From Sulfidibacter corallicola (GTDB lineage Bacteria > Acidobacteriota > Holophagae > Acanthopleuribacterales > Acanthopleuribacteraceae), in assembly GCF_017498545.1 (NCBI RefSeq), contig NZ_CP071793.1:1488001-1552000 (forward strand): 64,000 nucleotides of DNA, read 5' to 3'. Positions 1 through 64,000 of this stretch are shown here, piece by piece. The translations under genes were made by a program, and so were the position numbers. Under the pieces are notes generated by a model. That model was not told where the DNA came from. It did no database searches and worked only from the letters and a program-made list of their open reading frames with translations. Position 1 is the stretch's first letter. Each line of letters opens with the position of its first letter.

Positions 1-1749
1 GCCCTTGAAATTCCGCGGGATGGGTCCGAACCGGACCAAACTCGGCAATGCGCCTTTACTCACCTTGCCGCGCATGGCCCCCGGCAACGCTTCCGCCATC
101 TCCCGCTGCCGTGATCTGGCCCGCTCGCCGTGCAGCGACAGGGTCGCGATGCAATCGTCCTCGTGCTCGCTGTGGAGCCGCTTGCCCACCACCGCCACCT
201 CGAACTCGCTCTCGGCCAAACCGAAACGATCCCCGATGAACGCCTCCAGCTCGGCGTTGATCTGGTCGTAGGCGTAGTTGGCCCCGCCGCGGATCAACAT
301 GGTCGACTCGCGGCTCATCCAGAAGAAATCCCGTTCGCCGTCCTCCGGGTGGATCAGGTAATATCCGATGTCCTTGAACCCGCTGTACCACCCCGATCGA
401 AGCACCGCATCCGTCGCCTCCGGTTGAGCCAGGTACCCCGCCATGACGTTGCCGCCGCTACAGACCAGGTAGCCAGGACGGCCCGGTTTGCAATCTACCC
501 AGTGGTCGGGGTTGCCGTCGCCCAACGACTTGACCACCCGCACCCGGGTGTGGCCCTCGTGGGGCCGGCCGATGTAATACCCCACCCGGCGACCGTTGTC
601 GAAGTGCCAGCCGCGCTCGAACAGCGCGATCACCTGTGCTCGGTCCAACCGATAGGGAATGCCCATCACCTGCAAACAGGTCTCCGTGGAGCCGAACCGC
701 ACCAGCGGCGGCTTGCCGGCGTAGTCCAGCATGCGCTTGATGGTCGTGGGCCCCACCGGCGCCGAGCCCAACAGAAAGTCGATGCGGGCCATGCCGGCGC
801 GCAGGTGGGTCGCCGATACGGGCAGCTTCTCCGTGGCGTCCAACTCGGCCAAGAAATCGAAATGGCGCGAGACCATCGGCGCCACGATGCGACCCGGGCG
901 CAGGCCGACCCGGGCCATCACCCGCCAAAAATCCGTGGTGTAGCGCTCGATCAGGTGAATCTCGCCGTCGTCCCGTCGCAGGCACCAATCGGTCATGGCC
1001 GAGGCGTTGGCGTGGTGCATCGGGTTGACGACCAGGGCGGCCAAACCGGTGCCGGGCGGGATTTCCAGGAACTGATCGAAGGTGGCCGCGTTGGTTCGGT
1101 AGTTGGCGTGGGTCAGCACCGCGCCCTTGGGATGTCCCGTCGTGCCCGAGGTGAAAATGACCAACCGCGCCCCGTCGGGATCGCGCGCCGGCGTCCACGC
1201 CGATTCGGACAGGGGTTCGTGGTCCGCGACACTACCCGCGTCCAGGCAGGGCAGTTCGGGTCGGTGTTGGCGCAGCGCGGCCAAGGCCGTCTCGTCGAAA
1301 TCCCGTTGGTGGATCACCAGGCCCACCTCGGCCAAGTCGGCCTTGAAACAAAGGCGTTCGACCGTGTCTGCCTGCCAATTGACCGTGACCGGCACCGTGT
1401 CGACCAGCAGGGCGGCCAATCGGTAGACCAGATCCAGGTAATGGTTGTTGCCGAAGGCGTGCAATTGGCGATCGCCCGCCTTCAGGCCGTGGGCCCGCAA
1501 GGCGGTGGCCCCACGGCAGGCCAGCTCCCAAATGGTGCCGGCGGTATAGGTACGACACTGCAGCTTCTTGAAGGGATCGATTCGGTAACTGAACACGAGC
1601 GGGCGGTCGGGATTGGCGAAGGCCGCGCGGTACGCGGCCAGGGCGTTGAATCCGTCGCGCGATGGGGCGTCGGAAGGCGCTGGTGGGGAGGTCATGGGGG
1701 TTTCCTCTTCGATGAACGGAGGCCCCGCGGGCGCTCCGGACTCGGTCAT
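1..1749 (-). CDS. AMP-binding acyl-CoA ligase/synthetase, 3' end missing
   Basis: Member of the ANL (acyl-CoA synthetase/NRPS adenylation) superfamily, which activates a carboxylic acid as acyl-AMP and then usually makes the CoA thioester. The reading frame is open for all 583 codons from the ATG at 1749 to the window edge. The P-loop-like motif TSGTTGHPKG is visible around residues 190-200, followed by a GSTE acyl-adenylate motif and a GDGNPDHWVDCKPG stretch that replaces the usual hinge region. The frame reaches PRNFKG at the edge, just before the position where the family carries its catalytic C-terminal lysine, so only a short tail is missing. The start overlaps the stop of the upstream ATP-grasp gene as ATGA, which implies translational coupling. 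The substrate cannot be read from sequence; an acyl or aryl acid activated for a small biosynthetic pathway is inference. Confidence 0.85.
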   Translation of the reverse strand, partial: MTESGAPAGPPFIEEETPMTSPPAPSDAPSRDGFNALAAYRAAFANPDRPLVFSYRIDPFKKLQCRTYTAGTIWELACRGATALRAHGLKAGDRQLHAFGNNHYLDLVYRLAALLVDTVPVTVNWQADTVERLCFKADLAEVGLVIHQRDFDETALAALRQHRPELPCLDAGSVADHEPLSESAWTPARDPDGARLVIFTSGTTGHPKGAVLTHANYRTNAATFDQFLEIPPGTGLAALVVNPMHHANASAMTDWCLRRDDGEIHLIERYTTDFWRVMARVGLRPGRIVAPMVSRHFDFLAELDATEKLPVSATHLRAGMARIDFLLGSAPVGPTTIKRMLDYAGKPPLVRFGSTETCLQVMGIPYRLDRAQVIALFERGWHFDNGRRVGYYIGRPHEGHTRVRVVKSLGDGNPDHWVDCKPGRPGYLVCSGGNVMAGYLAQPEATDAVLRSGWYSGFKDIGYYLIHPEDGERDFFWMSRESTMLIRGGANYAYDQINAELEAFIGDRFGLAESEFEVAVVGKRLHSEHEDDCIATLSLHGERARSRQREMAEALPGAMRGKVSKGALPSLVRFGPIPRNFKG

Positions 1750-2963
1750 TCCGCGTAGAGTTGGAGCGTCTCGCCGATGTCGTCGGCGATGGCGCAGGTC
1801 GTCTGCAGGTCGGGATGGCGCACGATCAGATAGCCGTCGGAAATCAGGGTGGCCTTCCAGTCGCGTCGCGGTGCGCCGATGGGCGAGAGGTTGTTGCACA
1901 CGATGGTCTCGCCGTAGCGCCGCTCGACCCGCTCCAGACCCTCGATGCGGCTGATCCGCCCCTGGCCGCGAGCACGCTTGAAGATGACCGCGGCGTTGTA
2001 GCGCCGCTTGATCGGCTGGCTGATGCGTCCGTGGATCAGGGCTTCCGCCCAACCGTCGAACACGTCGATGTCGCAGCCGTAATTCATCAGCTCCACCGAG
2101 CGCCCTCCCGGGGGACGTGCCGCGATTTCGCCGAAGACGGCTTCACCGTCCGGTTTGAGAAACCATTCCATGTGGGTGAATCCGGTTTGGAAATCGAAGG
2201 CCCGCAGGACTTGCATCCCCAGTTCGTAACCGCGTTGCAGTTCGGGCGTGTCCAGGTCGCGCAACGTCACCGTTTGCGGGCTGATCCACTCTTGGGTGCG
2301 TGCGATGAGCGGATTGGGCCGGTACCAGGCGATGTTGTAGTAGAGCACCTCGCCGCCGGCGCAGATGGTGTCGAACGTGTACTCGCGACCCTCGATGAAT
2401 TCCTCGACCGAGACCTCTGCTACGTTGCGAAGGCGAGGCAAGAGCCGTGAAAGCTCTTCCGCGTCGTCGACGCGGTAGGTATGGGCCGAACCCGCGCCGG
2501 CGATCGGCTTGACGATGATCGGGAAACCGATTCGCTGCGCCGCCTCGGCCACCTGGCGGGCGGTCGTGGTGGCCTCGTGGCGCGGCGTGCGGACGCCGGC
2601 GCGATCGAGCGTGCGTTTCATGGCCTCCTTGTCGCGGAAGAGCTGGGTTTGGGCGCGGTCGAGACCGGGCAGCGCGAAGCGTTCGCGCAGCGATGCGGCC
2701 AGCGACATGCCTGGCTCCCAAAGGCAGACGATGCGGTCGAGCTTCACCGGCAGGCGCCAGGCCCGCAGCGCTTCGTAGGCCGCCGTTTCGTCCCAGATCG
2801 AAGGAAGGTGGAGATAGTGATCCAGGCCTTCTTGCGCCACTTCCGGCAGGTGCGATTCCGGATGGTCGCCCACGCCAAGGACGCGCGCACCTTGCCGGGC
2901 CAAGGCGCGCACGAAGTAGGGAATCTCGGCGGGGAACCCGGGCTGAATCACGAGCACGTTCAC
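1746..2963 (-). CDS. ATP-grasp domain ligase
   Basis: 405-residue ATP-grasp protein, a family that joins a carboxylate (as acyl phosphate) to an amine or other nucleophile. The order is an N-terminal Rossmann-like pre-ATP-grasp region (MNVLVIQPGFPAE), an ATP-binding lysine segment (FPIIVKPIAGAGSA, about residues 150-165), an adenine-side EFIEG motif, and the metal-binding strand FGEIAARPPGG near residue 275, where the common EINxR is replaced by EIAAR. A C-terminal domain of about 100 residues follows. It is translationally coupled (4-base overlap) with the downstream AMP-ligase, suggesting that both act on one product. It resembles stand-alone carboxylate-amine ligases rather than purine or carbamoyl-phosphate enzymes. 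The substrate is unknown. Confidence 0.8.
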   Translation of the reverse strand: MNVLVIQPGFPAEIPYFVRALARQGARVLGVGDHPESHLPEVAQEGLDHYLHLPSIWDETAAYEALRAWRLPVKLDRIVCLWEPGMSLAASLRERFALPGLDRAQTQLFRDKEAMKRTLDRAGVRTPRHEATTTARQVAEAAQRIGFPIIVKPIAGAGSAHTYRVDDAEELSRLLPRLRNVAEVSVEEFIEGREYTFDTICAGGEVLYYNIAWYRPNPLIARTQEWISPQTVTLRDLDTPELQRGYELGMQVLRAFDFQTGFTHMEWFLKPDGEAVFGEIAARPPGGRSVELMNYGCDIDVFDGWAEALIHGRISQPIKRRYNAAVIFKRARGQGRISRIEGLERVERRYGETIVCNNLSPIGAPRRDWKATLISDGYLIVRHPDLQTTCAIADDIGETLQLYAE

Positions 2964-3047
2964 GTCATGTCCTCCGCGGTGCCGTCACCTGTCCGTCAAT
3001 GATGGGTGTACTGCGTGGGCTCTGCACCCGCGCCGTGCCGGTTCGGT

Positions 3048-5168
3048 TCATTTGGATCGGCTCGGCACGCGGTGCTTGATGTGCGACAGCTCGAGAATGG
3101 TGAGCAGAAACGCCGTCTCTCTCGCGATGTCCTTGAACCGTTGGAACCGCCCGGACGAACCGCCGTGGCCGGCGTCCATGTTCGTGTGCAGCAGCAACAT
3201 GTTCATGTCGGTCTTGTTGGCGCGCAGCTTGGCGACCCATTTGGCCGGTTCCCAATATTGGACTTGGGAATCGTGCAGGCCGGTGGTCACCAACATGTGC
3301 GGGTACTCCTGGTGTTTGACCTGATCGTAGGGCGAGTAGGAGAGAATGTAGTCGTGGCAGGCTTTCTTGCGCGGGTCACCCCACTCGTCGTATTCGATGG
3401 TGGTCAGCGGAATCGTTTCGTCCTGCATGGTGGTCAGGCAGTCGACGAACGGCACGATCGCCAGGATGCCGCGATAGAGATCGGGTCGCTTGTTGGCGAT
3501 GACGCCCATCAGCATGCCGCCGGCCGAACCACCACGGGCGAAGAGCCGGTCGGGGCGGGTGTAGTGGTGGGCGATCAGGTAGGCCGAGCAGGCGATGAAG
3601 TCGTCGAAGGTGTTCCACTTGCGGTCCAGCTTGCCGGCCTCGTACCAGGCCCGACCCAGCTCCGAGCCGCCGCGCACGTGGGCGATGGCGAAGATGAAGC
3701 CGCGATCCAGCAGGCTGAGCCGGCTGGAGGAGAAATGGGGATCACAGCTAATGCCGTAGGATCCGTAAGCGTATTGCAGCAGGGGGCTGGAGCCGTCGCG
3801 CGGGGTCTCCTTGTGGTACACGATCGAAATCGGGACTTCCGTGCCGTCCTGGGTCTTGGCCCAAACCCGCTCGCTGCGGTAATTTGCGGGATCGAAATCA
3901 CCCACGATCGGTTCGCGCTTGAGCAGGGTGCGCTCGCGCGTGTCCATGTCGTAGTCGTAGATCGACAGGGGCGTCGTCAGCGAATCGTAGTTGAAGCGCA
4001 ACACCTTGGTATTGAGGTCGGGGTTGAAATCGAGATGAACCAGGTAGACCGGTTCCTCGAAGGCGATGCAGTGTTCGGCACCGTCGTCCTGGCGAATGAT
4101 GCGGATGCGCGGCAGGGCGCGCTCCCATTCCAGGATCACCAGGTGATTGGCGAACCCGTGAATGTTGTCCAGGTAGACGTTCTCGTTGTGCCCGATCACC
4201 ACTTGCCAGTGGTCGCGGCCGGGCTGGTCCAGCGCGGTCCGCATCACCTGGAAGTTGGGTGCCTCGTAGTTGCTCAGCAGGAAAAAGGCGTCGCCCAGGT
4301 GAAACGGATAGTAGCGGTGATCCCATTCGCGCGGCTGGATGACGCGGAAGTCCGCCTCGGGACGGTCGGCCTCGACGAAGCGGTACTCGTTGGACATGGT
4401 GCTGGAGGAGCCGACGAAGATGAACCGCTTCGAAGTGGAGCGATAGACGTGCACGTTGAAGGCGCTGTCCTGTTCGTGGAAGATCAAACGATCTTCGGAC
4501 TGGGCCTGGCCGAGCACGTGGTGGTAGACCCGATCGCAACGCAGCGTATCCGCATCCTTGTGCACGTAGAAAAACGACTGGCCGTCGGCTGCCCAGGCGA
4601 TGTCGCCACCGGCGCCTTCGATGCGGTCCTCGAAGGTCTTTCCGGTGGTCAGGTCCAGCACGCGGATCTCGAAGAGGCGGCGCCCGACGATGTCCTGCGC
4701 GTAGGCCAGGCGGCTGTGATCGGCCGAGATGCTGCGACCGCCGATGCTGAAGAACGAGCAGCCCTCCGCCAGTTTGTTTTCGTCGAGCAGGAGTTCTTCG
4801 TCGGCTTCCATCGAGCCGCTGCGACGGCAGAACAACCCGTATTCCCGACCCTTTTCGTAGCGCGTGTAATAGTAGTGGTCATCGATCCGATAGGGCACCG
4901 AACTGTCGTCTTTCTTGATGCGGGCGATCATCTCGTCGTAGAGCGAATCGCAAAGCTGTGGTTCGAGATGGGCGTCGGTGAAGGCGTTCTCGGCTCGCAG
5001 ATAGTGGCGCACATCGGGTTCTTCCCGCTGCTTCAACCAATAATACGGATCCTTGCGGCTGACGCCGTGGGCCTCGTGGACCTTGGGTATCTGTTTGGCG
5101 AAAGGCGGCATGCGAATCGTTGACAGCATCGGTTCCTGAGGGGCGTTGTTCTGCTTGGCGTCGGTCAT
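3048..5168 (-). CDS. ptrB: Oligopeptidase B (S9 prolyl oligopeptidase family)
   Basis: 706-residue cytoplasmic serine peptidase that cleaves short peptides after basic residues. The N-terminal two thirds form the seven-bladed propeller. The C-terminal hydrolase domain shows the family signature AHVRGGSELGR and the nucleophile motif GGSAGG with Ser548. An Asp (TTGLHDSQVQYWEP) and a His (MDAGHGGSSGR) in the expected order complete the triad. Length and the YGSYG block match oligopeptidase B better than prolyl endopeptidase. The start ATG has AGGAT upstream. No signal peptide is visible. The gene diverges from the oxidoreductase gene across a 630-base gap and appears to be a single housekeeping-type gene. 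Confidence 0.9.
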   Translation of the reverse strand: MTDAKQNNAPQEPMLSTIRMPPFAKQIPKVHEAHGVSRKDPYYWLKQREEPDVRHYLRAENAFTDAHLEPQLCDSLYDEMIARIKKDDSSVPYRIDDHYYYTRYEKGREYGLFCRRSGSMEADEELLLDENKLAEGCSFFSIGGRSISADHSRLAYAQDIVGRRLFEIRVLDLTTGKTFEDRIEGAGGDIAWAADGQSFFYVHKDADTLRCDRVYHHVLGQAQSEDRLIFHEQDSAFNVHVYRSTSKRFIFVGSSSTMSNEYRFVEADRPEADFRVIQPREWDHRYYPFHLGDAFFLLSNYEAPNFQVMRTALDQPGRDHWQVVIGHNENVYLDNIHGFANHLVILEWERALPRIRIIRQDDGAEHCIAFEEPVYLVHLDFNPDLNTKVLRFNYDSLTTPLSIYDYDMDTRERTLLKREPIVGDFDPANYRSERVWAKTQDGTEVPISIVYHKETPRDGSSPLLQYAYGSYGISCDPHFSSSRLSLLDRGFIFAIAHVRGGSELGRAWYEAGKLDRKWNTFDDFIACSAYLIAHHYTRPDRLFARGGSAGGMLMGVIANKRPDLYRGILAIVPFVDCLTTMQDETIPLTTIEYDEWGDPRKKACHDYILSYSPYDQVKHQEYPHMLVTTGLHDSQVQYWEPAKWVAKLRANKTDMNMLLLHTNMDAGHGGSSGRFQRFKDIARETAFLLTILELSHIKHRVPSRSK

Positions 5169-5799
5169 CGTGGAACATCCTACTCATAGAGGTGGGCGGC
5201 GAGGCCGAAGCCGTTCCGAGGCGCCTCGCGGGGAGCCGACGGGGCGTGGAATGGCGGGCCCGCCTGGTGGCGTGGCGGTGGTCCAAAACGGAAGATCGAG
5301 CGTGCCTCCATTGGTACACATCATCAATAGGTGCCGGTTAGGGCATCCTATGACGTGACCGCCACGCTGTCAATCGCCCACGACGATGGAATGGCCAATT
5401 CCTTTTTCGAACCCGTGCGCAAGCGCCGCCTGGTGGGGGGGAGGTGGCACCCCCCGGCCGATCCGTTCGGCACGGTGCCTTCTACGATAGGGTGAAAAGA
5501 ATCTAACGGTTTGTAATAAATGGAGTTGTTGGTGCTGGGCTCGAGGCTGGCGGGAAGGTGCGCCTCCAACCGGAGCCCCTGATGTGCCGAGCGGCCGCCG
5601 ATTCTGAGCGCCTGGCCCTTTTTGTCGGATCGGTCCGGATCCGGAGGCGCGGCGGTGCCCCTCGGGAGACCCCGAAAATTCTACTGGCGGACTTCCGGCT
5701 CGCGGTACTAGACTGGGGGCAACGATCTGATTTCAAGTGCGTTCGTTCCGAGTCTCGCGGAGGTGACGCACGTTGCACAGGTTCCAGGGGGGAATCCGC
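5169..5799. other. Intergenic region between divergent genes
   Basis: 631 bases separating the divergent starts of oligopeptidase B and the molybdopterin oxidoreductase. It must hold both promoters. I see no convincing coding frame, RNA gene or strong hairpin-plus-T terminator; the open frames here lack family resemblance. Confidence 0.5.
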
Positions 5800-8058
5800 A
5801 TGACCGGTAAAGAATCGGTACGTCCGCCGGCCAAGGCCGCGGGTGGTTTTGGCGCGCTGCTTTCCAGCTTTCATCAGCTACGGGTACACGGGGTGGTTTC
5901 CGATTGGGCCTCCTTCCTGAAGGCCAATCGCCCGGATGGGTTCGATTGCCCCGGCTGCGCCTGGCCCGAGCCGAAAGAGGCCTCGCGCATGGAGTTCTGT
6001 GAAAACGGCGTCAAGGCCATCGCCCACGAGATCACCAGTCACCGGGTCGATCGCGCTTTTTTCGAACGCCACACGGTCGGCGAACTCGCCCAAAGGGATC
6101 ACTATTGGCTGGAACGGCAGGGACGCTTGACCGAACCGATGCGCTACAACGCCGAGACCGATCGCTACGAGCCCATCGCCTGGGCCGACGCCTTCCAGTT
6201 GGTGGGCGATCGCCTGCGCGCCTTGGAGCATCCCGATCGGGCCGTGTTCTACACCTCCGGACGCACCAGCAACGAGGCCGCCTTTCTCTATCAGTTGTTC
6301 GGTCGCCTGCTGGGCACCAACAATTTTCCGGACTGTTCCAACATGTGCCACGAATCCTCGGGCGTGGCGCTCGGCGAAGCGATCGGGATCGGCAAGGGCA
6401 CGGTCACGATCGAGGATTTCGAGAAAGCCGATGCGATTTTCATCTTCGGACAGAACCCGGGCACCAATCACCCGCGCATGCTGGCCGAACTGCAGAAAGC
6501 CGCGCAACGGGGCTGCACCATCGTCAGTTTCAACCCTCTGAAGGAGCCGGGGCTGCAGCGATTCACCCATCCCAAACACCCCGTCGCCACCTTGGTGGGC
6601 TCCAGCACGCCCATCAGTTCCCACTACTACCAACCGCTGGTCGGCGGGGATCTCGCCGCCGTCAAGGGCATGATCAAGGTGGTTTTGGAACGCGAGGCCG
6701 CCGCCCCGGGCACGGTTTTGGACCAGGCCTTCATCGAGACCCACACGCGAGGGTTCGAGGCCGTGCGCGCCGACGCCATGGCGACCGCCTGGGAAGACAT
6801 CGAGGCCAACAGCGGCTTGACCCGTGCCCAAGTGACCGAGGCCGCCGAGCTCTACCTGGCCGCCGATCGGGTCATCGCCTGTTGGGCCATGGGCCTGACC
6901 CAGCAGAAACAGGCGGTGGGCAGCATTCAAACCTTGGTGAACCTGTTGCTGTTGCGCGGAAATATGGGCAAACCGGGTGCGGGTGCCTGCCCCGTGAGAG
7001 GCCACAGCAACGTCCAGGGTGACCGCACCGTGGGCATCGTCGAAAAGCCAAAACCGGAATTCCTCGATGCGCTGGGTCGCGTCTTCGACTTCGATCCACC
7101 ACGCGAGCACGGTCTCAATACGGTGGAAGCGATCAAGGCCATGGACGAGGGGCGCGTGGACGTCCTGTTCTGTATGGGCGGCAATTTCGCGGCCGCCACG
7201 CCCGACACCGAATTGACCGAAGCCGCGATCAAACGACTGGACCTCACCGTGCACGTCAGTACCAAGCTCAATCGCAGCCACGTGGTGACCGGCAAGGACG
7301 CCCTGATCCTGCCCTGCCTGGGTCGTACCGAGCGGGACGAACAAGCCGAAGGCCCGCAAGTGGTGACCGTGGAGGACTCGATGAGCATGGTGCACGCCTC
7401 GCGCGGCCATCGGCGACCGGCAGGGGCGATGCTGCTCTCGGAACCGGCGATCGTCGCCGGGGTGGCCAAGGCGAGCCTGACCCACGAGGGGATCGATTGG
7501 GATGCCCTGGTCGCGGATTACGATCGCATTCGCGCGAAGATCGCCGAGGTGTTGCCGATGTTCGCGGACTACAACCGCAAGATTCGCGAGCCCGGCGGGT
7601 TCTATCTGGGCAACAGCGCCCGCGACCGAGTGTGGCGGACCCAAGGCGGCCAGGCGCGGTTCAGTGTCCATCCCCTACCGGAAAACCATTTGGAACCCAA
7701 CCAGTTGCGCTTGATGACCGTGCGCAGCCACGACCAATTCAATACCACCATCTACGGCTTGGACGACCGCTATCGCGGCATCAAGGGCAAGCGCATGGTG
7801 GTCTTCCTCAACGGCGAGGACATGGCCGACCGGGCCCTGGAAGCGGGGATGCGGGTCGACTTGATCAGCCAGGGGGCTGATGGCCGGAAACGCAAGGCGG
7901 AAGGCTTCGAGGTGGTGCCCTACGAACTCCCCAGAGGTTGTGCCGCGGCCTATTTTCCCGAAACCAACGTCCTGGTGCCGATCGATAGTTACGCGTCTCG
8001 CAGTTTCACGCCGGCTTCCAAATTCATTCCGGTTTGGCTCGAGCGCTGTGACGTGTGA
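5800..8058 (+). CDS. FdhF/YdeP family molybdopterin oxidoreductase
   Basis: 752-residue molybdopterin (bis-MGD) oxidoreductase of the FdhF/YdeP group, relatives of formate dehydrogenase alpha subunit; E. coli YdeP is linked to acid resistance but its substrate is unknown. The sequence shows the group motif FDCPGCAWPEP near residue 50 (iron-sulfur ligands), then CENGVKAIAHEIT, NFPDCSNMCHESSG in the active-site region, FGQNPGTNHPRM, and the cofactor-binding GNMGKPGAGACPVRGHSN block. The C-terminal MGD-binding domain holds MTVRSHDQFNTTIYGLDDRYRG. The ATG at 5800 is chosen over an in-frame TTG at 5773 because GGGGGGAA lies about 7 bases upstream. No twin-arginine signal is seen, so it is likely cytoplasmic. 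No partner diaphorase gene is adjacent. Confidence 0.9.
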   Translation: MTGKESVRPPAKAAGGFGALLSSFHQLRVHGVVSDWASFLKANRPDGFDCPGCAWPEPKEASRMEFCENGVKAIAHEITSHRVDRAFFERHTVGELAQRDHYWLERQGRLTEPMRYNAETDRYEPIAWADAFQLVGDRLRALEHPDRAVFYTSGRTSNEAAFLYQLFGRLLGTNNFPDCSNMCHESSGVALGEAIGIGKGTVTIEDFEKADAIFIFGQNPGTNHPRMLAELQKAAQRGCTIVSFNPLKEPGLQRFTHPKHPVATLVGSSTPISSHYYQPLVGGDLAAVKGMIKVVLEREAAAPGTVLDQAFIETHTRGFEAVRADAMATAWEDIEANSGLTRAQVTEAAELYLAADRVIACWAMGLTQQKQAVGSIQTLVNLLLLRGNMGKPGAGACPVRGHSNVQGDRTVGIVEKPKPEFLDALGRVFDFDPPREHGLNTVEAIKAMDEGRVDVLFCMGGNFAAATPDTELTEAAIKRLDLTVHVSTKLNRSHVVTGKDALILPCLGRTERDEQAEGPQVVTVEDSMSMVHASRGHRRPAGAMLLSEPAIVAGVAKASLTHEGIDWDALVADYDRIRAKIAEVLPMFADYNRKIREPGGFYLGNSARDRVWRTQGGQARFSVHPLPENHLEPNQLRLMTVRSHDQFNTTIYGLDDRYRGIKGKRMVVFLNGEDMADRALEAGMRVDLISQGADGRKRKAEGFEVVPYELPRGCAAAYFPETNVLVPIDSYASRSFTPASKFIPVWLERCDV

Positions 8059-8346
8059 TTTTTCATGATTGCCCTCGTCTGGTGAAACGGTTCGGTGTCC
8101 TGTTGGAAAACGGAGCTTTGGGAAAGTAGGCTCTTGATGAAAAAAAATTGCGTCCAGCAGTGAATGATCCGATATTTCTGGATGGACCTCTTAGGTAAAT
8201 TCGATTTTTGGCGTATGATGTCACTATCCTCACCCTAAAGTCATCGAGCCGTCGATTTTTGGTCGATTTGGTGTCCGAGTCTCTCTGTCGTCGAGGCCGG
8301 GCCCATGTTCCCGCGCACGGCTTCCCGACGCTGAAATGGACGTTCT

Positions 8347-11300
8347 ATGCACCAGATTCCGGGCTATCACATTGTGGAAACCCTTCACGAGAGCACGCGC
8401 CATTGGGTATTCCGGGCGCGTGCCGACAGCGATGGTCGATCCGTCATCCTCAAAACGCTCAAGTCCGGGGATCCCACGGTGGAAGAATTGGCCCAATTCC
8501 GACAGGAGATGAGCCTGATACGGGACCTCATCCAGAGCGGGGAGGTGGAGGGCATCGTTCCGGCCCTGGCACTGGTGACCGACGCCGAGCGACCGACCAT
8601 CGTGTTGGAGGACGTCTCGGGTGTTTCTCTCGCCCATCGTTTGGGTGGTAAACCCTTGAGCATGGACGAGTTTTTGAGTATCGCGCTGCCCTTGACACGC
8701 ACCTTGGGGCGATTGCACGAACGGGGCATCGTCCATCGCGACGTCAAGCCGGACAACATCGTGCTCGATGCCGACGAGCATCCGCTCTTGACCGATTTCG
8801 GCATCGCGGTCCTGCTCGAGAAGGGGGTGTCGCGATGGCCCGGCGAAGACTACCCGATCGGATCGCCGGCCTATCTCGCGCCCGAACAATCGGGTCGTTT
8901 GGATCGTGGTCCCGATCACCGCGGCGATCTCTACTCGCTGGGTGCCACCTTTTTCGAAATGCTGACCGGCGAGGCGCCCTTTTCCGGCGAAGACGAGATG
9001 GCGCTGATCCACGCCCACCTGGCGCGTCAACCCGGTGCACCCCATGTGGTCAACCCGGCCGTGGCACCGCTTCTTTCCGCGATCGTCCTGAAGCTGTTGG
9101 CGAAAAACCCGGATGAACGCTATCAGCACGCCCTCGGGCTGGCGGCCGATCTCGAACGGTGTCGCGAGCAGTTGGATGCCACCGGAGAGATCGAGGCGTT
9201 CCCGCTCGGCGAGGCCGACCGGGCGCCGCGCTTCCTCGAATCCCACACGCTTTGGGGCCGAGATGCGGCTCTGGCCCGCATCGGCGAGGCCCTGGCTCGC
9301 GCCGGTCAGGGATCGGTCGAGGTGGTGGCGATTCACGGCGAGGAAGGGGTCGGCAAATCCGCGTTGATCCGCGCGCTCCGGCAATTGGGCGCCGAACGGC
9401 GGGCCCACGTGGCGGAAGCGGTGTGTCTTCCGGATATGAAAGGCATCCCTCACGGCACGCTGGTCGCCGCGTTCGGGTCGCTGCTGCGCCAGATTGCGGC
9501 CGAGGACGATCAGCAGGTGGCGGCGTGGCGCGATCGCCTGCGCCTGGCGCTCGGCGACGCCCTGCTTCAACTCGGTGCCGTGATCCCCGAATTGCGCTAC
9601 ATCCTCGATGGCGAGCCCAGCGGCGAGCGCGTGCCGGCGCCTCGAGCGCCCGGACAGACCCACCTGCTGTTGGAAGGTCTGGTCCTGGGCCTGCGCAACA
9701 AACAGCACCCGCTGATCCTGGTGCTCGACGACCTCCAGTGGATCGACACGGCGAGCCTCGCGTTTTTGCAGAGCGTGGCGGTATCGGCGGGACAACACTA
9801 TCTGATGCTGGTCCTGGTGTTTCGGGATGACGTGGTGCTGACGACGCCGCCGCTGATGGCCGCGCTCTCCACCCTGGCCGATCAAAGCCAGTGGACCGAC
9901 GTCCTGCTGGAGGGCCTTTCCCAAGCGGACATCGCCCAACTGCTCGCCGCGCGAACGGGGCACAACCCCGCCGCCATGACCCCGCTGGCCGAAGCCCTTC
10001 GGATCAAGACCCGGGGAAACCCAGCCCACATCATGCACCTGCTCCAGCATTTGGAAGAAACGGACCTGTTGCGTCACGAACCGGGTGTCGGCTGGTCTTG
10101 GGATTTGGAGGGGATTCGCGCCCTGCCGATCCACGACCATTTGGCCGAATCGCTGGCCCGCGGGGTGGCCGCCCTGCCCGACGATACCCGCGAACTCCTG
10201 GAGCGCGCCGCCTGTATCGGGCCCCGTTTCAGTCTCGCCGAATTGGCCGATATCTGGGACGGGGAGCCCGCGGGCCTCTACGGCCAGTTGCGGCCGGCGA
10301 TGCTCGCGGAGTTGATTCAACCGATCGAAGGCGGATTCGGATTTCACCATGCCCGTGTCCATCAGGCGGTATACGAAGGCATCGACGAGCAGACGCGGGC
10401 CCGCCACCACTACCGCATCGGATGTTATCTTCAGACGCGCGGCGAGGCCTCGTCCTCCCTGGAAAACCTGTTTGCGATCGTGCGCCAGTTGAACCGTGCG
10501 GTGACCTGTCTCGGCACGCGGCAGGAACGCATCGATTTGGCTTCCCTGGATTTGGAGGCGGGGCGCAAAGCCCGGGAATCGATGGCCCCGCGCGAGGCGG
10601 AAACCTATCTGGAAGCCGGGTTGGCGCTTCTGCCGCCCGAGGCGGGGGCGGCGGACGCCTTGTGGTACCCCCTCAACCTGGAGTTGTTGCACGCGGTGTT
10701 CGCGGCCGGCAACGCCCTCAAGGTTCGCGACCTCGCCGAAACGCTGCTGAGCCGGGTGGACGTGCCTTCCCGCCAGGCGGCGATCTACGAGGTGCTGATC
10801 GCCCAATGCACGCGCGAGCAGGATTACGAGCGAGCCCTCGTCCTTGCGGATACGGCCCTGCGCGTTCTCGAATGGTCCCTGCCCGCCGGACCGGGCGGCT
10901 TGAGCCTGGAGGTGGCCGAGGCGACCCGGACCCGCCTGGAAGACGCGCTGGCGGGCGAGCCCGCTCGACTCGAAAGCGGGCGCATCGCCTCGGTCTTGGC
11001 GATCCTGGCTGCCGCGGTCCCGGCCGCGATGTGCTGCGACATGCGCCGCTATCGGCTCTTGGTGCATGCCATGGTCGACCTCTCGCTGGAGCACGGCTTC
11101 AACGGGGATTCCGCCTTCGGAGCGGCGTTGTTCGCGGCCGTCTGGGGCCGGTTGACCGGCGAAGAGGGGAGCGGTCTCGCGCTCGGCGAACTGGCCCGAA
11201 ATCTCGGCCAGCAGCGAGGCGACGCCAGGACCCGTTGCCGGATCGACGTGGTTCACGGCCTGATGAACATGCACTGGGGACGGCCCTTCGACGCCTGTCG

Positions 11301-14199
11301 CGAATTGTTGCTCACCGGGTTTCGCGCCGGGGTCGCCTGCGGTGAGTGGCTGTTCGCCTCGCTGGCCGCGGTGGGCCGGCTTCATCTCGCCTGGCATGAC
11401 GGCGAGCACCTCGATGATTGGATTCGGGAGGCCCGTGCCCGCATGCCGTTTCTCACCGAAACGCGCTACGGCATGGCGCGCGATCTGGGGCACTACCTCG
11501 TACAGCGGGCGGCGTCCCTGCGCGCGAAAGAGGAGCAGGGGGACGGCGGCGGGTCCGAGCGATCCTTCGAGGAAAACGCCTTTTGGGGGCGCGTGTTTCA
11601 GGAAGGCAACGACATGTTGAGCGCCATGTGCCTGGTGTTTCGAATCAAGGGCGATTACCTGTTGGGTCACTATCGCCAGGCCCTGGAAAGCGCCGAGCGG
11701 GCCCGAGCCACCCAGGATTACCTACATCAAACCGTGGGGCTCTACAATCTCGAGCTGTACGCCGGATTGTCCATGGCGGCCCTGTACCCCGAGGCCGCGC
11801 CGCTGCTGCAGGAACGTTTTCGCAACCACATCCAGACCGGTCTGCGCAAGTTGGCGGCCTGGGCGCGCGCGGAACCGCACAATTTCGGTCCGGGCCACGC
11901 CCTGCTGGAAGCCGAGACCAAACGAATCAGTGCCGACCTGGCCGGGGCCATGCGGGCCTACCAGCGGGCCATCGACGGTGCACGTGGCTCGGGTTTTCGC
12001 CACATGCTTGCCATCGCCCACGAATGTGCCTTTCGGTTCTATCGCGAGCAGGGCCTGACCACGATTGCCGGCGCCATCGCCCACAAACCGGGCCGCTATT
12101 TCGAGCAGTGGGGCGCCCATCACAAGGTGACCCTGCTGCGACGCGAGTTCGAGCAGATCGATTTGGACGTCTCCCATCCCGATTCCGAGTCTCACCGATT
12201 GGGCCAAACGACGACGCGCCAGGAACTCGATTCCAGTGCCATCACCAAGGCGTCCCAAGCCCTGGCCGGCGAGATCGAGTTCGACCGGCTCCTGAAGAAG
12301 ATGATGGACATCGTCATCGAGATCGCCGGTGCCAGCCGCGGCGTGCTGATCCTCGAACGCGAGGGTCGCTTCCTGGTCGAGGCCGTGGACGCGGCGGACG
12401 GAAGCCGAACCGAAGTCCTGAGCGCGATCCCGCTCGACGACTTCGGCGAGATTCCCTCGACGGTGGTCTACTACGTGTTGCGCACCCTGGATACCGTGGT
12501 GCTGGGCCGCACCACCGATCAATCGCGCTTCGCCCTGGATACCTATCTCGCCCGCGGAACGGTGCAGTCCGTGCTGTGCATGCCGATTCTCCATCAACAC
12601 CACCTGATCGGGGTGCTGTACCTCGAGAACCAGTGGCTGAATGATGCCTTCACCCACCTCCACCTGGAGGTGTTGCGCGTGCTGACCAACCAGATCTCGA
12701 TCAGTATCCAGAACGCGCGGTTGTTCGCCGAACTCAGCCGGGCCAAGCGCGAACTGGAGGGCCTGAATGCCGCGCTGTCGCGGCGGCTGGACGATCACTC
12801 GCGCAAGATCGAGGAGAAGAACAGCGAGCTGGATGCGCTGGAGACGATGATCAAATCCGTGCGTCGCGAAGCCGACTATTCCGAGGTGCTGCGCGTGCTG
12901 TTGGAGCAGGGGCTGCGGTTCTTCGAAAAGGCCGAGCGCGCCCTGTTCCTGGTGTTGGACAAGGACGAGGCCCACTACGCGATGGCGGCCTCGGTCGGAT
13001 ACGAGCCCGGTGCCTGGTCGGCGTTCGCGCTGCAGGAAGCGGCCCTGCACGACCTGTTCGGCGGCGGTGAGGAGTGCGAGGTGGGGACCTGGCTGCTGCG
13101 TCCCTTCGCCGAGGAACCGGCCTATGGCCCCTTCCTCGAACGGGGTTGGGCGGACCACCTTCCCAAGGCGGTGCTCTCGCTGGCGCTGTGCCCCGACGAG
13201 CGGGTCGAGGGCGTCCTGGTGTTCGAGAGCCGCGATGAAGCGGCCGCTTTCGATTCCACCGATGCCCGGCGATTGGCGCGGTTTCGCGACCACGCGATGG
13301 CGGCCTTCGTCAAGGCGGGACTGTGGGTCGAGGTGCGTCGGACGAGCAACGAATTGGTCAAGACCCAGAAGCAGCTCGCGGTCCAGGAGCGTCTGGCCTC
13401 ACTGGGCACCCTGGCCGCCGGTATCGGCCACGAGATTCGCAACCCCTTGAATTTCATCAACAATTTCGCCTCCGTGTCCCAGGATCTGGCCGGCGAACTG
13501 GCCGCGATCCTCGAGCAGCAGCACGAATTCATCGCCGACCAGGCCTATCACGATGCCGATCTGTTGCTCGGCGACCTGGCCAACAACGCCCAGCTCATCC
13601 ACCAACACGGCAAGCGCGCCAACGGCATCATCAATTCGATGATGTTGCTGTCGCGGGGCCAGTCCATGTGCCGCGAATCGATCGACGTCAACAGCCTGGT
13701 CGACGAGTACACCGAACTTTCCTACCACGGCATGCGCGTCCAGAATCACTCGGCCAACGTGGCCATCTCGCGGGCGTTCGACGAGGACGTGGGCCACATC
13801 TACGCGGTCGCCCAGGACTTGAGCCGGGTGTTGGTCAATCTGTTGAACAACGCCTTTTACGCGGTCATCCAGAAGCGCAGGGAAGGGCATGAAGCCTACC
13901 GGCCCGAAATCCAGGTGTCGACGCGGGCCATGTCGGAGTGGGTGGAGATTCGACTGCGCGACAACGGGACCGGCATCCCCCCGGAAATACTGGACAAGAT
14001 CTTCAATCCCTTTTTCACCACCAAGCCGCCCGATCAGGGCACCGGATTGGGCTTGCCGATCTGCCGGGAGATCATCGAGAAGCTGCATCACGGCAAGATG
14101 CTGGTTACCAGCGAAGTGGGGCAATTCACCGAATTCGTGTTGCGCCTGCCCAAGGACAGCCGGGTGACCGGTCGCATGGCGGGAAGAGAAGGCCCGTAG
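8347..14199 (+). CDS. Trifunctional Ser/Thr kinase / AAA ATPase-TPR / GAF sensor histidine kinase
   Basis: 1950-residue signalling giant. Order: Ser/Thr protein kinase (about 5-265, active-site GIVHRDVKPDNIV and TDFGIAV); AAA-type ATPase (Walker A GEEGVGKS at about 331-338, Walker B LILVLDDLQWID); a long alpha-helical TPR-like stretch (about 680-1270); a GAF domain (about 1295-1450); a coiled coil (SRAKRELEGLNAALSRR); a second, divergent GAF-like region; HisKA with the phospho-acceptor at His1695 (GIGHEIRNPLNFI); and HATPase (NNAFYAV, DNGTGIPP, GTGLGLPI). This architecture is known in other bacteria. It is presumably cytosolic, as no membrane segment is visible. There is no receiver domain in the protein; the next gene has its own kinase, so the partner regulator is unknown. 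The upstream Shine-Dalgarno is weak. Confidence 0.92.
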   Translation: MHQIPGYHIVETLHESTRHWVFRARADSDGRSVILKTLKSGDPTVEELAQFRQEMSLIRDLIQSGEVEGIVPALALVTDAERPTIVLEDVSGVSLAHRLGGKPLSMDEFLSIALPLTRTLGRLHERGIVHRDVKPDNIVLDADEHPLLTDFGIAVLLEKGVSRWPGEDYPIGSPAYLAPEQSGRLDRGPDHRGDLYSLGATFFEMLTGEAPFSGEDEMALIHAHLARQPGAPHVVNPAVAPLLSAIVLKLLAKNPDERYQHALGLAADLERCREQLDATGEIEAFPLGEADRAPRFLESHTLWGRDAALARIGEALARAGQGSVEVVAIHGEEGVGKSALIRALRQLGAERRAHVAEAVCLPDMKGIPHGTLVAAFGSLLRQIAAEDDQQVAAWRDRLRLALGDALLQLGAVIPELRYILDGEPSGERVPAPRAPGQTHLLLEGLVLGLRNKQHPLILVLDDLQWIDTASLAFLQSVAVSAGQHYLMLVLVFRDDVVLTTPPLMAALSTLADQSQWTDVLLEGLSQADIAQLLAARTGHNPAAMTPLAEALRIKTRGNPAHIMHLLQHLEETDLLRHEPGVGWSWDLEGIRALPIHDHLAESLARGVAALPDDTRELLERAACIGPRFSLAELADIWDGEPAGLYGQLRPAMLAELIQPIEGGFGFHHARVHQAVYEGIDEQTRARHHYRIGCYLQTRGEASSSLENLFAIVRQLNRAVTCLGTRQERIDLASLDLEAGRKARESMAPREAETYLEAGLALLPPEAGAADALWYPLNLELLHAVFAAGNALKVRDLAETLLSRVDVPSRQAAIYEVLIAQCTREQDYERALVLADTALRVLEWSLPAGPGGLSLEVAEATRTRLEDALAGEPARLESGRIASVLAILAAAVPAAMCCDMRRYRLLVHAMVDLSLEHGFNGDSAFGAALFAAVWGRLTGEEGSGLALGELARNLGQQRGDARTRCRIDVVHGLMNMHWGRPFDACRELLLTGFRAGVACGEWLFASLAAVGRLHLAWHDGEHLDDWIREARARMPFLTETRYGMARDLGHYLVQRAASLRAKEEQGDGGGSERSFEENAFWGRVFQEGNDMLSAMCLVFRIKGDYLLGHYRQALESAERARATQDYLHQTVGLYNLELYAGLSMAALYPEAAPLLQERFRNHIQTGLRKLAAWARAEPHNFGPGHALLEAETKRISADLAGAMRAYQRAIDGARGSGFRHMLAIAHECAFRFYREQGLTTIAGAIAHKPGRYFEQWGAHHKVTLLRREFEQIDLDVSHPDSESHRLGQTTTRQELDSSAITKASQALAGEIEFDRLLKKMMDIVIEIAGASRGVLILEREGRFLVEAVDAADGSRTEVLSAIPLDDFGEIPSTVVYYVLRTLDTVVLGRTTDQSRFALDTYLARGTVQSVLCMPILHQHHLIGVLYLENQWLNDAFTHLHLEVLRVLTNQISISIQNARLFAELSRAKRELEGLNAALSRRLDDHSRKIEEKNSELDALETMIKSVRREADYSEVLRVLLEQGLRFFEKAERALFLVLDKDEAHYAMAASVGYEPGAWSAFALQEAALHDLFGGGEECEVGTWLLRPFAEEPAYGPFLERGWADHLPKAVLSLALCPDERVEGVLVFESRDEAAAFDSTDARRLARFRDHAMAAFVKAGLWVEVRRTSNELVKTQKQLAVQERLASLGTLAAGIGHEIRNPLNFINNFASVSQDLAGELAAILEQQHEFIADQAYHDADLLLGDLANNAQLIHQHGKRANGIINSMMLLSRGQSMCRESIDVNSLVDEYTELSYHGMRVQNHSANVAISRAFDEDVGHIYAVAQDLSRVLVNLLNNAFYAVIQKRREGHEAYRPEIQVSTRAMSEWVEIRLRDNGTGIPPEILDKIFNPFFTTKPPDQGTGLGLPICREIIEKLHHGKMLVTSEVGQFTEFVLRLPKDSRVTGRMAGREGP

Positions 14200-14556
14200 C
14201 GGCGACGTGAGGCCTGTTGGAGAACGCATCCCCGCGCGGCGCCACCCGGGACCGAGAAAGGATCCGAGGTGTCCGCTCCGCCTTCGGGCCGGCGCTTCTT
14301 TCCAGTGATCTGGCTCGGTATTTTGAACTTTGATTTGGGGCCGATCACCGGATAAGTGTATTCTTGCGCCATCGCAGGGAAGCGCCGCCCCTTCGCACGG
14401 ATCTTCAACACGTCATTCCCAACCCGCGGATTCACGCTCGATTCACTTTTTTTGCGCTTCGAACGCGCCTCGTCGATAGGAATCGAATTCATGGGCGGCT
14501 CCGACGCTTCCTTCGTCTGGTTGGGGCTACGTGAATGAAAGGAGCCCAATGGGCCG
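14200..14556. other. Intergenic region between two large signalling genes
   Basis: 357 bases with AT-richer composition toward the 3' side. A minus-strand open frame covers it but shows no family resemblance. A GAAAGGAG ribosome-binding site lies at its end, before the downstream gene. No terminator hairpin with a T-run is seen. Confidence 0.45.
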
Positions 14557-17500
14557 ATGCTGTTGTTTTTATGTGTTTTGTTCTTTCCCTTCTCCGGGGA
14601 GCGTCCGGTTCGACAATTTTCCGTCAACGACGGCTTGCCAAGCGGGATCGTCTACGCCTTGACCCAAGACCAGGTGGGCCACATCTGGGTAGGGACCAAA
14701 AACGGCTTGGTGAGGTACGACGGGTACAGGTTTACCACCGTCAAGTCGACCAATCACATGGAAGTCGGGGGTAAGGCGGATAACGTGAGCGATTTGGAAA
14801 CCGCTCGCAATGGAGATCTGTGGGTGGCCACCTGGGGAGGCGGTGTGCTTCACCGCCAGGCCAAGCGTGGGACCCTCCGCCAATACCGTCGCGATCCCTC
14901 GAACGCCGCAAGCATCGGCGACAACGAAGTGCAGGTCGTTTTACAGGATCGGAAGGGTCGCTTCTTTTTTGGCACCCATCGCCACGGGCTCTATTGTTTC
15001 GATCCCGCCACCGAGGCCTTTTCCCGCATCCCTCTCGGTGACGGCAACGAACGAATCTGGTCGATTTGTGAAGGGCGAGACGGATTGATTTGGGTCGGTA
15101 CATCCGTCGGTCTGTTCGGTTTGGGTGGGCCCGACCCGAAACCGCCCACCGTCGTGAAGGCCTTCTCGAGTCAAGGTCCCGAGTCGTCGCGGTTGAATCA
15201 CGATGAAGTGCGCGAGGTCTACGCGGACCGTGAAGGGACGCTTTGGATCGGCTCTCGGCATGGTCTCAACCTGCTCGAACCCGAGCGGGGACGGATTCGT
15301 CGGTTCGACCCGAACGAGCACCCCGTCGAGATGGTGCAACATCCGGTAAATGCCGTTTTTCGAGATAGTTCGGGTAACGTTTGGGTGGGTGCCACCAGCG
15401 GCCTGTTCCGCTATGACGCGAGCAGGGACCTGTTCGAAGTCCCACGCCAGATTCGCGATACGGGGCTCAAGACCGCCGATATCCGCGCGATTTACGAAGA
15501 TCGAGGCCAGGTTCTCTGGGTGGGGACCAACGGCGGCGGTTTGTTCAAGGTCGACCTGAAGCCCCAAAAATTTGCGATCGTCGAAGGGGAGCAGGGCCTG
15601 CGGCCGGAGATCGTCGTCGCCGTGATCGAGGATCCGCAGGGGACGTTGTGGTTCTCCTCGGGTCGCGACGGCCTCTACGCGGTCGATGCCGACACCGGCG
15701 CCATGACCCTGCGTTTGCCCATCCTGTCCGAATCGGGACCCGCCAGTGGCGCGCCCGTGGTTTCCATCGCCGTGGATGGGCCCGGCCATTTGTTGCTGGG
15801 AACCTACGGCGGCGGTCTGCTCCGCTACGATTGCGAGAAGGGCACCGTCCAGCGTTTTCCCGATCGGAGCACCCACCCCAACGGGTTGGCGAGCGATTTC
15901 ATCCCCGACATTCTGGTGACGTCCGAAGGCGAAGTCTGGGTGTCCCTACTGAATTCGGGCGTGGCCCGTTTGCTGCCCGATGATCGCGGATTCGAACACC
16001 TCGGCTACGATCCCGACGATGCCACGACCCTCGACGGCGACCAGATCGAGTATCTGTACGAAGACACCAAGGGCCGCATTTGGGCCAGTTCGAGTTACGG
16101 GGGATTGAAACTGTTGGAACGCGGTAGCGGGACCTTCGTCCGGTTTCGCCACGATCCGAACAACCCGAGGAGCATCGGCTCCAATCAGATCACCGCCATC
16201 TTGGAGGATGACCGGGGCCGGTTGTGGGTCGGTACCCAGGTGGGCCTCGCCCGATTCGATGGCGATGGTTTCGCGGCCATTGCCGAAGCGACCAAAAACT
16301 TCTCGATCATGGCCATTCTGGCCGATGCGCGTGGCCATCTCTGGTTGAGCGGCAAAAAAGGGTTGATGCGGTATGAACCCGAAACCGGCAACGGTCGCTT
16401 GTTCACGGTCGACGATGGCCTGCAGAGCCTCAATTTCCACCACAATGCGGCGTTCAAGAGCCCTTCGGGTCAAATGTTCTTTGCGGGGGGCAACGGGGTG
16501 AACGCCTTCTTCCCGGATCGGGTCCGCGACAACCCCCATCTTCCGACGGTTCACATCACCTCCGTCGATTTCCCCAGCCGCAATGCCGCCCACATCGGCA
16601 GCGACGCGGAAATCCTGTTGAAGGCGTCCGACCGCATCCTGACGGTGGAGTTCGCGGCCCTGGACTTCACCGCGCCCCACCTGAACCGGTATGCCTATCG
16701 GTTGGAGGGGCTCGCCGATGAATGGACCGATCTGGGGAACAAGCACAACTTGAACCTGTTCACGTTGCCCCACGGCACCCACACCCTCGAGATCAAGGGT
16801 TCCAACAACGACGGCCATTGGAATCCGGAACCCGCCGTCCTGAAGATCCGAAAGCTGCCGCCGATCTGGCGAACCTGGTGGGCCTATGGCCTTTATATCG
16901 GTCTGGTCCTGTTTGGCCTGCTGGTCACCATCCGGATTCGGACCCTCGTGATCCAGCGCCGGGCCGATCGGCTGGAAGCCATGGTATTGGCGCGTACCCG
17001 AGAACTGGAGCAGCGCAATCGACAAATTCTCGAGCAAAAGGAAACCATCGAGCTCCTTCTGAAGCGCAAAAAAGAGCTTTTCGCCAACGTCTCTCACGAA
17101 TTTCGCACGCCGATCACCCTGATCCTGGAACCGATTCGAAAGATGCGGGCCATGCCCGAAACCTGGACCCTCCATCCCGTTCTCGAAATGGTCGAACGCA
17201 ACGGGACCCGATTGCTGAGAATGGTGGATCAACTCCTGGATCTGGCTCGGTTGAGCATGTGGTCACCCGCCGGTGGCGGCCCCACGGCACTGGCACCGAT
17301 CGCCACCATGATGCTGGGCTCCTTCGAGCCGCTTTCCTCCCAAAAGGGAATCGTTTTGGAAGCCGAGGTGGTGGAGGACCTATGGGTTCCCGTCGCTCGA
17401 GAAGTTTTGGAAAAGATCGGCACCAACTTGCTCTCCAACGCCATCAAGTACACCCCGGAAGGGGGGCACATCGCGATCGGGGTGGTCGCCGACGGCGATT

Positions 17501-18696
17501 CGGTTCTGTGGACGGTGCGGGACACCGGGATCGGCATTCCCCAGGAATCGCACCAAGCCGTCTTCAACCGCTTCACGCGACTGCACGGCGAGGGTTCCGA
17601 TCGCGTGCCCGGTGCCGGCATCGGGTTGACCCTGGTCAAGGAATTGGTCGAGGCGAACGACGGTCGCATCGTCTTGGAAAGCGAACCTGGCAAGGGATCC
17701 GCCTTTACCGTGATTTTTTCGCGATGCGCCCCGGACGCGGAAGACGCGTCGCGAGCCGAATCGGATGAAGCGATCGCCGGCGTCGCGCACCCGGAATCGG
17801 AGGTGGTGGCGCTGGAATGTGCGGTGCTGCACCATTACCAATCACCGGATGACGCCGAGCCGCCAGCCGAGCGATCCGTGCAGACGAGGGGCAAGAGCGT
17901 GCTGGTCATCGAAGACAACCCCGACATGCGGACCTATCTGGTGCAACACATCGAAAGTCACGGTGACTATCGCTGCCATGCCGCCACCGACGGCGACCAG
18001 GGGGTCGCGATGGCCTTCGAGATGTGCCCCGATGTGGTGATTTGCGATGTCATGATGCCTGGCCAGGATGGGTTTGCGGTGGTGCGTACCCTGAAGAGTG
18101 ACGCGCGGACCAGTCATATTCCGGTTCTGCTGCTGACCGCGCGCGGAGATCGCGACAGCCGCCTCCAAGGTTGGCGGGAATGGGCCGACGAGTACATGGT
18201 CAAACCCTTCGACAGCGCGGAACTGTTGCTCCGGATCGAAAGTCTCCTGGAAGTCCGCAACATTCTCAGGAACCGGCACGGCCGCGAGCTGAACTTGACC
18301 GGTTCGGTCGCCGAAGCCGTGGAAACCTCTCTCAATGAAGTGGACCGGATGTTCCTCGAAAAACTCGAGCAAACCTTGGCGACTCATTATGCCAACCCCG
18401 ATTACCGGCTGAAGGAGCTGAGCCACGACATGGGCATGAGCCCCCGGCCGCTTCAACGCAAGGTGAAGGCGGTGGTCAACCACACCCCGTTGGAGTGCTT
18501 GCAGCGATATCGCCTGACCAAAGCCGCCGAAGCGCTGAAGGGGGGACACAAGCCCTCGCAGGTGGCCTTTGACGTGGGATTCTCTTCCCATTCCTACTTC
18601 AGCAAGTGCTTCAAGGCCCATTTCGGGGTTTCGCCTTCCGAATACGCCGCCAACCCTGGCGGAACGGCACAGGATACGGCGGCGCCTCTCGCGTGA
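14557..18696 (+). CDS. Hybrid two-component system protein (propeller sensor, histidine kinase, receiver, AraC HTH)
   Basis: 1379-residue one-protein two-component system. The first 30 residues are hydrophobic and can act as signal/anchor. Then come many propeller repeats (Reg_prop; IWVGTKNGLVRYDG-type units, about 20-640), a Y_Y_Y domain (about 690-765), a transmembrane helix (YGLYIGLVLFGLLVTI, about 775-790) and a HisKA with His847 in FANVSHEFRTPI. HATPase follows (DTGIGIP, GAGIGLTLV), then a receiver with Asp1164 (VVICDVMMPGQDG) and a C-terminal AraC-type helix-turn-helix (VAFDVGFSSHSYFSKCFKAHFG). In Bacteroidetes such proteins sense oligosaccharides and switch on glycan-use loci. Here no such locus is directly adjacent, though polysaccharide enzymes lie elsewhere in the window. 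GAAAGGAG precedes the ATG by about 14 bases. Confidence 0.92.
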   Translation: MLLFLCVLFFPFSGERPVRQFSVNDGLPSGIVYALTQDQVGHIWVGTKNGLVRYDGYRFTTVKSTNHMEVGGKADNVSDLETARNGDLWVATWGGGVLHRQAKRGTLRQYRRDPSNAASIGDNEVQVVLQDRKGRFFFGTHRHGLYCFDPATEAFSRIPLGDGNERIWSICEGRDGLIWVGTSVGLFGLGGPDPKPPTVVKAFSSQGPESSRLNHDEVREVYADREGTLWIGSRHGLNLLEPERGRIRRFDPNEHPVEMVQHPVNAVFRDSSGNVWVGATSGLFRYDASRDLFEVPRQIRDTGLKTADIRAIYEDRGQVLWVGTNGGGLFKVDLKPQKFAIVEGEQGLRPEIVVAVIEDPQGTLWFSSGRDGLYAVDADTGAMTLRLPILSESGPASGAPVVSIAVDGPGHLLLGTYGGGLLRYDCEKGTVQRFPDRSTHPNGLASDFIPDILVTSEGEVWVSLLNSGVARLLPDDRGFEHLGYDPDDATTLDGDQIEYLYEDTKGRIWASSSYGGLKLLERGSGTFVRFRHDPNNPRSIGSNQITAILEDDRGRLWVGTQVGLARFDGDGFAAIAEATKNFSIMAILADARGHLWLSGKKGLMRYEPETGNGRLFTVDDGLQSLNFHHNAAFKSPSGQMFFAGGNGVNAFFPDRVRDNPHLPTVHITSVDFPSRNAAHIGSDAEILLKASDRILTVEFAALDFTAPHLNRYAYRLEGLADEWTDLGNKHNLNLFTLPHGTHTLEIKGSNNDGHWNPEPAVLKIRKLPPIWRTWWAYGLYIGLVLFGLLVTIRIRTLVIQRRADRLEAMVLARTRELEQRNRQILEQKETIELLLKRKKELFANVSHEFRTPITLILEPIRKMRAMPETWTLHPVLEMVERNGTRLLRMVDQLLDLARLSMWSPAGGGPTALAPIATMMLGSFEPLSSQKGIVLEAEVVEDLWVPVAREVLEKIGTNLLSNAIKYTPEGGHIAIGVVADGDSVLWTVRDTGIGIPQESHQAVFNRFTRLHGEGSDRVPGAGIGLTLVKELVEANDGRIVLESEPGKGSAFTVIFSRCAPDAEDASRAESDEAIAGVAHPESEVVALECAVLHHYQSPDDAEPPAERSVQTRGKSVLVIEDNPDMRTYLVQHIESHGDYRCHAATDGDQGVAMAFEMCPDVVICDVMMPGQDGFAVVRTLKSDARTSHIPVLLLTARGDRDSRLQGWREWADEYMVKPFDSAELLLRIESLLEVRNILRNRHGRELNLTGSVAEAVETSLNEVDRMFLEKLEQTLATHYANPDYRLKELSHDMGMSPRPLQRKVKAVVNHTPLECLQRYRLTKAAEALKGGHKPSQVAFDVGFSSHSYFSKCFKAHFGVSPSEYAANPGGTAQDTAAPLA

Positions 18697-19189
18697 GCGG
18701 CGCTGGTGGGATTGGCCAGCGTCGCGAAGTGGATCTTCCTTCCGAAAACCGAATGATCGGGAGAATCAGGTCCCGATTGAACCGAAGCGGAACCGAAGCG
18801 GAACCGAAGTGGAACCGAAGCCGGACAGAAGCGGGGCCGATTCTCGAAGCTGGATTCCGCGATTGCGGTCGGGCTCTCGGTGAAGATGGTGTTTACATAT
18901 CTTTTACATATCCTGTGGCGATCAGAAGAGTCGTAGGGCTGTGCCCGTTTTCACGGAATTTTCTTTCCCATTTGGATTCAAATACAAACTATTTATTGGT
19001 AGTGGTTTGAGTGTGACGAAAATCACCATGCACGAGTTTTTAGAAGTGTTGGAGAAAACACGGTGGCGTTTGAAAAGATGAACGTCAAGAATTTGTAAAT
19101 GATCAATTGTTCGATTGTTTACATAAGGTCGGCGTTTCCGCCCGACCGGTTCCATCTTGTTTTCAACCATCATAGAGGAGAGACTCACC
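18697..19189. other. Intergenic region, AT-rich toward the protease gene
   Basis: 493 bases. The first part holds a short 11-base tandem repeat (separate entry); the last 300 bases are clearly more AT-rich than neighbouring genes and probably carry the promoter of the metzincin gene. Short frames here lack ribosome sites and family resemblance. Confidence 0.45.
18779..18822 (+). repeat. Short 11-base tandem repeat
   Basis: About four consecutive near-identical copies of GGAACCGAAGC, the last ones degenerate (GGAACCGAAGT, GGAACCGAAGCC). It lies in non-coding sequence just after the hybrid kinase gene. Likely slippage-generated; no function is evident. Confidence 0.7.
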
Positions 19190-19975
19190 ATGAAATCAAT
19201 TGCGCTGTCCATGCTTTTGTTCTGTTTCGCGCCGCTGATGTTCGGCCAGGGTTTGACCGAGCAGCAGGACGACCACGCCGATCACGCCGATCACGAGGAG
19301 GGCTTCCGCACGGTCGACCCCCACGGTAACGACGTCACCGTCTTCGTGGATCCGCCGTCGCTCACGGCGGTATACGAGCCGCATTACGATCCCAACAGCC
19401 CTCACTTCCAGGGGTACGACGAAGTGGATGAATACGAGCGTTTTCCCGAAGGGGACGAGCGGATGATGCGTGCCGTGACGGTGGATGTCTACATCGTGGC
19501 CGACGAAGAGTATCGCGCCCGTCATTCCGATTGGCAGAGTCGCTGTTACCAGATCGTGGAAGCGGCCGACAACGCCTACTGGCGGGATTTTTCGATCAAC
19601 TGGGTCGTGAGAGGCTACTATAGCTGGAACTCCAACGGCAACAACGCTTCCCAGATTCTGGCCGATCTCGCCCGCGACGCCGGCGGGTTGCCGAACGGTC
19701 TGGTCATGGGCTTTTCCGCGGATTCCCGATTCAACGCGGGCGGCATCGCCTATGTCTACAACGGCAATCCTGGCACCGGTTTTTCGGTTTGCCTGGATCA
19801 GGGTGTTTCGTCGACCACCTACGCACTGCGTCATGAAATCGGACACAACTACGGGTGTTTCCATGATTTCGACCCCGTGGTATGTTTGATGAATTACACC
19901 TATGCGTACTCGATCGACTATTTCGACTCTGCCCATGACAATTTGATTCAAGGACGCGACAACTGGTTCCAGTAA
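19190..19975 (+). CDS. Secreted metzincin-type zinc metalloprotease
   Basis: 261-residue protein with a signal peptide (MKSIALSMLLFCFAPLMFGQ). The zinc site HEIGHNYGCFHD gives His215, Glu216, His219 and His225 in the HExxHxxGxxHD pattern of metzincins, and CLMNY supplies a downstream Met-turn (Met234). A hydrophilic, His/Asp/Glu-rich segment (DDHADHADHEEG) follows the signal peptide and could be a propeptide. The catalytic domain is about 165 residues, with cysteines that may pair outside the cytoplasm. The ATG at 19190 is chosen because GAGGAGAG precedes it and the signal peptide starts there. It probably acts extracellularly or in the periplasm. Exact family (reprolysin-like or another) is not assigned. 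Confidence 0.8.
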   Translation: MKSIALSMLLFCFAPLMFGQGLTEQQDDHADHADHEEGFRTVDPHGNDVTVFVDPPSLTAVYEPHYDPNSPHFQGYDEVDEYERFPEGDERMMRAVTVDVYIVADEEYRARHSDWQSRCYQIVEAADNAYWRDFSINWVVRGYYSWNSNGNNASQILADLARDAGGLPNGLVMGFSADSRFNAGGIAYVYNGNPGTGFSVCLDQGVSSTTYALRHEIGHNYGCFHDFDPVVCLMNYTYAYSIDYFDSAHDNLIQGRDNWFQ

Positions 19976-20167
19976 CGCCGGCCGTTCAACCCGACCCACG
20001 CCCTTGCCCGAGGTGAGGGCGTACACCGGTCGTCCACGGATCTTCGCCGAGGAAAGGGGATTCGTGACAGACTGGTCAGCCCCGCGAAGTCGCCGAGAGA
20101 AGGAGGCTTCGCGGGTCACTTCGTTTGAGCACTCGCGTGGAAAAATGGCCGATCTCGGAAGAGCGGA

Positions 20168-20956
20168 TCAGAACGGGATTTCTTCTTCATCCCACCTGCG
20201 GAGGCCCTCCACCAAAGCCTCGAACCGCGGCACCATCTCCTCTGGAATTTCCTCCCATGGAAGCACTTCTTCGTAGAGGCCCCGCGCGATTTCGTTTTCA
20301 ATACAGCTCGTGCTGGCATGAGCGAAGCGTTTGTAGAGTTCGCGGCTGGGACCCGTGTAGAAATGGTGGATGTCTTCCGATAATTCGAAGCCGTCGATGT
20401 CGCCGTCGTGCCAGGCTTCGAAGCTCTCGCGTAACCGACCCAAGGCGGCATCCAGATTGCGGGTATACAGCAGCCCACCCAAGTGGTGCAATTTGCGCTT
20501 TTCAGCTTTGGTGTACAAGATCGGATGGTATCTAGGGTCGGGGGAAGCTTTGGGCTTCGAGGGCTTCGATGCGACCTCGGTTTTCTCGATCGGTATTTTC
20601 TCGGGTTCCTGGTCTTCGAGCTGGGGTTGGGCCTCGCTGGTCTCGGCAAGTTCGGCTTTTTTGGCCTGTTTCTGTGCTTTGCGTTCCAGCTCGCGTTTTT
20701 TCTTCTTGGCGGCGATTTGTTCGATGGTGAGAACCTCGTCGGGTCGAGTTTTGCCGAATCGTTTCTCGTAGCATTCCGCCAGGTACTGCGGCAGGGGCAG
20801 TTTCCAAGTGTGATGCCGGCCGCTGTTCAATTTTCGGAGGCTCTTCGGCGTCATGCCCAACTCGCGGGCCATGGCGATCTGGGCGTGGGAAAGTTTGTGC
20901 GCTTTGCGCGCATCGATCCATTCCTGGTACTTGGGAGGTAACTTCTTTTTGGTCAT
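20168..20956 (-). CDS. Hypothetical protein with N-terminal HTH-like region and charged linker
   Basis: 262 residues, unrecognised function. The N-terminal 65 residues (KYQEWIDARKAHKLSHAQIAMARELGMTP, split by a turn) look like a short helix-turn-helix-like module seen in many bacterial hypotheticals. A Lys/Glu-rich stretch (residues 84-110) is probably coiled or disordered. The C-terminal 110 residues (LHHLGGLLYTRNLDAALGRL to PEEMVPRFEAL) look like a separate helical domain. GAGGAT precedes the ATG. It has no close neighbours on its strand and no signal peptide. A regulatory or nucleic-acid-associated role is only a guess. Confidence 0.6.
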   Translation of the reverse strand: MTKKKLPPKYQEWIDARKAHKLSHAQIAMARELGMTPKSLRKLNSGRHHTWKLPLPQYLAECYEKRFGKTRPDEVLTIEQIAAKKKKRELERKAQKQAKKAELAETSEAQPQLEDQEPEKIPIEKTEVASKPSKPKASPDPRYHPILYTKAEKRKLHHLGGLLYTRNLDAALGRLRESFEAWHDGDIDGFELSEDIHHFYTGPSRELYKRFAHASTSCIENEIARGLYEEVLPWEEIPEEMVPRFEALVEGLRRWDEEEIPF

Positions 20957-21064
20957 TGCGATTCATCCTCGGTGCTGTTGGTGCCATCGCCGGGCGCACC
21001 CAAGTTCTGACTCCGTGCATTTTACCGCGTGATGAATTCAGTGGGCAAAATTGAGCGGTTCACT

Positions 21065-21420
21065 GCTTGTCCACTAAAAACACGAAAAAACACGAAAAAC
21101 CTCCCCGGCGAGTTCGGGAATATAATCCTGGTTCTCAGATCTAACCTGCTGATAAACAAAAAAATGTGTACCTGACACCCTTCGAAGAAGCGATCGCATC
21201 ACTGGGAAGTCAATGCGGTTCACTCCTTGTTCACTAAAAACACGAAAAAACACGAAAAACCTCCCCCGCGAGTTCGGGAATAGATTCCTGGTTTTCAGAT
21301 CTAACCTGCTGATAAACAAAAAAATGTGTACCTGACACCCTTCGAAGAAGCGATCGCATCACTGGGCAGCCAATGTTGGCAGTTGGGTTTTCGTGGCTTT
21401 TCGTGTTTTTAGTGGACAAA
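21065..21420. repeat. AT-rich repeat cluster, two tandem copies plus an inverted end
   Basis: Two near-identical tandem copies with a 160-base period begin at CACTAAAAACACG (21072 and 21232). Each continues through TCAGATCTAACCTGCTG, a TGTGTACCTGACACCC hairpin-like stretch and CGAAGAAGCGATCGCATCAC. The right end (21380-21420) carries the same CACGAAAA/TAGTGGACA sequence inverted, so the cluster is bounded by inverted copies. Related sequence recurs at 42440-42615. It lies downstream of the P450 gene. No transposase is encoded. Confidence 0.85.
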
Positions 21421-21462
21421 AAGGTTCTTGCCCCCTATGCCCAAATTTTTCCGTGGAACCCC

Positions 21463-23250
21463 TTAACTCACCGTTCGTGGACACAACCGGAGGTGGAGGC
21501 TGGAGGGCATCAGCGTGAACGCGAAATGCTCCCGCACCGGCTCGCCCTCCGCGACCCGTTCGATGTCGAACGATCGCAACAGCATCGTCATCAAGGCCCG
21601 AATCTCCAGCAGGGCCAGGTTGCGGCCAGGACAGAATCGCGGTCCGTAGCCGAACGGGAACAACAGCTCCCCGTACGATGCCGCGTCGGCCGTCAGCCAT
21701 CGCTCCGGTTTGAACGCCTCGGGTTCCGGAAAATACCGCTCGGAAAGGCCGATGATGCGGGTCAGCACCCACACCGACGTCCCGGCCGGAATGTCCAGGT
21801 CGCCCACCGTCGTGTCCTGCAGGGCCTCGAGGAACAGCATGGGCGCCACGCTTTTCAGGCGCATGGTCTCCTGGGTGACCGCATCCAGGAAGGGGCGCCC
21901 TCCCAAATCTTCGAAGCGCGGTCGGGTCCGGCCCTCGGCATAGAGATCGTCCACCTCGTCGCGCAAGGTCGCCAAGTGTGCCGGGTTCTCCAGCAGAAGA
22001 TACAGCATCCAGGCCAGGGTGTTGGCCGTCGTGTCCTCGCCCGCCAGCAACAGGGTCAGCACATTGCCGACCAGATGGTCGTCGCTCAGCCGTTCCTGCG
22101 CCGCGGCCTCCGTCTGGGACAGCAGCATGGCTTCCAACACGTTTTCCGGCGCGGCATCCGGACCGGCGGCTGCAAGCCTCTGGCGACTCTTTTCGACCAT
22201 GTCCCCGATGATGCCCTTGACCTCCGTCATGGCCTTGGCCACCGCTCGATCGCGAGGCAGAGAAACGTAGCGCCAATAGGGAACCGGCGCGTTGATGCGG
22301 TCGTTCAGCGCCGGAAAGATTCGGTTCAAGTGATCCTGGAGCAGGTCGCCCTCTTTTTCGATGGTATTCGAGTCGTACCCGAACGAAAGACCGGTGGTCA
22401 CGTCCACCGTGAACCGCATCAAATCGGCCCGCATGTCCACGGGCCGTCCGGCGGTCGCGGCGTGGTGCCAACGCTTCTCGAGACGCGCCACGATCGTCGT
22501 CAAGCGGTCGTGGAAGCCGCGCAACCGCCGCGTGGAAAAGCCGGGTACGATCATGCGGCGCTGACGAAACCAGTCGGTACCTTCGGCGTTGAAGAGGCCT
22601 TCCACGCCGATTTCGCTGATGGCATTGGCCATGCGCGAGAAGCGCCGGAACCGGTGCGGACGCTCTCGCAAAACGGTGCGCACGTCTTCGGGATCGGCGA
22701 GCGCCACGATTTGGGTTCCCGGTAGGCGGATCCGGTAACGATCGCCCAATTGACGACACCAATCTTCGAGTATTTGGTGGATGCGGTTGGGTTTGAGCTG
22801 CAGGGCGTTCCCCAGGACGGGCACCCCGGGCGGCGTCGGCAAGGCATCGATCGACAGGGTGCGGTCCGCCGACCCTGGCGCCTGGCCCGCCGCGTTCCGC
22901 TTCCAAGCCAAGACCTGGTCGCGGTCGATCCACACCGAGTCGCCTTCGATCCAGGCCTCGAACTTGGCCAGGCCCACCGAGGCCGAGCCCGATTTCCGAC
23001 CGCTGAAACAATCGTAGCGCCAGCCGTGGGCCGCACAGACCAACGCATCGCCTTCCACGTGGCCGTTGCTCATCAGCGCCCACTGGTGGCGACACACGCC
23101 GTGCAGCACGGAGAGCCGGCCATCCACCAGCAGCACGACCAGCTCGACCCCTTCGAGTTGGACGCCCAGCGGCTTTCGGTCCTTCAACGCGTGGCGGCAA
23201 CAGAGCACCACCTTGTCTTTGGTGTCGACGGCGGTGTTCGGCGAATTCAT
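21463..23250 (-). CDS. Rieske [2Fe-2S]-cytochrome P450 fusion protein
   Basis: 595 residues. The N-terminal 105 residues form a Rieske domain: C53-x-H55 (GVCRHQW) and C72-x2-H75 (CAAHGW) match the CxH/CxxH ligand pattern. The rest is a class-typical P450 with I-helix LLLAGEDTTANTLAW, K-helix ExxR (QETMRLKS), PERW-type region (FKPERW) and the heme loop FGYGPRFCPGRN with Cys540. There is no membrane anchor. The fused Rieske centre could pass electrons to the heme, replacing a separate ferredoxin; that is inference. GAGGAG lies 8 bases before the ATG. No reductase gene is adjacent and the substrate is unknown. It sits alone, flanked by repeats and gene remnants. Confidence 0.9.
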   Translation of the reverse strand: MNSPNTAVDTKDKVVLCCRHALKDRKPLGVQLEGVELVVLLVDGRLSVLHGVCRHQWALMSNGHVEGDALVCAAHGWRYDCFSGRKSGSASVGLAKFEAWIEGDSVWIDRDQVLAWKRNAAGQAPGSADRTLSIDALPTPPGVPVLGNALQLKPNRIHQILEDWCRQLGDRYRIRLPGTQIVALADPEDVRTVLRERPHRFRRFSRMANAISEIGVEGLFNAEGTDWFRQRRMIVPGFSTRRLRGFHDRLTTIVARLEKRWHHAATAGRPVDMRADLMRFTVDVTTGLSFGYDSNTIEKEGDLLQDHLNRIFPALNDRINAPVPYWRYVSLPRDRAVAKAMTEVKGIIGDMVEKSRQRLAAAGPDAAPENVLEAMLLSQTEAAAQERLSDDHLVGNVLTLLLAGEDTTANTLAWMLYLLLENPAHLATLRDEVDDLYAEGRTRPRFEDLGGRPFLDAVTQETMRLKSVAPMLFLEALQDTTVGDLDIPAGTSVWVLTRIIGLSERYFPEPEAFKPERWLTADAASYGELLFPFGYGPRFCPGRNLALLEIRALMTMLLRSFDIERVAEGEPVREHFAFTLMPSSLHLRLCPRTVS

Positions 23251-23301
23251 GGGTGCTCCTCGGGATAGGGTGGTGGCGGTCGATCGTCGCAGGAAGTCCG
23301 T

Positions 23302-23400
23302 TCAAGGGGTACGGTTTTCCCATTCACTCCATTTGCGATGTCGATGCGCGACCGCAAGGATGTAAATGTGACTTTCCAGGGGTTGCATAAACCTCATGAA
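23302..23400 (-). pseudogene. Possible ParE/RelE-type toxin C-terminal remnant
   Basis: The minus-strand frame ending at 23302 reads ESHIYILAVAHRHRKWSEW just before its stop, which resembles the C-terminal strand and basic tail of ParE/RelE-type toxins (typically ILAVAHxxRxPxYW). Upstream of about 30 codons the frame shows no toxin homology and no start with a ribosome site, and no antitoxin gene is adjacent. It is best read as a decayed remnant; chance resemblance cannot be excluded. Confidence 0.35.
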
Positions 23401-23675
23401 TGGAATGCCGTCGATACGGGGTTTTCGAAATCCGGATTCACTTTTCGGCCCAATTCGGTGGCGTGGATTTTTAATCATAACCCATTGGAGAAGCGAGACC
23501 CAATCCATCCCGGGGTCCGGGTTGGGGCGAAGTAGGGCGTGCCATGGCGGGAGAGCAGGCGGACTTCCCGGACCCAGGTTTCGTGTGAATTCACGGGATT
23601 CGCGGACCGTTGCTTCGCGCCGATTTCGATGCTTCCGATGGTCCGAGTTCTCGGGGCCAGGTTCGATGGGGCCGC

Positions 23676-24284
23676 TCACGGGGTGCGGTCGTCCAGCGAA
23701 GCACGAAGCGCCTTCACCTCGGCTTCGGCCCGTTCCAGTTGCCAGGCCGTGATGGTCGGATGCTCGGCGATGTGGCGCGCCGCCGCTTCGGTCTTCTCGC
23801 GGGCTGCCTCCACGTTTCCCGAGCGAAGGAGGGCGTGGGCCTGCTCGACCAGCAGGTTGATGCTCAGGCGGTGACCGGGCTCCAGGTAGTCGCCGTACAC
23901 GGGCGCCGCGAATGCGATCAGATCCGCGATGGGCGGGAAATCGCCCATCAGGCGCTTGGACGTGGCCCAGCGCAACTTCACGGCGGCGTTGAGCAGGCTG
24001 GGCTCGTCGGAGGAGAATTTTGCGAACAACGCATCGGCTTGGCCGGCCCTTTGGGTTCGGTTGTACACCTCGCCGAGGTTGATGACCGCGGTTAAAATTT
24101 CGTTGTGGGTCGGTTCGAAAATGGCTTCCAAACGAGACAGACCTCGTTTGATGTGTGTTTCCGCTTTTGGATATTGCTGGGAGTCCAAATAGAGAACACC
24201 CAGCATGTTCTCTTGAATGGGGAGAAAGTAATGATCTTCGCCCAGCATTTTTCGGTACATGGCGGCAACCCCGGGATCTGGCAT
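23676..24284 (-). pseudogene. TPR-protein fragment, probable remnant of a kinase-TPR gene
   Basis: A 202-codon frame with TPR-like helices (NMLGVLYLDSQQYPKAETHI, then LLVEQAHALLRSGNVEAAREK). It resembles the C-terminal part of the kinase-TPR proteins found elsewhere in this window (46610-49438, 31776-35465). The frame begins abruptly: an in-frame stop lies a few codons upstream, there is no convincing ribosome site, and the 5' end runs into the promoter zone of the divergent MerR gene. No kinase domain is present. I interpret it as the surviving 3' end of a larger gene; a short functional TPR protein is the alternative. Confidence 0.6.
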
Positions 24285-24298
24285 AATGGCGAGAAGGT

Positions 24299-24327
24299 TT
24301 GACAGCTCCAGAGATGTGCACTAAACT
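24299..24327 (+). promoter_or_regulatory. Candidate promoter of the MerR gene
   Basis: TTGACA at 24299-24304 and TAAACT at 24322-24327 are separated by 17 bases, giving a plausible sigma-70-type promoter. Transcription would start within the shared element described next. The call is by eye. Confidence 0.35.
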
Positions 24328-24353
24328 ACAGTTGACGTGAGGTTTTGATTTTG
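24326..24353 (+). promoter_or_regulatory. Shared upstream element, copy 1 (probable MerR operator)
   Basis: CTACA-n-TTGACGT-n-A-nn-TTTTGATTT lies immediately upstream of the MerR start and recurs with only a few mismatches at 24758-24785, upstream of the next gene. Two copies flanking a regulator gene suggest that the MerR protein binds both, controlling itself and its neighbour. Confidence 0.55.
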
Positions 24354-24356
24354 GGT

Positions 24357-24734
24357 ATGAAAATCGGGGAATTGGCCCGTCGGGCCGAGCTCAGCCATCG
24401 CACGATCCATTTCTACGAGCAGAAGGGGTTGATCGCACCCAGCCACCGGGAGGGGCGCGGCTATCGCTACTACGACGAGCTGACCCTGAAACGGCTCAAG
24501 AAGATCGCCGCGCTCAAATCGCTGGGTTTGTCGCTCGACGAGATCGGCGAGGTGATCAACCTCTATTTCGAGGACGAGACCGGCATTCGCGGCAAACGGG
24601 AAGTGCTCAAGATCCTGCAGAAACATCTGTTGGAAGCCGATCGCCAATTGGCGGAGGTCACCCAGTTCCGCGACGACCTGATCCGCAATATCGCGCGATT
24701 GGAGGGCCTGATCGAATCGGCCGAGGCTCGCTGA
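24357..24734 (+). CDS. MerR family transcriptional regulator
   Basis: 125 residues. The N-terminal winged helix MKIGELARRAELSHRTIHFY (residues 1-20) is followed by EQKGLIAPSHREGRGYRYY, the wing/helix-turn-helix pair typical of MerR. A long C-terminal dimerisation helix (about 75-120) follows. There are no conserved cysteines, so metal or redox sensing of the CueR/SoxR type is unlikely; the ligand is unknown. The ATG at 24357 matches the family N-terminus; an in-frame TTG at 24345 would only add MILG. The stop codon is embedded in a strong terminator hairpin. The repeated element before this gene and before the next one suggests autoregulation and control of the NTF2-like gene. Confidence 0.9.
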   Translation: MKIGELARRAELSHRTIHFYEQKGLIAPSHREGRGYRYYDELTLKRLKKIAALKSLGLSLDEIGEVINLYFEDETGIRGKREVLKILQKHLLEADRQLAEVTQFRDDLIRNIARLEGLIESAEAR

Positions 24735-24747
24735 GCCTCTTTTTTTT
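24723..24747 (+). terminator. Rho-independent terminator overlapping the merR-family stop codon
   Basis: GAGGCTC (24723-24729), loop GCT, GAGCCTC (24733-24739), then eight T residues. A perfect 7-base-pair stem with a U-tract; the TGA stop lies inside the hairpin. Confidence 0.85.
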
Positions 24748-24757
24748 GAACTGAAAT

Positions 24758-24785
24758 CTACACTTGACGTTAAATTTTGATTTGG
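24758..24785 (+). promoter_or_regulatory. Shared upstream element, copy 2
   Basis: Near-copy of the 24326-24353 element (CTACA, TTGACGT and TTTTGATTT all conserved), ending just before the GGAGG ribosome site of the NTF2-like gene. Placed after the terminator, so it would serve an independent promoter; TTGAAC at 24746 with TTAAAT at 24770 is a weak candidate. Confidence 0.55.
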
Positions 24786-24793
24786 AGGCCATC

Positions 24794-25774
24794 ATGGCTC
24801 GTTTCCAAGCAGAAGGCACGCGGGATTCCGCGCACGCTTCGACCGTCCTTCGACCCTTTCTCGACGAGGCCTTTACCTCGAGCCACCGCCATCATGTGAC
24901 ACTGGACGGGAAATCCGTCGCTTGGCTGCGCCACTCGCGCGTCGACGGCGCCGATCGTGGCTTGGGTGGTGAGCACCTGAGTTTTGTGCTCGATCCCCTC
25001 GAAAACCGCTTGCTGGGTTTGACCCGGCTCGTTCGCGAACACGTCGACCTGGCGTTGCCCTCCAAGGACGAGGCCGCTGCCGTCGCCCGGGACTTCCTGC
25101 AAAGGTACGCCCCCGATCTGGTGCCCCAGGGTGAGGTGCTGTGGATCGATCGTCACGACGAAACGATTCGCGTCGACGGCGCAGCCCGAACGGTTCCCGG
25201 GATGAAGGTCAAGCACCGCAACCATGCCGACGGGCTCTATTTCTGGGTCATCGTGGGCGGGAACGGCGAGGTGATCACCTTCGAGCGAGACATTTTCTGG
25301 ATCGATTTTCCCGGCCGGCGGCGCACCGAAAAGTGGCTTCACGACGGCTGGCTCGAGGAATCGGGTCACGTGGTGGGTCAGCGCTCGACCGGGTCGCTGG
25401 TGCTGGCCGACGAGCTCGCGGTACGGGCGGCGATCCACGATTATTTCCTTGGAACCTATGTCAGCGATCGCGACCTCATGAGCCGCGCCTTCATGCCGGA
25501 AAGCCACGTGACGGGATTTCTGGGAGACGAGGGCCACGACGAAACCGCGACGGCCTTCATCGAGCGCGTCATGACGGGCCCGTCCTTGCAGGAGCGGGGC
25601 GAGTCGTTTCAAAAAGAAATGCTCCGCCTCGATCTGGTGGGCCGGGTCGCTTTGGTGGAAGCGCGGGTGTTGGCGCGAGGAATGGTGTTCCGAGACTTGC
25701 TCACCCTACACAAGTCGGGCGACCGGTGGGCCATCCGCCACAAGAGCTATTACACCGACGGCGTGACCGGCTAG
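24794..25774 (+). CDS. NTF2-like (SnoaL/DUF4440-type) domain protein
   Basis: 326 residues. The C-terminal 125 residues (ADELAVRAAIHDYFLGTYVS to WAIRHKSYYTDG) look like an NTF2-like fold of the type that binds small molecules or forms dimeric enzymes: helix, MSRAFMPESHVTGF, TAFIERV, then antiparallel strands with VALVEARVLARGMVFRDLLTLHK. The N-terminal 190 residues (SHRHHVTLDGKSVAWLRHSR, FWVIVGGNGEVITFERDI) form a separate beta-rich region I do not recognise. GGAGG precedes the ATG. It follows the MerR gene and shares its upstream element, so it is probably the regulated target. No signal peptide is evident. The function is unknown. Confidence 0.7.
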   Translation: MARFQAEGTRDSAHASTVLRPFLDEAFTSSHRHHVTLDGKSVAWLRHSRVDGADRGLGGEHLSFVLDPLENRLLGLTRLVREHVDLALPSKDEAAAVARDFLQRYAPDLVPQGEVLWIDRHDETIRVDGAARTVPGMKVKHRNHADGLYFWVIVGGNGEVITFERDIFWIDFPGRRRTEKWLHDGWLEESGHVVGQRSTGSLVLADELAVRAAIHDYFLGTYVSDRDLMSRAFMPESHVTGFLGDEGHDETATAFIERVMTGPSLQERGESFQKEMLRLDLVGRVALVEARVLARGMVFRDLLTLHKSGDRWAIRHKSYYTDGVTG

Positions 25775-25943
25775 ATCTTCACCGGCCGCAAGAAGGGGAG
25801 GCCGGGTCGCGTTCCACGCGTGATCCGGCTCTCGACCAGCCGTCAACGTGCACGGAATCGCAAGGCTCGCCTCTCGAAAAGGTGGGGGCCCTTTGGCGGT
25901 TCACAAGATGCCGGGGCGGGTCCCGCGGCCTGGCTCGAGGGCC

Positions 25944-27038
25944 TCACCGGTCCAGCAGTGATTGGCCCTCGACCAGGGTTTCCCCGTCTTCGAGCCTCAG
26001 GCGAACCGGTTCCACATCGGCGAACCGCGCGATACCCGCCGCCAGCGGCTCGGCGTGGGTCGTCACCCAGATTTGGGTCTCGCGGTTGGCGTGGGCGATC
26101 AACTTCGCCAGCGGTTCCAACAGGTCCGGATGCAGGCTGGTCTCCGGTTCGTTGAGCGCGATCAGGCGCGGCGGGCGCGGACTGAGCAGGGCCGCGATCA
26201 GGCATAGGTAGCAGAGGGTGCCGTCCGAGAGTTCGTTGGCCTGCAGGGGACGCATCAAACCCGGCATGCTCAGGCCGATGGTGAGGTGGGCCGCATCGCC
26301 GATGATTTCCAGGCGCGCACCCGGGAAGGCGGTGTCGATCGCCTCGGCCAACAGGTCGCCGCGTCCCAATTCGCGCAGGGTCACCAGGGCCGCGGCCAGA
26401 TCGTGACCGTCCGCGGAGAGGACCGGCGTCTGGGTGGCGACCTTGGCCTGGCGGATCGGCGATTGCTCGTCCGTGCGGAACCGGTGGTAGAAGCGCCAAC
26501 TCAGCATGGCCTCCCGCAGCGCGTGGAGTTCGGGAAACAAGTGGGGATCGCGGACTTCGGCCAGGGCCGCTTCGTTGTGGTGGATGTCGCCGGGATAGGT
26601 CACCATGGTTCCTTCGCCGTTGCGCAGCACCAGGTGCGAACCCTTGCGGTCCAGAAACACCGCGGGGCGGCCGCGCAACTTCAATCGAACCTGTTCCTCC
26701 TTTGCGCCGGGGTCCAGTTGGAAGAAGGAGATGGCGTTGGAGGGCGCCACCGGGCCGCAGGCGAAGTCGTAGTGCCAGTCGTCCAGGGTCACGCCGAGAC
26801 GCATCCGGATCACGCCCTTTTTGTGTGGCCCGGCCCACAGCACCGAGGGCATGCCGCCCTCTTCGGTGATGGCGCGCGAAAAGCCGCCGTCGGCGATGCG
26901 GGCCAGCAGCACCAGGCCGCGGTACAGGTTGCTCTTTCCCGATCCGTTGGGGCCGGTGATCACGTTGATCCGCTTCATCGGCAGCCGTACCTGGCGCAAC
27001 GAGCGGTATCCGGAGATTCTCAATTCATTCAATCGCAT
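25944..27038 (-). CDS. RecF/SMC-like AAA family ATPase
   Basis: 364-residue single-gene ATPase of the AAA_21 / COG4637 type. The N-terminus MRLNELRISGYRSLRQVRLP is the family hallmark, followed by Walker A GPNGSGKS (residues 29-36). A signature-like LSDGTLCYLCLIAALL, Walker B LIALNEPETSLHPDLLEPL and a switch WVTTHAEPLAAG appear near the C-terminus. There is no long coiled coil. Relatives act in DNA maintenance or as the ATPase half of OLD/defence-type systems, but no nuclease or partner gene is adjacent. The open frame continues upstream into the repeat array without homology, so the ATG at 27038 (GGGAGA upstream) is the start. Confidence 0.85.
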   Translation of the reverse strand: MRLNELRISGYRSLRQVRLPMKRINVITGPNGSGKSNLYRGLVLLARIADGGFSRAITEEGGMPSVLWAGPHKKGVIRMRLGVTLDDWHYDFACGPVAPSNAISFFQLDPGAKEEQVRLKLRGRPAVFLDRKGSHLVLRNGEGTMVTYPGDIHHNEAALAEVRDPHLFPELHALREAMLSWRFYHRFRTDEQSPIRQAKVATQTPVLSADGHDLAAALVTLRELGRGDLLAEAIDTAFPGARLEIIGDAAHLTIGLSMPGLMRPLQANELSDGTLCYLCLIAALLSPRPPRLIALNEPETSLHPDLLEPLAKLIAHANRETQIWVTTHAEPLAAGIARFADVEPVRLRLEDGETLVEGQSLLDR

Positions 27039-27262
27039 GGATTCGTTCTCCCGAGAAGGGGATGGGCTCTGGATCGCGGGAGCTGGGCCGCGTGGGTGCC
27101 CTGTGTGGCAGGTCGTGGTCGGTGGGAAAGGTCGAAAATCCAAAGCTCGGATCATTGTACAAAACCCGTGAAGCCGGCAGTGACCTCTCGGCGGAATTTT
27201 CCGTTCCTTTACCTGCGAAACGATACCACCCTGTTGCCACGGTGACCTTCGTGCACTCTCTT

Positions 27263-28450
27263 TGAAACGACTCCCTTTGGAGTCTCCGAATGCCGAGAGA
27301 GCCGTCGTGCCCGGTAGGTTCATCCGCCGGATGAACATTTCGAAGTGATCCATGTGAGGAGTTCCCGCATGCTTTGAGGGCCGGCACGGCAGTAAGTTGG
27401 CCGGCCCGGCCGACACTTCGAAGTGATCAAGGCTGCGAAAAAACGAAAGGCCAAAGAGCGAAGCACCGATGAAAGCAGGGCATCGGGAAGCACCAATCAA
27501 AGCAGGGCATCGGAATGTGCGACCAGCGGTCGCACCTACCTGGCACGACGACCCTCTCAGGCTGCCGGGACGACCACGATGACTCGCTTCGCGTAGTTTC
27601 TTTCTCGAAATCGAGCTGGGAACGCCCGCTGGACCGGGGCTCTCTGGAAACGAATCCGTTTGGAGTTTCCGAATGCCGAGAGAGTCGTCGTGCCCGGTAG
27701 GTTCATCCGCTGGATGAACATTTCGAAGTGATCCATGCTTGGAGTTCCCGCATGCTTTGAGGGTCGGCACGGCAGTAAGTTGGCCGGCCCGGCCGACACT
27801 TCGAAGTGATCAAGACTGCGAAAATACGAAAGGCCAAAGAGCGAAGCACCAATCAAAGCAGGGCATCGGGAAGCACCAATGAAAGCAGGGCTTCGGAATG
27901 TGCGACCAGCGGTCGCACCTACCTGGCACGACGACCCTCTCAGGCATCCGGGATCACCACGATGGCTCGCATCGCGTAGTTTCTTTCTCGAAATCGAGCC
28001 GAGGGCTCGCCCGCTGGACCGGGGCTCTCTGGAAACGAATCCGTTTGGAGTTTCCGAATGCCGAGAGAGTCGTGGTGCCCGGTAGGTTCATCCGCTGGAT
28101 GAACATTTCGAAGTGATCCATGCGAGGAGTTCCCGCATGCTTTGAGGGTCGGTATTGCAGTAAGTTGGCCGGCCCGGCCGACACTTCGAAGCGATCAAGA
28201 CTGCGATAATACGAAACGCCAAAGAGCGAAGCACCAATGAAAGCAGGGCATCGGGAAGCACCAATGAAAGCAGGGCATCGGGAAGCACCAATGAAAGCAG
28301 GGCTTCGGAATGTGCGACCAGCGGTCGCACCTACCTGGCCATACCGGCCGTGCCATACCGGCCGTGCCCGACGACCCTCTCAGGCATCCGGGACCACCAC
28401 GATGGCTCGCTTCGCGTAGTTTCTTTCTCGAAATCGAGCTGAGGGCCCAC
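27263..28450. repeat. REP-like palindrome array A (three tandem units)
   Basis: Three tandem units of about 384, 385 and 412 bases. Each carries a plus-oriented REP-like element (27304-27336, 27687-27719, 28072-28104) and an inverted one (27517-27549, 27900-27932, from 28312). The element reads GTCGTGCC, C or A, GGTAGGT, then a hairpin whose loop is GCT (once GCC). Plus copies have stem GTTCATCC/GGATGAAC; inverted copies have GTGCGACC/GGTCGCAC. A third GC-rich hairpin (GTTGGCCG-GCC-CGGCCGAC, one wobble pair) sits between them, preceded by GTAA. Short frames translated from it are by-products of the repeat. It fills the gap between the ATPase and sigma factor genes. Confidence 0.9.
28231..28309 (+). 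repeat. 27-base minirepeat nested in array A
   Basis: GAAGCACCAATGAAAGCAGG followed by GCATCGG occurs three times in tandem here, and only twice in each of the two preceding array units (about 27460 and 27840). Copy number differs between units, which points to slippage or unequal recombination. Confidence 0.8.
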
Positions 28451-28611
28451 CCCGCTGGTCCGCGGCGCTTAGGTAACCTCGTGATCTGCCCGTCGCTTGG
28501 GAGACGCCACCCTCGATTTCCCGGGGTTTCGGCATGTTTGCGGCTTGTGAATGCGCCGCGACTTCCGATAAAAACAACACGACCACCACCAGTACCACGA
28601 AAGGAGACGTC

Positions 28612-29361
28612 ATGACCGCTTCCGGCCGGCACCAGGGCGGCGGGCATTTTCCAACCACTCGTTGGTCCGCGTTCGAGCACCTGAACAGTGGAAGCCAGGA
28701 AGTGCGCCAACGCTCCTTCGAGGCCATCATCGGCGCCTATTGGAAACCGGTCTACAAGTACGTGCGCTTCAAGTGGCACAAATCGTTCGACGACGCAGGG
28801 GACGTGACGCAGGCGTTTTTCACGGCCGCGATCGAAAAAGATTATTTCCAGGGTTTCGATCCCGCCAAGGGCCGTTTCCGCACCTTTTTGAGAGTCTGTG
28901 TCGACCGCTTCGTCCAGAAACAGAACAAGAAGATGGGCAGCCTCAAGCGCGGCGCGGGCTATGGGTTCATCTCCTTTGATTTCGAGGCGGCCGAGCGGGA
29001 GCTGGGTCAAGTGGACGACTCCGGCGCGCTGGATCAGGAAGCGTTTTTTCACCGCGAGTGGGTGCGCGAGCTGTACCGCGTATCGGTCGAGCACTTGCGG
29101 GCGACCCTGTCCGAAGCGGGCAAGGAGACAGATTTCTTGGTATTCGAGGCCTACGACCTGCACGAGGGCGACGAGGCGCGGCCTTCCTATCAACTGCTGG
29201 CCGAGCGTTTCGACATGAGCACCACCCAGGTGACCAACAAGCTGTACGCCGTACGTTCCCGCTTTCGCAACGCGGTCCTGGAAAAATTGCGGGAGCTGAC
29301 CGCCACGGAGGCGGAGTTTCGCGCGGAGGCCCGCTTCGTGCTGGGTGTCGAAGCACCATGA
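28612..29361 (+). CDS. ECF-type RNA polymerase sigma factor
   Basis: 249 residues. The sigma2-like part begins FPTTRWSAF and runs through EAIIGAYWKPVYKYVRFKWHKSFDDAGDVTQAFF, split by a turn; GRFRTFLRVCVDRFVQKQNK matches region 2.4. A sigma4-like helix-turn-helix (YQLLAERFDMSTTQVTNKLY) lies near residues 200-225. The ATG at 28612 is set by AAGGAG 8 bases upstream; the open frame extends further without homology. Its stop overlaps the start of the following Ser/Thr kinase gene (ATGA), so the two are translationally coupled. No anti-sigma factor gene is present; kinase-controlled sigma activity is a reasonable inference. Confidence 0.85.
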   Translation: MTASGRHQGGGHFPTTRWSAFEHLNSGSQEVRQRSFEAIIGAYWKPVYKYVRFKWHKSFDDAGDVTQAFFTAAIEKDYFQGFDPAKGRFRTFLRVCVDRFVQKQNKKMGSLKRGAGYGFISFDFEAAERELGQVDDSGALDQEAFFHREWVRELYRVSVEHLRATLSEAGKETDFLVFEAYDLHEGDEARPSYQLLAERFDMSTTQVTNKLYAVRSRFRNAVLEKLRELTATEAEFRAEARFVLGVEAP

Positions 29362-30392
29362 GTCCCTTGAACGACGGCGTCCTGAACCACCTGCTCCGGG
29401 TCATCGACGAACCGGACCTGAGCTCTACCAAATACCGCATGCACGAGCGACTCGCGAGCGGGGGCATGGGCACGATCTACCTGGCCTACGACGCAGAGCT
29501 GGAGCGACCGGCCGCCGTCAAGGTACTGCACGTCCCCGATCCCTCCGGCGAACTGGAGGCCCGTCTCATTCGGGAAGCCCGCATCATGGCGCGGCTGGAG
29601 CATCCGGGCATCGTGCCCATCCATGAGGTGGGCCGGCTGGCGTGCGGTCGGGTGTTCTGTGCCATGAAGTACGTGCGCGGCCAGCCGCTCGACCGCTACG
29701 TGCGCGACGTACCCGATCTTCAGACACGGCTGCGCCTGTTTCTGAAAATTTGCGAAACCATGGCCTTCGCCCACGACCAGGGCATCATCCACCGCGATTT
29801 GAAACCGGCCAATATCATGGTCGGCCCGTTCGGCGAAGTGTTGGTGATGGACTGGGGTCTGGCCAAATCCCTGGGCACCACGGCGGGCAGCGAATCCGCC
29901 GCGGGGTCGCCGATGGCCGGAGACGATCAACTGACACAGGGGGGTGTGGTTGCCGGTACGCCGGCCTTCATGGCCCCGGAACAGGCCGATGGCCGGGCCC
30001 AGGCGGTGGATGTGCGCGCCGATGTCTACGGCCTCGGAGGCGTGCTCTACTTCCTGTTGACGGGAAAGGCACCGGGAACCAAGGACCGCGAGCATCCCGA
30101 CGGGCAATACGCGCCGGTGATTCGCCCGCGTTTCCGTGATTCGGAGATACCCAAGGCGCTCGACGCCGTCTGCATGAAGGCGCTCGCCACCTTGCCCGAG
30201 CATCGCTACGCCAATGGCAACGCGTTGGCCGAGGAGATCTCCGACTACCTCGATGGCCGCCCGTTGCAAGCCTACCGTCCTCCGCTTTGGAGTCGGGCCG
30301 CGGCCTGGTGCTCGCGCAACAAAGTCCTGCTGGCGCTGCTCGGTGCCTACCTCCTGATGCGATTTCTTTTGATTTTTTTGAGGAAAAGTTAA
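29358..30392 (+). CDS. Ser/Thr protein kinase with C-terminal membrane anchor
   Basis: 344 residues. The kinase domain spans about 25-300, with glycine loop LASGGMGTIYLA, catalytic lysine AAVKVL, GIIHRDLKPANIMV, MDWGLAK (in place of DFG, common in bacterial Hanks-type kinases) and PAFMAPEQADG. A hydrophobic C-terminal helix (VLLALLGAYLLMRFLLIFL) ends the protein, so the catalytic part faces the cytoplasm. It lacks the extracellular or TPR domain of its relatives at 31776 and 46610. Its start overlaps the sigma factor stop by 4 bases. It likely phosphorylates or regulates the coupled ECF factor. Confidence 0.88.
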   Translation: MSPLNDGVLNHLLRVIDEPDLSSTKYRMHERLASGGMGTIYLAYDAELERPAAVKVLHVPDPSGELEARLIREARIMARLEHPGIVPIHEVGRLACGRVFCAMKYVRGQPLDRYVRDVPDLQTRLRLFLKICETMAFAHDQGIIHRDLKPANIMVGPFGEVLVMDWGLAKSLGTTAGSESAAGSPMAGDDQLTQGGVVAGTPAFMAPEQADGRAQAVDVRADVYGLGGVLYFLLTGKAPGTKDREHPDGQYAPVIRPRFRDSEIPKALDAVCMKALATLPEHRYANGNALAEEISDYLDGRPLQAYRPPLWSRAAAWCSRNKVLLALLGAYLLMRFLLIFLRKS

Positions 30393-30561
30393 AGGACCTT
30401 CCAACCGTTGGGTAATACCTGAATTGAGCGATTCTTGGCGGCGCCCATCGCGGGTGGGTCGTCTCGCTGTCGGTGCCCGTTCCAGCCTGGCTCCTCGAAA
30501 GAATGCGGATGATCACAAGCGCGAACGGGCCCGAGTCAATCGATTCAACAAGGAGAGAGAC

Positions 30562-30927
30562 ATGTCCAAATTGACACTTGGTATCGTGCTCGGAGGGATT
30601 CTGGGATTGCTGGATGGCCTATCTACGTTTTTTGTGCCGGAGGCGGCCGACATGATGGTGCAAATCATCGTGGGTTCCACCTTGAAGGGGTTGGTGACCG
30701 GCGTGATCATCGGCTACTTCGCGGTGAAACGCAAAGCGCTTTGGACGGGCATTTTTCTGGGACTCGGCGTGGGTTTGTTCCTCAGTTACCTGGCCGCGCT
30801 CATGCCCGACCCCTCCGGTCAGCACCACTACTTCGAGATCATGCTTCCCGGCGGCATCCTCGGTGCGGTCGTCGGTTTCGCCACCCAGAAATTCGGCCGG
30901 CAGTCCGCCGGTACCGCCAACGCTTGA
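30562..30927 (+). CDS. Small multi-pass membrane protein
   Basis: 121 residues with about four hydrophobic segments: LGIVLGGILGLLDGLSTFFV, MVQIIVGSTLKGLVTGVIIG, ALWTGIFLGLGVGLFLSYLA and MLPGGILGAVVGFATQK. Glycines are regularly spaced (glycine-zipper-like). I do not recognise the family. AAGGAGAG precedes the ATG at 30562. The next gene begins 16 bases downstream on the same strand, so the two are probably co-transcribed. Confidence 0.7.
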   Translation: MSKLTLGIVLGGILGLLDGLSTFFVPEAADMMVQIIVGSTLKGLVTGVIIGYFAVKRKALWTGIFLGLGVGLFLSYLAALMPDPSGQHHYFEIMLPGGILGAVVGFATQKFGRQSAGTANA

Positions 30928-30943
30928 GTCGAAGGGAGCCGTC

Positions 30944-31519
30944 ATGAAAAGAACGCGTTCGATCTCTTCATCGTTGATGTGGGTTCTGCTGTTCGGGGTA
31001 ACCGCCATGGCGGGCGAAGGCGCACCGGGTTCCGCCGAATCGGGAACCGCGACCGCGAAAGCCGGCCCGTTCGGGCTTCTGGATCGATTGGTCGGTGAAT
31101 GGCGTGGCCTGGGCGTTTTTCCCGATCGCAAAGGCTACATCCACAAAACCTATGCCTTCGAGTTGGGCCGTAAGTACCTGGTGGAACGGACCATCGACAT
31201 GTGGCCACCCAAGGAGCCAAGCCCCGATTTCCACATTCACCGAGACATTTCCTTTTTCTATCTCGACGGTGGCCAAATCAAGGTCAAGAGTTTTCATGGC
31301 GAGGGTTTCGTCTGGAATGCCGAGGTGACGCTGGGCGAGGCTGGTGAATCGTTCGTGATCGAAACGCGATCGGTGGAAGGTGGCCCGCCCGGGTTTCGTG
31401 CACGCGTCAGCTACACCTTCAAAGGGCCGGATTCCCTCGAGGCAGTGTTCGCCTTGGGCATGCCCGGACAGCCGCTGAAAGTATTGGAAAACCTCACCTT
31501 GAAGCGCATGAGCCGATAG
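30944..31519 (+). CDS. Secreted beta-barrel-like hypothetical protein (DUF1579-like)
   Basis: 191 residues. A signal peptide (RTRSISSSLMWVLLFGVTAMA) is followed by a short linker and a domain starting LLDRLVGEWRGLGVF, the usual opening of small calycin-like/DUF1579-type barrels. The barrel continues with strands KTYAFELGRKYLVERT and FHIHRDISFFYLDGGQIKV and ends SLEAVFALGMPGQPLKVLE. Such proteins are generally periplasmic and some bind lipid-like or heme ligands; nothing here proves a ligand. AAGGGAG lies before the ATG. Likely in an operon with the preceding membrane protein. Confidence 0.7.
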   Translation: MKRTRSISSSLMWVLLFGVTAMAGEGAPGSAESGTATAKAGPFGLLDRLVGEWRGLGVFPDRKGYIHKTYAFELGRKYLVERTIDMWPPKEPSPDFHIHRDISFFYLDGGQIKVKSFHGEGFVWNAEVTLGEAGESFVIETRSVEGGPPGFRARVSYTFKGPDSLEAVFALGMPGQPLKVLENLTLKRMSR

Positions 31520-31775
31520 GTGGTGCCCGTCCGGACTCGGAAAGATCGCCACGGTCAGGTCGGTTCGACTGGATGGGCACGTTTCGGGTTTCGAGCCTCA
31601 GGTCATCGCAGGCCGTTCGGGTGCCGGCCGGTGTCCGGTCACGTGCCGGCATCGGTCGCGGCGATTCCGGCATCGAGAACGAAGGAAAAGGCAGGTTGGT
31701 GGCGCTTCTTGAGGAAGAGGCGCTCGAAACCGAATGTTACATGTAAGCCCCACTTCTTCTCGACCTAGAGGCACG

Positions 31776-34700
31776 ATGCACGACGCAGACGACAAACCTT
31801 CGAACGATCCAGGGGATTCCGGCGATCCATCAACCCGAAAAGCTCGCGAACTCTTCCACCTCTTGCAAGAGCGGAATCCCGAATCGTTGGAACAATGGTT
31901 GATCGCCTACACGGACGATGTCGATCCCGGCATGAGTCGGCATCTCAAAGAGCTGCTGGACCGCGAAGCGACCGCGTCCACCACCCCGGTCGACAGTGAG
32001 AGCGAGCCCGATTCCCAGCCTGGAAAGGAGCCCGACGATGCGGCGACCATCGCCGATGCGGAGGAGGTCTCGACCACGCGCGGTGTGCTCGAACCCGGCG
32101 CCCGCTGCGGCCCCTTCCGCATCGAAGAGAAAATCGCCGAGGGCGGCATGGGCAACGTGTACTTCGCCACCCGCGATGACGACCTGGATTTGAAGGTCGC
32201 ACTCAAGACCCTCTTTTGCTGGCACCAAGGAGCACTGAACCAATTCAAGAAAGAAAGCAAAATTCTCTCGGGCCTGAAACACCCCAACATCGCGCACCTC
32301 ATCGATGCGGGGATCCTTGCTTCCGGCCAACCCTGGCTGGCCGTGGAATACGTGGAGGGTCAGACCCTCGATGTCTACCTGGCGAAACGCCAACCGGACT
32401 TCAAGGCGCGACTCCAGCTCTTCCTGAAGATCTGCGACGCCCTGAGCCACGCCCATCAGCAGATGGTGATCCACAAGGACTTGAAGCCATGGAACATCAT
32501 GGTGATGGCCGATGGCGAGCCCAAACTGCTCGATTTCGGCGTGGCGGCCACCCTCAATCCGGAAACCGGTGAGCAGTTCACGATGGCCGTCGGCCAGGAC
32601 CGCATGATGACCCCCGAGTACGCCTCGCCCGAGCAGATCAAGGGGATGCGGCTGAATGCCGCTTCCGACGTCTTCAGCCTGGGTGTCCTGCTCTACGAAA
32701 TGTTGACGGGCCGACGCCCCTACATCTTCAGGTCGCGGCAGATCCTGGACCTGGTGCACCTCATCGATCAGGTCTCGATTGCCAAACCCAGCACGGTCCG
32801 ACCCAAGAAGGGGAGCCTCGGCCCCTTTTCGAAACAGTTGCGCGGAGACCTGGACACGATTTTGTTGAAAGCGTTGGAGCGGGACCCGAAACGACGCTAT
32901 TCCAGCGTGGAAGCACTTGCCGCGGACATCCGTGGCTTCCTGTTGGGGCTGCCGATCGCGGCGCGCCCCGCCACCCGAACCTATCGCCTGCGCAAGTTCA
33001 TCGCACGAAATCCATGGCCGGTGAGCCTCGGCTTGGGATTGTCGGTGTTTTTGCTGCTCTTTACGGCCTATGCCCAACACCAGCGTTCCCTGCTCACCAT
33101 GGAACGGGATCTCGCCACCAGGGAAAAGCGAACGGCGGAACACATCACCGACTTCCTGGTGTCGCTTTTCGAGCAGGCCGATCCCGATCTGGCGCCCAGC
33201 GGCGAGGTCAGTGCGTTCGAGGTCGTGGAGAACGGCCGACGCCAGGTGGATGTCGTGCTGGCGGACCAGGCGGAGGTTCAGGCGCGGCTCATGACCACCA
33301 TGGGACGGGTCTACCGGGCGCTGGGGCACCACGAAGCGTCGCAAGAGCTGCTGGCGCAGGCGGTTTCCCGATTGGAGGGTATCGGCGGCGATCTGGACCC
33401 GGCCCGCCTGGAGCTGGTGCGCACGCTTCAGGAACGGGGCGATTACGAATCGGCCGAGGCGCAATTGGATCGGATGGCCGGAGCGTTGGGCGCTCAGAAC
33501 GATCCGCTGAAGCGGGCTCGCCTGGACCATGCGAAGGGCCGCTTGTGGTTCTTGCGCGGTTCCTACCTGCAAGCGTCCGATGCCTACGACGCCGTCGCCG
33601 ATCGCCTGGACCTGTACCCACTCGCCGAGCGGCTGGTTTTTCGGCGGGATCGGGCCGAGCTGCTGTCCGCCCTGGCGTTATCCGATCGCGCCATCGAAGA
33701 ATTGCAGGCCCTGTTGGGCGACCAACGCGAGCATTACGGACCGACCCATTCGGAGGTGGCCCGAACCCTTGCGGCCATGGGAGAAGAAGCGCTCTATAAA
33801 GGAGATCTGGACGAAGCGGAACGGTTCTTCGAGCAGTCCGAAGCGATGTACCGGAAACTGTTTGGCGATCGCCATCCGCACATCGTCGGATGTCTCATTC
33901 GGCGTGGGCGCGTCATCAAGGGCCGAGGTGACTACGAAAAGGCCGAGCCTCTGTACCGCGAAGCTCGAGCCCTGGCCGAAACTTCGTTGGGGGAGAACCA
34001 TCCCGAGGTGGCCTCGACCATCAGCGAATTGGGCGTTTTACTCCATGACAAGGGCGATTTCCCAGAGGCTGAAGACCTGCTGCGAAAAGCGTTGGCGATG
34101 CGTCTCGATTTGTTGGGCGATCGCCATCCGGCGGTTGCCGGAAGTCTCATCGAATTGGCGATTCTCTTAAACCACAAAACGGATTTTGCCGCGGCCGAAC
34201 CCATGTATCGCCGCGCTCTGGCCATGAATCTGGATATTTTCGGGGAAAAGCACCCCGACGTGGCCACTGCCCTCAATGATTTGGCCCTGTTCCTGGGAAA
34301 GAAAGGCGATTACGAGGAAGCAGAGGCGCTTTTTCGACGCGCCCTGGACATGCGCACCGAGCTCCTGGGCCCACGGCACATCGCGGTAGCCGAATGCCTC
34401 AACAACATTGCGGCCCTGAAACGCATGCAGGGCGAATATCAAGAGGCCATCGCGATGTTTCGCAAGGCCTTGGACCTGTATGTCGAACTCTTGGGCGAGA
34501 GGCACCCTTCCGCCCTCCATGCGCTCAACAATCTCGCGGTGATGCTGCACCTGGAGGGCGATTACGAGGCAGCGGAGACTTTGTATCGACGCAATTTGGC
34601 GATCTCGACCGAACTCCTCGGTGAAGACCATCCCGATGTGGCCCTGCACCGCTACAACCTGTCGTTCCTGCTTCGGGTTCGCGGCGATTACACGGCCGCC

Positions 34701-35465
34701 GGACCCATCCTGGAACAGGCGTTGGCCGGCTACCAAAAGTCTTTCGGTCCCGATCACATCCAGATCATGAAGTGTATCCACGGTCTCGGTGACCTGGCCC
34801 GACTGGGCGGCGATCTGGCGCTGGCCGAATCGCACTACCGAGAGAGTCTCGCCATGGGCGAGCGTTTGCTCAAGGACAAGCACGTCTACCTGACCCACAT
34901 TCGCACGATGCTGGCGAAATTGCTGGTGTTGCGGGGCAAGCTCGACGAAGCGGGGTCCCTCCTGCGCCGGGCCGAAGCGGATGCGGGCACTTTGCAGGAC
35001 AACCGCCACCTCGTCCGCGTGCGCTACGAGAAGGCCCATTGGGCCCGACTTCGCGGTGACCTGGAAGAAGCCGAATCGCTCGCGCGCGAGGTACTGCTCG
35101 AGCGGCGCAAGTTCCTGAAGGAAAATCACGCGGGCATCGCCGGAGCCCTCGTGACGTTGGCCCACGTGTTGGTCGATTCGGGACGGCCGGAAGAAGCCCT
35201 GCCGCTGGTGGAGGAGGCCGAATCGATTTTTGCCGAGGCCTTCATGCCCGATCACGAAAAGCAGTACACCACCGCCTCGCTACGCGGCCAAATCCTTTTC
35301 CGGCTCGGGCGTGTCGGCGAGGCGGGACCGGTACTGGAGCAGGCCTACGATGCGCTGGTAACGCGTTTGGGGAAAACCCATTACGACACGCGCGATGCCG
35401 AGCTGCGATTGGCGGAGGCGCGCGCTCCCTCCGAAGAACGGGTCCCGTCCCGAGCCAAGAGATAG
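31776..35465 (+). CDS. Ser/Thr protein kinase with transmembrane helix and long TPR tail
   Basis: 1229 residues. N-terminal 105 residues are acidic and low in homology. The kinase domain follows (about 110-385): EGGMGNVYFA, VALKTL, MVIHKDLKPWNIMV, LLDFGVA, MTPEYASPEQIKG. The catalytic loop is HKD (233-235) rather than HRD, so the arginine that usually contacts the activation loop is missing. A transmembrane helix (VSLGLGLSVFLLLFTAYA, about 412-430) leads to a region of more than ten TPR units rich in HP-V-A-LN-LA patterns (about 520-1200). It probably senses or docks proteins through the TPR region. AGAGG precedes the ATG at 31776. The next gene starts 12 bases downstream. Confidence 0.9.
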   Translation: MHDADDKPSNDPGDSGDPSTRKARELFHLLQERNPESLEQWLIAYTDDVDPGMSRHLKELLDREATASTTPVDSESEPDSQPGKEPDDAATIADAEEVSTTRGVLEPGARCGPFRIEEKIAEGGMGNVYFATRDDDLDLKVALKTLFCWHQGALNQFKKESKILSGLKHPNIAHLIDAGILASGQPWLAVEYVEGQTLDVYLAKRQPDFKARLQLFLKICDALSHAHQQMVIHKDLKPWNIMVMADGEPKLLDFGVAATLNPETGEQFTMAVGQDRMMTPEYASPEQIKGMRLNAASDVFSLGVLLYEMLTGRRPYIFRSRQILDLVHLIDQVSIAKPSTVRPKKGSLGPFSKQLRGDLDTILLKALERDPKRRYSSVEALAADIRGFLLGLPIAARPATRTYRLRKFIARNPWPVSLGLGLSVFLLLFTAYAQHQRSLLTMERDLATREKRTAEHITDFLVSLFEQADPDLAPSGEVSAFEVVENGRRQVDVVLADQAEVQARLMTTMGRVYRALGHHEASQELLAQAVSRLEGIGGDLDPARLELVRTLQERGDYESAEAQLDRMAGALGAQNDPLKRARLDHAKGRLWFLRGSYLQASDAYDAVADRLDLYPLAERLVFRRDRAELLSALALSDRAIEELQALLGDQREHYGPTHSEVARTLAAMGEEALYKGDLDEAERFFEQSEAMYRKLFGDRHPHIVGCLIRRGRVIKGRGDYEKAEPLYREARALAETSLGENHPEVASTISELGVLLHDKGDFPEAEDLLRKALAMRLDLLGDRHPAVAGSLIELAILLNHKTDFAAAEPMYRRALAMNLDIFGEKHPDVATALNDLALFLGKKGDYEEAEALFRRALDMRTELLGPRHIAVAECLNNIAALKRMQGEYQEAIAMFRKALDLYVELLGERHPSALHALNNLAVMLHLEGDYEAAETLYRRNLAISTELLGEDHPDVALHRYNLSFLLRVRGDYTAAGPILEQALAGYQKSFGPDHIQIMKCIHGLGDLARLGGDLALAESHYRESLAMGERLLKDKHVYLTHIRTMLAKLLVLRGKLDEAGSLLRRAEADAGTLQDNRHLVRVRYEKAHWARLRGDLEEAESLAREVLLERRKFLKENHAGIAGALVTLAHVLVDSGRPEEALPLVEEAESIFAEAFMPDHEKQYTTASLRGQILFRLGRVGEAGPVLEQAYDALVTRLGKTHYDTRDAELRLAEARAPSEERVPSRAKR

Positions 35466-35477
35466 CGGGTCGCGCTC

Positions 35478-36014
35478 ATGCACCGTTCGGCACAGGGCTT
35501 CACCGTCGTTTCGGGCGGTCAGACGGGCGTCGACCAAGCCGGCTTGCGGGCCGCGCGCGACCGGGGATTGGCTACCGGTGGATGGTGCCCCCCGGGAAGT
35601 ACCTGTGAGTCCGGGAAGATTCCGGGCCAGTTCGGTTTGATGCCGACGCCGCGCGAGTGCGCCGACTCGGCGCCCGATATCCCGCGTTCATTGCGTACCG
35701 AATGGAATGTGCGGGATTCGGATGGCACCCTGATCCTGCTGCAAGCGGACCTCGATATGGATCCGGGCACGGGCTGGACCCGGCAATGCGCGGATCGTTA
35801 CGACAAACCCTTGCTCGTTTGCGATCCCCGATCGCCGAGCACCGCCGATCGGGTCCGTGCCTGGCTGCGTCGGCATCGGATTCGGGTGCTGAACGTGGCC
35901 GGTCCCAGTGAAAGCCGTGCGCCGGGCGTCGGTGTCGCGACCTATGCGACCCTGTATGCCGCTTTTTCAACCGCGAGCGATTCGGGCCACGACGACCCAT
36001 CCGGCAACGGGTAA
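35478..36014 (+). CDS. Putative molybdenum carrier / SLOG-family protein
   Basis: 178 residues. The opening VVSGGQTGVDQAGLRAARD matches the family annotated as putative molybdenum carrier (PF12694), a SLOG-type Rossmann fold related to DprA/LOG nucleotide-binding proteins. A GGWCPPG loop and the terminal GVGVATYATL helix fit the same family. Despite the annotation, most members have no demonstrated molybdenum role, and nucleotide or nucleotide-sugar binding is likely. The gene begins 12 bases after the kinase-TPR gene and could be co-transcribed. A weak ribosome site is present. Confidence 0.8.
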   Translation: MHRSAQGFTVVSGGQTGVDQAGLRAARDRGLATGGWCPPGSTCESGKIPGQFGLMPTPRECADSAPDIPRSLRTEWNVRDSDGTLILLQADLDMDPGTGWTRQCADRYDKPLLVCDPRSPSTADRVRAWLRRHRIRVLNVAGPSESRAPGVGVATYATLYAAFSTASDSGHDDPSGNG

Positions 36015-36030
36015 ACGGTGTTTCACTCTT

Positions 36031-36590
36031 GAAACAAAGTATGTAAAGTTCGAAGGTAACGCTAAAAATCTCTGGTGGAACAAGCTGCGTTTGGAGCGTC
36101 CGAATGCGGAGAGATTCGTCGTGCCAGGTAGGGGCATCAGGAGCGGTAAGCCCGCCGGATGAACTAGTCGAAGTAATCCAGGCGAGGAGTTCCCGCGTGC
36201 GGTGAGGATTGCCATTGCCGCAGGTTGGGTACGGCCGGTATGGCCGCTGGCCCGACTTTTCGAAGCGATCAAACCTACGTAAATACGAAACGCCAAAGAG
36301 CGAAGCATCAATAGAAGCAGGAGCTTCGGAATGTGCGACCAGCGGTCGCACCTACCTGGCCTTATCGGCCCTGCACGACGACCCTCTCAGGCAGCCGAGA
36401 ACAGCATGATGGCTCGCTTCGCATTGTTTCTTTCTCGAAATCAAGCTAGGCGCACACCCCGTTTGTTCGTTGCTCTTATTTAACAAACTGTGTAAAGTTC
36501 GATGATAAAGCTAAAAACCTAAAATGACGGATGTTCGGGGAGTTCGTCAATAAATGTCGGCCCAGCGGGCCAACCTACTGCGACGACGCC
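36031..36590. repeat. REP-like palindrome array B
   Basis: One degenerate plus-oriented element (about 36117-36165, stem interrupted) and one intact inverted element (36333-36360, GTGCGACC/GGTCGCAC, with a short insertion before its CACGACG end). A second inverted element at 36556-36587 has a new stem, GTCGGCCC/GGGCCAAC, with the same AGC loop. A module containing GTAAAGTTCGA and GCTAAAAA occurs at both sides (36031-36070 and 36482-36520) and again at the end of array C. No gene is present between 36015 and 36740. Confidence 0.85.
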
Positions 36591-36740
36591 CTTCTCGTGA
36601 ATGCGGGATCTCCCTAGCGATTCGCTTCGGTTAGCTTCCCACTTGGAACCCAGTGGCCGGTGTGCCGGTGGTTCGGCAATCCGGCCATCGGCCATGGCGG
36701 CGATTCCGTGGTGTCAGCCGAGCTTTGTTCGGTTCCGAGA

Positions 36741-38771
36741 TCAAGCGCCGCGGGCGTCGGGGTGATGGGTGTGTTCGAGGCGGAAATGGTTGGGTCGCCC
36801 GTCCACTTCGACCAACACGGCGCCCATCGCTTCGGCCTGGGACCGTTTCATCAGGCGGAAGGCGTCGCCGATTTTGACCGCCGTGGCGTGCCAGGGGGTC
36901 AACCAGCAGTCTTCCGCGTGGCCCAGCAGAATGCCGACCCGATCCGCGTGGGGGTGCTGGGGATAGATCGACAAGTGAATCGCGTGCGGGAAACACTCGC
37001 CCACCAGTCGGGTCCAGGCGTTCGATCGCACCATCAACTGGCAGGCGCGCTCGGCGCATTCCCGCCGGACGCCCGTGCGGTTTCGTTCGGGAAACATCGC
37101 CACCGTATCCTCGAAGAGCAGGCGATGGATCCCCTGGAACAGGGACCGATCCTGGTCCACCGAATGGGTGCGTGCCTTCAGGGTTTCCAGGGATTCGGCG
37201 TAGTGCACGGCCAAGTGGTCCCGCATTTCTTCGAAGCTCGATTCCTTGAACAGGTCCTCGTGGTGCAGCGTATTGAGCCGGTTCGTGCCCAGACGCGCGA
37301 TGAGATGGTCGATGCCGCGACGATAGGCCGAAACCTCTTCGTCATCGGCCATGACCAGGTCGGAGAATACCCGGCCGTCGGAGCAGATGGTGATCTGGGC
37401 GCCGGGCTCGTAAATTTTCCCGATGTGCTCGCAGACCCATTGCAGGCGACGCAGGGCCTGCTCCTCCGCCATATCCGGCAGCTTGCCCAGCACTTTGCTG
37501 GCGGTGTTGGGTGATTTGGCGGGAAAGGCGGGCAGGACGAAGTGAATCGGGTGGTTGTTCGCCACGAATTGCATGACCCTGTCCAGGTGGGGCGCCATGC
37601 AATCGGGACACATGTCGCGTCGGCAATGGTGGTGGCCGGGCAGCAAGCGGCGATGCGGGGTCAGAACCCGCAAGATCTGCTCGGCTTTGGTGCGAATGCC
37701 CGGATCCGGTGCCTGTCGGGGCGGGGTGAGGGTGGGGGCGATCACGCGCATGGCGTCCGGGGTGGCGAATTGACGGCGGATTCGGTCGAGTCGTCGGGCT
37801 TCCAGGCGAGCCACGTTCCGGTTGGATTGCTCGATGACCTGGTTGAGCGCGGTCAACAGGGTCTTGCGCCACAGACGACCGATGTCGCCGGTCAACGAGC
37901 GATAGGCCGCCAGATCCATCTCCAGCAGCCAACAGGGGCCCTCGGCCACGACCGACGCGTTGCGCGGCGTGCCCAACAACAGGCCCAACATGCCGAACAG
38001 GGCGCCGGTGCCCAGGGTGGTAACCGGGAAGGCCTTGTGGGATCCCACATTGCGCAGCAGCCGCAAACGCCCGTTGGCCAGGAGGAATACCGAGCGATGG
38101 GTGTCGCCCTCCAGGAACAACGTCTCGCCCTCCTGCAGGGTATGCGAACGCATGACTCTGGAAATGGCCTCTACCTGGCGGTCACCGGCTTCGGCCAGTG
38201 GGGGGAGCTGCCGCAACGCCAGCGGGGCCGCGTATGACGTGAAGAGGGCTTCGGCCTGGGGCGCCATGTCGCCGGGGCCCGCCGCCTGGGCGGATCGTTC
38301 CGGTTTGCCCTGGGCGCCTTCGGCCAGTCGCGCCACGCGTTTTCCCGACGCCACCGCACGGTGTGCCAGGACCGAAAGAATATCTTCCAAAAGGGCGTCA
38401 TGTGCCGTTTCGTGATGGGTCAGCAGGTGATCGAGCTGGGTCCTGTCGAACATCCGTACCGTCGCAGGCCCTTTGGCACGCAGCGTATTGGCGTAGGTCC
38501 CTCGGGTCAGGAAGGCCGAGCCCTCGGCCAGCAATTCCCCTTGACTGACGCGTTCGATCACCCGTCCGCAGACCGACCGCTCCAGCGTGCCTTCCGCCAG
38601 AAAACCCAACATGTCGGCGGGTCGGTTTTGATGCCAGAGCACCTCGTCGGAAGTGAGGGTGATTTCCCGCCAATCCCGGATCCGTTCCGACCAGGGCGCG
38701 GGCTCGGCTCGAGCGAAGGCCAGGGTGCTTGAAATCGCTTCTCTCAGACATTGTTGCGTTTCAGGTGTCAT
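36741..38771 (-). CDS. Fusion of two cyclic-nucleotide-binding domains with an isocyanide synthase (DIT1/PvcA) domain
   Basis: 676 residues. Residues about 35-145 and 190-320 are two CRP-like cyclic-nucleotide-binding folds (WHQNRPADMLGFLAEGTLE; EGETLFLEGDTHRSVFLLANG). The second keeps the TPRNASV arginine of a phosphate-binding cassette; the first has TYANT there and may not bind. Residues about 360-676 match the DIT1/PvcA isocyanide synthase family: FPAKSPNTASKVLGKLPDMA (416-435), YEPGAQITICSDGRVFSDL (454-472). These enzymes turn an amino-acid amine into an isonitrile using ribulose 5-phosphate. A cysteine/histidine cluster (HHHCRRDMCPDCM, 380-392) precedes the domain. GGGGAGA precedes the ATG at 38771. 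No PvcB-like oxygenase is adjacent. Confidence 0.85.
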   Translation of the reverse strand: MTPETQQCLREAISSTLAFARAEPAPWSERIRDWREITLTSDEVLWHQNRPADMLGFLAEGTLERSVCGRVIERVSQGELLAEGSAFLTRGTYANTLRAKGPATVRMFDRTQLDHLLTHHETAHDALLEDILSVLAHRAVASGKRVARLAEGAQGKPERSAQAAGPGDMAPQAEALFTSYAAPLALRQLPPLAEAGDRQVEAISRVMRSHTLQEGETLFLEGDTHRSVFLLANGRLRLLRNVGSHKAFPVTTLGTGALFGMLGLLLGTPRNASVVAEGPCWLLEMDLAAYRSLTGDIGRLWRKTLLTALNQVIEQSNRNVARLEARRLDRIRRQFATPDAMRVIAPTLTPPRQAPDPGIRTKAEQILRVLTPHRRLLPGHHHCRRDMCPDCMAPHLDRVMQFVANNHPIHFVLPAFPAKSPNTASKVLGKLPDMAEEQALRRLQWVCEHIGKIYEPGAQITICSDGRVFSDLVMADDEEVSAYRRGIDHLIARLGTNRLNTLHHEDLFKESSFEEMRDHLAVHYAESLETLKARTHSVDQDRSLFQGIHRLLFEDTVAMFPERNRTGVRRECAERACQLMVRSNAWTRLVGECFPHAIHLSIYPQHPHADRVGILLGHAEDCWLTPWHATAVKIGDAFRLMKRSQAEAMGAVLVEVDGRPNHFRLEHTHHPDARGA

Positions 38772-39040
38772 GTCTCCCCCTGCGATCGCGATTGGGTTCC
38801 TGGTTGGGGACCGTCCCCGGTGACACCTCGTGGGTGCGGGTGCATGCCGCGCGTTGCATCGCAATGGGCTTGGTGTGATGCGGGTGTGGGTTGGCGCGGC
38901 TAGGACGACGATCGGAATCCAGTGTGCCAAACCAATGTGGAGACATTTTGGAGATCCTCGAACTTTTTTGACGTTTGCATGTTTCTGGGGCCCAGGAGGG
39001 AGGTGATCCGAACCCTGCGATCCGGACCACCCGCATATCT

Positions 39041-41299
39041 TCAGTAGTGTTGCAGTCGATCCATCGCGATGCGTTCTTGGAACTTCACCGCGTCCGAATA
39101 TATTTTCTGGGCGTTCTTCAGCTCTTTCTTCACGTCCGGGATAAAGCTGTTCAGCAAGGCGGTCGCTTCCTCTTCACTGGTGACATCTTGGTTCCCGTTA
39201 TGGGCCTTGAGGTAGGGATCGTTGTTGATGTCGGTGAGGATATCCGTGTAATCGGCACCCATGCCCTTCTGTTTTTCCGCCTTGACTCTCGCCTCGAAAT
39301 AATTGGCCGTATCGAGTTGATCGTGCAAGAGTTCCATGGTGTTGCTGGCCGAGCTGATGGTTTTCTCCAACAGCGGGTTCATGGTTGCGTTGGTGGTGTC
39401 GTCGTAGGAACCGATGGAAGAAGCATCGTGACCCTTCAGGTGGAATGGCGGGCTGACGTCCATGGAGAAACTGCGGGAAAACCCGATCGGCGCGGTGTCG
39501 AGTGTCGCTTTTTTCGTGTTGGGTTGAATGTCGTACTCGCCCGTGCTGGCATCGTAGTTCACGACATGGGTGACACCGCCTTTTTGTTTGAACGGATCCT
39601 GCTTTTGAAAGCCGACGCTGCGCGGCATTTGACTCAACCCATCGTTCAGGGCGATCGAAGTCTTGGCACGACCTTTCGAGGCCACCAACTCGTCGACTCC
39701 TGCCGATACCACCTGAAGGTGGTCGATCCGTCCCTTGAGACTGGAGTTCGCAATTTGCTGATAGGCCTTGCTCGAATAATCCCGGCAAATGGCCACACCC
39801 AGTTTCAGCCCGGTCTTGGGCGCCTCGAACAGGAAGGAGTCACCGTCGACGTGCGCTTCCTGGGCTTTGAGTTTGACGTCTCTGAGATTGTTCTGCGGAT
39901 GGGCCTTGATAATGGAAGATTGAAATGATTCGTGACGGAACGCCGCATTCGCGACGGTGTTGAACTGGCTCCTGCTCGAGTAGGCGACCCGTTCATAGGC
40001 GGGACTGTCGATGTCGGAGGGATGGACCTTGCTGACGAAGTCCATCTTGCCGTCTTTGCCGCCTTCGACGATGATGGCCTTGTTGTCGAACGATTTGAAC
40101 ATCGAGCTGGAATCGCGGATCCTGAAAAAGTCCCGGTAGGCTCTTTTGCCGGTCGACATACTCTTGAGGTCCATGGTTCGGATACGGCTGTCGATACCGG
40201 TGCGCTCCTGGGAGTTCAACAGGTTGGGGTAGAAGTTCTTGCGGAAATCCTGCATCAACACGTTGGCTTCCACCGAAGATCCGGCGGCCTTGAAAAAGGC
40301 GGCCATTTTCTGGAGGGTCGCATCCTTGAGGGCGCGGTCGGCACTTTTGGACGAGTGGTAGGGCATCGTCAACGGTTTCATCAACGCCCTGGCTTCGGCG
40401 AACTGACCCTTGGCGACCAAATGGTTGAAGGTTGCGATTTGCTTGTCGTCGGGCCATTTCGAGTCGTGAATGGCGTGCAGTTCCTTCATGGCCGAGGCGT
40501 GCGCGTTCATGGTCTTGAGGCGTTGAGTGACGCTTTGCATCGCGCCTTTGCGATCGAAGCCGGCCTTCGAGATCTCATCCGGCGTCGAGTCCGGCGACAG
40601 TCCCGCGTGGCGCAACTCGTCGTTGAACATGTCGCCCGCCGTCGCGAGCAGGATGCGCGCTTTGGAGGGTTTCTTATACACTTCGTCGGCGGTGCTCGTG
40701 GCTTCCTGATAGGCGTTGCTCAAATCTTTGCCCAACTGTTCACCCAAAAATTGGACGTCGGTTTCGTCGAGCTGTTTGAGGCTTTCGGGACGTTGGGCCG
40801 TGACCATGGTGCCCAACACGAAAACGGCGTCTTCGAAGATCGGATTCGACGCGTATTCCTGAATTTTGGCCAGGGTATAGTCGTGGAGTTCCTGGTTGAA
40901 GGCCGTGCCGTATTCGCTCCAGAAAAACTCGGGCAGGGTATAGACCTTGGCGGTGCCGGGGCGGTTGTCCGAGACGTTGTCCAGGTGAATTTTGGTGTAG
41001 GCGTCGAATACGGCCCTGGCCTTGGTATCGATGGCGCCCTTGGAGTTGTGCAACTGCGGCTGTTTCGCGATATTGACCTGTAACTGAAGGATTTGTACTC
41101 GTTTGGCGTTGGCTTCCTTGGCCTTCGTCATGCTGACTTTTTTAGCGGGGGTGGTGGAGGCCACATGCCCGTCCTTGGTGACGTCGGGCAGGGATGAAGC
41201 GCGTGCGCGACTTTTTTTCAGGCCCAAGGGATTGGTGTGCCCGGTCTGGATCTGTTGTGTAGAATTCTGGCGATGAAGTCCATGCAATTTGACCGACAT
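39041..41299 (-). CDS. Large nitrilase-superfamily (carbon-nitrogen hydrolase) protein with internal insertion
   Basis: 752 residues. The core of a carbon-nitrogen hydrolase can be traced: strand VQILQLQVNI (68-77), YTLPEFFWSEYG with Glu124, strand DAVFVLGTMVTA, then after about 230 residues AIIVEGGKDGKMDFVSKVHP with Lys424, and GLKLGVAICRDY with Cys505. That is the Glu-Lys-Cys triad in order. The insert (about 170-400) is helical and unrecognised. The N-terminal 60 residues are Ser/Thr/Lys-rich and probably disordered. The C-terminal 200 residues are unassigned. No signal peptide is visible. AGGAGATATATT precedes the ATG. It lies 269 bases upstream of the isocyanide synthase gene on the same strand. 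Substrate unknown; an amidase or nitrile/isonitrile-related role is speculation. Confidence 0.75.
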   Translation of the reverse strand: MSVKLHGLHRQNSTQQIQTGHTNPLGLKKSRARASSLPDVTKDGHVASTTPAKKVSMTKAKEANAKRVQILQLQVNIAKQPQLHNSKGAIDTKARAVFDAYTKIHLDNVSDNRPGTAKVYTLPEFFWSEYGTAFNQELHDYTLAKIQEYASNPIFEDAVFVLGTMVTAQRPESLKQLDETDVQFLGEQLGKDLSNAYQEATSTADEVYKKPSKARILLATAGDMFNDELRHAGLSPDSTPDEISKAGFDRKGAMQSVTQRLKTMNAHASAMKELHAIHDSKWPDDKQIATFNHLVAKGQFAEARALMKPLTMPYHSSKSADRALKDATLQKMAAFFKAAGSSVEANVLMQDFRKNFYPNLLNSQERTGIDSRIRTMDLKSMSTGKRAYRDFFRIRDSSSMFKSFDNKAIIVEGGKDGKMDFVSKVHPSDIDSPAYERVAYSSRSQFNTVANAAFRHESFQSSIIKAHPQNNLRDVKLKAQEAHVDGDSFLFEAPKTGLKLGVAICRDYSSKAYQQIANSSLKGRIDHLQVVSAGVDELVASKGRAKTSIALNDGLSQMPRSVGFQKQDPFKQKGGVTHVVNYDASTGEYDIQPNTKKATLDTAPIGFSRSFSMDVSPPFHLKGHDASSIGSYDDTTNATMNPLLEKTISSASNTMELLHDQLDTANYFEARVKAEKQKGMGADYTDILTDINNDPYLKAHNGNQDVTSEEEATALLNSFIPDVKKELKNAQKIYSDAVKFQERIAMDRLQHY

Positions 41300-41689
41300 A
41301 ATATATCTCCTGCTTTTTTCCCAAGTAAATCCGATGGAAAGGAGGACATAGTTTCGCTAGCCCAGGCTGACATAGTGATGAACCATTTCACCATGGGATG
41401 CTGAAACCATAAAACGTCGTATGTGATAATTGGTCGAACGGTAGTATTCAAACATAGCGACAGGGGTGGGCACATGGGCATCCACCGGGTTGGCGAGGTG
41501 AAATCCTGGCGAACGTTTCCGATGGGTGGGCAGGGTCGCTTGTGGGGGATCGAGGCCCGTTCGGCCTGTGGTGATGTAGAGAATAAGTCTCAATCGTGGA
41601 GAGAAAATGGAGACGTTCTGAAAAAAGGAAAAAAAGTGGAGTGGCGAGGGAATAAACGATAACTCGTGGCGCACTGCCGCTTTTTCCGA

Positions 41690-42615
41690 ATGACTGTGAT
41701 TGCATTCGTGTGGATCTGCGTGATTCGTGGGCAAGTCATCTTCCCGTTGTTGTCCACTAAAACCACGAAAAGACACGAAAAACGGATCGCTGCAGGGTTG
41801 GTTCCTCCGCGCGGTGGATCGCGATTGGCCGATTTTTTTTGTCCACGAATCACACGGACTGACACGAATAGACAGGACCCATGGGCGCCACACGGCAGGT
41901 ACTCTGGGAAAGCCTGAACTTAAAATCAAAAGGTTCAAGCGCTTATGCCGATTTGGTTGTCATTTTGAATCATCTGGGCTTGTGTTCCGATCTGTGAAAC
42001 ATAACGCAGCCGGCCTCGAACGGAATGACGGTGATCGTATCCGTGTGGATCTGCGTGATTCGCGGGCAAGTCATCTTCCCGTTGTTGTCCACTAAAACCA
42101 CGAAAAGACACGAAAAACGGATCGCTGCAGGGTCGGTTCCTCCGCGCGGTGGATCGCGATTGACCTATATTTTTTGTCCTCGAATCACACGGACTGACAC
42201 GAATAGACAGGACCCCCCCACGGGCGCCGCACGGCAGGTACTCTGGGAAAGTCTGAACTTAACATCAAAAGGTTCAAGCGCTTATGCCGATTTGGTTGTC
42301 ATTTTGAATCATCTGGGCTTGTGTTCCGATCCGTGAAACATAACGCAGCCGGCCTCGAACGGAATGACGGTGATTGCATTCGTGTGGATCTGCGTGATTC
42401 GTGGGCAAGATATCAAATACCGCGTGTGACGCGTCGCCAGGCAGGAACCGAACCTGTCGGTCTTGTGAGCAAATTTCTCATTCTCAGATCTAACATACTG
42501 AAAAACAACGGAGTGTGCTCCTGAAACCCATCGCAGAAGCGACCGGATCACTGGGCAGGCCATGCTGGAAGTTTCCTTTTCGTGTTTTTTCGTGCTTTTA
42601 GTGGACAAAAAAGGG
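41690..42615. repeat. AT-rich repeat cluster, tandem 335-339-base units with inverted ends
   Basis: GTGGATCTGCG starts units at 41710, 42045 and 42384 (third truncated). Each full unit holds GTCCACTAAAACCACGAAAAG, split from a GATCGC-flanked tract, a CACGAATCACACGGACTGAC segment, and GTTCAAGCGCTTATGCC. At 42440-42560 a diverged copy of the 21.1-21.4 kb repeat follows (TCAGATCTAAC, AGAAGCGA). The cluster closes at 42575-42612 with the CACGAAAA/TAGTGGACA sequence inverted. No transposase or convincing gene is present between 41300 and 42700. Confidence 0.85.
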
Positions 42616-42646
42616 GATGCGCCGCGGTTTTGCCGCGACACATCCC
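42607..42646 (-). terminator. Rho-independent terminator downstream of the LPMO gene
   Basis: On the minus strand GGGATG-TGT-CGCGG pairs with CCGCG-GCG-CATCCC around a CAAAA loop, followed by C and six T residues. The stem is about 14 positions with a small internal mismatch. It lies about 65 bases after the stop codon. Confidence 0.75.
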
Positions 42647-42709
42647 TACTCGCCAGGATTGAGCTCGGAGGTCAGGGTCAGGAGTCGGATGACTCGTTCG
42701 AGGATCGGA

Positions 42710-44347
42710 TCAGAAGCAGTCGGAATCGCCGATGCGCTCCCAGACGGACGCCACACCGGGCTCCTCGCCTTGGACCCACCACTGGTTGCGCCAGATGGCG
42801 CCGTCGTGATGGACCTCGCTACCGGCGGGATAGGCGATCGCGGCGTTCCAGAACGTCGGCACATCGCTCAGCAGCGACCACACCTGGCTCTGCTGGCTGG
42901 GCTCTTCCGAATTGGTCCACCAGTTGGCGCGCCACACCAACTGGTTGTGGCTGACCACATCACCGGATTGGTAGACGCTGCCCGACTGCCATGCCGGGTG
43001 GTTGCCCGCATCGGGGTCGGTGGTATCGCAGCCACCGCCGGCGGCGGTGACCGTCACCTCGCTCGAGGCGAACACCGAGACCTCGCCGTCGCTCACTTCC
43101 ACGGTCAGGGTGAAGGTTTGGGTGGAAGGCACGGTGGGTGCCGTGGCCTCGAGGGTCGCGCTGCCGAGATCCACCGCCGTGAAATCGGACGGCAGCCGCC
43201 AGGCGTAGCTCAAGGGGTCGCCGTCCGCGTCGCTCGCCGCGGCGGTCAGGCTGAACGCGTCGCCGGAGGCCACCGCCACCGCGGCGGGCAGTTGCACGAC
43301 CGGCGGCGTGTTGGTGTTGGGCTTTTTCACATCGAGCTGGTAACTGTACTCGGCGTCGCGCACATATACCTTGTTGGCAAAGAGATCGCCGGCGTCGTAG
43401 ACCACCGCGTCGTCACGCAGCACGCCCACCCGCGCGGCGGTCTCGTTGTCGTTGACGGCGGTCGCCAGTTGGCGGGTCCACACGGCGAGGTCCGCGTTGT
43501 CCGCGGTGATGTCGAATACCGTGAAGACCTGCTCGGCGCCGCTGCCGTCGAAGATCCGGAACCACACCTCGTCGCCTGGCTCCGGAGCCACGTCCGGCGT
43601 CACGTAGGAACCGGCGCTGACCCAGGCCGGCGGGGTCACGTCGTCCACCAACCAAATGTCGCTGCAGTTGTAGAAGCCCTCGCCGGCGGGGTCGATCCGC
43701 TGCCAGCGGGTGTACAGGATGGCGCGGCCGCTGCGGTTGGTGGGAAGGCTGACCTGCATGATGTAGTACTTCTTGCCTTCGATGGTGACCAACTGCGCGT
43801 CCTCTACTTCATCCACCAAGTCCAGGTGGTCCCAGGTCAGGGTCTCGGTGGCGGGGTCGAAACCCGGCTTGGTGAGGAAGAACTGAAAATAGCTGGGATC
43901 GTGGGGGGTCGCCGCGTAATAACGGAACTCGAAACGCCCCTGGTCGTCCAGTTCGAGATACTGCACCTGCCAATCGGGATGGGGCACGTCCATGCCGGCC
44001 TTGGCACTGTCGCCGCCGGCGCACAGGGTGCCGTCGGGGACGGCGGCCTTGACCGCTTCCATGTTGCGGTAATCGGCCACCAATTTTGCAAACTCGATGG
44101 CTTGATAAAATTGGTAGGTGCCCGAAGTCAGGAAGGCGGCGCGGCAGGCCGCGTTGGGAATCGCCGAACCGTCGGGTGGCCACCAATAGCCGCCGTCGAG
44201 TTCGCAATAGGCCTGCCTAGCTCTGGGGAAGTCGGCATAGCCATGAGCCCAAAGGGGTTGTGAGAAACCAAGAACCGTGATGGCGATGCCTGAAAGAACG
44301 CAGAGATGACGTAGGGAAAAGCGTGGACACAGGGCGTGACCTTGCAT
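42710..44347 (-). CDS. AA10 lytic polysaccharide monooxygenase with chitin-binding modules
   Basis: 545 residues. The signal peptide is removed after Ala34, exposing His35 as N-terminus (AHGYADFPRARQ), as the copper histidine brace requires. The second brace histidine is His149 (AATPHDPSYFQFF) and the axial Phe225 (GEGFYNCSD) fits AA10. A middle domain (about 235-350) resembles the second domain of GbpA-like proteins. A PKD-like beta domain (about 355-435) and two CBM5/12-type chitin-binding modules (WQSGSVYQSGDVVSHN; YPAGSEVHHDGAIWRNQWW) follow. Oxidative cleavage of chitin or cellulose outside the cell is expected. GGAGG precedes the ATG at 44347, which is preferred over an upstream in-frame start. 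Confidence 0.92.
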   Translation of the reverse strand: MQGHALCPRFSLRHLCVLSGIAITVLGFSQPLWAHGYADFPRARQAYCELDGGYWWPPDGSAIPNAACRAAFLTSGTYQFYQAIEFAKLVADYRNMEAVKAAVPDGTLCAGGDSAKAGMDVPHPDWQVQYLELDDQGRFEFRYYAATPHDPSYFQFFLTKPGFDPATETLTWDHLDLVDEVEDAQLVTIEGKKYYIMQVSLPTNRSGRAILYTRWQRIDPAGEGFYNCSDIWLVDDVTPPAWVSAGSYVTPDVAPEPGDEVWFRIFDGSGAEQVFTVFDITADNADLAVWTRQLATAVNDNETAARVGVLRDDAVVYDAGDLFANKVYVRDAEYSYQLDVKKPNTNTPPVVQLPAAVAVASGDAFSLTAAASDADGDPLSYAWRLPSDFTAVDLGSATLEATAPTVPSTQTFTLTVEVSDGEVSVFASSEVTVTAAGGGCDTTDPDAGNHPAWQSGSVYQSGDVVSHNQLVWRANWWTNSEEPSQQSQVWSLLSDVPTFWNAAIAYPAGSEVHHDGAIWRNQWWVQGEEPGVASVWERIGDSDCF

Positions 44348-44985
44348 GAGGAACCTCCAGAAGTGATGGGGTCTTGGAAAACGGCGCAAGGCGATTCGAG
44401 GGAGAGGGAGTGATATTTGTCAAGTTATCGCTCAAAATAATCGTGAACCGTTTTCGCAGCGCTCTGAGGGGAGCGGGATTGAGAATGAGCACGGGAAGAG
44501 GACGCACCCGTGAAAAGGGCGCGGTGGTTCGGCGCCCCGCTGCCGAGCGGGCGGCCGAATCGAGGGAATGATGCAATACTTTGTGTTTGGTGTAGTTGAG
44601 AAACCCAGGAGGAAGCCCGAAGATCGCGAGCGATCCCTTCGTTCGGAGGGCGGGGGGTGCCGCTGGTGAGGCGACCGGATCGAGCGCGGGGCGAGCGCGT
44701 CCTGGAGAGGGTAGCCAAGAGGGTGGGGGAACGGGATGATAATTGTCACAAGTTTGTAAAGTTAAGTAACTAAACAAATCTAACTCAAAATATCGCCCAT
44801 GCAACCCTTTTTTTCGCCCAGTGCTCGCCGGCCCCGGTTTTCGGGCCTTTCGGCAGGGGGCGCGCCGTGCATCGGGTTCGATGTCGCTTCCCGGTTTTCC
44901 TCATTCGTGCAACGGGTTTGTAAAAGCGGAGGTGCGGCGGCCCAGTCGGTGGCCCGCCGACTCGCACTTTTGCAAACGAACCTGC
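44348..44985. other. Intergenic region upstream of the LPMO gene
   Basis: About 640 bases. The part next to the LPMO start is moderately AT-rich (GATATTTGTCAAGTTATCGC around 44413) and should contain its promoter. A second AT-rich patch lies at 44735-44790. No coding frame with family resemblance or RNA gene is recognised. Confidence 0.45.
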
Positions 44986-46165
44986 CTGCAGCGCCCGACC
45001 GCCGTGAAATTCGCCGAGCCCGGTAGGTTCAGCATGGGCGGTTGCCGGCCCGGCCGACACTTCGGAGCGGTCAAGGCTGCGAGGATACAGAACGCCAAAA
45101 AGCGAAGCTCCAACCAAAGCAGGGCTCGGGAATGTGCGACCAGCGGTCGCACCTACCTGGCACGACGCCTCATTTCGCCTTGTTTCTTTCTCGAAATCGA
45201 GCTGGGCGCCCGCCCCGTTCGTTCGGGGCTCCCTCGAAACAAGCCTGCCCGAAGTGCCAGAATGCCGAGAGATTCGTCGTGCCCGGTAGGTACATCCGCT
45301 GGATGTACTTTCTGAAGTGACTCATGATCAGAGTACCCGAATGCTTTGAGAGCCGGCACCGCAGTACGGTAGCCGGCCCGGCCGACACTTCGGAGCGGTC
45401 AAGGCTGCGAAAAAACGGAACGCCAAAAAGCGAAGCTCCAACCAAAGCAGGGCTCGGGAATGTGCGACCAGCGGTCGCACCTACCTGGCACGACGCCTCA
45501 TTTCGCCTTGTTCCTTTCTCGAAATCAAGCTGGGCGCCCGCCCCGTTTGTTCGGGGCTCTCTCGAAACAAGCCTGCCCGAAGTGCCCGAATGCCGAGAGA
45601 TTCGTCGTGCCCGGTAGGTACATCCGCTGGATGTACTTTCTGAAGTGACTCATGATCAGAGTACCCGAATGCTTTGAGAGCCGGCACCGCAGTACGGTAG
45701 CCGGCCCGGCCGACACTTCGGAGCGGTCAAGGCTGCGAAAAAACGGAACGCCAAAAAGCGAAGCTCCAACCAAAGCAGGGCTCGGGAATGTGCGACCAGC
45801 GGTCGCACCTACCTGGCACGACGCCCCATTTCGTCTTGTTTCTTTCTCGAAATCAAGCTGGGTATGCCCGCTGGTCCGGGGCTCTCTCGAAACAAGCCTG
45901 CCCGAAGTGCCCGAATGCCGAGAGATTCGTCGTGCCCGGTAGGTACATCCGCTGGATGTACTTTTCGAAGTGACTCATGATCAGAGTACCCGAATGCTTT
46001 GAGAGCCGGCACCGCAGTACGGTAGCCGGCCCGGCCGATACTTCGGAGCGGTCAAGGCTGCGAAAAAAGGGAACGCCAAAAAGCGAAGCTCCAACCAAAG
46101 CAGGGCTCGGGAATGTGCGACCAGCGGTCGCACCTACCTGGCACGACGCCTCATTTCGCCTTGTT
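44986..46165. repeat. REP-like palindrome array C (four tandem units)
   Basis: Inverted elements at 45134-45166, 45462-45494, 45790-45822 and 46115-46147 give periods of 328, 328 and 325 bases. Plus-oriented elements lie between them at 45276-45308, 45604-45636 and 45929-45961. Plus copies carry stem GTACATCC/GGATGTAC, a double compensatory change from GTTCATCC/GGATGAAC in array A; inverted copies keep GTGCGACC/GGTCGCAC. A degenerate element begins the array near 45020. All short frames inside are repeat by-products. Confidence 0.92.
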
Positions 46166-46609
46166 CCTTTCTCGAAATCAAGCTGGGCGCCCGCCCCGTT
46201 TGTTCGGGGCTCTCTTGAAAACAAAGTGGTACTTTCGACCGGGGATCGGTCTTGCCGTCATCGAAACAAAATCGAGAAACCAGGAAATTCAAAAACCAGG
46301 AAGTGCAGGACCATGATGTGACCCCAAATGCGGATCCTTTCCTGGTTTCCGATGTTCATGGGTTCCTGCTAAATTTTTCGGATGAACGACCCATGGCCCT
46401 TCGCGAGAAACCAGGTGGTCTGTTTCTTTCTCGAAATCGAGCTGGGTAGGCCCGCTGGTGCGTGGCTCTGATGAAGCAAACCGTGTAACGTTCGAAGATA
46501 GAGATAAAAGGCCAAGATGGTGAATTTCCTCAATAAAAGTCGGGGCGGCGATCCGAAGGGTGCCTCGCCGGCGCGCTCCGATGTTCCCCCAGTCGCCGCC
46601 GGTCTTCGG
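46166..46609. other. Tail of array C and spacer
   Basis: Contains several AAACCAGGAA-like short repeats (46270-46420), then the terminal module also found around array B (GTGTAACGTTCGA... at 46473-46513) and CAATAAAAGTCGG shared with 36548. No gene is seen. Confidence 0.55.
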
Positions 46610-49438
46610 TCACTCCGGCGTCGGGGGATCCGATTCGGCGGACAGACGAAGATCGCGGTAGTGGGCTTCGCGCCCTTTCTGGTCTCGCCGGCGGTACAGG
46701 TCCTCCAGGGCGAGAAGCATCGACTTGCGAAAGATACCGCCGAGCTCCGCGGAACCTTCGGTATGGGTCAGGGCCTTCAACAACATGGGCTCGGCTTCCT
46801 TCAATCGACCGTCCAGCAATTGGGCGCGGCCGATGGCGCCCAGGATCAGCGGCTCCAGGTTCAGGGCGTTGTCCGGCAGGTTGCGGACCAGCGCCAGGGT
46901 GCGCGAGCCTTCGTCGATGGCGGCTTGGTACCGCTGGAGCCCGATCAGGCAGCGCAGACGCACCTGAACGGCCTGGAGGGTGCGGTGATGGTCGGCGCCA
47001 TGGTGTCGGGTCAAGGCGGCGATCGCGTCGTCCAACAGCGGTCTCGCTTCCTCGAAGCGGTCCTGGGCCAACATGACGTTGGCCAGGTTCAGGGAGTACC
47101 AAGCCAGGTTGGGATCATTGGCCGGCATGAGCTGGCCCAGGATCAGGAGCCCGCGCCGGCAGGCGTCTTCGGCTTCCTTCAACCGGCCCTGTGCCCTGAG
47201 GCTGGCCCCCAGAAACATCCAGGTCTCGCCGTGAACCAAGGTCGCACCGGCCTGCATGTCGGCCAAGAGGGAAAGGACCTCGCGATAGTGGTGTTCGGCC
47301 GATTCGAAGTTGGCCTGATCCATGTAGAGTTGGCCCAGGTTGACCCCGATCTGCAGGTAACTGGAACTCTTGGTTCCCTGGAAATCGCGGATGAGATCGC
47401 GAGCACGGTGATGCAGGTCGGCGGCCTCGTCCAACTCGCCCTTCAATTGTTTGATGACCGCCAGGCTCGAATAAACGACGGCGATGGCGGTGGGGTTCGG
47501 CGAGGATTGTTGGTGGTATAGGGCCAGGCTTTCGCGCACCTTCTCTTCTGCCCGGTCGAAATCCAGTTCGGCGAAGTGAATCCCGCAGAAAATGTGGGCC
47601 AGGTCGGCGCGCAGGGTCAGGTGCTCGGGGTTTTCTTCCGAGAGCAGGCTCTCGGCACGCTCCAGAATGGGCTTGGCTTGGTCGGGGAGACCGTTGAATA
47701 CCAGATAGTTGCCGTAGCTGATCAGCGTCTCGGCCAGTTCGTCGGAGGGACCATCGGCAAACTGGGTGATCAGCTTTTGGTATTCCGCGATCACCTCCTT
47801 GGCGTCCAGATGATACTGCCTGGCCGCGATTTGCCCGCGTAGCGCGATCAGGGTCTGGGGATGATCGGCGCCCTGGTGCTGCCGGCGCAGATCGTAGCTC
47901 CTGCGATACAGGTCGCCGCTCTGGTCGTACATGGCGAGATTGGCGTAGATCGAGCCGACCGTTTCCAGCAGTTCGGCGCGAATCAAGGGCTCCCGTTCGA
48001 AGCGACCGGCGTCGAGCCCCTTGGTGGCGCGCAGCAACATCTCCTCCAGGTTCATGGCGGTCTCGCGGCCCATCTGTTCCGGATCACCGGACTGGAACAT
48101 GTCGATGACGAAGTCGAGCACCAGCCGGGTGTTGTTTCGCTGGCGTTCGGCCACGTCCCGCTGGTGGCGGGTTTCCCGTTGCTGCTGGAAGAGGGTGATC
48201 CAAAAGCCGCAAACGGTCAGCACGAAGGTGAGGCCCGCCGCATACCACCAACGATGGCGCAGGATCGATTTGCGCCAGTGATAGAGGCGGGAGGGGGGAC
48301 CGGCCTCCACGGGAAAACCCTCCAAATAGCGCTCCAGTTCGCGGGCCAGCTCATGCGCGGTCTGGTAGCGGTCGTCGGGTTGCAGGGCCAGGGCTTTGAG
48401 CAGAATCCAGCAGAGATCCTGTTTGAGCTGGCGGTAGATGGCCAGGGAACTCATGTGGCGCGAATCGGCCAGCTCTTGGCGGGTCTGGGCGGGAAGCCGT
48501 TGCCAGCGCAGATCGGCGCGCTCGAGACGACCTTCGATCACCGCGGCCCGCAACCCCAGCGCGTCCATGCGCTCGGTCTCGGGGATGGGATAGACGCCGA
48601 GCAGAAGCTCGTAGAGCAGCAGGCCGAGGTTGTAGATATCGGTGCGCACATCCGGCTCCATGGCGCGGCCTTGGGCGTCCCGCAAGCCGGCCTGTTCGGG
48701 ACTCATGTAGCGAGGCGTGCCGGGCGCGGATCCGGTATCGGTGAGCCGGGTATCGCGGTCCATGGGAAGGGCGATGCCGAAGTCGATCACCTTGGGCAGG
48801 AATTGTTCGTGTTCCTCGTGAACCAAAATGTTGCTGGGTTTGATGTCGCGGTGAATGACTCCTCGCTGGTGCGCGCCCGCGATCGCCTTGGCCACCTTGA
48901 TCAGGAGTCTCACCCGTTCGTTCAGGTCGAGGCGCCTGCGGTCGCAGAAGGTGGTGATCGCTTCGCCCTCCACGTACTCCATCACCAAATAGGGGGCGCC
49001 GCGCGAGGTGGTTCCGGAATCGAAGAGCCGGGCGATCCAGGGGTGGGTCAGCCGCGCCAGGATATTGCGCTCCACCATGAACCGCTGCCTGGCTTCGGTA
49101 CCGGTCGCGAATTGGGACATGACCTTGAGCGCCACCTTGCGGGCCACCGGCCGTTGCTGTTCGGCCAGCAGCACCACGCCCATGCCACCCTTGCCGAGCT
49201 CGCGGATGATGCGATAGGGCCCCAGCACCGAGCCCACGCCGACCTCGGGCGTGAAGAGCCCGGGCCCCAGGTATTCGCTCTCACGGGCACCTGCCGACAA
49301 CAGCGAGTCGACTTCGCGGCGCAGATCCGAATCGTCCTTGCAGGCCTGTTCCAAAAAGGCCTCTCGCTGCGCCGCGTCCTCGCATTCGCGCGCCTTGATC
49401 CAAATCGCCTCGATCTTTTGCCAACGTTCCTGGTTCAT
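46610..49438 (-). CDS. Ser/Thr protein kinase with transmembrane helix and TPR tail
   Basis: 942 residues. An N-terminal 60-residue helical region (WQKIEAIWIKARECEDAAQR) typical of ECF-paired kinases precedes the kinase domain (about 75-385): GKGGMGVVLLA, VALKVM, GVIHRDIKPSNILV, VIDFGIALP, GTPRYMSPEQAG. A transmembrane helix (YAAGLTFVLTVCGFWITLF, about 405-423) leads to a region of TPR-like repeats (about 470-900). It starts 36 bases after the stop of an ECF sigma factor gene on the same strand, with AAAGGGG before the ATG, so the two form an operon. The kinase probably controls the sigma factor or its output. Confidence 0.9.
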   Translation of the reverse strand: MNQERWQKIEAIWIKARECEDAAQREAFLEQACKDDSDLRREVDSLLSAGARESEYLGPGLFTPEVGVGSVLGPYRIIRELGKGGMGVVLLAEQQRPVARKVALKVMSQFATGTEARQRFMVERNILARLTHPWIARLFDSGTTSRGAPYLVMEYVEGEAITTFCDRRRLDLNERVRLLIKVAKAIAGAHQRGVIHRDIKPSNILVHEEHEQFLPKVIDFGIALPMDRDTRLTDTGSAPGTPRYMSPEQAGLRDAQGRAMEPDVRTDIYNLGLLLYELLLGVYPIPETERMDALGLRAAVIEGRLERADLRWQRLPAQTRQELADSRHMSSLAIYRQLKQDLCWILLKALALQPDDRYQTAHELARELERYLEGFPVEAGPPSRLYHWRKSILRHRWWYAAGLTFVLTVCGFWITLFQQQRETRHQRDVAERQRNNTRLVLDFVIDMFQSGDPEQMGRETAMNLEEMLLRATKGLDAGRFEREPLIRAELLETVGSIYANLAMYDQSGDLYRRSYDLRRQHQGADHPQTLIALRGQIAARQYHLDAKEVIAEYQKLITQFADGPSDELAETLISYGNYLVFNGLPDQAKPILERAESLLSEENPEHLTLRADLAHIFCGIHFAELDFDRAEEKVRESLALYHQQSSPNPTAIAVVYSSLAVIKQLKGELDEAADLHHRARDLIRDFQGTKSSSYLQIGVNLGQLYMDQANFESAEHHYREVLSLLADMQAGATLVHGETWMFLGASLRAQGRLKEAEDACRRGLLILGQLMPANDPNLAWYSLNLANVMLAQDRFEEARPLLDDAIAALTRHHGADHHRTLQAVQVRLRCLIGLQRYQAAIDEGSRTLALVRNLPDNALNLEPLILGAIGRAQLLDGRLKEAEPMLLKALTHTEGSAELGGIFRKSMLLALEDLYRRRDQKGREAHYRDLRLSAESDPPTPE

Positions 49439-49474
49439 GGGCTACCCCTTTCGGTCACCTCGATTCGATTGTGG

Positions 49475-50167
49475 CTATAGGGCGCCGTCGTCGGGCTCGG
49501 ATTCGCTCGATCCCGGGATCGCCCTGCGCAGTTCGCGGGCCAGCCAACCTCGAGCGGACTGCCATTCGCGTTGGACCGTACGCGGCGAGATCGACAGCAA
49601 GGTGCCGATTTCCTCGGTCTCCAGGCCCAGAAAGAAACGCCATTCGAGGATTTGCAGTTTGCGCGGATCCAAGGCGCCCAGTTGTTGGATGAGTTGATCC
49701 AAGGTGAGGAGCTGATCCACTTCCAAGCCGGGAAAGGCGACTTCGAGCTGCTCGTCGAAGGGCACGCGCTTGACGGTGCCGCCGCGCTTCAGCGCGCCCC
49801 GCAACCGGGCGTAACGCACCAGGATTTGGCGCATGATGAGCGCTGCGCATTTGAAGAAGTGGGACCGATTCTCGAACACCAGCGATTTGCTGCCCAAGAG
49901 CTGCAGGTAGACGTCGTGCACCAACTCGGTCGGCTGGAGGCTCCGATATTGGTTGCTGTCGCGCAGGTAGAAGCCGGCCATGCCGCGTAGGTCGCGGTAA
50001 ACCAGGGGGATGAGCTGTTCTAGCGCACTCGAGTTGCAGTGGTGCCAGTTCTGCAGAATATCGGTGATCGGCTGTTTTTGCAGGTCGGTGGGGTCCTGAA
50101 CCGGATGACCGGCGGACCTGTCGGACGGATGGTAGATCGCGTTGGCGGATGACGGTTTGCGTTCCAA
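49475..50167 (-). CDS. ECF-type RNA polymerase sigma factor (TIGR02999-like)
   Basis: 230 residues. ILQNWHHCNSSALEQLIPLVYRDL (split by a turn) opens region 2, SLQPTELVHDVYLQLL is characteristic of the Acidobacteria/Planctomycetes-type group often labelled TIGR02999, and FLGLETEEIGTLLSISPRTV is the sigma4 helix-turn-helix. The start is a TTG at 50167 with GAGGAG 8 bases upstream; the next in-frame ATG is far inside the conserved domain. It pairs with the downstream kinase-TPR gene, mirroring the sigma/kinase pair at 28612-30392. No anti-sigma gene is adjacent. Confidence 0.88.
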   Translation of the reverse strand: MERKPSSANAIYHPSDRSAGHPVQDPTDLQKQPITDILQNWHHCNSSALEQLIPLVYRDLRGMAGFYLRDSNQYRSLQPTELVHDVYLQLLGSKSLVFENRSHFFKCAALIMRQILVRYARLRGALKRGGTVKRVPFDEQLEVAFPGLEVDQLLTLDQLIQQLGALDPRKLQILEWRFFLGLETEEIGTLLSISPRTVQREWQSARGWLARELRRAIPGSSESEPDDGAL

Positions 50168-50318
50168 GGTGTGTACTCCTCGTCAATGTTCCTTTGGGTT
50201 CGTCGATTTTTTCAAGAACCGGGTCTTCCGGACTCGAGGCCCGATGTTTCGAGGCATGGTGGCGGGTGAGAAGCCCGTCGGCACGGCCTCGGCATCTCGA
50301 TGATTCGGGACCTGCATC

Positions 50319-53027
50319 TCACGACCTCCGATGCTGCGCGCACCACGCGGTCGCACGCCCGTAATATTCCTCGTACGCCGCACGAAAACGGGTCAGTGTT
50401 TCGGAGGGAACGATGTCCTTCTGCCGCTGTCGCAGCCGCTGGATCGATCGTTCGAGGTCGAGCACCCCATCGATCGTGGCCCCGTCCGCGCGGTTGCGCA
50501 GCAAGTCCTCCCGCCGTTTCCGTCGTTCGCGCAGACGGTCGATCTCCTCCAGCTCGGGTGGCAGCGACTCCGGCTCGCCGGTCAGCAGCGCGTGAAACAG
50601 CGACACCGACTCCTCGGCCAATTCGAGATCCGCCTGTTGAAACATCGAAACGTGGCGGTTTGCCGTCCACCGGCAGAAGCGGTCACCCAACCGGTTGGCG
50701 AATCGCGAGAGCATGGCCACGTTTTCGAACAGGGGATTGAAGACGTGGGTCGTGTCGACCCATTCGCCGCAGACGGTCATGTTCCGCTTACTCGTGGAGC
50801 CGCCACCCGGCGCGCCGATGCGGAGGTCGAGTCCCTCCTCGTCGAACACCGGTCGGCCGCGGCGGTCCCGCACCTTGAGGCGGCGGCCCATGCAATGCCC
50901 GCCCACGCCGTGCAGGGCGCCGAGCGTCCGGCCGGCCTCTCGGCCCACGTGCACCATCAACTCGTGTGCTCGTTCTTCGTTCGCCCGGTAGAGGGCACGC
51001 AGGTAGGCGAAACGCGCCGAGCGACGAGACAGGTCGCCGACCAAGTCACCGGCCGTGGCGAAGTCCCGCCCATTGGCCACGTAGAACTCGGCCATCGTGA
51101 TATCGATAAGGGTGCGAATCCCCGAAGTGCCCGCTTCGCGCCGTATCAGGTCGTCGTCCGAAACCAATTTCCAGACGTGTCCGACGCGCAGCTTGCCCCG
51201 TGTCGCGTGCTCGTAGACTACCGGCCCCTTGGCGTGGAGGTACATGGTCCCGATCCGGCGCCGAAGACCGTCGTGCCGCGTTTCTCCCAGCGTCTGGGCG
51301 TCGAGCGATCGCCGGAACCGGCGAACCACGAACGGACCGCTGGGATGGCACAGGTAAGACCAACGGCCGATGTTGCGGAGCACCTGTTCGAGCTGGCCCC
51401 GCGCCATGTAGGCCGGGTTGGTTAGAAAATCCCACGTGGGCAGCGTGCGGCGCTCGACCGACCCCGCGCGCCGGCTTCGAACGGTGACCTGCGCGACCTG
51501 CGTGACCCGAACCGGAATGCAGGTCGCCGCGGCGCGATCGTCCAGTTGGAAAAGCAGGCGGTGCCAGCCGAGTGCGTTGCGAACCTGGATCAGGGTCGGC
51601 AGGAGCAGCGCCCCACCGATCAGTTGGTGCGAGACACTTTCGGTTTCGGAGTGGCCGATCAACACGTCGAAGGGTTTGTGGCGCCCCGATTCGAGCGTTT
51701 CGCGGTACTCCGGACATCGCTCGGCGCGGGTCACGAACGTATCGTCGAGACTGCGCACGCCTGCACCCTTGAGATTGAGAACCACGAACTTTCGCGTCGA
51801 GGGATGGTGGCAGACCAGCGCCGGGGATCGATCCTGCATCAAGGGATGACAGAGTGCCGCGCGCCATTGGTCGGGCTTCTCGGGCCCGAAGAAGGCCCTG
51901 GCAAGGGTCGGCGGCGCACCGCCCGCCAGACCCGCGCTCAGGTAGAGTCCCGGGAAGGTGCCCAGATGCTCGCCGAGTCCGGCTCGCTCGAGCTCGCGGT
52001 GCAGGCGGGCCATCACCTGCCGCAGCGGTTTCTCGAGAAAACGATTCAGTGCCACCGGCCGGCTCGCGACCGGATCGAAACCGGTTCGGTAGGCCTGTCG
52101 AATGGTTGCCGCGGGACAGGGCCCGCCGGCCGCAGGAGGAACCTCCGGTTTGGACCGGATCCGCGCCAGGCTTCGGGCCGGTGGCGGTTCGGGGGCGGGT
52201 AACCGGGAGTAGGGATGCTCGGCGTAGTGTTCGAAGATCCGGCTTTCCGCGGCCCAGTGGCTGAATATCCTCTGCCGCCATGGGGACCAGGCTCGATAGG
52301 TATCCAAGGGGGGTTGGGCGTCGTCCTGTCGGTGCCGGTGGATCGGGCCCCGATCGAACACCTTCCGGAGGTACGAACCTCCCGGATCGATGCGAAGACC
52401 CGTCAGCAGGGTCACCACCTCGCCGAAGGCCTCGGGATCGGTCGTCAGCGACTCCATGCGCCGATGAATCGCCCCCTTGAAGCGACTCTCGCGAGCCAGG
52501 TGTAGCAGCCGGTGGCACAGGTAGCAGAAGGCCAGCTCCTCGGGGTTGGGAAAGGGCGTGGTGCCCAGGCTGAGGTAGCGGGTTCGGTAATCGCCGAAAT
52601 GCCGGCGCAGGCGGCCGCGGATGACGGGCGATACCCGGTACAGCAGAGACAACTGCGCCGTGCCGGAGGCGACCCAGGAAACGGGGTGACGAACCAGGTT
52701 CAGGCAGGTGAAGGGCCGTGGTCGCGCCCAGTGTGCCAGGTTTCTTTGCAGCGCCGTCAGGTTATATCGGTGCACGTTGCCGCGCGCCCGGGCCTCACCG
52801 GCGCGGCGCGCCAGCTCGTCGAAAAAGTCCTCGAGCGGCCGCTTGTCCCGGTCCTGGAACTTTTCGCGGGCCAGGGCCTCCAGTTCCGCCGGGCTGTAGT
52901 CCCGCTCGAGCGCGTCGGAACCGGCCGAGTGATTGCAATAGATCTCCGGGTGCGCGTTGAGCGACCACGCCAACCACTTGGTGGCCATGTAGCCGGGTGA
53001 GGTTACGATGAAGAAGGTTTCGCGCAC
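50319..53027 (-). CDS. Sulfotransferase fused to a SelO-like (protein AMPylator fold) domain
   Basis: 902 residues. The N-terminal 290 residues are sulfotransferase-like: PAPS 5'-phosphate loop TSPGYMATKWLAW and 3'-phosphate motif NLVRHPVSWVASGTAQ. The rest resembles, in order, landmarks of SelO/YdiU: LNLKGAG (SelO HLKGAG, ATP lysine), IPVRVTQVAQV (SelO MRVAPSHLR), GALHGV (SelO GFAHGV), then after an insertion of about 40 residues KRNMTVCGEWVDT (SelO TDNMSLLGLTLDY). The Asn and second Asp are kept but the SelO catalytic Asp position reads Arg, so activity is uncertain. Coiled C-terminus. Start is GTG with AAGGA upstream. Last gene of a tight operon; the acceptor of sulfate is unknown. Confidence 0.65.
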   Translation of the reverse strand: MRETFFIVTSPGYMATKWLAWSLNAHPEIYCNHSAGSDALERDYSPAELEALAREKFQDRDKRPLEDFFDELARRAGEARARGNVHRYNLTALQRNLAHWARPRPFTCLNLVRHPVSWVASGTAQLSLLYRVSPVIRGRLRRHFGDYRTRYLSLGTTPFPNPEELAFCYLCHRLLHLARESRFKGAIHRRMESLTTDPEAFGEVVTLLTGLRIDPGGSYLRKVFDRGPIHRHRQDDAQPPLDTYRAWSPWRQRIFSHWAAESRIFEHYAEHPYSRLPAPEPPPARSLARIRSKPEVPPAAGGPCPAATIRQAYRTGFDPVASRPVALNRFLEKPLRQVMARLHRELERAGLGEHLGTFPGLYLSAGLAGGAPPTLARAFFGPEKPDQWRAALCHPLMQDRSPALVCHHPSTRKFVVLNLKGAGVRSLDDTFVTRAERCPEYRETLESGRHKPFDVLIGHSETESVSHQLIGGALLLPTLIQVRNALGWHRLLFQLDDRAAATCIPVRVTQVAQVTVRSRRAGSVERRTLPTWDFLTNPAYMARGQLEQVLRNIGRWSYLCHPSGPFVVRRFRRSLDAQTLGETRHDGLRRRIGTMYLHAKGPVVYEHATRGKLRVGHVWKLVSDDDLIRREAGTSGIRTLIDITMAEFYVANGRDFATAGDLVGDLSRRSARFAYLRALYRANEERAHELMVHVGREAGRTLGALHGVGGHCMGRRLKVRDRRGRPVFDEEGLDLRIGAPGGGSTSKRNMTVCGEWVDTTHVFNPLFENVAMLSRFANRLGDRFCRWTANRHVSMFQQADLELAEESVSLFHALLTGEPESLPPELEEIDRLRERRKRREDLLRNRADGATIDGVLDLERSIQRLRQRQKDIVPSETLTRFRAAYEEYYGRATAWCAQHRRS

Positions 53028-53230
53028 CGTGACCGTCCTTGGGAAGAGGGGAGCCGTGGAGGTTGAGGGGGGATTGGCTGGCCGGGGTTGATGTCCAGGG
53101 CGCGGATGGCGTTTCGCATATCGGCCGGCACGCTTGGCACCGGTTCGGCGATCCGACTCGGATGGTATGTATGGGGAAATGCAGGGGTCGGCTCGCTTGG
53201 GATGGTTTCCGGGGAAACCGGAGCGGCCAA
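53003..53230 (-). CDS. Possible small Pro-rich protein or precursor peptide
   Basis: 75 codons from a TTG at 53230, placed 9 bases after the cupin gene stop with GAGG in between, and ending 25 bases inside the sulfotransferase gene. The product is Pro-rich (PVSPETIPSEPTPAFPHTYH, then a helix-like DMRNAIRALDINPGQP). Codon use in the middle part is GC-rich at third positions like real genes. It may be a precursor or accessory peptide of the operon, or just an untranslated gap. A shorter form could start at an internal ATG (MRNAIRALD). Confidence 0.35.
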   Translation of the reverse strand: MAAPVSPETIPSEPTPAFPHTYHPSRIAEPVPSVPADMRNAIRALDINPGQPIPPQPPRLPSSQGRSRCAKPSSS

Positions 53231-53239
53231 GAGGGGCCT

Positions 53240-54286
53240 CTAGGCGTTGGCGTTGACGCGCTGCACCGATCGCAAACGGTGCAGGAAGCGGAAAAAGGTC
53301 CGATTGAGCATGGGGTGGTCTTCGTCAGTGGGCCCGAAATCGCTGTCGGGATGGAAGGCGATGACGGTCAGTGCCGACGGGACGCCGGGCGCCGCGGAAT
53401 CGGTCCAGAACGCGTGCCAGGTCTCCGGAGGCAGAAAGAAGATCTTGCCCGGTCGCAGCACGTGGTCGCCGGTTGGGGTTTTGCAGATGCCTCCGCCGCC
53501 CATCACGATGCCCGCCCGCATGGAGGGGTGGACGTGCTGGGTCTGCTGGGTTCTCTCCGGAAAATAGAGTGCGTTGAAGCAGGGATCGCCCAGCCTGGTC
53601 GGCGGTACCAGGATCGTGTCGGTACAGCCGTCGATGTACGCCAGCCGGCCCCACGGCTCGACCGGGCCGCCAATCGTCAGCGCACCTCGATAGTCGAAGC
53701 TCGTCAGAACCTCGACGCGACCCGTTCCCGTGATGCGCGCCGCGCCGGGCACGCAGAAGTAGGTGTTGTCGTAGAGCGGATAGCGCCGGCCGTCCGCGCA
53801 TTCGAGGCACAGGTCCTGCCCGTTGAGGACGAAACCGAAGTGCGTTCCGTTCCCTTCGAGTTCCGTCGCGGCCGCGGGATCGTGGCAATACACGCGAACC
53901 GGGTAATGCGCCGGTCGCGACAGCACGCCCGTGTGGACCAGCAATTGGTGGATTTGGTCGGTCGGTGGCGCGTCGTGCGGTGTGCCGGCGATGGCACCGG
54001 CCGCCATCGCGAGGCTCGTTCGCAGATCCGTCGATTCGCCGAACAACTTCAGGCTTTCGTCGAAATCGCCCGGTTTCTCGGTCACGCCGAGGTCGCGACA
54101 GAGGCGATCGGCGTTGGCGATCTGTCGCTCCAGGCTTTGGTCGCGCCAGGGTTCGAGGTTCACCGCGGCGCGGATCTCCTCGAGGTCCGTCGTGACCGGT
54201 GGATTGCGGAAGTCGATGGTCAGTCCCGGCTCGTAGGTCTCGATGACGAATGATGTCGGGCTTTCGATTACTCGGCCATGTTGCAT
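53240..54286 (-). CDS. Cupin-domain protein in ligase/sulfotransferase operon
   Basis: 348 residues. The C-terminal half is a cupin: TQHVHPSMRAGIVMGGGG supplies an HxH metal pair and LPPETWHAFWTD the later histidine. An earlier beta-rich section (THFGFVLNGQDLCLECADG; YFCVPGAARITG) could be a second, metal-less cupin. The N-terminal 110 residues are helical (DQSLERQIANADRLCRDLGV) and unrecognised. The ATG at 54286 overlaps the upstream ligase gene by 19 bases; the longer open frame upstream is not homologous. It might act as a metal-dependent hydroxylase or epimerase on the operon product; that is inference. Confidence 0.72.
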   Translation of the reverse strand: MQHGRVIESPTSFVIETYEPGLTIDFRNPPVTTDLEEIRAAVNLEPWRDQSLERQIANADRLCRDLGVTEKPGDFDESLKLFGESTDLRTSLAMAAGAIAGTPHDAPPTDQIHQLLVHTGVLSRPAHYPVRVYCHDPAAATELEGNGTHFGFVLNGQDLCLECADGRRYPLYDNTYFCVPGAARITGTGRVEVLTSFDYRGALTIGGPVEPWGRLAYIDGCTDTILVPPTRLGDPCFNALYFPERTQQTQHVHPSMRAGIVMGGGGICKTPTGDHVLRPGKIFFLPPETWHAFWTDSAAPGVPSALTVIAFHPDSDFGPTDEDHPMLNRTFFRFLHRLRSVQRVNANA

Positions 54287-55365
54287 GTGTCGATTGTCTC
54301 CAGTGGCAGCTTGCGTTTTCGCCCGACCTCGAAGTGGACTTCGAAGTCCTCGTAGATGTGGACGAGATAGCGATCGTTCCCCTGGCGGGCGCGATCGACG
54401 AGGACGCGCTTCAACGAGGGGGCCTTCTCCTTGGTCGCGAAATAGTCGAAATCCCCGGTGGCGTCGAGAATGACCTTTTTGGCTTCGAGCTTGTAAGCTC
54501 GCCAATCGGTGACCTTTCGCAGGTCCGGTCGAGAAAGCGACCAGGCCTGAAAGCGCTCGTCGGCGAAGAAGTGACGCGTCCTTCGGTACAGCATCCCGAT
54601 GCGGCCCTGGCGAAAGGCCGGAATGCGCAGGTTCACCTGTTGCCACTTCAACGAGAAGTTGCACCACCAGAGGTAGTCGAAGGCCGTTTCGATGGGTACC
54701 GGCGCCCGTTCGACCTGAGGGGCTAGGTAGGCCATCAGGCGCTCCGCCTGCTCCGAGGTCGTGAGCCGGCTGGACATGTAGAAGGGCACCACGTGGCGGT
54801 ACGGCAACTGGGCCGCGCCGCCCTTGACCAATTTCTCCAGATGATCGCTACCGAAGAGCTGGTCGCCGTGCTCGCCGGTAACCGTGATCATCTCTTCGGC
54901 GAGCATGGACGGCAGCGGCGTGGGCATCGGGCGGGTTCGCAAAGTGTCCATGATGAACTGCTCGTAGAAGCGCGGATACTCGTAAATCGAATCGATCGAT
55001 AGGCATACGATCAATCGATCGAGCTCTTTGCGGGCCCGCAACCGGCGCGTCAGCGAGATCAGGGCGACCGTGGAGTCGATTCCCCCGGACCATGCCACCT
55101 GAATCGGCAGGTCGAGCCTTTGCGCCTCGTCGATGATCGAGTCCGCCACCGCGTCACAGATTTCCGCGAAGCTCGCTTCGGTTCGGGAGGTTGGGATCTC
55201 CTGAAGCACCTCGTAGTCGACGCCGATATCGAGGGTTCGGGTCCGATCGACCGCGCCGCATCCAAAGAAGTGAGCCAGCAGCATGTACTCGGGGCGCAGG
55301 GGCCGCCCGTCTACGATTCCTGATTTTGCGCGGTGGGAATTGAGGAAAATCAGCCTCTGGGTCAT
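54268..55365 (-). CDS. Asparagine-synthetase-like ATP-pyrophosphatase ligase
   Basis: 365 residues. The PP-loop VAWSGGIDSTVALISL (about residues 90-105) marks an N-type ATP pyrophosphatase related to the synthetase half of AsnB. The GEHGDQLFG block is the second AsnB-like signature. The N-terminal glutaminase domain is absent, so it cannot use glutamine in the usual way. It could instead use free ammonia or another amine, or close a ring as lasso-peptide and beta-lactam cyclases do. AGGAG precedes the ATG at 55365; the open frame upstream is not homologous. First gene of the operon leading to the cupin and sulfotransferase genes. Confidence 0.8.
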   Translation of the reverse strand: MTQRLIFLNSHRAKSGIVDGRPLRPEYMLLAHFFGCGAVDRTRTLDIGVDYEVLQEIPTSRTEASFAEICDAVADSIIDEAQRLDLPIQVAWSGGIDSTVALISLTRRLRARKELDRLIVCLSIDSIYEYPRFYEQFIMDTLRTRPMPTPLPSMLAEEMITVTGEHGDQLFGSDHLEKLVKGGAAQLPYRHVVPFYMSSRLTTSEQAERLMAYLAPQVERAPVPIETAFDYLWWCNFSLKWQQVNLRIPAFRQGRIGMLYRRTRHFFADERFQAWSLSRPDLRKVTDWRAYKLEAKKVILDATGDFDYFATKEKAPSLKRVLVDRARQGNDRYLVHIYEDFEVHFEVGRKRKLPLETIDTCNMAE

Positions 55366-55725
55366 GTGGCTCCTGTCGCCCTTGGGTCTCGATGTTGTGG
55401 TGATGCTGAATTGGGCCCAATTATAGCAACCGGATAGCCCGTCCCCAATTCTATTTCTCGAAGTGTGGTCCATCCATCTCGATGGGTCCCAAGGAGTCAC
55501 CGCCTGCCGGGTGCCTAAGGAAGCGCGAAGCTCCCATGCCCGTTCACTTCGACCTTTCGGCATGGGGAACCTCCCGTTCGCGGAGACCCGAGATCGGGTC
55601 GGCGTCCACGCCGGCTGGAACTTGACGTGGCCGTGGTGTGCGAAAACGCGAGGAAGCCGATTCCGCATCGCGTGCGAAATCGGCCGGGATGGGCCCGAGA
55701 GGACTCGGGCCGGCGGGTTGTGCGG
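55366..55725. other. Spacer upstream of the ligase operon
   Basis: 360 bases between the heparinase-like gene stop and the ligase start. AATTCTATTTC and CCAATTATAGCAAC patches near 55410-55455 give an AT-rich promoter-like zone on the minus strand. No gene is recognised. Confidence 0.45.
55692..55711 (-). terminator. Hairpin after the heparinase-like gene, no U-tract
   Basis: GGCCCGAG and CTCGGGCC form a perfect 8-base-pair stem with a 4-base loop, about 15 bases after the stop codon at 55726. No T-run follows, so it is a stabilising or Rho-assisted 3' end at most. Confidence 0.4.
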
Positions 55726-58700
55726 TTAGCGTTGGATGATCAGGTGTGGCTCCGCCGCATGCGTATCCAGCTCGATCCGGTAGTCGCGGGAGCCCCAGGT
55801 GACGCGTCCCACGACTCGTTGCCCTTCGGTCGTGACCTGAACCCGAGCGGGCTGAATCGTCGCGCGGCTCACGTCGCTCTGAAGCACGAACAGGCGGGTG
55901 TCTTCGCTCACGGCGGCGTCCGGGATCCAGCGGAAACGCAGTCGCGACGCGGTGCCCCCGCGCGAGTCGACGATTTGGATCGGGGCATCGTCCACCTGGA
56001 AACGGCCAGGATGCAAGGCCGCGCCGCTGATCGCGCCGACGCTCTCCACCGGGTTGGCGGGCGCCAGCGTGTTGCACGAGGGTTCCAGCCAGATCCGTTG
56101 GTCCTCACCGCTAGCGACCACGTGTTGTCCGTAGATGTTGGTGCATCCGGCGAAGTCGGGTTCTAAGCGCGTGTACCAGTGCTCGGCCACGCGCGATGCG
56201 GGTCGATCGGATTTGAGCCGAAAATGGTCCACTACCAAAAAGGCGCCGTCGTCCAGCGCGATCAGCCACCGGCGGAACCGCTGTAGCCAACCGAGCTCGT
56301 GGTCGGCGCCGTACACCCGATCGCCGTCGGCCTCGATCAGCCTGAACCCGCCCTGCTCGGAGATGGCTAGCGAACCGGTTTCGCCGAAGATCTGGCTGGT
56401 GTCGGTATCCTCGATGCCGGGCACCTTGGCGTCGGGCACCACCAGCGTATTGGCCGCCGATGGCGTGTTGTCGTAGTTGTGGGTCAGGCTGTACATCTCG
56501 CCTGGCACGTGTTTGGTGATGCGCCGGCAATATCCGAAGTCGTAGAGCAACCGCGAACCGTGGGCGACCCAGGACAGGGCGCCGAAGTCCAGCTCGCGAT
56601 GGGAGATGTGGTTGGGCACGGCACTGATCGCCAGGTAACTCTGGTCGGCCTGCTCACCGTGGAGGAAGTCGGGCAAGGCACCGGAGGCCGTCTTACCGGG
56701 TTGGAACTGGCGCAAGGCGGCCACGCCGCTGTCGGGAAAGTGATCCACTTCCACACGCGTCGTGGGATCGGTCGGGCAGTCGTTCACGATCGCGGCCCAA
56801 TCGCGCGCCATGGACGGCGAGATCAGAAAGGGGTTTTGCAGGCCCGATTCGAAGTGCTGGTTCTGGAACGCCGCCTTGACCAGGCAAGGGTCGGGCGAGA
56901 TCGAGCCGACCGGCGCATCGCCCCACACTTCTTCCGCGATCAAACCCAGGTAGGCGCCGGTGACCCGCACGCCGGGATCGTTCCAGGTGTCGCCGAAATC
57001 CAACCAGTTGCCTTCCGGCGCGATCAATCGAGCCAAGGCGCGGGCGATCGCGGGCATGCGGTCCCAGTGAACGCTTTCGAGCCGGCGACCGAACGCCGCC
57101 TTCATCAACAGGTTCGTGTGGAACAGCGTCTGCCAGACGGCGTGCCCGTAGTTGTAGCTCTCCAGGTGTGAGCCGTCCTCGGCAAAGTATTCCCGGTGTA
57201 GCCAGATGATGCGCAGGGCCTTTTTCAGGACCTCGGCCGCGCGGGGTTCCTCGTAGTAGAAGGTCAATGCGTAGGTGATCGCGGGCAGGGCCAGTCGCGG
57301 TGACCAGTTGTTGCCGTTCCACTGGGACCAGTGCCCTTCGTCGTGCTTTTCCAGGAAGCTGTCGATCTCGCTGTCCAGTTTGTTTTTGATCTGGTCGAAC
57401 CGCTGTGGCGTCAGGTGATCCCGTCGATGCCAATAAATGTCCAGAATGGCGCACCAGTAGGCGAAGGAGGCTTCCGCGCCCAAGTCGAAAAAGGAACCGT
57501 CGGCGCCGGCGTGGAACTTCTCGGTCGGGAAGCGCACCATCTCGGTATCGAGAAACGCCGCCAGAAGTCGCTCCATTTCGGCTTCGGTGTAGGGTGCCGG
57601 TGCGCCGGTGGCGTGCCAGTGCAGCAGGCGTCGCAGCAGGTGCAGCACGCGAAAGCCGCGCGAGCGATCCCATTTCGCGTTCACTCCCCCCGTTCCGAAG
57701 TAGAACCGCGCGTCGGGATGGTCGTCGATCGACCGGGGCATGGTGCCGTTGCAGGGCGAGCCGCCCAGCGTGGCGCGATCCCAGATGGTCTTGATGGGGT
57801 AGACTCGGCCCAGTCCCGACCGGCCCGGCACACAGGGCATCTGGTTCAGGGGTTCCATGCGTGCCATCCAGGCGTCGTTGGTGCCGAAAAGACGCGGATG
57901 GTCCTGTGGCGGAGGATCGCCGTACCAGACGAACTGCTGCCACTCCATGTCGATGTGCTGTTCCGGCGTCAGGTCCTCGCGGCGAATGTCGCTCCGGATG
58001 CCCTCGCGCACCTGTACCGTGCGCCTGGCCACCGTGCAGTTGTCGGAGCTGTCGCAGACGCGGTAGTCGATGGCGTAATCGCCGACACGATCCACATCCA
58101 CCTCGCGCACGCCCTCCGCCACGACCCGATCGCCGACGTCACCGTCCAGGTCGTCTTCGGCGGTCACGCCCAGGTCGTAGTAGAAATCGCCGCGGGCGAC
58201 CTTGACCGTCTCGGGTCCTTGGATTCGGACGGTGGGGGCCTGCCGGTCGCGCACGGGTTCCCCGTAGAGCGCGATCTCGGCGAACTTGGCGGCGGTGGTG
58301 CGGGTGACGCGGAGATAGCGGGTGACCCGGTCCACGTCGTGGCGGGTCCATTGGCGATAGGCGGTGAGCGGATCGCGGACGAGTTCCTGCCAGCCCTGGG
58401 GCGAGCCGGTAGCGAAGATCAGGTCACCGGTGGCACCCATGTCGAACAGGAACAGGTGGCGCAGGCGCCAAGGCCTGCCCAGGTCGATGATGGCGTGATG
58501 GGGTAGCGGCTTTTGCCCGTCCCAGGTGTGCCAGATGCTGGTGGGTCGCGGCGAGAGGTCTTCGAGCAGATTGCCCACCAGGTCCTGCTCGTCCACCATA
58601 TGGCCGGCGTCGCCGTGGCCGTTGACGAGGGTCACGTCGCCGGGTGAGACCGGAATTCGCTGAAGCGGTTGCGGCGCATCGACCGCCGTACCGTAGAGCG

Positions 58701-59166
58701 CCAGCTCTTCGAAGATGCCCGCTCCGCGCGACAGGCGCAGGTAGCGGGTGGTGATTTGGAGTGGGCGGCCGATCCAGATGCCGTCGCGGTCCAGCTTGTC
58801 GCCGTAGAAGGTGCGCCAAGTACCCGCTTCCCCGAACTCGAACACCACCTTGCCCGAGCTGGCGCCGTCGTAGAGGTACAGCGCCTCCAGCTCGTACTCG
58901 CGGCCGAGGTCGATCACGGCGCGGTAGGGGTAGGCCATGCTCGCGGGGTCGCCGAGCCAGCGCGTTTGGGGGCTTGGCCCCGGTGTGGCGCGCGGGTCGC
59001 CGATCAGGTCCTGTTCGTCGACCATGAGGCCCGGATCGCCGAGACCGCGTTCCAGGCTGACCATGTGGGGCGCGAGGACGATGCGCTCGCCGGCGACGAG
59101 CGGCAGTCCGGTCAACATCCCCCACAACAGAAAAAGAGCCAATGAGTCATGTCTTGATACGTGCAT
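55726..59166 (-). CDS. Secreted heparinase II/III-like polysaccharide lyase with two discoidin-like domains
   Basis: 1146 residues. A signal peptide (DSLALFLLWGMLTGLPLVAG) is followed by two similar discoidin/F5-8-type beta domains (about 30-160 and 170-295; each contains VDEQDLxGx near its start and YLRxxR near its end). Next is a DUF5011/HYR-like Ig fold (DLGVTAEDDLDGDVGDRVV). The large alpha/alpha barrel (about 430-800, FHAGADGSFFDLGAEASFAY, HLESYNYGHAVWQTLFH) and the beta-sandwich (RELDFGALSWVAHGSRLLYD, SLTHNYDNTPSAANTLVV) match heparinase II/III-like lyases, which cleave uronic-acid polysaccharides by beta-elimination. GGAGAG precedes the ATG at 59166. It and the esterase upstream (gap 126 bases) probably form one operon. 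Substrate could be an algal or animal acidic glycan; not determinable here. Confidence 0.85.
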   Translation of the reverse strand: MHVSRHDSLALFLLWGMLTGLPLVAGERIVLAPHMVSLERGLGDPGLMVDEQDLIGDPRATPGPSPQTRWLGDPASMAYPYRAVIDLGREYELEALYLYDGASSGKVVFEFGEAGTWRTFYGDKLDRDGIWIGRPLQITTRYLRLSRGAGIFEELALYGTAVDAPQPLQRIPVSPGDVTLVNGHGDAGHMVDEQDLVGNLLEDLSPRPTSIWHTWDGQKPLPHHAIIDLGRPWRLRHLFLFDMGATGDLIFATGSPQGWQELVRDPLTAYRQWTRHDVDRVTRYLRVTRTTAAKFAEIALYGEPVRDRQAPTVRIQGPETVKVARGDFYYDLGVTAEDDLDGDVGDRVVAEGVREVDVDRVGDYAIDYRVCDSSDNCTVARRTVQVREGIRSDIRREDLTPEQHIDMEWQQFVWYGDPPPQDHPRLFGTNDAWMARMEPLNQMPCVPGRSGLGRVYPIKTIWDRATLGGSPCNGTMPRSIDDHPDARFYFGTGGVNAKWDRSRGFRVLHLLRRLLHWHATGAPAPYTEAEMERLLAAFLDTEMVRFPTEKFHAGADGSFFDLGAEASFAYWCAILDIYWHRRDHLTPQRFDQIKNKLDSEIDSFLEKHDEGHWSQWNGNNWSPRLALPAITYALTFYYEEPRAAEVLKKALRIIWLHREYFAEDGSHLESYNYGHAVWQTLFHTNLLMKAAFGRRLESVHWDRMPAIARALARLIAPEGNWLDFGDTWNDPGVRVTGAYLGLIAEEVWGDAPVGSISPDPCLVKAAFQNQHFESGLQNPFLISPSMARDWAAIVNDCPTDPTTRVEVDHFPDSGVAALRQFQPGKTASGALPDFLHGEQADQSYLAISAVPNHISHRELDFGALSWVAHGSRLLYDFGYCRRITKHVPGEMYSLTHNYDNTPSAANTLVVPDAKVPGIEDTDTSQIFGETGSLAISEQGGFRLIEADGDRVYGADHELGWLQRFRRWLIALDDGAFLVVDHFRLKSDRPASRVAEHWYTRLEPDFAGCTNIYGQHVVASGEDQRIWLEPSCNTLAPANPVESVGAISGAALHPGRFQVDDAPIQIVDSRGGTASRLRFRWIPDAAVSEDTRLFVLQSDVSRATIQPARVQVTTEGQRVVGRVTWGSRDYRIELDTHAAEPHLIIQR

Positions 59167-59292
59167 GTTTCTCTCCGTCACATGAAGTGGGCCGGGCGGA
59201 AACCGAATCCAGGCGCCCGGAAAAGGGGGAGGCTCGCCGGAGCGAGTCTCCGCAGGGTGGCCGGCCTTGCGGAAGGCCGTATGCCAGGGACA

Positions 59293-61329
59293 TCAATCCA
59301 GCGCGATGGCGGTCAGCTGGATCCCGCCCAGGTAACAGAAGCGGCCGGTTCCCAGGGGGCTGACGGACACGTGCACGTCGAGAGAACCCTGGGCGTCGGC
59401 GAAGACGGACGCGAAATCGACCGTGGTGTCGGTGTTGTCGGTGACGTCGAAGTCCCGAACCTGGCCGTCGACCTCGTAGCGGGTCAGGCGGTCCAGGGCG
59501 CCGTCGGCTCCTTTGCGCGAGGCGAAAATACGCAGCAGGTACTCGCCGCCGGGTTCCAAACCGCCGATGCGGATCGCGGCGGGACTCGCCAGGCCCGCGT
59601 CGTGACCGGCGTGTTTCCCGGCCCAGAGCGTGTCGCGCTGGGCGGAAATGGGATAGGGACCCGAGGTGTTGACGCCCGCGCCGTTGCGGCCCTCGAAGGG
59701 GTCGGTGATGTCGATCCGGACACCGGTGGCCGCGCCCGTGTCGTCGACGGCGTTTTCCAGGGCCGGCCGTTGCGGGGCGCCATGGGTGTCGGTGACGTTG
59801 TTCCAATGTCGGTTCCGGTCGTCGACGGCCGGGGTCACGACCGAGGGCGCGCCGAAATCGACGAGCATCGAGCGACCTTCGCGCAGCATGGGCCGGTTCG
59901 GCTGCCCGTCGAGGCGTTCGATGCGCAACGCGTTGACTTGCGCGTAACGGGCGCTTCCCTCGGGGCTGACCCCCACGTAGACGGTGATCTTGCCGGCCGC
60001 ATCGGCGGTGACCTCTTCGAAGATCGCCTCCCGGTCGGTATTGTCGGCCGTATCCAAATCGCGCCATTCGTTGCCGATGGTGTAGCGGTTGAGCCGGCCC
60101 CGGTTACCGTCGGTGCCGTTGGCCGAACCATAGATCGCGATCTCGTAGGTGGCGCCGGGGGTCAAACCGCCGATCACCATCGGCGCCGAAAGGCCGAGCG
60201 CTTCATCGTGGCCGTTGCGCGAACCCATGAACATACCGTCGAATCCCGCCGAATCGGGGACCAACACGCCGCCGGTGGTGCCCGAACCGAAGTGGCCGAG
60301 GAACCCTTCGGGGAAATACAGGCTGAGCGCGGTCGGTGTGCCGTTGGCGCTACCGGCCAAGCGCGAATCGAAGGCATGGGCATGGAAGCGCACGACGTTG
60401 GCCCAGGTGCGGCCCCGATCGTCGGGGGCGAGCGTTTCGTTGTCGGGATTCTGGTTGTTGTTGAAGTAGCCCAGGTCGATCGACACGCTTTCGCCGGGGG
60501 CCAGCGGCGCCGGCCGTTGCGAGGCGTCCAGCGATTGGGAATACAGCCAGTCGTAGAGTCCTGTCGTGGGCGGATCGTTGGGATCGCCGCCCACGAAATG
60601 ACCCACGTAGTGTGGGTTCTCGCGATACACGTTGGCCCAACCGCCATGACCCTGGCCGGCGACCTCGGTGTAGCGGGGCGTGCCGCCGTGTTGCTCGATC
60701 AGGGCCTTTATACCGAGGCTGTGGCCGTGGCCGACTTTTCCGTCGTTGTCCCCGTGGATCAGCCACATGGGTCTCTGGGCGCAGCCCGGGGCCGCCGGCT
60801 TGTTTTGCGGTGCGGAAAGGGGCACGCCGGCCGCGAAGGTTTCCGGGCTCTCGGCGATCGAGGCGTAGGTGCCGTGGCCGCCGGCGGACAGTCCGGTGAC
60901 GTAGACCCGCTCCGGATCGATGTGCAGTCGTTCGTCCTGGATCAGGAACTGGGCCAGGTCACCGACCGATTCACCCTGCCACCAACCGTTTTGGCTTTGG
61001 GGCACGACCAGGTAGCCGTGTTCGTCGGGATCCAGTCCCAGGTGGTCGATCAGCGGTTGGATATGGGCCTCGACCTGTCTTTGGTTGTCGGTGCCTTTTT
61101 CGCCCAGTCCGTGAAGGAAGACGATCAAGGGGCGAGGCGCCGCCGCGGTTGCGGCCCCGTCGTCGAAAAGCCGGTAGACGAGATTCTGTTTGCGGGTGAT
61201 GAGAGTTCCTGGCGTCGAATCCGCGATGGGATCGATCTGTGCCGCGGCTCGTGGGGTGGTGAACACCATGAAGATACATAAAACGAACGACCACGGAACG
61301 CACACCGAACGAGGGTGGGTGGGAATCAT
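59293..61329 (-). CDS. Secreted alpha/beta-hydrolase esterase with two tandem beta-sandwich domains
   Basis: 678 residues. The signal peptide (PWSFVLCIFMVFTTPRAAA) precedes an esterase domain of the PHB-depolymerase/feruloyl-esterase-like type: oxyanion LIVFLHGLGEKG, nucleophile VTGLSAGGHG, acid LIHGDNDG and GQGHGGW histidine. Two homologous C-terminal domains (about 285-490 and 495-678) share IGGLxPGxxY and VSPxGxxRxxxxxxLxI patterns, perhaps glycan- or surface-binding. AGGAG precedes the ATG. With the downstream lyase it suggests a small polysaccharide-degrading operon in which the esterase removes acyl groups before lyase action. Confidence 0.82.
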   Translation of the reverse strand: MIPTHPRSVCVPWSFVLCIFMVFTTPRAAAQIDPIADSTPGTLITRKQNLVYRLFDDGAATAAAPRPLIVFLHGLGEKGTDNQRQVEAHIQPLIDHLGLDPDEHGYLVVPQSQNGWWQGESVGDLAQFLIQDERLHIDPERVYVTGLSAGGHGTYASIAESPETFAAGVPLSAPQNKPAAPGCAQRPMWLIHGDNDGKVGHGHSLGIKALIEQHGGTPRYTEVAGQGHGGWANVYRENPHYVGHFVGGDPNDPPTTGLYDWLYSQSLDASQRPAPLAPGESVSIDLGYFNNNQNPDNETLAPDDRGRTWANVVRFHAHAFDSRLAGSANGTPTALSLYFPEGFLGHFGSGTTGGVLVPDSAGFDGMFMGSRNGHDEALGLSAPMVIGGLTPGATYEIAIYGSANGTDGNRGRLNRYTIGNEWRDLDTADNTDREAIFEEVTADAAGKITVYVGVSPEGSARYAQVNALRIERLDGQPNRPMLREGRSMLVDFGAPSVVTPAVDDRNRHWNNVTDTHGAPQRPALENAVDDTGAATGVRIDITDPFEGRNGAGVNTSGPYPISAQRDTLWAGKHAGHDAGLASPAAIRIGGLEPGGEYLLRIFASRKGADGALDRLTRYEVDGQVRDFDVTDNTDTTVDFASVFADAQGSLDVHVSVSPLGTGRFCYLGGIQLTAIALD

Positions 61330-61597
61330 ACTTTGCTCCTGATAGGGACCAGCGAGGCGCTGGGACCTGAAGTACGACGGGCGGGACGGGAGGCCGCCGT
61401 CATCAGGAGTTAGGTAGAACCAGGGTCAAAGCGTCACGATGGCACCGGTTCTGGAACCGATGGTGATGCGGCTCACGCCGGTCCGCGATACGTGCGCCCC
61501 GCCGGAGATGGCGCGATCGTCAGGGGCCGGCTCGTGCTCTCGGGTTGGCGGTAGCCGGTTCCGGTCGACCGGGGACCCTGCCGGGGCGCTGCCCGGA
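61330..61597. other. Spacer between the response regulator and esterase operons
   Basis: 268 bases on the minus strand, expected to carry the esterase promoter. Nothing further recognised. Confidence 0.4.
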
Positions 61598-62170
61598 CTA
61601 ACGCCGTGGTGGAAACTTCTTCAATTTCCGTTGCAGGCTCTGGCGATGGATGCCCAGCCAATCGGCGGCCTTGGAAATGTTGCCGTTGCACCGGTTCAGG
61701 ACGTATTCGATGTATTCGTGTTCGTTCCTCGCCAGGCTGGTGCGCACGGCCAGGTCGTCGATGTCGCGATCCTCCAGTGGTTCCAGCGTTTTGGCGGGCG
61801 GTCCTTCTTCGGGCGAACCCAGCAGGACCTCGGTCAGGCGTTCCATCGAGACCGGCTTGGTGAGGAAGTCACGGGCACCGACCTTCATGGCTTCCACCGC
61901 GGCGGAAACGGTACCGTATCCCGTGAGCACCACCGCATGGCATCCGGGATGTACCGCCATCAGGGCCTGTAGGGCCGTGATCCCGTGGAACCCGTTGAGG
62001 CGCAGGTCGATGACCGCGTAATCGGGCCGTTGGCACGCCAGGTAGGCCTGAAGATCGACCATGTGGGCCACGATATCGGCCGTGAAACCCCGCTCTCGAA
62101 ACTCCAGGGCGAGGGTTTCGGCCAGATCCACGTCGTCTTCCACGAAGAGAATGCGCTTGGGTTCGGACAT
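61598..62170 (-). CDS. RegA/ActR-like response regulator
   Basis: 190 residues. The receiver domain has the acidic pair FVEDDVD, the phospho-acceptor in YAVIDLRLNGFHG and the lysine in FLTKPVS. The C-terminus is a Fis-type helix-turn-helix (NRCNGNISKAADWLGIHRQS) ending in a basic LQRKLKKFPPRR, as in RegA/PrrA/ActR. Such regulators link redox state to gene expression. It starts 15 bases after the histidine kinase gene on the same strand, so the two are a cognate pair in one operon. Confidence 0.88.
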   Translation of the reverse strand: MSEPKRILFVEDDVDLAETLALEFRERGFTADIVAHMVDLQAYLACQRPDYAVIDLRLNGFHGITALQALMAVHPGCHAVVLTGYGTVSAAVEAMKVGARDFLTKPVSMERLTEVLLGSPEEGPPAKTLEPLEDRDIDDLAVRTSLARNEHEYIEYVLNRCNGNISKAADWLGIHRQSLQRKLKKFPPRR

Positions 62171-62185
62171 GCTCGAAATCCTCCG

Positions 62186-63439
62186 TCAATGGGCGCGAGC
62201 CGGAAAGAACAGCGACACCTGGGCGCCGCCGCTGGGAGGCCGATCCAGTTGAAGCTGCCCGCCCAAGGCGTTCATCAGCAGGGTGGCGTTGTAGAGGCCG
62301 AGCCCGGCGCCGTCGGGTTTGGTGGAGCAAAACGGCTGGCCCAGGGTCTCGATCGCGACGTCCGGCCAGCCGGGACCCTGGTCCCGAATGGCGAGGGCCA
62401 CCCCTTTTTCGACGTTCCGGGTTTGCAGGGTGACGGTGCCCTCGTTGTCCATCGCTTCGCAGGCGTTGTCCAGAAGGTCCCACACCATTTGCGCCACCGG
62501 TAGCGGTGGGAAGGTGGGCCGCAGGTGGTGTTCGAATTGGAAATCGACGGCGATGCGGGTTTGCGGCCGTGCCTCGCGCCAGGACTGGAACACCTCTTCC
62601 AGGTAGGCCGCGAAGTCGATGGCGTGATCGTGCAGGCCTTCGGGCGTCAGGCGCATGTCCTGGAGATCGTCCAAGGCGTTTTTGCATTGGGCGAGGGCCC
62701 GTTCGATCACGGCCACGTCGTCGGCGAGTTCGGGGGCGCGGTTTTGGAGGCGGCGGGCGCGCAGGCCGATGGTGTTCAGCGGACTGAACAGGCGGTGGCA
62801 CAGCCCGGCGGTCAGGGCGCCGATGCTCTGCAGCCGTTCGGCGTAGCCGTGTTGTCGGTGGAGCCGTTCGAGGTGGGCGCGGTACTGTCGCACCATTTCC
62901 GCCACCATGAAGACGGAACCGAAGATCACGCTGCCGATGACCAGGTTGGGCAACAGCCAATCGAGGGCGAAGGCCCGCGAAAAGGGGAAGAGGTAATAGT
63001 GGCCGAGCGCCAAGACCGCACCGAACCAAAAGCCCCAGAACACGAAGGCACGGGAACGGGTGAGAAAGAAACCACCCAGCGCCGCGTGCAGAAACACGAG
63101 CCGGTAGAAGGGGTTGGCGTGGGCCCCGGTGAGCAACAGCAGCAAGGTGAGTTCGGTCAGGTCGAGGCTCAATTGGGTGAGAAGGTGCCAGTTGGTCATC
63201 CGGTCGGTGACGCGCTTGGCCCAATGACCGTAGATCAGCGAGAGCGCCAGGAAGCACACGACCAGCAGGGAGAGGATCAGGCTGGATCGGCTGATGAATC
63301 CCCAGTGAAACGAGAGCACCAGCACCATGCTCTGGCAACAGATCGCGATGAAACGGAGGCGAAGGATCCAGGACAGGGCCAGGGGCACTTCCCAGTCGTT
63401 CGGGGCGACAAGCTTCCATTGCCGAGGATCGCTCAGCAC
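62186..63439 (-). CDS. RegB/PrrB-like membrane sensor histidine kinase
   Basis: 417 residues. About six transmembrane segments fill residues 20-180. TGAHANPFYRL (104-114) recalls the GGxxNPF quinone-binding motif of RegB. The H-box is SIGALTAGLCHRLFSPLNTI with His215, followed by HATPase motifs (LLDNACEAMDN, DQGPGWP, GAGLGLYN). A GTG at 63439 with AGGAGG 7 bases upstream is chosen; the open frame upstream lacks homology and hydrophobicity. The kinase likely senses quinone or redox state and signals to the RegA-like regulator. Confidence 0.86.
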   Translation of the reverse strand: MLSDPRQWKLVAPNDWEVPLALSWILRLRFIAICCQSMVLVLSFHWGFISRSSLILSLLVVCFLALSLIYGHWAKRVTDRMTNWHLLTQLSLDLTELTLLLLLTGAHANPFYRLVFLHAALGGFFLTRSRAFVFWGFWFGAVLALGHYYLFPFSRAFALDWLLPNLVIGSVIFGSVFMVAEMVRQYRAHLERLHRQHGYAERLQSIGALTAGLCHRLFSPLNTIGLRARRLQNRAPELADDVAVIERALAQCKNALDDLQDMRLTPEGLHDHAIDFAAYLEEVFQSWREARPQTRIAVDFQFEHHLRPTFPPLPVAQMVWDLLDNACEAMDNEGTVTLQTRNVEKGVALAIRDQGPGWPDVAIETLGQPFCSTKPDGAGLGLYNATLLMNALGGQLQLDRPPSGGAQVSLFFPARAH

Positions 63440-63899
63440 GCCGGCCTCCTGATTGCCTGCATCCGCCGGGCTCCGGTTCGCGGGACCGCTTCGCGGGGTG
63501 AACGAAGGTCCCAGGCGCCGGGTGGCGACGGTAGCATATTTAACCACACTCACCACCTTGCGCATTCGATGAACGGGTCGCCGGCAATCCGGCCATGGCG
63601 GAATCGAGGTCGACTGATCGCGGCGACGTTCCATTCGATGAGGCAGTATCGAATGTGGCAAGAGAACTCGGATGCGATAGGCCGACCCCGACTCGCGACA
63701 CGGTTGGATGAGACGGGACAGGCACGGGCGGCGGTGACATTTGGAATGGCGCCGCCCTGGGTTGCCGCAAATCTAACCGATCACCGAATCCTTGGGTATG
63801 CAGCAAATTGTTGCACCGGCGCGGCGGTCCGGTCGGGACCGCGACCAGGCTGGCGCGGGGCCGCTCGCGGGGGCCGGCGCGGTATGGATCCCGAGCGCC
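63440..63899. other. Spacer between the RegB-like kinase gene and the edge gene
   Basis: 460 bases upstream of the kinase gene and downstream of the gene entering from the right. It contains an AGCATATTTAACCACACT stretch near 63533. No gene with family resemblance is seen. Confidence 0.4.
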
Positions 63900-64000
63900 T
63901 TACTTGCGCCCCTTGCGCGAGAAGGGATCCTGCACCCGCAGCACCAGGAAGAAGCTGCGGCCGGAGCGTTCCGATTCGAATCCCGACTCGGTGATGTCGC
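63900..64000 (-). CDS. C-terminus of an edge-cut protein, possibly an outer-membrane beta-barrel
   Basis: Only the last 33 codons are present, ending in TAA at 63900. The reading GRSFFLVLRVQDPF is an amphipathic, aromatic strand typical of the last strand of TonB-dependent receptors and other outer-membrane barrels, followed by a short basic tail (SRKGRK). The assignment is weak because of the length. Confidence 0.4.
   Translation of the reverse strand, partial: DITESGFESERSGRSFFLVLRVQDPFSRKGRK

Follow-up and report, generated by a model that had tools for sequence, protein, structure and literature searches.

The window, by which we mean the whole 64-kb stretch of DNA analysed here, comes from Sulfidibacter corallicola. 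Strain M133 of this species was described together with Acanthopleuribacter pedis within the Acanthopleuribacteraceae (Acidobacteria), in a genome paper whose main text makes no mention of isonitrile (PMC8841776). The window contains a gene whose product joins two predicted cyclic nucleotide-binding (CNB) folds to a PvcA-type isocyanide synthase domain, with a second gene upstream on the same strand:

36741..38771, minus strand: gene of the CNB-CNB-PvcA fusion protein (676 aa)
38436..38666, minus strand: CNB domain 1 (residues about 36-112), with a degenerate cassette
37896..38183, minus strand: CNB domain 2 (residues about 197-292)
37770..37889, minus strand: long helix (residues 295-334) in the predicted secondary structure, leading out of domain 2 in the direction of the synthase
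37587..37625, minus strand: Cys-x4-Cys-x2-Cys-x3-His motif (C383, C388, C391, H395), a possible metal site
36774..37703, minus strand: PvcA-type isocyanide synthase domain (residues 357-666)
39041..41299, minus strand: gene of a 752-aa protein, for which a poor model suggests a divergent carbon-nitrogen-hydrolase-like fold

The reading frame of the fusion gene is intact, lies on a single contig of 11,786,365 bp, and has a ribosome-binding-like site. The synthase domain matches PF05141 with 226.8 bits (cut-off 26.4) over positions 1-268 of the 273 of the profile and has the predicted PvcA fold, as the original prediction had proposed. The motifs FPAKSPN, ICSDGRVF, and LTPWH are intact; FPAKS, CSDGRVF, and LTPWH are common to the PvcA structure 3e59 and largely kept across 18 fusion proteins. 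Both the fusion and the integrity of these motifs can be read from the sequence itself. The score against the L-tyrosine isonitrile synthase equivalog (NF045653) is 226.1 bits, below its 600-bit cut-off and too low to assign a substrate. The domain is predicted to form an isonitrile from tyrosine or tryptophan and ribulose 5-phosphate. Neither a TauD-type gene nor a second PvcA lies within the 64-kb window, in agreement with the predicted lack of a PvcB-type neighbour, and we found no close TauD-P450 in the S. corallicola genome. Because no PvcB-type dioxygenase adjoins the gene, the expected product is the saturated isocyano acid, barring a distant oxygenase that modifies it.

The Cys3His motif is present in all 12 CNB fusions described below, in 115 of 138 proteins of 480-600 aa, and in stand-alone cyanobacterial synthases, and is absent from three linker-only relatives (L028, P0006, P0019). 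Since it occurs in stand-alone synthases and is missing from some fusions, it seems to be a trait of this synthase clade, and we did not adopt it as a fusion-specific sensor.

The two CNB folds of the N-terminal half are each predicted from a match to PF00027 and from the modelled structure, and the Pfam scan detected no helix-turn-helix family in the protein at E <= 0.001. This matches the earlier claim of two such folds that lack a DNA-binding helix. The synthase domain comes after the helix that follows domain 2, and we rejected a Crp-type DNA-binding regulator (Crp/Fnr factor) because the protein has no C-terminal helix-turn-helix. We propose that this long helix (residues 295-334) may be the element that couples domain 2 to the synthase. 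The residues that follow it (336-353) have a pLDDT under 50, so the model does not give a rigid coupling between helix and synthase.

The 752-aa protein is lineage-specific, with three copies in the genome and a homologue in A. pedis, and has invariant Glu (PEFFWS) and Cys (IC-x-DY) motifs. A sequence search of the PDB returned one match, at a not useful E of 0.91. This nitrilase-like protein is a possible partner of the synthase.

Elsewhere in the window, an intergenic repeat of about 300 nt occurs at 27500-28440, 36020-36520, and 45040-46480, partly in tandem with a spacing of 325-385 nt, and has 63 matches genome-wide on both strands. A separate tandem repeat of about 335 nt (94-95% identical) occupies 41688-42414, in the interval that precedes the 752-aa gene. 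Two other minus-strand genes encode a Rieske [2Fe-2S] domain fused to a cytochrome P450 (21463-23250, 595 aa) and a GbpA-like lytic polysaccharide monooxygenase with GbpA_2, PKD, and two CBM5/12 stretches (42710-44389). Rfam gave 0 matches at the gathering score within the 64-kb window, and counts of promoter-like and terminator-like sites between 35.9 and 42.7 kb (4 and 8, against shuffle means of 2.2 and 8.2) were uninformative.

Relatives of the fusion and their gene clusters

Among the matches listed (120 of 266 synthase-domain proteins), 12 combine CNB and PvcA, the window's own included, which bears out the view that the architecture is unusual. Five of the 12 come with a named source: Plesiocystis pacifica (P0022; Myxococcota, locus L002), a Kangiellaceae MAG (P0070, L003), a bacterial MAG (P0005, L025), and Alphaproteobacteria MAGs (P0002, P0007). 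The contigs of P0002, P0003, P0007, and P0058 are 31-103 kb long. Four members (P0005, P0011, P0016, P0070) carry a C-terminal DUF924, identified in P0016 and P0070 by a rerun of Pfam. The fusion occurs at 3 of 34 genome-contig loci (L002, L003, L025) in a scan with two exact peptide patterns, which may not cover the genome of the window. In a further survey, which scored 7,999 candidates, the known members P0011, P0016, P0022, and P0070 are not among the matches listed (the best 120 of 241). As the identical architecture recurs in other phyla and assemblies and the frame is intact on one contig, we rejected an assembly error in one genome, the caveat attached to the original prediction, and likewise a chance fusion. 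The CNB-CNB-PvcA arrangement is real and rare, within an enzyme family that is already known.

A quick tree of 55 rows places three linker-only proteins in one group with the 12 CNB proteins (SH-aLRT 98). A careful tree (47 rows), which omitted three second-PvcA rows, L026, L027, L028, L030, and L031, groups the 12 with two linker rows at a support of 92/87. This is not decisive, and a position of the window protein outside the CNB group is not rejected (p-AU 0.29). The branch of the window protein is long (0.64-0.73), and its synthase domain reaches its highest pairwise identity, 56%, with the TetR-type protein P0008. The shared tandem-CNB N-terminus is a stronger argument for common descent than the tree. 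The linker-only synthases that group with the fusions (P0006, P0019, and L028 from the cyanobacterium Scytonematopsis) lack both CNB domains. L028 (9902-14094) keeps the linker region and has TauD, P450, and DUF924 in its cluster, so the CNB module is dispensable there.

Most other synthase proteins listed have 500-560 aa, and the family includes TetR-like fusions of about 533 aa (e.g., P0004, P0095, P0111). We ran Pfam on 76 of the 138 proteins of 480-600 aa; these, of about 533 aa, all match PF05141, 29 match TetR_C_23, and only 5 match TetR_N, so that the DNA-binding part is mostly not recognisable. Many are labelled AcrR family in their source records, and tblastn ties N-termini missed by Pfam (P0004) to named ones (P0095) at shared loci. 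TetR-like/PvcA fusions are found at 16 of 33 PvcA loci, each time followed by a TauD dioxygenase gene (16/16):

L005-L008, L011, L013, L015, L016, L018-L020, L022-L024, L026, L029: TetR-like/PvcA loci

Like the spread of the CNB fusion across phyla, these sister proteins are apparent from sequence comparison, and they suggest that two regulator-type folds were placed on one enzyme family.

Of the 33 PvcA loci, 31 have a TauD-type dioxygenase gene no more than about 3 kb away from the synthase; the other two are L033 and L032, whose match stops close to the end of the contig. Each of the three loci with the CNB fusion contains a TauD-P450 fusion, an O-methyltransferase, another, divergent PvcA, and DUF924 (Pfam was run on the cluster genes of L002 and L003):

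L002, 7624-14626: conserved CNB-PvcA cluster
L003, 537-7260: conserved CNB-PvcA cluster
L025, 9842-16744: conserved CNB-PvcA cluster

Such a cluster is predicted to yield an O-methylated vinyl isonitrile, perhaps coupled into a dimer by the P450, as in the XanB/XanG model of fungal xanthocillin (PMC5974471). None of the conserved cluster genes lies beside the window gene, among whose flanking genes we also looked for DUF924 and the methyltransferase; Pfam assigns the flanking genes to other families.

The cyclic-nucleotide cassettes and proposed control of the synthase

A CNB domain that binds cAMP or cGMP, as in PKA and CRP, has the Glu and the Arg of the phosphate-binding cassette in the same domain. 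No such pair exists within either CNB of the window protein. Domain 1 keeps Glu83 and has Ala at position 82 and Tyr at position 93 (AE...YAN), and domain 2 keeps Arg270 and has Met at the Glu position (GM...R), so the Arg is confined to the second fold, as originally noted. In domain 1 of the relatives the cassette is full in 11/11 (GE...R[TS]A[TS], with Gly at 82 and Arg at 93), including P0012, in which the start of the domain is truncated. Across the 12 family members, the domain 2 cassette has the Arg in 12/12 and the Glu in 0/12. The original idea of a direct cyclic-nucleotide switch is therefore not supported for the window copy and fares better for the relatives, which could, from their sequence, bind a cyclic nucleotide in domain 1. 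Since domain 1 of the window protein lacks the phosphate-binding Arg and the Gly before the Glu, classical control is predicted to be lost there or changed to another ligand. Four class III cyclase genes above the PF00211 cut-off make a cyclic nucleotide plausible in the S. corallicola cell.

We compared the window protein with 10 relatives, dropping P0012 for its truncated N-terminus. Mean identity to these 10 is 36.1% in domain 1 (45.5% among the 10), 43.9% in domain 2 (40.0%), and 52.3% in the synthase (61.6%). Domain 2 of the window protein is not specially diverged, and domain 1 lacks its cassette. In P0070, domain 1 is about as diverged as in the window protein and still keeps the cassette.

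The best explanation, to which we give a probability of about 0.5, is that the tandem CNB folds gate the PvcA-type synthase allosterically through the long helix. On this view, the N-terminal module would serve as a dimerising input part that responds to a small ligand. Domain 1 of the relatives would be the binding site for cAMP or cGMP, with domain 2 acting as a non-binding relay, and in the window copy this classical control would be lost or replaced by another ligand. Enzyme regulation by the N-terminal module is thus the explanation we prefer, and control by cAMP or cGMP is predicted to suit the relatives better than the window copy. More tentatively, and at less than even odds, second-messenger control of a natural-product backbone may act at the enzyme itself, the tandem CNB toggling isonitrile formation, the TetR-type sisters behaving likewise, and the Sulfidibacter input having been re-tuned or dropped.

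The window copy might instead be the orphan of a horizontally acquired cluster, in which the synthase may still work while the sensor decays and the pathway is gone. This is compatible with allosteric gating in the relatives, and we regard it as a real contender, if short of probable. The window gene has no PF05141 companion elsewhere in its genome, and this genome is the only one with PF05141 among 297 drawn from the larger set of its phylum. Of 60 relatives, 50 matched the query in the CNB part only, none of them beyond residue 340, and 10 gave no match. Without partner genes and with its long branch, the window copy could be drifting, and the low identity of domain 1 points the same way. 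However, the frame and the ribosome-binding-like site are preserved, domain 2 is no more diverged than that of the relatives, and P0070 is about as diverged in domain 1. The residues invariant in the 18-row alignment are kept too, though by definition. Nor is the phylum empty, since TetR-type synthases from other collections occur in its Pyrinomonadaceae (L005, P0013).

Less likely, in our view, is that the N-terminal module senses nothing and serves for dimerisation or as a scaffold, holding two synthase domains together. CRP-type and TetR-type proteins are both dimers, and here two unrelated regulator folds stand in an equivalent place on the synthase. Domain 2, devoid of the cassette Glu in every member, would fit such a role, and a CNB fold that does not bind nucleotide has been reported in family 2B encapsulins (PMC12407261). 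The full domain 1 cassette of all 11 relatives, on the other hand, is hard to explain without ligand binding. That the nitrilase-like 752-aa neighbour, with its invariant Glu and Cys motifs and poor fold model, is a new partner converting the isonitrile or a formamide derived from it, the pair forming a small new pathway, we consider very improbable.

Comparison with known systems

If allosteric gating holds, the synthase would carry its own sensor and be regulated as a protein, a mode of control that is, to our knowledge, rarely reported for natural-product backbone enzymes. The control of isocyanide synthesis known so far works through expression, as under copper starvation in Aspergillus. 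Our search of the open-access literature found no paper that pairs an isocyanide synthase with cyclic nucleotide-binding. The accessible portions of the open-access work on isonitrile and isocyanide synthases and IsnA mention no regulator-type fusion, with no paper apparent on TetR-like/PvcA fusions, and those of PMC13005658 and PMC13083261 hold nothing bearing on CNB-PvcA. As one enzyme family carries both TetR-like and CNB modules, with a dioxygenase gene nearby, the question can be tested with purified proteins. The cluster of Plesiocystis, the Kangiellaceae MAG, and another MAG is a candidate source of a methylated isonitrile, perhaps a dimer of the xanthocillin type; isonitriles are reactive, metal-binding groups.

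PvcA of P. aeruginosa (PDB 3e59) and PIsnA (9dh4, 9dhm) are alike in synthase fold and motifs, at 34-38% identity over 305-318 aligned positions, but their chains (306-330 residues) lack the N-terminal module. PvcA is partnered by the dioxygenase PvcB in the pvc system. IsnA is likewise partnered by the dioxygenase IsnB (PMC5974471). A survey of PF05141 describes two common bacterial architectures, single-domain and dioxygenase-fused, and a third, NRPS-fused, in fungi only (PMC5974471). The original statement that synthases are stand-alone or oxygenase-fused was therefore incomplete, given these fungal fusions and the TetR-like ones common in the protein collection. The ICS-DOX and ICS-NRPS fusions XanB, IcsB, and CrmA are, like the window protein, multidomain isocyanide synthases, but their fusion partners are catalytic and not regulator-type modules (PMC5974471).

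Among CNB proteins, the regulatory subunit of PKA and PKG have tandem folds like the window protein, and CRP-type regulators share the fold. The CNBs of PKA and PKG act on a kinase and those of CRP-type proteins on DNA, and the window protein differs from all of them in having no full cassette in either fold. In the NCBIfam search, the best match of its N-terminal half, beside PvcA, is the family 2B encapsulin model (stretch 182-303, E 2.8e-14, 53 bits against a cut-off of 400). The half resembles this model, but the CNB of the encapsulins sits within an HK97 shell protein and reportedly binds no cyclic nucleotides (PMC12407261). A further parallel in layout is given by the TetR-like/PvcA fusions of Hymenobacter and Pyrinomonadaceae, which belong to the same synthase family and also have a regulator-like N-terminus, with a TetR-like fold where the window protein has its tandem CNB.
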